From a virus, in the IMG/VR virus record IMGVR_UViG_3300021952_000034, positions 1 through 27,124 of that record: a stretch of 27,124 bases of DNA; one strand, given 5' to 3'. Below the pieces are notes generated by a model. The model did no database searches, was not told the DNA's origin, and saw only the letters and a program-made list of their open reading frames with translations. How positions within the stretch are numbered: position 1 is the stretch's first letter; every line of letters begins with the position of its first letter. Below, piece by piece: positions 1 through 27,124 of the stretch. A program made the translations under genes and the position numbers.

Positions 1-196
1 AGCGAGCCAAGGCATCACTAAAGAACTGGAATTGCTGATGAAACAAGGTTTATACGCAAACATCCATGCCAAACAAGAGCGCATTAAGCGTGAGAAGGCA
101 GAAGGCAAGCCCGTAGAGAAGATGAGAACAGTCGGCTCAAAGGGCGCACCTACGGCTAAAGCATTTAAAGAGTCGGCTAAGACCGCAAAGAAATGA
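1..196 (+). CDS. Small basic phage protein, 5'-truncated
   Basis: This reading frame is open from the window edge (frame beginning at base 2) and ends at TGA 194-196, leaving 64 visible residues. It is very rich in Lys, Ala and Gly, with the segments GLYANIHAKQERIKR and VGSKGAPTAKAFKESAKTAKK read consecutively near the C-terminus. From memory, short proteins with a YANIxAKxxRI stretch followed by a GAPTAKAF tail are common in tailed-phage genomes and have no known function. The strongly basic tail could bind nucleic acid or acidic virion proteins, but that is only inference. Its stop overlaps the terS start as ATGA, so the two are probably translationally coupled. The start codon lies outside the window. 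Confidence 0.75.
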   Translation, partial: ASQGITKELELLMKQGLYANIHAKQERIKREKAEGKPVEKMRTVGSKGAPTAKAFKESAKTAKK

Positions 197-600
197 CAGA
201 AGAAAAACGCCCAGTTGGTCGACCTTCCCTATATGACCCAATCTATTGCGAAAAGGTAATAGAATTAGGAAAACTAGGTAAGTCGATAGAACAAATTGCC
301 GCAAGTCTAGGCATAGGAACTAGAACTTTATTCTCATGGAAAGACGCGCATGAGGAATTTCGGCACGCCTTGGATGAAGCGAAGGAATATGAACTCGATT
401 GGTGGGAGAACATCGCTCAGAATATGATGATTGAGAGCAAAGAAGGAGACAAACTTAACTCCTCAATCTGGTCTCGCTCAATGGCGGCACGATTTCCCAA
501 GAAGTACAGAGAAAGCACAAAGACCGAGATAACGGGTGCTGATGGTGCGCCTCTGGTGACGGGCATTAATGTGACTTTTGTAAAGCCTAATGGAGAGTAA
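193..600 (+). CDS. terS: Terminase small subunit
   Basis: The 135-aa product is the DNA-recognition component of the packaging motor. It would bind the packaging initiation site and load the large subunit onto concatemeric DNA. The N-terminus carries the GRPSLYDP motif typical of phage small terminases. A helix-turn-helix follows at about residues 28-50 (SIEQIAASLGIGTRTLFSW). The middle is helical and Trp-rich (ELDWWENIAQ), followed by SMAARFPKKYRE and a C-terminal TEITGADGAPL stretch that often ends such proteins. The start at 193 is supported by the ATGA overlap with the upstream gene, and the end overlaps terL by 11 bases. The family assignment is secure, but the DNA site it recognises cannot be seen here. 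Confidence 0.92.
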   Translation: MTEEKRPVGRPSLYDPIYCEKVIELGKLGKSIEQIAASLGIGTRTLFSWKDAHEEFRHALDEAKEYELDWWENIAQNMMIESKEGDKLNSSIWSRSMAARFPKKYRESTKTEITGADGAPLVTGINVTFVKPNGE

Positions 601-1852
601 TGCTCAGTTTCCCGTAAAGATGGCAAGCCTGTTTGACAAGGCGCGTTACAAAGTCTATTACGGGGGTCGCGGTGCTGGTAAGAGCCACTCAGCGGCAAAA
701 GCCTTGTTAGTTCTAGGCGCTAAAAGCCAGATTCGCGTCTTGTGCGCCCGTGAGTATCAGACCTCAATCAAGGATTCTGTCCACAAGTTACTGTGCGACC
801 AGATAACCCTAATGGGATTGGAAGGCTTTTACGAGATAACCCAGAGCGCCATCCGTGGCAAGAACGGCACAGAGTTCGCCTTTGTGGGGCTAAAGAACAA
901 TGTGGCAAATGTCAAATCTTATGAAGGTGTTGATTACTGTTGGGTGGAAGAAGCCCAGACAGTTAGCCGTCACAGTTGGAACACGCTAATCCCAACCATC
1001 CGTAAGGAAGGCTCTGAGATATGGATTACCTTCAACCCAGAGTTGGAGACAGACGAGACTTATCAAAGATTCGTTGTCAGGCCACCAGAACACGCAATAG
1101 TCCAAAAGATTAACTGGAACGACAACCCTTGGTTTCCAGAAGTGTTGGCGCTAGAGAAAGACGCGCTCAAGAGCCGTGACCCAAGCGCCTACCAAACAGT
1201 CTGGGAAGGCTTATGCCGTCTGACAGTCGATGGCGCTATCTTTGCCAATGAAATGCAAGTAGCAGAATTAGATGGGCGCATAACCAAAGTCCCCTACGAC
1301 CCTACAAAGCCAGTTCATGCCATCTTTGACCTTGGGTGGGCAGATAGCACAGCGATATGGTTCTTGCAGTTTGTGGGCATGGAAACCCGTCTAATCCGTT
1401 ACCACGAAGATAGCCAAAAGACCATAAGCCATTACCTTGCGCTCATGCAAACCTACGGGTATATGTATGACACGCTCTGGTTGCCACATGATGCACAAAA
1501 CAAAACTTTGGCAAGCAACGGCAAGTCCATCGAGGAAATCGTTAGGGCGGCAGGCTACAAAACACGGATTATTGAGAGAACACCTATTGCGGATTCGATA
1601 AATGCGGCACGAACTATATTCAGAAATTGTTGGTTTGATAGAGAAAATTGTTACGATGGTCTACAATGCCTTAGACATTATCGTTACGATGTAGACCCAG
1701 AAACGGGGCAATTTAGCCGTCAACCGCTACACGACCAATACAGTCATGGCGCTGATGCCTTTAGGTACATCGGATTGATGATTAACGAACCCAAGCCAAG
1801 GCGTAAGGTTCAGAATCAAAACTATGGTCAGCCTCTCGGCTGGATGGGATAA
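590..1852 (+). CDS. terL: Terminase large subunit (packaging ATPase/nuclease)
   Basis: The 420-aa motor protein translocates DNA into the prohead and cuts it. The Walker A motif is GGRGAGKS (residues 25-32). A Walker B-like segment, VDYCWVEEAQ, has its acidic residues at 120-121. A motif III-like segment, EIWITFNP, is at 143-150. The C-terminal RNase H-like nuclease domain shows its acidic residues in FDLGWADS (D247), LPHDAQ (D301) and HGADAFRYI (D389), so both active sites look intact. Length and motif spacing fit the PBSX/Terminase_3-type proteins. The start lies 11 bases inside terS, and only 2 bases separate the stop from the portal start. No strong Shine-Dalgarno precedes the start, so translation is probably coupled to terS. 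Confidence 0.97.
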   Translation: MESNAQFPVKMASLFDKARYKVYYGGRGAGKSHSAAKALLVLGAKSQIRVLCAREYQTSIKDSVHKLLCDQITLMGLEGFYEITQSAIRGKNGTEFAFVGLKNNVANVKSYEGVDYCWVEEAQTVSRHSWNTLIPTIRKEGSEIWITFNPELETDETYQRFVVRPPEHAIVQKINWNDNPWFPEVLALEKDALKSRDPSAYQTVWEGLCRLTVDGAIFANEMQVAELDGRITKVPYDPTKPVHAIFDLGWADSTAIWFLQFVGMETRLIRYHEDSQKTISHYLALMQTYGYMYDTLWLPHDAQNKTLASNGKSIEEIVRAAGYKTRIIERTPIADSINAARTIFRNCWFDRENCYDGLQCLRHYRYDVDPETGQFSRQPLHDQYSHGADAFRYIGLMINEPKPRRKVQNQNYGQPLGWMG

Positions 1853-1854
1853 AT

Positions 1855-3957
1855 ATGGATGACTTTGACCCAGTAATTACCGAGGCGATACAGTTCCTCA
1901 AGTTCTGCAATGACGCAGACACGATGAACCGCCAAGAGGCGCTAGAAGATTTAAAGTTTGTCTCTGGCGACCAATGGCCAGTCGAACTCCAAAACAGTCG
2001 TAATCTCGAATCACGCCCAGTTCTGACCATCAACAAACTAGATGGCTATTGCCGTCAAGTTGCCAACCAACAGCGCCAGCAACGCCCACGCATCAAGGTT
2101 CACGCAACCAATACGCATGAACAGATGGTGGAAGCCCAAGACATTCAAGGCATTATTCGCCACATTGAGGTTAACAGCAACGCAGACCACGCCTATGACA
2201 ACGCCTTTGACTATGCCGTTCGCATGGGTTGGGGCTTTATGCGTGTCCGTACAGACTATGTGAGCGAAGATTCATTCGACCAAGAAATCTACATCGACCC
2301 AGTAGACAACCCGTTTACTGTTTACTTCGACCCCAACTCAATCCTTCCTGACGGCTCGGATGCCGAGAAATGCTTAATCACCACAATGATGAGCAAAGAG
2401 GTGTTTAGGTCGCTTTATCCATCTAATGATGACGGCACTTCTTTTACCCAACGCGGTACGGGTGACAGTCAGTCGGAATGGATTACCAAAGAAGATATAC
2501 GCCTAGCCGAGTATTACTACACAGTACGCGAGAAGGCAAAACTCTACTTATTAAGCGATGGCTCTAGCACCTTTGCTGATGACAAAGACTTTTTTAACCG
2601 CCTTTCTATGGCAGGCATCACAGTTATTGACACACGCGAATCGTACAAAAAGACCATCAAATACAAGAAACTAACCGCTATTGAGGTTATCGAAGAACGC
2701 GATTGGCCAAGCCGTTACATCCCTATCATTCCCGTCTATGGCCGTCATGTGGTTATCGGTGACAAGCGTAAGAAGTTTGGCATGGTGCGCTACGCCAAAG
2801 ATAGCCAGAGAATGTATAACTTCTGGCAGACTTCTATCACCGAATCCATTGCTCTTGCACCGAAAGCCAAGTGGGTTATGGCAGAGGGTCAAGACGAAGG
2901 ACATGAGAACGATTGGGCGCAAGCCAACATCAAGTCTTTTCCTCTGTTGCGCTACAAGCAGACAGACATTGAGGGTCGTACAGCGCCACCTCCACAACGC
3001 CTGCAACCAGAGCCACCTCCTGCTGGAACTATGGCGGCGGCTGGTATGGTGTCAGATGACATAAAAGCCATCATGGGCATTTTTGACCCTGCCCAACTCG
3101 GCCAAGGCAATATCTCTGGCAAGGCGTTGAATGGCCAACAACAGCAAGTCGACCTGACCAACTATGACTATTACGACAATCTGACCCGCTCAATCTCTCA
3201 TGTGGGCAAGATTATTTTGGATTTAATCCCCAAGGTTTACGACACCTCGCGTGTTCTGCGGATTATTGGAGAAGATGGCAAGCCAGATATGTTGAGCATT
3301 AACCAACGCGATGCCGTAGGGAATATCTTGAACGACACATCCATCGGTCAATACGATGTGGTGATGGAAACAGGCCCAGGCTACAACAGCAAGCGCCAAG
3401 AAGCCGTAGATGCCATGATGCCTCTACTTGCCAAACCAGAACTATTCAATGTGGCGGGTGACTTGGTGTTCCGCAATATGGATTTCCCAGGCGCTGATGT
3501 AATCGCTGACCGCCTTGCCGCGCTCAATCCCATGTCCCAAATTGATGAGAAATCTGACATTCCTCCTCAAGTGCAAATGCAAATCATGGCGGCTAAGAAA
3601 CAAGTCGCTGATATGCAACAGCAGATGGAAGCCATGCAGATTCTTATCAAACAGCGTGGTGACATTGAGCAAGTCAAGCAAGACAACGAAACCAAGCGCG
3701 AATTGCTACGCCAGACCGCCAAGGCACACAACACCGAAACAATGGCAGAGGTCAAGGTCAACGACCAGAACACTCGCGCCATTACCTCGCAGAACAAGAT
3801 TGAGATTGAAGCGATTACCGACTTGCTGTTGCACCACATGGACACGGCAAGGCTCAACGCTGAGATTGACAAACGAAATGCCGAGCAAATGGGCGCTATG
3901 CGTTTTGCAGAAGAAGATATTAGTCAAGGGGCTAATCCTTTGACACAGCAACAATAA
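1855..3957 (+). CDS. Portal protein, P22-like
   Basis: The 700-aa protein would form the dodecameric portal at the single capsid vertex through which DNA enters and leaves. P22 gp1 has 725 residues, so the size fits. Family-typical segments are FVSGDQWP (about 35-42), SRPVLTINKLDGY (53-65) and NQQRQQRPRIKVH (71-83). A long Gln/Glu/Lys-rich helical C-terminus (about residues 565-690) is predicted coiled coil and resembles the C-terminal barrel region of P22-type portals. It follows terL by 2 bases. After its stop comes a 64-base leader with hairpins before the scaffold gene. The identity is firm, but the exact portal subfamily would need a profile search. Confidence 0.95.
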   Translation: MDDFDPVITEAIQFLKFCNDADTMNRQEALEDLKFVSGDQWPVELQNSRNLESRPVLTINKLDGYCRQVANQQRQQRPRIKVHATNTHEQMVEAQDIQGIIRHIEVNSNADHAYDNAFDYAVRMGWGFMRVRTDYVSEDSFDQEIYIDPVDNPFTVYFDPNSILPDGSDAEKCLITTMMSKEVFRSLYPSNDDGTSFTQRGTGDSQSEWITKEDIRLAEYYYTVREKAKLYLLSDGSSTFADDKDFFNRLSMAGITVIDTRESYKKTIKYKKLTAIEVIEERDWPSRYIPIIPVYGRHVVIGDKRKKFGMVRYAKDSQRMYNFWQTSITESIALAPKAKWVMAEGQDEGHENDWAQANIKSFPLLRYKQTDIEGRTAPPPQRLQPEPPPAGTMAAAGMVSDDIKAIMGIFDPAQLGQGNISGKALNGQQQQVDLTNYDYYDNLTRSISHVGKIILDLIPKVYDTSRVLRIIGEDGKPDMLSINQRDAVGNILNDTSIGQYDVVMETGPGYNSKRQEAVDAMMPLLAKPELFNVAGDLVFRNMDFPGADVIADRLAALNPMSQIDEKSDIPPQVQMQIMAAKKQVADMQQQMEAMQILIKQRGDIEQVKQDNETKRELLRQTAKAHNTETMAEVKVNDQNTRAITSQNKIEIEAITDLLLHHMDTARLNAEIDKRNAEQMGAMRFAEEDISQGANPLTQQQ

Positions 3958-3959
3958 AG

Positions 3960-4004
3960 TGGTAAATTTGCCACCAAACCTTACCAGTTAGGTTAACTGG
4001 GTAA
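3960..4004 (+). other. Two small hairpins between portal and scaffold genes
   Basis: The leader of the scaffold gene holds two inverted repeats. The first, at about 3960-3974, is a near-palindrome around TAAATTTG (GTGG...CCAC with one G-U pair). The second is stronger: TTACCAGTTA (3981-3990) pairs with TAACT plus GGTAA (3994-4004), with one bulged G and a 3-nt loop. No T-run follows, so this is not a standard terminator. It could be an mRNA processing or stability element setting the portal-to-scaffold ratio, which is inference. Confidence 0.4.
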
Positions 4005-4021
4005 ATCCGTAGGGACACGTA

Positions 4022-4903
4022 ATGTCTGAAAAAGAAGCAAGTCAAGTTTTGACGAGCGAGAACTCGGCAGAGTTTTATGCAAATAGATTAGGTTTAGCCG
4101 ACCAACCCGAAGTTGAGGCTGTTCAAACAGAGCCAACCGAAGTGGTGGAGGAACGGAGTGAACCAGAAATCGAGGAAAAAGAGCAAGAGGAAAAGCCTAA
4201 AGCGAATCCGAAACTCGAAAGACGATTTTCTGAGATAACTAAGCAACGCGAACAAGCGCGACAAGAAGCGCAACGAGAGCGTGAAGCGAGGGAAACCTTA
4301 GAAGCCCGTTTAGCGGCACTTGAGAAACAGTCAGCGCCACAAGCGCCTAAAGTTGATGAAGAGCCACAACCTAGCCAGTTCAACGATGCGTTTGAATATG
4401 CGAAGGCTCTAGCAGAGTACACAGCAGACAAGCGTATTGATGAAATGAAACGGCAAGAAGCCGAGGCAAAACAGGCACAAGAACGCCAAAAGGTCATTGA
4501 CCAATGGGCTAATAAGGTGCAAAAAGCCAAGGAAGTATTGCCTGACTTTGATGACATAGTAGCGTCTAGTGATGTGGTCGTAAATGATGACATTCGAGAC
4601 GCGATTCTTGAGAGCGATGTAGGGCCACAAATCCTCTATCATCTGGCTGAGAATGACGATGTAGCAAAGAAGATTGCAGGGTTGTCTCCTAAACAAGCGT
4701 TAAGAGAGATAGGAAAACTTGAAGCAAGGTTTGAGGCAAAGGAAACAGCGCCACAGCCACCGATTGTTCGTAGTAAAGCACCAGCGCCAATCCAACCGCT
4801 GAGAGGGTCTAGCCCTGCTGATGTACCGCTATCCACCAATGGTGAGTGGCATGGAACATTCCAAGCATGGAAAGAGGCTCGCAAGGCTGGAAAGATTCGC
4901 TAA
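4022..4903 (+). CDS. Capsid scaffolding protein
   Basis: The 293-aa protein is very rich in Glu, Lys, Gln and Ala, with a long coiled-coil region at about residues 45-105 and again at 125-165. P22 gp8 has 303 residues and the same overall character. The N-terminus carries LTSENSAEFYANRLGL. The C-terminus is short, basic and helical (FQAWKEARKAGKIR), as expected for the coat-binding end of scaffolds. In this family the protein directs coat assembly and then leaves the prohead. Position between portal and coat supports the call. An AGGGA sequence lies about 6-7 bases before the start. Similar Glu-rich proteins could be mistaken for tail chaperones, but the location argues for scaffold. Confidence 0.9.
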   Translation: MSEKEASQVLTSENSAEFYANRLGLADQPEVEAVQTEPTEVVEERSEPEIEEKEQEEKPKANPKLERRFSEITKQREQARQEAQREREARETLEARLAALEKQSAPQAPKVDEEPQPSQFNDAFEYAKALAEYTADKRIDEMKRQEAEAKQAQERQKVIDQWANKVQKAKEVLPDFDDIVASSDVVVNDDIRDAILESDVGPQILYHLAENDDVAKKIAGLSPKQALREIGKLEARFEAKETAPQPPIVRSKAPAPIQPLRGSSPADVPLSTNGEWHGTFQAWKEARKAGKIR

Positions 4904-4917
4904 ACCTAATCTTTTTT
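4891..4917 (+). terminator. Weak inverted repeat with T-run before coat gene
   Basis: AAAGATT (4891-4897) can pair with AATCTTT (4908-4914) around a 10-nt loop, and a short T-run follows. The repeat overlaps the scaffold stop codon. The stem has only one G-C pair, so it would at best be a leaky terminator or a transcript-processing signal between scaffold and coat. Confidence 0.22.
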
Positions 4918-4937
4918 AAACTTTTTAAGGAAATGAA

Positions 4938-6194
4938 ATGGCTAATAATTTATTGACCATATCGAAAATCACCAATGAAGCATTGATGGTTTTGGAAAAC
5001 GAGTTGACTTTCACATCTGAAGTCGATAGAAATTACGATGACCAATTTGCCGTCGTGGGCGCAAAGATTGGTAACACAGTCAATGTCCGCAAACCTGGCC
5101 GTTTTATTGGCACTACGGGTCCTGCGTTAAATGTTGAGGACTTTAACGAGACTTCTGTCCCTGTTACTTTGTCAACTCAGTTTCACGTAGACACTCAGTT
5201 CACCACGCAAGATTTGGCATTGTCTTTGGACATGTTTAGCGACCGCGTGTTGAAGCCCGCTGTTGCCGCTATTGCCAACAAAATTGACCGTGATGGTTTG
5301 GCTATGGCTACTTTGCAGACCGCCAACATTGTTGGTACTGCTGGTACACCACCCACAGGTTTGATTACCTATTTGACCGCTGGCGCGTACCTCGATTCTG
5401 AAGGCGCACCACGCGATGGTCGTCGTTCATGTATCGTTGAACCCTTCACATCTGCAACTATCGTTGACAGTTTGAAAGGTCTCTTTGTACCCCAAGAAGC
5501 CATTGGCGAGCAATATCGCAAAGGCCTTATGGGGCGCGACAGCGGCGGGATGAATTGGAAACTTGACCAAAACGTCGTGGCTCAAACCTTTGGTTCTAAC
5601 AGCACAACTACTGTGACTGGCTCTGTTGCTACTACTACTGCTACTGGCTTCCTGACCTCTGGTTGGGCATCTTCTAGCACTATTACTGTTACAGCCGCTA
5701 ACACAGGTACTTTGAACCTCAACGCTGGTGACACCTTCACCATCGCTGGTGTGTACGCTGTCAACCCACAAAACCGCCAAGCCTACGGCTCGAACAAGTT
5801 GCGTAACTTCGTTGTTAAGCAATCTGTTTCTATCGCCTCTGGTTCGTCTGGTTCTGTGATTGTGTCTCCTGCTGTGATTACTGCTGGTCAGTTCCAGAAC
5901 GTGTCTATTCCTAGCACTTCTGCTTCTGCCGCTATCACTCAGTTCAACAGCACAGGCGTGGTATCTCCACAGAACATCATCATGCACCGCAATGCGTTCA
6001 CACTCGCTGTGGCCGACCTTGAGTTGCCAGAGGGTGTTCACTTTGCTGGTCGTGCTTCCGACAAGGAAATCGGTCTGTCAATGCGTGTTGTGCGTCAGTA
6101 CACCATCAATAACGACTCAATCCCAACCCGTTTGGATGTGTTGTATGGATGGGCGCCGCTCTACCCAGAACTCGCTTGCCGTGTTGCCGCTTAA
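4938..6194 (+). CDS. Major capsid protein, P22 coat-like
   Basis: The 418-aa protein is the HK97-fold shell subunit. P22 coat has 430 residues. Recognisable parts are the N-terminal MANNLLTISKITNEALMVL helix, the segment FVPQEAIGEQYRKGLMGR, and an inserted beta-rich domain at about residues 215-345 containing GDTFTIAGVYAVNP, matching in place and style the P22 coat insertion domain. The region from about 346 returns to the core (MHRNAFTLAVADLELP) and ends DVLYGWAPLYPELACRVAA. The start at 4938 lies 5 bases after another ATG (4933). AAGGAA at 4927-4932 with a preceding T-tract fits strong translation from the downstream ATG. The gene is followed by a small structural protein in the same transcript. 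Confidence 0.93.
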   Translation: MANNLLTISKITNEALMVLENELTFTSEVDRNYDDQFAVVGAKIGNTVNVRKPGRFIGTTGPALNVEDFNETSVPVTLSTQFHVDTQFTTQDLALSLDMFSDRVLKPAVAAIANKIDRDGLAMATLQTANIVGTAGTPPTGLITYLTAGAYLDSEGAPRDGRRSCIVEPFTSATIVDSLKGLFVPQEAIGEQYRKGLMGRDSGGMNWKLDQNVVAQTFGSNSTTTVTGSVATTTATGFLTSGWASSSTITVTAANTGTLNLNAGDTFTIAGVYAVNPQNRQAYGSNKLRNFVVKQSVSIASGSSGSVIVSPAVITAGQFQNVSIPSTSASAAITQFNSTGVVSPQNIIMHRNAFTLAVADLELPEGVHFAGRASDKEIGLSMRVVRQYTINNDSIPTRLDVLYGWAPLYPELACRVAA

Positions 6195-6224
6195 TCATTA
6201 ACTCTTTTTTAAGGAAACCTAATC

Positions 6225-6665
6225 ATGGCAAATCCAGGACCAGCAACCACAGTCAGTAATCACCCACAAGTTCTTGGCACAAATCAAGCCTTGCGTTTGA
6301 TTGCTTCCGCTCAATCCGTCAACTTGTCTGCCGCTGGTGATACAGCGTCAGTCGTTGTCGATGTAAGCAAATTTGTGCCAACCAGCGTTGTCATCACTAA
6401 CGGCTTGAACTCTAGCGGTGCTACCACCACTATTGCAACTGCTACTGTTGGCGTGTACACAGGCCCAGCACAGACAGGTTCGACCATTTTGACCACCGCG
6501 GCTTTAACTAGCAACACGGGTGGCCCTTATGTGACAATCTCTGCCGCTACCAATCCAAACACAGCAATCTCTAATCCAACTAACATTTATGTGAATGTGG
6601 GTACAACGATTGCCGCGACTTGCGATGTGTTTGTCTACGGCTATGACCTCACATTTTTACCCTAA
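6225..6665 (+). CDS. Beta-rich structural protein next to coat gene
   Basis: I do not recognise this 146-aa protein by family. It is rich in Thr, Ala, Val and Asn, contains no cysteine pair or transmembrane segment, and looks all-beta, with alternating hydrophobic runs such as TASVVVDVSKFVPTSVVI and TATVGVYTGP. The C-terminus is DVFVYGYDLTFLP. It sits directly after coat behind a T-rich AAGGAAA leader and directly before a strong terminator, so it shares the coat transcript and is probably abundant. A head decoration or capsid-stabilising protein is the most economical guess. A head-fibre base is an alternative. Confidence 0.88.
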   Translation: MANPGPATTVSNHPQVLGTNQALRLIASAQSVNLSAAGDTASVVVDVSKFVPTSVVITNGLNSSGATTTIATATVGVYTGPAQTGSTILTTAALTSNTGGPYVTISAATNPNTAISNPTNIYVNVGTTIAATCDVFVYGYDLTFLP

Positions 6666-6686
6666 TCTGTGAGTAAATAAAGGAAG

Positions 6687-6715
6687 AAGCCACTCTCAAA
6701 AGGGGTGGCTTTTTT
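6687..6715 (+). terminator. Rho-independent terminator after coat operon
   Basis: AAGCCAC (6687-6693) pairs perfectly with GTGGCTT (6705-6711), can be extended inward by C-G and wobble pairs, has an A-rich loop, and runs into six T residues at the 3' side. It lies 22 bases after the stop of the 146-aa gene. This is the only classical terminator I found in the window, and it separates the head genes from the adhesion module. Confidence 0.88.
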
Positions 6716-6757
6716 CGCTTTTACGCTACAATCAATTCATTCTTTTAAGGAATAACC

Positions 6758-7096
6758 ATGTCATCTACCACCCTAGCCCGTGGGAATGTCCAAGAGGCAT
6801 TTATCATGGCCCCCACTTTGACCCCTTCTGCGATGACTACCGCCTCTGTGCAGTCTTTGCAGACTTTCCAAATCCCAGGCCTCAAAGCAACCGACATTTG
6901 CACAGTTCTTCAGTACAACGGCAATCAAACATCCAATGTTGCGATTACCAATGCTGATGCAACCGCAGACAACACTTTGCAGTTACAGTTCCAGAATACA
7001 TCTGGCGCGGCTACTGCAATCACGCCTGCCGCTGGTGTTTATTACATCAAAGTGCATCGCGTTGAAGGCGCACCAATCGCTACTAACGCGGCTTAA
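6758..7096 (+). CDS. Small beta-rich virion-type protein
   Basis: The 112-aa product has no motif I can name. It is Thr/Ala/Gln/Asn-rich and beta-patterned (TLQLQFQNTSGAATAITPAAGVYYIKVHRVEG), with no signal peptide or membrane segment. An AAGGAA Shine-Dalgarno after a T-rich stretch precedes the start. It is the first gene after the terminator and is followed 2 bases later by a similar-sized protein. This position, between coat and the large fibre, suggests a surface protein of the capsid or a base for the fibre. That is inference from place and composition only. Confidence 0.85.
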   Translation: MSSTTLARGNVQEAFIMAPTLTPSAMTTASVQSLQTFQIPGLKATDICTVLQYNGNQTSNVAITNADATADNTLQLQFQNTSGAATAITPAAGVYYIKVHRVEGAPIATNAA

Positions 7097-7098
7097 TC

Positions 7099-7443
7099 AT
7101 GGCTGGCTCAACAGTACAACGCAACGCTGGTCTAACAGTAGCGTTGTCGGTCACTTCTACCGCTCACTCGGCAGTTTTGATTGATGACAACACCAACGAC
7201 CAGATTAACTACACATCTTTCCTCAATACGGGCGCGGCTCCTATTGCGGTTAGATGGGGGACAGTAGACCCAGGCGCACCAGTCTTTCCCACCGATGGTA
7301 CTAACGGAGATTTCGTTTTGCCTGCTGGTATGACAAGCGCAATGATTATTGCTACCCCTTCAACACCATACTATTTGACGGCTAAATCCAATTCTGGAAC
7401 TGCTGGCATCTTGTATGTAACTCCTGCCGCTGACCAATCTTAA
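7099..7443 (+). CDS. Small beta-rich virion-type protein
   Basis: The 114-aa product is again unrecognised. It reads as one small beta-sandwich: early strands (GLTVALSVTSTAHSAVLID), a central APIAVRWGTVDPGAP turn, and late strands (AMIIATPSTPYYLTAKS). No cysteine is present. It begins TAATCATGG directly after the previous gene, with 2 bases between stop and start, and ends 9 bases before the fibre gene behind AAAGGGGCG. Together with the 112-aa neighbour and the large fibre it probably forms one operon of surface proteins. Confidence 0.85.
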   Translation: MAGSTVQRNAGLTVALSVTSTAHSAVLIDDNTNDQINYTSFLNTGAAPIAVRWGTVDPGAPVFPTDGTNGDFVLPAGMTSAMIIATPSTPYYLTAKSNSGTAGILYVTPAADQS

Positions 7444-7452
7444 AGGGGCGTT

Positions 7453-9987
7453 ATGGCTAACCCTGCCAATTCATTAGTACAAAATCTGCTTCCCGTTCAA
7501 GCGTATTTCTCGGTTGACGGAGTTTTTCAAACATTTATTGGTCAGGGTCAGCCGTTTACTGCAACCATTAACCCAGTTCAGTCTGGGTTGACGATTACAA
7601 ATAGCACGATTGACTCGACAACAATCGGTGCGACTACGCCTTCATCTGGCGCATTTACAAGTATTTCCACCACAACTGGCACGATTACGACTCAACCATC
7701 GGGCGCTAACGACATAGTTAACTACCTTGCGTTGCAGTCTTATGCCGTTGGAATTAGTTGGAAAGCACCAGTTACTGCCGCTACTACTGCAAACATCACG
7801 CTATCTGGCCCACAAACCATTGATACCAAGGCTGTTGTTGCTGGCAATACAGTATTGGTTAAAAACCAAACAAACTCTGCTGAAAACGGCATTTATCAAG
7901 TAAATGCTGGCGCATGGACTTACGCAACGGGTTGCACGACTTGGCAACAGTATGTAAGCGCGTTGGTTTTTGTTGAATATGGTGGCCAACAAGGGTCGGC
8001 TTGGTACTGTACGGCACAGCCAGGCGGTACTCTTGGCACAACCGCAATGACATGGAGTAACTTTAGCGCGGCGGCTAACTACACCGCTGGTACTGGGTTA
8101 ACTCTTAACGGATTTCAGTTCAGCATTACCCCCGTAGGTACTGCTGGCACTTATGGTTCGGCTTCTGCTGTGCCAGTTTTTGTCACCAACGCTAGTGGAC
8201 AAATTACTTCGGTAACAAACACAAACATTGCCATTTCTGGCAGTCAGATTACCTCTGGAACTATTGGTTCTTCATACCTTTCTGGCTCATACACAGGAAT
8301 TACTGGTGTTGGAACGCTAACCGCAGGCACTTGGAACGCATCGACTATCGGTGTTGCTTATGGTGGAACAGGCGCAACTACGCTGACTGGCTATGTAAAA
8401 GGCTCTGGTACGACCGCTTTGACGGCATCTTCTACCATTCCAACGACAGACCTAAGTGGCACTATAACTAACGCTCAGTTAGCCAATAGCACCATTTCTG
8501 GCGTGTCTTTAGGCTCAAATCTGTTTAGTTTGACGATTGGTTCTGGCTTATCTGGCACAAGTTACAACGGCTCTAGCGCGATAACTATTACCAATTCAAG
8601 CCCAATGACCTATCCCGCAGTAGGAATTCCAAGTTCTACTGGTTCGGCATGGAATACAAGTTACAGCACTTCTGGTTCTGGAACAGTTATTCCTTTGGCT
8701 ACGGGTGCTACGCTAAACAACCCAACTGTTAGCAACTACGAAGGCTTTACGCCATCTTCCGCGCCAACATACGCTGAAGGTTTGGTTTGGTATGACTCTA
8801 CCGCTTATGCGCTGAGTTACTACAACAACACGACCAATAATGCGGTGCATTTAGGTCAAGAAATACAACAACAAGTCAGAAACTCTACTGGCTCAACCAT
8901 CACAAAGGGTCAAGTTGTCTATATTTCTGGCGCAACTGGTCAAATTGGCAACATTATTCTTGCCCAAGCAAATGCTTACAGTACTTCACAAGTTATTGGC
9001 GTTGCTAACCAAGACATTGCTAACAATACAAACGGATGGATTGTTACCCAAGGCACAGTAACAGGGTTAAATACCAACGGATTTACGGCTGGTAGCCCTA
9101 TTTATCTATCTGCCACAACTGCTGGCGCATTAACCCAGACCGAGCCAAGCACACCAAATTACGCTGTCCACATGGGTGTTTGTTTGTATGCAAACCCAAG
9201 CAACGGCAAGATATACATTAACCCGATTAACAAGTCGATTGATACTGGCTACATCATTGGTCAAGTGGCAATAGCGCAAGGGGGTACAAATGGAACGGCT
9301 ACTCCTACTGCTGGTGGCGTTGCCTATGGTAGCGGTACTGCTTACGCATTTACTTCTGCTGGAACATCTGGGCAAGTTTTAACCTCGAATGGTTCAAGCG
9401 CACCTACTTGGAACACCCTTGCATACGCAACGATTACAGATGACACAACGACTAACGCAACCCGTTATCCATTGTTTGCATCTGCCACAAGCGGTAACTT
9501 AACGACTGAATACACAAGTTCAACCAAGTTCCAATTTAACCCTTCTACGGGTTATTTGACTGTTACTGGTTTAAGTAGCCCAACAATAGCAACCCCAACA
9601 TTGTCTGGAACTGTTGCTGGAACTTACACCTTGGGCGGTACTCCAACGATTAACAACCCAACAATCACCAACTACACCGAAAGCGTGGTGGCGATTGGTA
9701 ACTCTGGCACTACTCAGACCCTATCGTTGACAAACGGCACAGTTCAAACAGTCACGATGACGGGTAACTGCACCTTCACCATGCCGACCAATACGGCTGG
9801 CAAATCATTTATTTTGATAGCAACGCAAGATGCAACGGGTTCAAGGACTGCGGTGTTCACATCGGTTAAATGGCCTAACGGCACAGCCCCAACCCTAACA
9901 ACTACCGCAAGCACAGGAAGAGACATATTGACCTTTGTTGCTGATGGCACTAATTGGTATGGCACTTACGCACAGGCGTTTGCATAA
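7453..9987 (+). CDS. Large modular tail or head fibre
   Basis: The 844-aa protein is Thr/Ser/Gly/Ala-rich and built of modules common in phage fibres. Residues about 45-80 are a GLTITNSTIDSTTIGA-type shaft. Residues about 100-205 hold a compact domain with VLVKNQTNSAENGIYQV and a Trp-rich end. Residues about 285-325 are GTWNASTIGVAYGGTGA repeats. Residues about 472-592 hold a beta domain with KGQVVYISGATGQIG. Then come a VAIAQGGTNGTATP / GQVLTSNGSSAPTWNTL module and a terminal domain ending FVADGTNWYGTYAQ. In known fibres such modules form trimeric shafts and exchange between phages, so a receptor-contacting fibre or capsid fibre is likely. GGGG lies upstream of the start, and the stop overlaps the next start as TAATG. 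Confidence 0.88.
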   Translation: MANPANSLVQNLLPVQAYFSVDGVFQTFIGQGQPFTATINPVQSGLTITNSTIDSTTIGATTPSSGAFTSISTTTGTITTQPSGANDIVNYLALQSYAVGISWKAPVTAATTANITLSGPQTIDTKAVVAGNTVLVKNQTNSAENGIYQVNAGAWTYATGCTTWQQYVSALVFVEYGGQQGSAWYCTAQPGGTLGTTAMTWSNFSAAANYTAGTGLTLNGFQFSITPVGTAGTYGSASAVPVFVTNASGQITSVTNTNIAISGSQITSGTIGSSYLSGSYTGITGVGTLTAGTWNASTIGVAYGGTGATTLTGYVKGSGTTALTASSTIPTTDLSGTITNAQLANSTISGVSLGSNLFSLTIGSGLSGTSYNGSSAITITNSSPMTYPAVGIPSSTGSAWNTSYSTSGSGTVIPLATGATLNNPTVSNYEGFTPSSAPTYAEGLVWYDSTAYALSYYNNTTNNAVHLGQEIQQQVRNSTGSTITKGQVVYISGATGQIGNIILAQANAYSTSQVIGVANQDIANNTNGWIVTQGTVTGLNTNGFTAGSPIYLSATTAGALTQTEPSTPNYAVHMGVCLYANPSNGKIYINPINKSIDTGYIIGQVAIAQGGTNGTATPTAGGVAYGSGTAYAFTSAGTSGQVLTSNGSSAPTWNTLAYATITDDTTTNATRYPLFASATSGNLTTEYTSSTKFQFNPSTGYLTVTGLSSPTIATPTLSGTVAGTYTLGGTPTINNPTITNYTESVVAIGNSGTTQTLSLTNGTVQTVTMTGNCTFTMPTNTAGKSFILIATQDATGSRTAVFTSVKWPNGTAPTLTTTASTGRDILTFVADGTNWYGTYAQAFA

Positions 9988-12380
9988 TGCTTGCCGCAAA
10001 AGACGAACTATTTACCCGACCTAGCGGTTCGTACACCATTGGTAAAAGTGTGCGAACACGGGCAAGTGCTAGTGCGTATCTAAATAGAACAATGGGGACT
10101 CCAACCAATTCCGCTAAATGGACTTGGAGTTTTTGGCTTAAACGAGGTAAATTGGCGGGTTCTGATTATCCAATTCTTTATTCTGCTGGAATTGTTGCGG
10201 CAGAAGATTTTGGATATTTTCGTGCTGGAACTGAAGCCTTATGGGTTGTCTGTAATTCAGTTACGATTTTGGCTTCTACCCAAGTATTTCGAGACACATC
10301 CGCTTGGTACAACATGATATTTGTATTTGATGGCGGCAATGCAACTGCTTCAAATAGATTACGCGTATATTTAAATGGCGTTGAAATAACGGCATGGGCA
10401 ACTGACCTTCGTTCTACGCTTACATCATCAAGTTCCAATGTAAATAAAAGCGGAACAGTTCATAGAATAGCAACTGACGCATACATGGGTGCTGGTGATT
10501 TTTATGATGGCTACCTAACAGAAATCAATTTCATTGACGGGCAAGCCCTAACCCCATCTTCATTTGGTTCAACCAACGCAATAACAGGCGTATGGCAACC
10601 AGCCAAATACACGGGTACTTATGGCAATAACGGCTTCTATCTAAACTTCAGTAGCAACGGCACAGCCGCCGCATTGGGTACTGATTTTTCTGGTAACAGT
10701 AATACATGGACAGTAAACAATATTAGCGTGACTGCTGGCACTACATACGACAGCATGACCGATGTGCCTACGCTGACAAGTGCGACTGCGGCTAACTATG
10801 CGGTGTTGAATCCGCTAGCGGTTGGTTCGACTGGTACTTCGGTTGTCAATAACGGCAACTTGTCTTTTGCAAATAGTTCTGCTCATGCTTCTATTACAAG
10901 CACAATGGGCGTAACATCTGGTAAATACTATTTTGAATGCACAGTAACAACTTCTAATCCTGGCGGTCTTGGTTTTACAACTTTAACTGCGCCATATAGC
11001 GGATACCCAAGTTCGGTGGCTAACTTGTGGTGGGTATATGACAACACAGGAAGTTTTAATGGCTTCAGTCAAACCACAACATTATTTAGTATTGGAAGCA
11101 AAATTGCTCTCAATCAAGTCTGGCAAGTTGCATTGGACATGGATAACGGCAAGGCTTGGATTGGTATTAACAACACTTGGTACGATTCATCGGGTGGCTC
11201 AACTGGCAATCCTTCAACGGGTGCTAATGCAATGTTCTCTAGCATTCCATCTACCAACCCAATGTTCTTCTTTGTTGAATGTGCTGGCAATGCTTGGGCT
11301 GGAAACTTCGGCCAACGCCCATTCTCCTACACACCCCCAACTGGCTTTGTAGCACTTAACACATATAACCTACCCACTAGCACGATAACTAATGGTGCGG
11401 CTTATATGGCGGCTACGCTGTATACGGGTACAAGTGGAAATGTATCAGTAGTTGATACAGTTAATGGAATCGGATTTCAACCAGATTTTATTTGGGTGAA
11501 AGCAAGAAGCAATGCGCAAGGGCATAGCAATATTGACTCTGTGCGTGGTGCAAATAAATTGCTTCAAACCAACCTAACAAATGCAGAATCCACCTTAACA
11601 AATCCTCCTACGTTTAACTCTGATGGATTTACATCAACAACTGATATTCACACAAATGGATATACATATGTTGCATGGCAATGGAAAGCAGGAACAACAT
11701 CCTCATCCAACACTAACGGCTCTATCACATCAACTGTAAGTGTGGGTGCTACGCAAGGCTTTAGCGTGGTGACTTATACAACCACAGGCTCTGCGGGAAC
11801 TGTTGGTCATGGTTTGGGTGTTGCTCCAGATATGATAATTTTAAAAAATAGGACTGGAGCGGCTGATGATTGGTATGTTTACCATTCTGCGCTTGGAAAC
11901 ACAAAGTATTTAATATTGGATGGAAATGCATCTGCGACCACGGCATCTACATGGTGGAATAACACATCTCCAACATCTACTGTATTTTCTTTGGGTTCAG
12001 CATGGTCTGTTGTTAAAAACTATGTAGCCTACTGCTTTGCCGCAGTAAAAGGATTTAGTGCCTTTGGTTCGTACACGGGTAACGGGTCTAGTGATGGGCC
12101 TTTTGTGTACACGGGGTTTAGACCGCGTTGGCTGTTACTGAAAAACACAGGTGGCGTTGCTTCTTGGTATTGTTTGGACTCATCTAGAAATACCTACAAC
12201 GTAGAAGATGCCGTACTTGTTCCAAATACAAATGCGGCTGAAGTATCAATTACTTCTGTTGATTTCTTATCTAATGGATTTAAATTAAGAACTACAACAA
12301 CAGACATTAACGGCTCTGGCACAACATACATCTACGCTTGTTTTGCCGAAGTGCCGTTCAAATCGGCTCTTGCCCGTTGA
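9987..12380 (+). CDS. Multi-domain adhesin with LamG-like and SPRY-like domains
   Basis: The 797-aa product starts at the ATG overlapping the fibre stop (TAATG). An upstream in-frame ATG at 9954 lies inside the fibre gene and is less likely. Residues about 20-200 resemble a concanavalin/LamG jelly roll (KWTWSFWLKRG, WYNMIFVFDG, RLRVYLNGVEIT). A linker with TYDSMTDVPTLTS follows. Residues about 290-440 look SPRY-like (GKYYFECTV, WQVALDMDNGKAWIGIN). The last part contains two related units with GIGFQPDFIWVKARS and GLGVAPDMIILKNRT, and a third weaker one (FRPRWLLLKNTGG). Such domains bind glycans or surface structures, so cell attachment is the likely role. It is coupled to the fibre and followed by an endonuclease gene that appears inserted. 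Confidence 0.86.
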   Translation: MLAAKDELFTRPSGSYTIGKSVRTRASASAYLNRTMGTPTNSAKWTWSFWLKRGKLAGSDYPILYSAGIVAAEDFGYFRAGTEALWVVCNSVTILASTQVFRDTSAWYNMIFVFDGGNATASNRLRVYLNGVEITAWATDLRSTLTSSSSNVNKSGTVHRIATDAYMGAGDFYDGYLTEINFIDGQALTPSSFGSTNAITGVWQPAKYTGTYGNNGFYLNFSSNGTAAALGTDFSGNSNTWTVNNISVTAGTTYDSMTDVPTLTSATAANYAVLNPLAVGSTGTSVVNNGNLSFANSSAHASITSTMGVTSGKYYFECTVTTSNPGGLGFTTLTAPYSGYPSSVANLWWVYDNTGSFNGFSQTTTLFSIGSKIALNQVWQVALDMDNGKAWIGINNTWYDSSGGSTGNPSTGANAMFSSIPSTNPMFFFVECAGNAWAGNFGQRPFSYTPPTGFVALNTYNLPTSTITNGAAYMAATLYTGTSGNVSVVDTVNGIGFQPDFIWVKARSNAQGHSNIDSVRGANKLLQTNLTNAESTLTNPPTFNSDGFTSTTDIHTNGYTYVAWQWKAGTTSSSNTNGSITSTVSVGATQGFSVVTYTTTGSAGTVGHGLGVAPDMIILKNRTGAADDWYVYHSALGNTKYLILDGNASATTASTWWNNTSPTSTVFSLGSAWSVVKNYVAYCFAAVKGFSAFGSYTGNGSSDGPFVYTGFRPRWLLLKNTGGVASWYCLDSSRNTYNVEDAVLVPNTNAAEVSITSVDFLSNGFKLRTTTTDINGSGTTYIYACFAEVPFKSALAR

Positions 12381-12392
12381 TAAAGGAAACAT

Positions 12393-12947
12393 ATGTTTAA
12401 ACACAACGACACAACATATTTTACAAAAAGCATGAGTTTAGTGGGACAACAAAAACATTCTTTGACTGTTATAAGTGAAGCAGAAAAAGATAATGTATTA
12501 AAAAGGCGTGTGTGGAATTGTCTTTGCAAGTGTGGAAAAACAACTAAAGTTTATACGGGCGACTGGAATGCTGGTAGAGCAAAAACTTGTGGATGTTCCA
12601 AATTTCGCAGGGGTGCAGACAATCCAAACTTTATTCATGGACTTACTAAAACAAACGAGTATTCATATAAATATAGAGTTAAAAAACGCTATGGCATAAC
12701 TATAGATGAATACGATGTTATGTATAAAGAACAAAATGGTAAATGCGCTATATGTAACAAAGACCCTTTGGAGCATGGAGAATACAGGCTTTCAATAGAC
12801 CATTGCCATCAAACAAACAAAGTAAGAGGTTTGTTGTGTAGTAATTGCAATAGGGCATTAGGAATGTTAAAAGATAACAAAGATGTTATTTTGTCTGCAT
12901 ACAATTATTTAATGAAAAATGAGGATAACCATGTTTTTACTCAATAA
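12393..12947 (+). CDS. Endonuclease VII-type HNH endonuclease, probably free-standing homing enzyme
   Basis: The 184-aa protein has two zinc-type parts. The N-terminal part has CLCKCGK (C43, C45, C47) and TCGCSK (C66, C68), a motif seen in DNA-binding regions of phage HNH enzymes. The C-terminal part matches T4 endonuclease VII: GKCAICNKDP (C118, C121), SIDHCH (D136, H137 as the catalytic region) and KVRGLLCSNCNRALGML (C149, C152). It would cut DNA, either branched junctions or, more likely here, a specific site to promote its own spread. It is clearly richer in A+T than its neighbours (19/60 and 15/60 G+C on two lines I counted, against 26/60 in the next gene). AAAGGAA precedes the start, and the 3' end overlaps the next gene. 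The enzyme appears intact. Confidence 0.9.
   Translation: MFKHNDTTYFTKSMSLVGQQKHSLTVISEAEKDNVLKRRVWNCLCKCGKTTKVYTGDWNAGRAKTCGCSKFRRGADNPNFIHGLTKTNEYSYKYRVKKRYGITIDEYDVMYKEQNGKCAICNKDPLEHGEYRLSIDHCHQTNKVRGLLCSNCNRALGMLKDNKDVILSAYNYLMKNEDNHVFTQ
12921..12924 (+). promoter_or_regulatory. Shine-Dalgarno deciding the 12931 start
   Basis: GAGG lies 6 bases before ATG 12931. The in-frame ATG at 12919 overlaps this GAGG and has no site of its own, so translation most likely begins at 12931. Confidence 0.65.
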
Positions 12948-13374
12948 CAATCAAATTATCCCACTTGATACTCCATTTGAAATTGATGGTACTTCATACC
13001 CTGCCAACTGGCTACGCCTAACCTCACTAGAGGAAAAGCAAGCAGTCGGTATTGAAGAAGTGCCAGACGAAGTTATTGAATATGACTCACGCTTCTACTG
13101 GGGTGTAGACAATCCAAAAGACCTGACAGACCTAAAGAATAACTGGACTGCTCAAGTCAAGGACACGGCTAACAAACTACTTTCTCAGACTGACTGGATG
13201 GTTATCCGTAAAGCAGAGCGTGATGTGGCTATTCCTGACGCTACGGCTACTTATCGTGCGTCTGTGATTACAGAATGTACGCGCTTGGTTGACGCTATCG
13301 CTAGTGCTAGTGATGTGCTAGCCTTGATTACTGTTGTAACTACACAGAATTGGCCTACCAATGACAGAATTTAA
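12931..13374 (+). CDS. Fibre-associated protein, possible tail fibre assembly chaperone
   Basis: The 147-aa product starts with FLLNNNQIIPLDTPFEIDG. Its C-terminal half contains LLSQTDWMVIRKAERDVAIP followed by a helical segment and TTQNWP. Proteins with a conserved (L)LxxTDW motif next to fibre genes are often fibre assembly chaperones or fibre-tip proteins. That is the best guess here, though the N-terminal half is not diagnostic. The ATG at 12931 was chosen because GAGG lies 6 bases upstream. It overlaps the end of the endonuclease gene by 17 bases and overlaps the next gene by 14 bases. If the endonuclease is an insertion, this gene originally followed the adhesin directly. Confidence 0.82.
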   Translation: MFLLNNNQIIPLDTPFEIDGTSYPANWLRLTSLEEKQAVGIEEVPDEVIEYDSRFYWGVDNPKDLTDLKNNWTAQVKDTANKLLSQTDWMVIRKAERDVAIPDATATYRASVITECTRLVDAIASASDVLALITVVTTQNWPTNDRI

Positions 13375-13678
13375 ATGGAAAGTTCTTCAGACTACTTCTG
13401 TGGGTGATAGCCTAAAAAGCGTCTATTACTCAGTAACCGCCACAGACGAAGATAAAGTTGTTGAGAGCGAAGGTCATGCAGATGTGGATGGCAAGATAGC
13501 CATTCCTTTTGAGCAAATCAAAGAGTTGGACATCATCAATTGCTTAAAAGAAATGTATATGCAAGATGACCCAAAGTCATTAAAATCACGCCTAGAAGAA
13601 CAGTTAAATTACCTAAAAAACGAGGTAAACACAGACTTTCCTTGGGCAAAACAAGTTTTTACGCCTAATTTGGGGTAA
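13361..13678 (+). CDS. Small conserved-type phage protein near fibre genes
   Basis: The 105-aa product has a beta-rich front ([41 protein letters not shown]) and a helical back ending [17 protein letters not shown] then DFPWAK. I recall proteins with this two-part layout and an 'xLExQLxxLK...PW' tail near tail and fibre genes of many podoviruses and siphoviruses, but their function is unknown to me. It overlaps the previous gene by 14 bases and lies 2 bases before the gp4-like gene, so it is part of the same transcript. A chaperone or minor tail role is possible. Confidence 0.82.
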
Positions 13679-13680
13679 CC

Positions 13681-14661
13681 ATGACAGTTCCATACGACAT
13701 TATCAGTAGAGCGTTAAAGGACATAGGCGCACTAGAGGCGGGCGAAACACCCACTTCGGATGCCGCCACAGACGCTTTTGATATGCTAAATGACCTTATA
13801 GACCAATGGTCTAACGAGGACATGATGGTTTTTAATGTGACTGAGATTATCTTTCCCGTTATAGCGGGTCAAACTCAGTACACGATTGGCCCAGTCGCTT
13901 CCACCGCCAACTTTATTGGTGCGTCTTTCACAGGCTCAATTACTGGTGACATTCTTACTGTTACCGCTATTGGCTCTGGCGCTGTGGCACAAGGGCAAAC
14001 CCTAAGTGGTACTGGCATTACTTCTGGAACGAAGATTGTTGACTTCCTAACGGGCGCTGGCGGTAATGTCAACGAAGTTGGAACATACAAACTCAACATC
14101 AGCCAGACAGTAGCCTCCACAACGATTACGGCTTACTACGAAAAGCCTTTGCAGATTAACTCTGCTTTCGTTAGGGTAAACACTACCTCTAATGGTCAGC
14201 CTATCCTTAATGGGGGCTTGGACTATCCAGTAGCGGTGTTGGCTTTGCAAGACTACGAGATGATTGGTTTAAAGACGCTGAACGGCCCGTGGCCAAAGGC
14301 GATTTACTTCAATCCTGGCGCTGATACGGGTAACTTGTTTGTGTGGCCAAACCCTTCTCAGGGCGAGATGCACTTGTTTGCTAACACCATTTTCAGCCGT
14401 TACAACACTTTGTACGACTCGATTGTGTTGCCACAAGGCTACTCAATGGCTCTTAGATGGTGTCTAGCCGAGCGTTTGATGCCTATGTATGGCAAAGCCT
14501 CAGCAGTTCAAATTCAGATGATTAACGCTTATGCGGCACAAGCCAAAGCGACTATCAAGCGAAACAACATGACTCCACTACAAGTGGCAAGATACCCAGA
14601 CGCTTTGATGAACTCTAAAGCGAAGGACGCGGGCTGGATACTCACCGGGGGGTTTGTCTAA
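13681..14661 (+). CDS. Head-completion (DNA stabilization) protein, P22 gp4-like, with inserted beta-module
   Basis: The 326-aa protein begins [21 protein letters not shown] and continues [20 protein letters not shown], typical of P22 gp4-type adaptors that plug under the portal. The second half has [34 protein letters not shown] and ATIKRNN, also typical. P22 gp4 is only 166 residues. Part of the excess is a separable beta-module at residues about 81-152 ([18 protein letters not shown] to [10 protein letters not shown]), lying between the TIGP and [10 protein letters not shown] strands. The same module occurs twice in the next gene. In this family the protein seals the filled head and forms the docking ring for gp10 and the spikes. 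It is immediately followed by the gp10-like gene. Confidence 0.88.
13921..14136 (+). repeat. Inserted beta-module, copy A
   Basis: This stretch encodes about 72 residues with the pattern FTGSI[13 protein letters not shown], then [15 protein letters not shown], then a Gly-rich turn, then [18 protein letters not shown]. The same pattern recurs twice in the adjacent gp10-like gene. It splits an otherwise standard gp4-like protein. Confidence 0.75.
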
Positions 14662-16548
14662 ATGGCAGACTTTGGCTTTGTTGGCCCTTCCTATCCTGCG
14701 GCATCTGTATATGTCGACAGCAACGAATGTATTAACTTCCTTCCAGAAGTTGACCCACTCAAACAGCCTGGCGACCGAGGGGTAGTGGCGCTATATCCAA
14801 CGCCTGGTCTGACGATTAAAGCCATTTTGCCCAACCAACAAGAGGTTCGTGGCCTAAGAACGCTATCTGGTGGCACACAAATGCTTGCCGTTTGTGGCGC
14901 GTATGTTTATGTGTTTAATAGCACTTTAAACCCTACCATGATTGGTCAGTTAAATAGCACAACTGGTCGCGTTACTATTTCTGACAACGGAATTAACGCT
15001 TATATCGTAGACGGAACTTATCGCTACACATGGCGCATTGGAACTGTTACATCTGCTGTGTTTACGGGTTCTACCTCTGGCACGACTTTGACTGTTACTT
15101 CGGTTAAATCTGGCACTATCGCTGTTGGTCAAAACCTATTTGCTGTTGGCGCACTCCAAGAAACAGTCATAACTGCTTTGGGAACAGGAACTGGTGGAAC
15201 AGGTACATACACCATTGGTCGTTCACAAACCATCGCTTCTAGCCAGATGTACACCTCTAGCCCAGGCGCGGTGGTGACTGCCGCCATAACTGGCACAACG
15301 CTAACTGTTGCTTCAGTTACTAGCGGTACTTTGTATGTTGGTCAAACCATCCAAGGTACTGGCATCACCGCACAGACCATCATTACCGCGTTGGGAACAG
15401 GTACTGGTGGTGCAGGGACTTACACAGTAAATAACTTACAGACAATCGCATCTATCACGATGTACGCCCTTAATTGGACTGTATTGCCGTCAAGCGATGG
15501 CGCGTTCTCAGGGGGCGAGACTTGTGACATTGTTGACAATTACTTCGTATATAACCGCCCTGCATCTCAGCAATGGGGTGCATCGGGGGTTTTATCCCCT
15601 ATTTCTGGCAATACTTCATTTTCTAGCAAAGATGGCTCGCCAGATAACTTAGTGGCTCTCATTGTTGACCACCGAGAGGTCTACCTTATGGGTGAGGCTT
15701 CTTCGGAGGTGTGGACAGATGTGGGTGGAAACCCTTTCCCGTTTCAACGGATTCCTGGCACTAACACCCAACACGGAATTGCGGCTAAGTTCTCCGTTTC
15801 CCGTTTTGGTGATTCATTCTGTTATGTTTCCCGTAACAATCGAGGTCAAGCGCAGATTATGCAAATGAAGGGCTATGTGCCTACTCGCATATCTAACCAC
15901 GCGGTTGAGAATTCCATTACCAATCAATATGTAGATGATGCTATTGCTTGGACTTATCAGTTAGAAGGTCACGAAGTTTATGTCGTGTCTTTCCCGACTC
16001 TAGAGTTAACTTGGGCATACGACCTAGCCTCTGGAATGTGGCACAAGTGGTTGTACACAAACAATGACGGCACTTACACGCGTCACAGAGGTAATTGCTG
16101 TGCGGTGTTTCAAGGCATGGTTTTGGTAGGTGACTACCAAGACGGCTCAATTTACGAGTTGGACAAGAACAACTACACCGACAACGGACAGTACATCCGT
16201 AGGCTTCGCAGAGCGCCACATTTGGTGTCTGACTTCCAAAGACAATACTTTGATGAACTGCAAATTCAGTTTCAGCCTGGCGTTGGTCTGACAGGCATAA
16301 CCACACCGCTAAATAATGAAGTGGTGGGCGCTGACCCACAAGCGATGCTGAGATGGTCAAACGATGGCGGTTCTACTTGGTCAAAAGAATATTGGACTTC
16401 TATCGGCAAAATCGGGAAGTACAAGAATCGTGCCATTTGGCGCAGATTAGGAATGGCTAGAGATAGGGTGTTTGAGGTGGTTGTAAGCGACCCAATCAAC
16501 GCTGTAATTGTCTCGGCTAACCTAAAAGCAACGGCAGGGGAAAACTAA
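14662..16548 (+). CDS. Packaged-DNA stabilization protein, P22 gp10-like, with two inserted beta-modules
   Basis: The 628-aa protein starts [20 protein letters not shown] and ends with [29 protein letters not shown] and SDPINAVI, all features of the P22 gp10 type hub protein. P22 gp10 has 472 residues. Removing two tandem beta-modules at about 131-197 and 204-268 leaves about 490, close to that length. Core motifs in between include [27 protein letters not shown] and [14 protein letters not shown]. In P22 the protein forms a hexameric ring below gp4 and carries the needle and spikes. The start follows the gp4-like stop directly, and the stop overlaps the next start as TAATG. Confidence 0.9.
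15052..15252 (+). repeat. Inserted beta-module, copy B
   Basis: This stretch encodes [20 protein letters not shown], then VGQNLF, then [20 protein letters not shown]. It is one of two tandem copies in the gp10-like gene and matches copy A in the gp4-like gene. Confidence 0.75.
15271..15465 (+). repeat. Inserted beta-module, copy C
   Basis: This stretch encodes [33 protein letters not shown] and [17 protein letters not shown]. It is close to copy B also at DNA level, for example TTGGGAACAGG followed by ACTGGTGG in both, which points to relatively recent duplication. Confidence 0.75.
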
Positions 16549-16784
16549 TGGCATACGGCATTTCCAATACCTCGCAGTTAAACCCATACCCACAGACTGA
16601 GTTTTTGGATGCAAGCACCAAAAGACCGACAAGGGCTTGGCAACAGTTCTTTTTAAATCTTCTCAATTACAGTTCTGCAACTACGGCTACGGCTGGTTCG
16701 GCTACTTTGCCTGCAAACCCCGTGGGCTTTATAAACATCACCATAAATGGTGTGCCATACAAAGTGCCATATTACAATGTCTGA
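16548..16784 (+). CDS. Small tail-module protein, unknown function
   Basis: The 78-aa product carries KRPTRAWQQFFLNLLNY, then a TATAGSATLPANPVGF segment and a C-terminal NITINGVPYKVPYYNV strand pair. I recall the C-terminal pattern (PANPxGF...inG...VPYY) from many small proteins in podovirus tail regions, without known role. It starts in a TAATG overlap with the gp10-like gene and ends inside the next gene. P22 encodes its tail needle here, but this protein is far too short and lacks the coiled coil of a needle. It could be a minor tail or plug component. Confidence 0.82.
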   Translation: MAYGISNTSQLNPYPQTEFLDASTKRPTRAWQQFFLNLLNYSSATTATAGSATLPANPVGFINITINGVPYKVPYYNV

Positions 16785-17136
16785 TATGTCAATAGAACAA
16801 AGATTTGCCGAAAGAAAAGGCATTTTTGAAGTGGATTTAAACATTTTGCATCACTTTTCTGACGGACTGTATGCAAAAGAAATGACTTTGCCCGCTGGTT
16901 ATGAGGCGTGTACACATTCCCATGTGTTTTCGCATCTAAGCATTTTGGCTAAAGGTCGTGTGATTGTGGAAACGGATAACACAATGCAAGAATTTAGTGC
17001 GCCAGCGTGTATTGAAATCAAAGCACATACTCGCCACAGAATAGAAGCATTGGAAGATAGCAAATGGTTTTGTATTCATGCCACCGAAGAAACTGATGTT
17101 TCTAAAGTGGATGAAGTATTGATTAAAGGGGAATAG
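16777..17136 (+). CDS. Cupin-fold protein
   Basis: The 119-aa product (from ATG 16777, overlapping the previous stop by 8 bases) looks like a single cupin barrel. Cupin motif 1 is present as G41-x5-H47-x-H49 with H53 at the usual acidic position and G60 after six residues. Motif 2 is weaker (P76 and H87). A three-His metal site is therefore plausible. ATG 16786 is an alternative start, and an open frame extends back to 16747 inside the neighbour. Neither candidate has a clear Shine-Dalgarno. Small cupins occur scattered in phage genomes, and their role is unknown. The place among virion genes suggests a structural or host-modifying role, but I cannot assign a substrate. Confidence 0.8.
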   Translation: MSDMSIEQRFAERKGIFEVDLNILHHFSDGLYAKEMTLPAGYEACTHSHVFSHLSILAKGRVIVETDNTMQEFSAPACIEIKAHTRHRIEALEDSKWFCIHATEETDVSKVDEVLIKGE

Positions 17137-17137
17137 T

Positions 17138-17959
17138 ATGCCAATAGAGTCAATGGCTTATGTAGCGGGTGCAAATCTTGTTGGTAGTTTGATTGGGGCA
17201 GATGCGGCTAAGAGTGCGGCTGGAACACAAGCACAATCTGCCCAAAATGCGTTAGATTTCCAAAAGCAACAGTTCAACACTATTCAGCAACAAGGTGCGC
17301 CAAGTCGTGCCGCTGGTTATAACGCGCTAAACACTTTGGGTAGTTTGGGTTCTGGTACTTATCAAATGTACGATGCCCAAGGAAATCCTATTGGCGCGGG
17401 TACTGGTTCTGATTATCTAACCCATCAATTTAATGCCGAAGATTTAAAAGCGGGACTAGCCCCAAATTACGACTTCATGTTGGGGCAAGGGCAAGAAGCA
17501 ACTAACCGCATGGCAAATGTAGGCGGTGGTTTAATTGGTGGTAACGCTTTAACTGGCTTAAATAGATACACCCAAGATTACGCTAATAATGCTTATCAAA
17601 ACGCATTTACCAACTATCAAAACCAACGCACAAACATTTACAACACTTTGGCTGGAATTGCTGGTTTAGGTCAAAATGCATACAACACTAGCGCACAAAC
17701 TGGTACAACTGCCGCAAATTCTATTGGAAACACAATCCAAGGTTTAGGTGCGGCACAAGCAAGTGGCACAGTAGGTTCGGCTAATGCATTAACTGGTGGC
17801 ATACAAAATGTGGCTAACCAATATTATTTGTCTCAATTATTAGGCAACAAAAACCCTGTTGTACCTCAAGGTGGGGTTAGCGCACCAACTGGGCCAGCAA
17901 TTGATTACAGTCGAGGTAATTATGGTGGAACTTCAACTGGTTCATTTATACCAGAATAA
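17138..17959 (+). CDS. DNA ejection/transfer-type protein, P22 gp7-like
   Basis: The 273-aa protein starts with a hydrophobic, glycine-zipper-like helix (ANLVGSLIGADAAKSAAG) and continues with Gln/Asn/Ala-rich helices (QSAQNALDFQKQQFNTIQQQ) and many Tyr-Gln-Asn repeats in the middle. Such proteins, with the GAPSRAAGYNALNTLGSLGSG segment, are commonly annotated as DNA transfer or internal virion proteins. P22 gp7 (229 residues) occupies the same relative place, just before gp20 and gp16. It would be packaged in the head and ejected to help form the DNA conduit across the envelope. AAAGGGGAA precedes the ATG, and 1 base separates it from the cupin stop. Confidence 0.82.
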   Translation: MPIESMAYVAGANLVGSLIGADAAKSAAGTQAQSAQNALDFQKQQFNTIQQQGAPSRAAGYNALNTLGSLGSGTYQMYDAQGNPIGAGTGSDYLTHQFNAEDLKAGLAPNYDFMLGQGQEATNRMANVGGGLIGGNALTGLNRYTQDYANNAYQNAFTNYQNQRTNIYNTLAGIAGLGQNAYNTSAQTGTTAANSIGNTIQGLGAAQASGTVGSANALTGGIQNVANQYYLSQLLGNKNPVVPQGGVSAPTGPAIDYSRGNYGGTSTGSFIPE

Positions 17960-17974
17960 TTTCAAGGAATAATC

Positions 17975-19420
17975 ATGGCAGAACCAGTAGCACTTGGAGT
18001 AAAACCACCAACACCAATGTCTTTAGCAGACATGGTTAATCTTGCGCGTGGCGCACAAGCATATCAACAAGCCGAGCAAGCCAATCCTTTAGCGTTGCAA
18101 AGAGCGCAGATGGAGATTGAACAACTCCAAAAGACTAATCCTATTGCGGCACAAAAAGCCGCTTTAGAACTTAGCACACTCCAACAAACACAACCAGCAA
18201 CAATCACAACAGCAACAGAACAAGCAAAACAAGCGCAAATTGGCACACAAAAACAACAACTTGAATTAGACCAAAGCCACTTTAGTTTGGCTGGCAATAT
18301 TTTGTCTGGTTTAGAAACACGCGCTCAATCGTTGGCTAAAAAAGGTGATACTGCTACTGCTTTAAAAGAACTTAAAGCGGCTGAATCATGGATGAACGCT
18401 AGTGGCATACCTTCAAAAGAGGGTGGGGCTACAAGACAAGCAGAAGAACAATTAAAAAATGGAGATTTCAAAAGTTATTTGGCTACGTTAGAAAACATGA
18501 GAAATGTTTTAGGTGGTGCGGCAAGCCGTTACCAAGCCAACTTACCACAAACTGCAACCCTTGCTGGCGCACCCGCTACCTATACGCAAGCAACTGGTGT
18601 TGCTAAACCTTTAGAAATTCAAGGAGAACAACCACCCGTTGCGCCGCCTCCATCGGTTGCGCCGCCTCCACAAATCGGTAAACCTCAAGGTGGCGCACAA
18701 CCACAAACTGGCGTTACACCAACACAAATGTCATTGCCTTACCCAGTTCGCAAGGCTGGTGACATCCGACCACTAGCACCCGCTGAACAACAAGACAAAG
18801 ATGCTGGTTTTACTTACAGAGATTCTCTAACAAAAGCAACGCAAAAACTAAGCGTATCTTTGCGTAATTTGGATGAAGTAATTAAAACGGCAGAAAAAGT
18901 TGGTGAGAACGAATGGAACAAAGGCGCTGGCATACTAGGAACGGCTGGTAGAGGTTTAAGTGTATTTTTAGGTACAGAGCAAGGTGTAAATTACAAACGC
19001 CTAAGTAAAGACTTGGCTAATTTGCAAATATCTTTGGGAGCGGACACATCTACTGATGCTGGTAAACAACTGTTAGCCGCGGCAAGTGGCGATATAACTT
19101 TACCACCAGATGTGTTGCAAGAGATAGCAAAAAGAACAAGGGCAGACAGACAAAATATTGAGATGCAAACCCAAGGCGCACAGATATTTTCACAAAAATA
19201 TGGTGACGCTAACCTTAAAAAGTTCCAAAAAGATTGGACTGATAACGCAAAAGACTCTAAAGTTTTTGAGGCTATTAGCATCTATAAGAGCGATATGCCA
19301 GAAGAAGATAAGAAAAAAGAAATCAACAAATTGTTTGCGGGGGCTTCACCTCAATACATAGAAAAAGTAAAACAATACAGAAGAAATCTTGAAAAATTGT
19401 CCGAGACTGGTGGTCTGTAA
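17975..19420 (+). CDS. Ejection-type internal virion protein, gp20 position
   Basis: The 481-aa protein is highly helical and Gln/Ala-rich. A coiled-coil N-terminal half (about 25-185) leads to a Pro-rich linker (about 220-260) with a tandem PPPSVAPPP element, then a second helical domain (about 270-480) with SVSLRNLDEVIKTAEKVGEN and ASGDITLPPDVLQEIAKR. P22 gp20 is 471 residues and lies in the same order. Sequence similarity to gp20 cannot be judged by eye, so the role as an ejection protein rests on position, size and composition. The start is preceded by CAAGGAATAATC, and the stop overlaps the next gene by 1 base (TAATG). Confidence 0.8.
   Translation: MAEPVALGVKPPTPMSLADMVNLARGAQAYQQAEQANPLALQRAQMEIEQLQKTNPIAAQKAALELSTLQQTQPATITTATEQAKQAQIGTQKQQLELDQSHFSLAGNILSGLETRAQSLAKKGDTATALKELKAAESWMNASGIPSKEGGATRQAEEQLKNGDFKSYLATLENMRNVLGGAASRYQANLPQTATLAGAPATYTQATGVAKPLEIQGEQPPVAPPPSVAPPPQIGKPQGGAQPQTGVTPTQMSLPYPVRKAGDIRPLAPAEQQDKDAGFTYRDSLTKATQKLSVSLRNLDEVIKTAEKVGENEWNKGAGILGTAGRGLSVFLGTEQGVNYKRLSKDLANLQISLGADTSTDAGKQLLAAASGDITLPPDVLQEIAKRTRADRQNIEMQTQGAQIFSQKYGDANLKKFQKDWTDNAKDSKVFEAISIYKSDMPEEDKKKEINKLFAGASPQYIEKVKQYRRNLEKLSETGGL
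18638..18673 (+). repeat. Tandem 18-bp repeat in Pro-rich linker
   Basis: GTTGCGCCGCCTCCA occurs at 18638-18652 and again at 18656-18670, a period of 18 bases, encoding two VAPPP units. It keeps the reading frame, so length change by slippage would only lengthen or shorten the linker between the two helical domains. Confidence 0.8.
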
Positions 19421-21453
19421 TGGCAGATGCATTTTCCGCAATATTTGGCGAAGAGACTAAAAATCCCGTTACGGATAGCAATTTAATTGCGCCTAAAAAA
19501 AGCCCATTTGCTAATCGTAATCCTCAGTTAAAAGCCGAGGATGACTTTGATGCTTTGTTTTCTGACATTGGTAAACAACCAGCACAGATTCAACAACAAG
19601 CACCGCAAAAGCCACAACAACCATCAACAAATCAACTTAGCCAATTTGGTCAAGGACTAGCCGCTTTAGGTGATGTAACTGTTGGTGGTGTTTTGCCTAT
19701 GGCTGGCTATGTTGCACAAGCCATAACAAGACCATTTACAACGCCACAAAAAGCAGAAGAAATTGGGAAAACCATATCTTCTGCTGTTGCACAACCATTT
19801 GGTAAAGCCTTTGGTGTAACTGAAACTGCTGGCTATAAAGGCGAAGCATTATCAAATTTGATGGGTTTTGTTAGCGAAAACGCATCTAAAGGTGCTGAGT
19901 GGATTTCTAAGCAAACTGGTTTGCCAATACAAGATGTAAACCACATGATGGCTACTTTAGGCATTGCGGTTGCTCCAGTCGCTGGAAAAGGCATTGTCAA
20001 GGTTGGTCAAGCCGCTGGTAAAGAATTAGGTTATTTGGGTGAAGCGGCAAAAACTGCTGTTAAACCTATGCAAGAGGCTTTTGAAAAAGCCAAAACACAA
20101 ATTCCTACTGTTCGTGTAGAACCAGTTGGCGGTATGCAATCCGCTGGAGCGGCGGCTACAACAAAGAAAGCAACGCTAGATGCGGCTATTTCAGAAGCAA
20201 GTCCAGAACTAAAAGCACAACTTGTAAAAGAAAATCCAGCAACGATTGACCCACAAATTTTGGAAAGATATTTAGATGCTGACAGCATTGGAATTAAATT
20301 AACTAAAGGTCAAGCAACGCAAGACCCTAATTTGATTTCATTTGAGCGCAATACGAGAGCAGAAGACCCAAGGCTAATTGATGCGTTAAATAAACAAAAT
20401 AAAGTTTTGCAAGAAAAAGCATTTGAAGTTAAAGAGAAAACAGCACCAGATGTGTTTGCCCCTGACTATGTGGCTAATGCTGAAGGCGCAATGGAATTTA
20501 TTGGCAACAAAATTAAACAGAACGAAAGTGCTGTTGGCGAGGCATACAAGGCATTGGATGACTTTGGTGCTGGCAAGATTGAAGTTGACAGCAAAACATT
20601 TGGTCAAAATGCACTTAAAGCCTTGTCTGAAAAAGAAGATATAGACTTTTTGCCATCTATCATTAAGTCAAAGATTGATACTTATGCTGGCGGCAAGCCA
20701 ATGAACTTTGCCCAATACGAGAATCTTCGCACTCAGATTGCTAGAGAAACTCGCAAGGCGCAGAAGGCAGACGATGGTAATGCTGTCCATGCGTTGACTT
20801 TGGTTCGTGGTGAACTAGAGAAATTACCTTTAATTGGTGAGACAGTAGAAGCAAAGGCTTTGGCTGACAAGGCTAGAGCAACCGCTAAAGCAGAGTTTGA
20901 CCTTCTTAATCGTGATAGTCCAAACTACAACAAAGTCTATGCGGACTTGGTTAACGGCAAGACAGACACCAAAGATTTTATCCAAAGCGCGGTACTGAGG
21001 TCTAAAAACAAAGACTTTGCTAAAACGATGGAATTGTTTGATGACCCAACTGCTAAACAGCATTTAAAGGCTGGTGCTTTGGATGTCATTATTAGGGATG
21101 CTACTGATGCAAGCGGCAACTTTAAAACAGCGGCTTTCGCCAAAGCAATAGAAAACCTTGATGTAAACAAAAAGTTAGATGTGTTATTTGGAGAAGACGC
21201 ACAAACTTTGCGTAAGATTGCTAAAACTGGTCAACTTATTGAGGCTAGGCCAACTGGTCAATATGTAAATGAGCCAAACACAGCATTGGCTATGGCGGCT
21301 CAATATGGTAAAAAACTAGCAACACAAATACCTGTTGTTGGTAGAGTAATAGAACCAGCGGGACAAGTATTAGCGGAAAGAGCATCCAAAAAGGCTGTTT
21401 CTGAATCTCTGCGCCCAGGCGCGGGCGTAAAAATCAAAGACATAGGAAAGTAA
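19420..21453 (+). CDS. Large ejection-type internal virion protein, gp16 position
   Basis: The 677-aa protein follows the gp20-position gene as TAATG and sits where P22 has gp16 (609 residues). The N-terminus has AFSAIFGEE and a DDFDALFSDIG segment, then a Gln/Pro-rich stretch (about 50-75). Next come amphipathic Gly/Ala-rich helices (about 75-210, e.g. GGVLPMAGYVAQAITRPF and GIAVAPVAGKGIVKVGQAAG) that could insert into membranes. A long helical body follows (about 250-640), and the C-terminus is basic. These traits fit ejected membrane-active virion proteins. I see no lytic transglycosylase or peptidase motif. Assignment is by context and composition rather than a firm family match. Confidence 0.8.
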   Translation: MADAFSAIFGEETKNPVTDSNLIAPKKSPFANRNPQLKAEDDFDALFSDIGKQPAQIQQQAPQKPQQPSTNQLSQFGQGLAALGDVTVGGVLPMAGYVAQAITRPFTTPQKAEEIGKTISSAVAQPFGKAFGVTETAGYKGEALSNLMGFVSENASKGAEWISKQTGLPIQDVNHMMATLGIAVAPVAGKGIVKVGQAAGKELGYLGEAAKTAVKPMQEAFEKAKTQIPTVRVEPVGGMQSAGAAATTKKATLDAAISEASPELKAQLVKENPATIDPQILERYLDADSIGIKLTKGQATQDPNLISFERNTRAEDPRLIDALNKQNKVLQEKAFEVKEKTAPDVFAPDYVANAEGAMEFIGNKIKQNESAVGEAYKALDDFGAGKIEVDSKTFGQNALKALSEKEDIDFLPSIIKSKIDTYAGGKPMNFAQYENLRTQIARETRKAQKADDGNAVHALTLVRGELEKLPLIGETVEAKALADKARATAKAEFDLLNRDSPNYNKVYADLVNGKTDTKDFIQSAVLRSKNKDFAKTMELFDDPTAKQHLKAGALDVIIRDATDASGNFKTAAFAKAIENLDVNKKLDVLFGEDAQTLRKIAKTGQLIEARPTGQYVNEPNTALAMAAQYGKKLATQIPVVGRVIEPAGQVLAERASKKAVSESLRPGAGVKIKDIGK

Positions 21454-21456
21454 AAC

Positions 21457-22197
21457 ATGGCAGTCAATCTCTCCCCCATTGGTAACGGCTTTCAGTTCTT
21501 TACCATTCTTGGACAACCTCTTGCTGGTGGCAAGATATACACCTATCAAGCGGGTTCGTCTACGCCTCTTGCTACCTATACCGATAACACGGGTGCAACG
21601 GCTAATGCCAATCCTATCGTATTGGGTACTGATGGCAGGCCAGCAACTGAAATATGGCTAACCTATGGCTATAACTACAAGTTTGTTCTGAAAGACGCTA
21701 ACGACACCACGATTCAGACTTACGACAATTTGTATGGAATTATTGGCACACAACCAGCAACGGGTGCGACTATTCCCGCAGGCTTAATTGCTATGTGGTC
21801 TGGTTCGATTGGTTCTATCCCATCGGGTTGGTATTTGTGTGATGGTTCTAACGGCACACCTAACCTGACAGACCGATTCATTATTGGTGCTGGTTCTACC
21901 TATGCGGTAAACGGAACTGGTGGTGTGTCTAGCGTAACGCTGACAACAAACAATATGCCATCGCATACGCACACGGCTACTGTGACTGACCCAGGCCACT
22001 TGCACAATTGGGGTTCTACAAATGGAATCTTGAGTGGTGGTGGAAATGCAACTCAATTTTTTGCCACAAATAGTAGTAATGTGACAACGCAAACTGCTGT
22101 AACTGGTATTTCTGTTGCCAACTCTACTACTGGTTCTGGCACATCGTTCTCTATCCTTAATCCTTACTACGCTTTAGCGTTTATCCAGAAGGCTTAA
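21457..22197 (+). CDS. Short tail fibre with collar domain and His cluster
   Basis: The 246-aa protein has three parts. Residues about 10-95 (QFFTILGQPLAGGKIYTY, TDGRPATEIWLTYGYNYKF) resemble the head-binding N-terminal module found on many podovirus spikes, including P22 tailspike in pattern. Residues about 106-145 form a phage tail collar domain (IPAGLIAMWSGSIGSIPSGW, YLCDGSNGTPNLTDRFIIGAG). The tip has PSHTHTATV and PGHLHNW, giving H170, H172, H181 and H183, reminiscent of the metal-binding HxH tip of T4-type short fibres, and ends NPYYALAFIQKA as such fibres do. It lies where P22 encodes its tailspike. It probably docks to the tail hub and contacts the cell surface. Confidence 0.9.
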   Translation: MAVNLSPIGNGFQFFTILGQPLAGGKIYTYQAGSSTPLATYTDNTGATANANPIVLGTDGRPATEIWLTYGYNYKFVLKDANDTTIQTYDNLYGIIGTQPATGATIPAGLIAMWSGSIGSIPSGWYLCDGSNGTPNLTDRFIIGAGSTYAVNGTGGVSSVTLTTNNMPSHTHTATVTDPGHLHNWGSTNGILSGGGNATQFFATNSSNVTTQTAVTGISVANSTTGSGTSFSILNPYYALAFIQKA

Positions 22198-22198
22198 T

Positions 22199-22396
22199 AT
22201 GTCTGAAGATATAGCAACACGCATCGCGGTGCATGAAGCCATCTGTGCCGAGCGATACAAGAATATCGAGGAATCATTAGCGGCTGGTGAAAAGCGCATG
22301 ACCAAGATTGAATACTTGTTGTATGCGGTTATGGCTTGTGTGCTGTTAGGCCCTAATGTAGCGGCTACCTTTATCCACAAGTTCTTCGGGGTGTGA
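22199..22396 (+). CDS. Small single-TM protein, XhlA/holin-like
   Basis: The 65-aa product has a charged helical N-terminus (EDIATRIAVHEAICAERYKN, then IEESLAAGEKRMTKIE) and one transmembrane helix at about residues 39-60 (YLLYAVMACVLLGPNVAATF). This layout resembles XhlA-type lysis proteins, and it is the first gene of the lysis cassette, 1 base after the collar fibre. It may act as a second holin, as a holin partner or as a membrane anchor. Function within lysis is inferred. The stop TGA lies 1 base before the apparent ATT start of the next gene. Confidence 0.82.
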   Translation: MSEDIATRIAVHEAICAERYKNIEESLAAGEKRMTKIEYLLYAVMACVLLGPNVAATFIHKFFGV

Positions 22397-22397
22397 C

Positions 22398-23108
22398 ATT
22401 GACCCTTTCTCTTTACTCATGCTTGCCCAAGGCGCAGTCTCTGCTATCAAGCAAGGCTGTGCAATGTTGCACGAAGGGCGCATGGAGTTGGAGGGCGCTA
22501 AAAAGACCATTGAAGGGGTCATGGCTGATGTCAAAGCCATTAGGGGAATGTGGGACTGGTTACTTGGGCTATTTGTCAAAAAGCCTGCCAAGCCAGCCGA
22601 AACCAAGCCTGTGGCGAAAGCGAAAGCGAAAGCAAAACAGCAGTCCTATGAAGAACTTGAACTCAAACTCATTAGCGAAGTTGGGGCAAACATTGGCTTG
22701 CTATTTGACATTCAACAACAAATTACAAACGGCTATCTTGAACTAGAGGAAACATCAAAAACAAACTACAACCCAGACCAAAACACTAGCAAAAAAGCGA
22801 TAGAACGGGCTTTAATCGAGTTGCAACTTGAGAAAATGATGGAACAGACCAGAGAGGCAATGGTCTACGCTCCACCAGAATTAAAAGACTTGTATTCTCG
22901 CTTTTTAAAGATGTACAAAAAAATTGAGCAAGAACAAGAATGGGCAAGGTCTGAGATGATTCGTAGGGCTAGATTGGCTAGATGGAAAAGGGAACAGTAT
23001 GAAATTTTTTGTATTGAGATAACAAGTGGGGTAATTGCCGTGGTATTTATTTCTTTACTATTTGGGTGGCTAATGTGGCAACTGCGCGTCTTGTCGGATG
23101 GATTCTGA
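22398..23108 (+). CDS. Membrane-anchored protein of lysis cassette, apparent ATT start
   Basis: The likely product is 236 aa, starting at ATT 22398 and reading (M)DPFSLLMLAQGAVSAIKQG. The first ordinary start is ATG 22419, but nothing like a Shine-Dalgarno precedes it, whereas GGGGTG (22388-22393) lies just before the ATT. No ATG, GTG or TTG occurs in frame after the stop at 22359. The protein has an amphipathic N-terminus, a Lys/Ala/Pro linker (about 60-80), a helical middle, a basic patch (EMIRRARLARWKREQ) and a C-terminal transmembrane helix (about 205-230). I recall proteins beginning DPxS with the same end layout beside lysis genes of aquatic phages. Function unknown. If ATT is not used, the gene starts at 22419. 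Confidence 0.8.
   Translation: MDPFSLLMLAQGAVSAIKQGCAMLHEGRMELEGAKKTIEGVMADVKAIRGMWDWLLGLFVKKPAKPAETKPVAKAKAKAKQQSYEELELKLISEVGANIGLLFDIQQQITNGYLELEETSKTNYNPDQNTSKKAIERALIELQLEKMMEQTREAMVYAPPELKDLYSRFLKMYKKIEQEQEWARSEMIRRARLARWKREQYEIFCIEITSGVIAVVFISLLFGWLMWQLRVLSDGF
22614..22637 (+). repeat. GCGAAA hexanucleotide repeat
   Basis: Three perfect GCGAAA units (22614-22631) plus a degenerate fourth encode alternating Ala-Lys in the linker of the 236-aa membrane protein. Units of 6 bases do not shift the frame. Confidence 0.8.
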
Positions 23109-23239
23109 CTGCGGTGGCTTTGTGTCTTATTGTTGGTGTAACCTCAATGGCATACATAGAAACGTTGTATATGAAAGCCCAACTCAAACGAGAGATAAAA
23201 GAACTTCGTAGATTAAAACAGGAACTGAAGGAAAAATAA
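23075..23239 (+). CDS. Hidden 54-aa membrane protein with GTG start
   Basis: This small gene starts GTG at 23075, inside the end of the previous gene (34-base overlap), and its TAA overlaps the next ATG as TAATG. It fills exactly the stretch 23109-23238, which otherwise holds no gene. The product begins (M)ATARLVGWILTAVALCLIVG, giving one transmembrane helix at about residues 6-28, followed by a strongly charged helix (KAQLKREIKELRRLKQELKE). GGGTGG lies 6 bases before the GTG. The layout (N-terminal anchor then coiled coil) recalls a short inner-membrane spanin or an antiholin, but the protein is much shorter than typical Rz, so the role is open. Confidence 0.75.
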   Translation: MATARLVGWILTAVALCLIVGVTSMAYIETLYMKAQLKREIKELRRLKQELKEK

Positions 23240-23766
23240 TGCTTACTTTACTATCAACCCTTTTGTCATTCTTAATGGGTGGCTTACCTAAACTGTTGGA
23301 CTTTTTTCAAGACCGCGCAGATAAAGCGCATGAACTTGAATTAGCCCGTATGCAAACTGAGCGTGAACTAACTTTGAAAAAGGCTGGTTTAGAAGCGCAA
23401 GAACATATTGAGGCTATTCACTTGGATGAAATTAAAGTCCAAGCGGATGTAACTAATGCCCAAACGCAAGTGGCTATGGTTAACGCCAAGTCAGAAGAAC
23501 GCAAAGCCCTTTATGCTCATGATATTGAGATTAGCAAGGGTGCATCTACATGGGTTATCAATGCTCGCGCTATGGTGCGACCAGCCCTTACTTATGGAAT
23601 GTTTTGCTTACTTGTGTTTGTTGACATAGCAGGCTTTTTGTACGCTTGGCACTCCAATGTGCCTTTTACAGAGTGTTTAGACCAACTATGGGATAACGAT
23701 ACTCAGTTAATTTGGGCATCTATTGTGGCATTTTGGTTTGGCTCACAAGCGTTTGAGAAGAAATGA
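23239..23766 (+). CDS. Holin of the 3-TM (gene-transfer-agent type) family
   Basis: The 175-aa product has a hydrophobic N-terminal segment (about 2-23), a long charged coiled coil (about 25-95), then WVINARAMVRPALTYGMF leading into a second membrane helix (about 114-137), and a third (about 155-172) ending IVAFWFGSQAFEKK. The VRPxxTY and FWFGSxxFEK motifs are what I associate with the family called 'holin of 3TMs'. It would form the timed membrane lesion that lets the endolysin out. It starts in a TAATG overlap with the 54-aa gene and overlaps the endolysin start as ATGA. Confidence 0.87.
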   Translation: MLTLLSTLLSFLMGGLPKLLDFFQDRADKAHELELARMQTERELTLKKAGLEAQEHIEAIHLDEIKVQADVTNAQTQVAMVNAKSEERKALYAHDIEISKGASTWVINARAMVRPALTYGMFCLLVFVDIAGFLYAWHSNVPFTECLDQLWDNDTQLIWASIVAFWFGSQAFEKK

Positions 23767-24239
23767 ATATCAGCCAACGCTGTTTAGAAGGTATTAAGCA
23801 TCACGAAGGCGTGAGACAAAAGCCTTATCGTGATAGCGTATATCTGTGGACTGTGGGGGTTGGTCATTTAATGTATGACTCCCAAGCCAAATTGCCTGTT
23901 GAACAAAGAATGGCAGTTCAACTAACACCAGAAGATAACCGAGTTTTCAGTATGGAGGAAGTTGATGCAATTCTCAGACATGACCTTAATAGGTTTTGCG
24001 TTGGAGTCCAAAAGTTTTGCCCTGTTGCTCTCACTCAAGGTCAATTTGATGCTCTTGTTAGTTTTTCTTTTAATGTGGGATTGGGTACGCTCCAGCGTTC
24101 TACGCTCCGTCAAAAGGTGCTACGAGGCGATTTTGAGGGCGCGGCAGAAGAATTCCTTAAATACACAAAAGCAGGCGGTAAAGTTTTAAAAGGTCTAGTG
24201 ACCAGAAGAAACGATGAACGCGCTTTGTTTTTAAGTTAA
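23763..24239 (+). CDS. Endolysin, T4-type lysozyme (GH24)
   Basis: The 158-aa enzyme hydrolyses the glycan backbone of peptidoglycan. The GH24 catalytic pattern E-x8-D-x5-T is complete: E15 in HHEGVRQKPYRD, D24, and T30 in LWTVGVGH. Further family features are FDALVSFSFNVGLGTLQRST (about 96-115) and LVTRRNDERALFL near the end. There is no signal peptide or SAR helix, so export should depend on the upstream holin. Length matches short phage lysozymes. It begins inside the holin stop (ATGA) and ends with TAA 24237-24239, which overlaps the stop codon of the last gene on the opposite strand. Confidence 0.96.
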   Translation: MNISQRCLEGIKHHEGVRQKPYRDSVYLWTVGVGHLMYDSQAKLPVEQRMAVQLTPEDNRVFSMEEVDAILRHDLNRFCVGVQKFCPVALTQGQFDALVSFSFNVGLGTLQRSTLRQKVLRGDFEGAAEEFLKYTKAGGKVLKGLVTRRNDERALFLS

Positions 24240-24340
24240 TCTTTGTCCCAAGAGCAATAGATTACAGCGACTATCACGCCCACTCCGATGCAAACGCCAA
24301 GCATGAGCAAGGCAAATAAAGTTAATATGCTTTCAATCAT
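24236..24340 (-). CDS. 34-aa single-TM peptide at end of minus operon
   Basis: The reading frame starts ATG at 24340-24338, overlapping the TGA of the 61-aa gene (ATGA), and ends TAA at 24238-24236. It encodes 34 residues: MIES, a continuous hydrophobic run (ILTLFALLMLGVCIGVGVIV, then AVIYC) and a SWDKD tail, clearly one transmembrane helix with a short acidic-basic end. GGAGG lies about 11 bases before the ATG, slightly far but usable. The tight coupling and clean hydrophobic pattern make a real gene likely. It could be a superinfection-exclusion or lysis-modulating peptide, but no function can be assigned. Confidence 0.68.
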   Translation of the reverse strand: MIESILTLFALLMLGVCIGVGVIVAVIYCSWDKD

Positions 24341-24522
24341 AGGTTTACATACCTCCGTTTAGGTGGTTTGATTCTGTCAGCCAAAGCATAAACATAAAAG
24401 CGTTTAGGCTTGACACTTCGTTTAGCCATTTCGCGCTCTGCTGTTAGTGCTTGTTGGCTCTTGGAAAAATCCCAAAACTTTGGGTAATAGGTTGCCATAA
24501 ACTGTGGGTGAAATGCGTTCAT
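24337..24522 (-). CDS. Small basic protein, unknown
   Basis: The 61-aa product is basic and aromatic, with MATYYPKFWDFSKSQQALTA, EREMAKRSVKPKRFYVYALA and a KPPKRRYVNL tail. I see no known motif, membrane helix or zinc pair. The charge suggests nucleic-acid or membrane-surface contact, without proof. Its start has AAGGAA about 8 bases upstream within the previous gene, overlaps that gene's stop by 4 bases, and its own stop overlaps the start of the 34-aa peptide gene. The coupling at both ends supports it as a real gene. Confidence 0.72.
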   Translation of the reverse strand: MNAFHPQFMATYYPKFWDFSKSQQALTAEREMAKRSVKPKRFYVYALADRIKPPKRRYVNL

Positions 24523-24842
24523 AAATTTTTTTCCTTGAGTTTGGCTTCTACCGCTTTGGCAAAAGTTGTTGGCAAAACAATCTCGCCATTTGAGTCATGC
24601 AAATCTTTTTGTAGGCTAACCATGTCCTCATACGTCAGCCCTACCCATGTGCGTTGTTGTGGTGTGTTCTTGCATTTATTACCTAAATGGCAACGTACTG
24701 AATAGCATCCTTGCGGGTCTTTGTCGCACACAGGCTCACCCTGCTCTTGCTTGGCTGTTGGTGATGTATAAAGTTCGCCGTATTTTGCTGGCTTGCAAGT
24801 ACAGTCAATGGCTCTTAATGCGTAACAAGTACATTGTTTCAT
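24519..24842 (-). CDS. Cys-rich small protein, possible zinc binder
   Basis: The 107-aa product has eight cysteines in its first 57 residues: C4-x-C6, C14-x-C16, C39, C46, C51 and C57, enough for one or two zinc sites. The C-terminal half (TWVGLTYEDMVSLQKDL, then FAKAVEAKLKEKN) follows a pattern I know from many small early phage proteins (WVGLTxEE...AIEAKLKEKN) of unknown function. The fusion of a Cys-rich front to that tail is the main point. It overlaps neighbours by 4 bases on both sides (ATGA), so it is translated as part of the minus operon. Confidence 0.8.
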   Translation of the reverse strand: MKQCTCYALRAIDCTCKPAKYGELYTSPTAKQEQGEPVCDKDPQGCYSVRCHLGNKCKNTPQQRTWVGLTYEDMVSLQKDLHDSNGEIVLPTTFAKAVEAKLKEKNL

Positions 24843-25408
24843 GTGTTCTCCTTAATGCCGTGGGCGGCTTCTGCGTATCGAACACCTTGCATGAATGAAT
24901 ACTGATACGCGCCATCAACCATGTGGTGTTTTGCTTTGCGTATCTCCTCATCCGTCAGCGGCTTGCGTTGTTGTGGTGGGTGGTCGTAAAGAGGAATCCA
25001 CGCCAATTCTTCTGTTGGCTGTCGATGTGTGTACATCCATTTGCCCAAATGCTCAGACCAACGACACCAAGCCATAGGAATTTCACCAAAATGTTGCAAA
25101 GGTTTATGGATGACTTGAGGTGCTGAATACAAAGGTCGAACATTTGTGATAACTGTTTTTCCTGTATCACGCAATGTTTCAGCCATGCTGGTTGTCCAGT
25201 CTTGAATGAACTCACCTTCATCCGAAGTCCAGTCATACATCCACGCCACAGGCTCTTGCTTCTCTGCTTCTGCGATGGCTTGGCGTAGGGATTCGCATTG
25301 CTTGTGCGCTCGGATGTTCGCCTCAACACCGTTCTTGTCGCCAAGAAAAATGTGTTTGGTTGCGTCTTCCAACGCCTCAAGCGCCTGTTTCATTGCTTCT
25401 ATGCTCAC
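24839..25408 (-). CDS. Modular early phage protein, unknown function
   Basis: The 189-aa product begins MSIEAMKQALEALEDATKH, then LRQAIAEAEKQEPVAWMYDW, then VRPLYSAPQ. Its last part has LAWIPLYDHPP and KPLTDEEIRKAKHHM. These are stock modules of accessory early proteins in many tailed phages (helical ALEALE front, EPVAWMYD domain, LTDEEI tail) that recombine freely. No enzymatic motif is visible. It starts ATGA over the end of the 67-aa gene and ends ATGA with the Cys-rich gene. The role is unknown. The modular build suggests assembly by recombination. Confidence 0.84.
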   Translation of the reverse strand: MSIEAMKQALEALEDATKHIFLGDKNGVEANIRAHKQCESLRQAIAEAEKQEPVAWMYDWTSDEGEFIQDWTTSMAETLRDTGKTVITNVRPLYSAPQVIHKPLQHFGEIPMAWCRWSEHLGKWMYTHRQPTEELAWIPLYDHPPQQRKPLTDEEIRKAKHHMVDGAYQYSFMQGVRYAEAAHGIKENT

Positions 25409-25608
25409 TTTTCTAGCCTTTCTACGCGCTTTGTAAGCGCCTTAATTGCAATGGTTAATGCCAACACCTCGGCTTGCAATTTAGCCTCCTTAGAAGGCGT
25501 TTTAAGCAATTCTTGTTTGACTTTAGACCTACGCTCTATTTCGTTGAAGGCTTCTTCTTCTTCCATAGTTATCCGCATGGGAACGGATATGCCGATTGGT
25601 TCACGCAT
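25405..25608 (-). CDS. Small coiled-coil protein, unknown
   Basis: The 67-aa product starts at ATG 25608, giving MREPIGISVPMRITMEEEEA and then helices (FNEIERRSKVKQELLK, AEVLALTIAIKALTKRVERLEK) that form a heptad-like coiled coil. A longer in-frame opening to 25668 exists, but GGAG 5 bases before 25608 and the overlap with the 28-aa peptide gene fix the shorter start. A role in oligomeric regulation or as a partner of the recombination proteins is conceivable, but nothing in the sequence proves it. Confidence 0.75.
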   Translation of the reverse strand: MREPIGISVPMRITMEEEEAFNEIERRSKVKQELLKTPSKEAKLQAEVLALTIAIKALTKRVERLEK

Positions 25609-25687
25609 AGTGTCTCCAGAAATAGTAGATAAAAACTGCCAACGCAATTTGCGCCAGCAGAATAGCAAAATCTGTAATGTGTGTCAT
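25601..25687 (-). CDS. 28-aa single-TM peptide
   Basis: ATG at 25687-25685 overlaps the TGA of the 74-aa gene (TGATG), and the frame ends TGA at 25603-25601, overlapping the next start by 8 bases. The peptide is MTHITD, a hydrophobic helix (FAILLAQIALAVFIYYFW) and RHYA. The stop/start chaining on both sides and the clean single membrane helix favour a true gene over chance. No Shine-Dalgarno is evident, so expression would rely on coupling. Function is unknown. Confidence 0.6.
   Translation of the reverse strand: MTHITDFAILLAQIALAVFIYYFWRHYA
25614..25617 (-). promoter_or_regulatory. Shine-Dalgarno deciding the 25608 start
   Basis: GGAG on the minus strand lies 5 bases before ATG 25608 and selects this start over the longer in-frame opening at 25668. 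Confidence 0.65.
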
Positions 25688-25911
25688 CAGAAGTCTATAT
25701 CGTCATCTTTGGGTGCTTGGTCGCGTGGTTTATTTAAATAGCACCAGCCAGACCAGCCACCTTCAACGATAGGCATACAGTCAATTTTGAGCATAGGGCC
25801 ATTTTTAGTCTCAATAATCGAGCCAATGCGCTGATAGCGGTTCTTTTCTTCTCCGTCTTTGTTGGTGTATTTTCCTGTGATGACAGAGACTTCGTATTGT
25901 GTTTTAGACAT
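25687..25911 (-). CDS. 74-aa protein with SSB-like acidic tip
   Basis: The 74-aa product has a beta-rich body (YEVSVITGKYTNKDGEEKNR, YQRIGSIIETKNGPMLKIDC, then a Trp-rich GGWSGWCYLNKP) and ends APKDDDIDF. The last residues resemble the acidic aromatic tip of single-stranded DNA-binding proteins (DDDIPF in E. coli SSB; an acidic tail ending in Phe in T7 gp2.5). It is encoded directly after the exonuclease, overlapping it by 8 bases, and ERF lies one gene further up. A small OB-like DNA-binding or recombination accessory protein is a reasonable inference, but the body is too short for standard SSB and I recognise no family function. Confidence 0.78.
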   Translation of the reverse strand: MSKTQYEVSVITGKYTNKDGEEKNRYQRIGSIIETKNGPMLKIDCMPIVEGGWSGWCYLNKPRDQAPKDDDIDF

Positions 25912-26536
25912 TTTTTACTTTCAAATTGTTTAACTTACTTACTTTTGTATCCAACTCCGCTAAGAACTGGGTAACTTCTTTCTCCAACATTGCTACATAT
26001 TCTGGGTCAAATTCAACCCGTTTAACGAACAACTGAAGGTCTTGGGGCAGGCGCGGGTCAAAGGACACAAAGTCGCACCATTGGCGTTGACAACAAGCCA
26101 TCTGCCATTGCATTTGGGTTATGTACTTAGTAGGCACAGTCTGGCTCAACAGCGTGTCAATGTGGGTGGCGGTGTTAGGACATTTAATTTCAAGCATCCC
26201 AAACAACCCAACCAAACCATCAGGACTAGCGCCAGCCATTTCAATCTTGGGGTGCTGTACAAACCCGACTTCTTCCACCATTACATCGGCATGGGCTTCA
26301 TAGGCGCTTCTAGCAAGTGGCTCTGTATCCGTACCCCATTGCATGGCAGTATTGGTAAACGATTCCCCTTGTTGCCCAGTAAGGCGCTCACATATTAACT
26401 GCGCCATGTAGTTATCACGACTAGCGGAGTAACCCGTCTTGGTCTTGGCAATTACATCTGCCACCCGACTAGCGGTGACTTTGCCAAGCCTAGCGGCAAA
26501 CCAAGCATCCGAACCTTGGATTATTTGTTCTGTCAT
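25904..26536 (-). CDS. YqaJ/lambda-exonuclease-type recombination nuclease
   Basis: The 210-aa enzyme is a PD-(D/E)XK 5'-3' exonuclease of the YqaJ/lambda Exo type. Motifs are WFAARLGKVTASRVADV (about 12-28), GTDTEPLARSAYE with E72, AGASPDGLV with D106, LEIKCPNTATHI with E116 and K118, and YITQMQWQMACC (about 138-149) with the conserved Gln. All catalytic residues are present. It would resect double-strand ends to 3' overhangs onto which the neighbouring ERF annealing protein loads, forming a SynExo-like pair. It overlaps ERF by 4 bases and the 74-aa gene by 8. Confidence 0.95.
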   Translation of the reverse strand: MTEQIIQGSDAWFAARLGKVTASRVADVIAKTKTGYSASRDNYMAQLICERLTGQQGESFTNTAMQWGTDTEPLARSAYEAHADVMVEEVGFVQHPKIEMAGASPDGLVGLFGMLEIKCPNTATHIDTLLSQTVPTKYITQMQWQMACCQRQWCDFVSFDPRLPQDLQLFVKRVEFDPEYVAMLEKEVTQFLAELDTKVSKLNNLKVKNV

Positions 26537-27124
26537 TTCAGTTTCCTTTTCATTAAATCTTTAGCACCAGTAATCGCCTCAAGCCATTCTTTGTCTGTGC
26601 CTGCGGCTTTGTACGCTTCTTTAAAACGGGCTTGAAGTTCTTCAACATTAGCGGACTCGCTAATAGCGGTGATGTGGTCGTGCATGGCGTTGTGATTGAC
26701 CTTTGATTTAGGCATCACTTCATGCGTGTGGTTCTCTGTGTCGTTATCGCCTTCTGTGGGGATAGAGAAGGCTTGCATGGCCGCGTATTTGTAAGCGGCT
26801 GACATAGCCTTGTTGGTGGCTTTATCGCCAGAATCCATTGCTTCGCCAAATGTGCGGATAGTGTGCTTAGAGCCATCTTCTGCGGCCACCAGGTCAAACT
26901 CTGCCTCAACAGTCACATAGAAAAGGTTGCCACCAGACTTGGACATTCTTTCTTCGCAGTTCCTAACCAACATTCGTGGAAGAATACAAAGCCCATGCGT
27001 GGCCAATAGCGGTGAAAGGGCGTTAAACACATCGTCAATGCCCCTAAATTTGTAGCCTGCGCCTTGGCTATTGGTACGGGCTTTAGAGATGCCTACGCGG
27101 GATAAATCAGCCTGCACTTTGTTA
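26533..27124 (-). CDS. erf: ERF-family single-strand annealing recombinase, 5'-truncated
   Basis: At least 197 residues are visible, and the frame runs past the window edge. A GTG at 27117 is probably internal, because the residues before it (NK, then VQADLSRVGISKARTN) continue the family pattern. ERF motifs are GYKFRGIDDVFNALSPLLA, THGLCILPRML and the GDKATNKAMSAAYKYA segment followed by MQAFSIPTEGD. The protein anneals complementary single strands, acting with the exonuclease encoded downstream. The C-terminal domain (about the last 55 residues) is helical and basic (EELQARFKEAYKAAG). The operon's promoter and further early genes must lie beyond base 27124. Confidence 0.93.
   Translation of the reverse strand, partial: NKVQADLSRVGISKARTNSQGAGYKFRGIDDVFNALSPLLATHGLCILPRMLVRNCEERMSKSGGNLFYVTVEAEFDLVAAEDGSKHTIRTFGEAMDSGDKATNKAMSAAYKYAAMQAFSIPTEGDNDTENHTHEVMPKSKVNHNAMHDHITAISESANVEELQARFKEAYKAAGTDKEWLEAITGAKDLMKRKLK

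Follow-up and report, generated by a model that had tools for sequence, protein, structure and literature searches.

Phage Ig-like domains (Fraser et al. 2006, as reviewed in PMC9022992) are small beta domains found, as appendages or insertions, in virion proteins of many kinds. They are patchy among relatives, presumed to be exposed, and dispensable to the core of the protein that carries them. They are not essential; loss of one makes infection less efficient in some mutants, and it has been speculated that they take part in recognising molecules on the host surface (PMC9022992). Additional beta domains are also described in adaptor and nozzle proteins. In SU10, four Ig-like domains are inserted in the nozzle propeller, between its blades 2 and 3 (PMC9509320). 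In T7 a loop of nozzle blade 3 contains the nozzle tip, and the adaptor has a fibre dock, which is described as absent from P22 and Sf6 (PMC6702177).

The DNA analysed here (the window, 27,124 bases in full) is a virus record with genes for a P22-type portal (PF16510) and a P22-type coat protein (PF11651). A gp4-like adaptor gene adjoins a gp10-like nozzle gene. The adaptor has one copy of a beta module of 67-71 aa, and the nozzle has two tandem copies of the same module:

13681..14661, + strand: adaptor of the P22 gp4 / T7 gp11 type, 326 aa (AlphaFold2 model and VIA matches)
about 13924..14136, + strand: module A, adaptor aa 82-152, inside the beta domain at aa 52-236 (profile E 4e-28)
14662..16548, + strand: nozzle / head-closure protein of the P22 gp10 type, phrog_578, 628 aa (phrog_578 E 1.1e-97; VIA Z 35.2 to P22 gp10)
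15055..15255, + strand: module B, nozzle aa 132-198 (profile E 3e-28; block pLDDT 85-95)
15268..15468, + strand: module C, nozzle aa 203-269 (profile E 7e-28; block pLDDT 90-96)

The initial annotation had named both host families correctly. The nozzle belongs to the P22 gp10 / head closure Hc3 family by its sequence profile and by its platform-plus-propeller fold, the match to P22 gp10 extending across 432 residues. Public protein data already contain a nozzle that shares this fold and is similarly long (A0A6J5QB28, 656 aa, TM 0.90). The adaptor belongs with P22 gp4 and T7 gp11 by its helical bundle fold and by the place of its gene beside the nozzle gene. Its alignment to P22 gp4 (VIA Z 15.1, rmsd 2.0) covers 111 residues, versus 158-215 residues for the adaptors of T7, A4, LME-1 and others (VIA Z about 10-12). 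The gp4-like identity thus stands as far as the fold goes, with one refinement: the module lies within a beta domain of the T7 fibre-dock type, which is absent from P22 gp4. Removing the inserts leaves a gp10-like protein of ~490 aa, as had been calculated, and a gp4-like protein of ~250 aa. Elsewhere in the window, an 808-aa protein with DUF7483 at its C-terminal side (9954-12380, E 4e-113) is followed by an endonuclease VII gene (12393-12947); in MW202674 (L005:6035-6613) an endonuclease gene is located between the adaptor and nozzle genes.

The three copies were recovered by a six-frame scan of the window with a profile made from relatives, which returned A, B and C alone (next best, E 0.23), and their annotated limits proved right to within a few bases. 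A second profile, made mostly of modules from other proteins, again found exactly these three. Protein identity is 46% for A-B, 51% for A-C and 59% for B-C, and the conserved motif reads GQ..GTGIT..GTGTGG.GTYT. Smith-Waterman scores of the copy pairs exceeded those of composition-preserving shuffles by z = 12, 14 and 21, so that the likeness is not an effect of Gly/Thr richness. As had been noticed, B and C are alike in DNA too (72-73% over 57 and 89 nt); for A-B the figure is about 61%.

Among the Pfam matches listed for the module up to E 10 there was no Ig, Big_1, Big_2, I-set or FN3 family. Neither Pfam nor NCBIfam has a model for it, and solved structures searched with its sequence gave no match. 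A tblastn search of phage records with the module alone was also without match, probably owing to the low-complexity filter, and nothing came out of a literature search for the motif, of a kind of string that is rarely printed. Judged by its sequence, the module forms a separate family, matching neither Ig nor any other entry of Pfam.

AlphaFold2 models of the adaptor and nozzle reached mean pLDDT values of 80 and 79, with the modules mostly at 85-96 and the low-confidence parts mainly at chain ends and in the nozzle platform. In both models the modules fold as separate, confident beta units. The adaptor model consists of helices at 4-14 and 26-45, beta strands at 52-236, and helices at 252-270 and 275-296. 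The beta domain is thus placed between the second and third helix, as in T7-type adaptors, fibre docking by this domain being an analogy. Module A (strands 80-99, 107-109, 118-122 and 134-152, pLDDT mostly about 90) is predicted to be inside this domain, at the place of the T7 fibre dock. The nozzle inserts come after strands 105-108, 112-117 and 120-125 and before strand 272-275. This is predicted to be the outer hairpin of propeller blade 3, the blade number having been obtained by counting strands from the closure strand 49-55 and not from coordinates. The best fold match of module A was chain 1 (124 aa) of the Arthrobacter phage Bridgette capsid entry (PDB 8eci), with Z 7.0 over 67 residues, rmsd 2.4, Foldseek probability 0.99 and ~20% identity; chance arrangements do occur at Z 7.0. 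Chain 1 is probably the dimeric capsid cement protein of Bridgette.

The status of the module in the two families was assessed from the number of residues between the conserved halves at each site. At the adaptor site, 153 adaptors of the window clade have 81-85 residues and 78 of the sister clade 81-154, versus 8-16 in 71 outgroup adaptors (Rhodoferax phage P26218 type). At the nozzle site, the window clade has a median of 148 residues (146 nozzles, one of which has just 7), versus 5-7 in 82 sister-clade nozzles and 4-13 in 82 outgroup nozzles. The module is an insertion in both families, neither ancestral nor part of the core, as the annotation had proposed: outgroup adaptors and nozzles have only short spacers at both sites. 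The adaptor site is also occupied in a third clade (Xanthomonas phage PBR31 type), here by an insert of about 84 residues. Compared with four groups of modules, this insert matched three at 60-81% probability, over 22-26 columns, and the fourth at 2%. It may be a diverged relative of the module, in which case the adaptor gain would be older.

In a core tree built without the module columns, presence of the module changes a single time in each of the two proteins, adaptor and nozzle. This is a quick tree, in which the rows chosen as outgroup do not form a clade. The nozzle-module clade (37 rows, SH-aLRT 99) is nested in the adaptor-module clade (63 rows, SH-aLRT 100), and one gain each is the shortest account because the outgroup has neither module. 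Every sampled adaptor of the window and sister clades has the module, and 79 genomes in which both genes are readable have it in the adaptor and not in the nozzle. We conclude that the adaptor gain is the older one, common to the window and sister clades, and that the nozzle pair came later, once, as a separate event. A joint, paired insertion, as first supposed, is not supported.

Within a genome, B and C are 57.8% identical, versus 58.1% between genomes; B-B identity is 71% and C-C 74%. These values reject both a young age of the pair and gene conversion between its members: B and C are an old pair. A source of the nozzle modules in the adaptor module, in cis, is unsupported, since the best matches of B and C are in other proteins (65-66%, versus 57-58% for adaptors). 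Extra copies are found at the tips of the tree, with two modules in some adaptors and up to four in nozzles; L009, the row nearest to the window by path, is among those concerned. In the adaptors and nozzles examined, extra copies are mostly just 30-58% identical to the resident ones, and recent local duplication is rejected as their source. In pairs of near-twins, for example L222 and L229, the difference is a single whole module between well conserved flanks. Twin differences and divergent extra copies together fit whole-module gain or loss by recombination. In the nozzle genes of L295 and L261, a further insert of about 60-75 residues appears to split module C, a nested insertion.

The suggestion that similar modules occur in many phage proteins was borne out. 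We found the module in tail sheath, baseplate wedge, minor head, phrog_3287 virion and tail fibre or spike proteins, and also in capsid cement and neck terminator proteins (host class by Pfam). One adaptor-like protein (L289:3797-4738, phrog_394), from a phage with a GP7-type capsid gene (PF20911), has the module inside it, probably through an independent adaptor insertion. A 59 kb virus contig (L464) gave 12 module matches in at least 6 reading frames. By contrast, 16 nearly full-length relatives (29-37 kb) carry the module solely in frames that match adaptor and nozzle in size; these were drawn from 20 checked, the other 4 being shorter or having extra nozzle copies. Module copies in genome contigs are few, several of them in phage-like genes. 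In two other phages (L491:2730-5257 and L299:1224-5449), a neck terminator gene (PF23961) and the tail sheath gene (phrog_205) beside it both carry the module. Paired carriage by neighbouring virion proteins is therefore recurrent and not unique to this locus. Comparison of all these sequences shows the module to behave as a promiscuous, movable decoration of phage virion proteins.

Estimates of dN/dS were 0.09-0.13 for the modules and 0.06-0.08 for the cores, rough values given that dS is near saturation. Being far below 1, they indicate that the modules are conserved rather than hypervariable, and they do not suggest a fast-evolving receptor-binding part. The reading that we favour, and consider reasonably probable, is that the modules are exposed accessory domains which give the tail surface bulk and stability, perhaps with some weak adhesion, a role like that proposed for phage Ig-like domains. 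The module would be a self-contained beta domain whose first and last strands appear side by side, so that it could enter a host hairpin and leave the host fold undisturbed. It would have entered first the adaptor, within the T7-type fibre-dock beta domain. A tandem pair would have later entered the outer hairpin of the nozzle blade, near the sites of the inserted domains of T7 and SU10. If the adaptor is 12-fold and the nozzle 6-fold, as they are in P22 and T7, a virion would display ~12 modules at the height of the fibre dock and ~12 on the nozzle. We infer exposure by analogy, and likewise infer copy number and function. Twin genomes with and without a module make the function of such decorations directly testable.

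The modules might instead serve to dock tail fibres or spikes of the phage itself, matching modules of adaptor and nozzle clamping one fibre, as the T7 fibre fits between docks of the adaptor and nozzle (PMC6702177). The predicted position of module A within the fibre-dock domain is in keeping with this, as are the limitation of the module to adaptor and nozzle in the 16 relatives and its presence in another adaptor-like protein, that of L289. We nevertheless judge docking unlikely: sister-clade nozzles lack the module while their adaptors have it, the nozzle insert is in a blade hairpin beside the nozzle-tip position and not at the T7 nozzle fibre dock, and sheath and cement proteins, where docking is not expected, carry the module too. 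It is also improbable, in our opinion, that the module family colonised adaptor and nozzle as a functional set, a two-level decoration of the short tail in which the number of nozzle modules varies as an SU10-like extension, lengthened or shortened by whole modules.

The idea that adaptor and nozzle modules touch, forming an interlocking collar that stiffens the joint, came with the initial annotation. The two rings do stack in P22 (PDB 8u10: gp1, gp4, gp5, gp10, gp9), and the adaptor module is present in all sampled genomes having nozzle modules and a readable adaptor. However, A resembles B or C no more within a genome than between genomes (permutation p 0.89 and 0.63, in an insensitive test), the two insertion sites fall in separate parts of the tail if T7 and SU10 are taken as guides, the adaptor module stands alone in the 79 genomes mentioned above, and with one gain each the association is without replicate. 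We give such contact very little credence. Patchy gain and loss in twins and the many unrelated host proteins would suit a hitch-hiking sequence, spread by recombination among virion genes and merely tolerated, and this we find just as hard to believe, given the strong purifying selection on the modules, their presence in every sampled adaptor of two clades and reading frames that are intact throughout.

Since the module is a widespread, movable decoration, the adaptor and nozzle pairing of the window illustrates well, and anew, a habit already known in phage evolution and is not a new machine. The case adds adaptor and nozzle to the phage protein classes that carry such promiscuous domains, and presents a family of them for which neither Pfam nor NCBIfam has a model. 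Like phage Ig-like domains, the module is a small beta domain found in several virion protein classes and patchy among relatives, a likeness of behaviour and not of membership. Unlike them, it has no Ig, Big or FN3 match, and it occurs here as in-frame internal inserts in the adaptor and nozzle, outside the five protein classes of PMC9022992. The Bridgette protein that it best matches in fold is on the capsid, versus the tail here. The T7 gp11 fibre dock and gp12 nozzle tip are beta domains added to adaptor and nozzle in comparable positions, but those two are not stated to be copies of one module (PMC6702177), and we found no sequence relation of the module to them. The SU10 nozzle has, as here, tandem beta domains in a gp10-type propeller near blades 2 and 3, the place being compared by strand counting (PMC9509320). 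It differs by the domain family and by the number of copies, four versus two, and in the window the adaptor bears the same domain as well.
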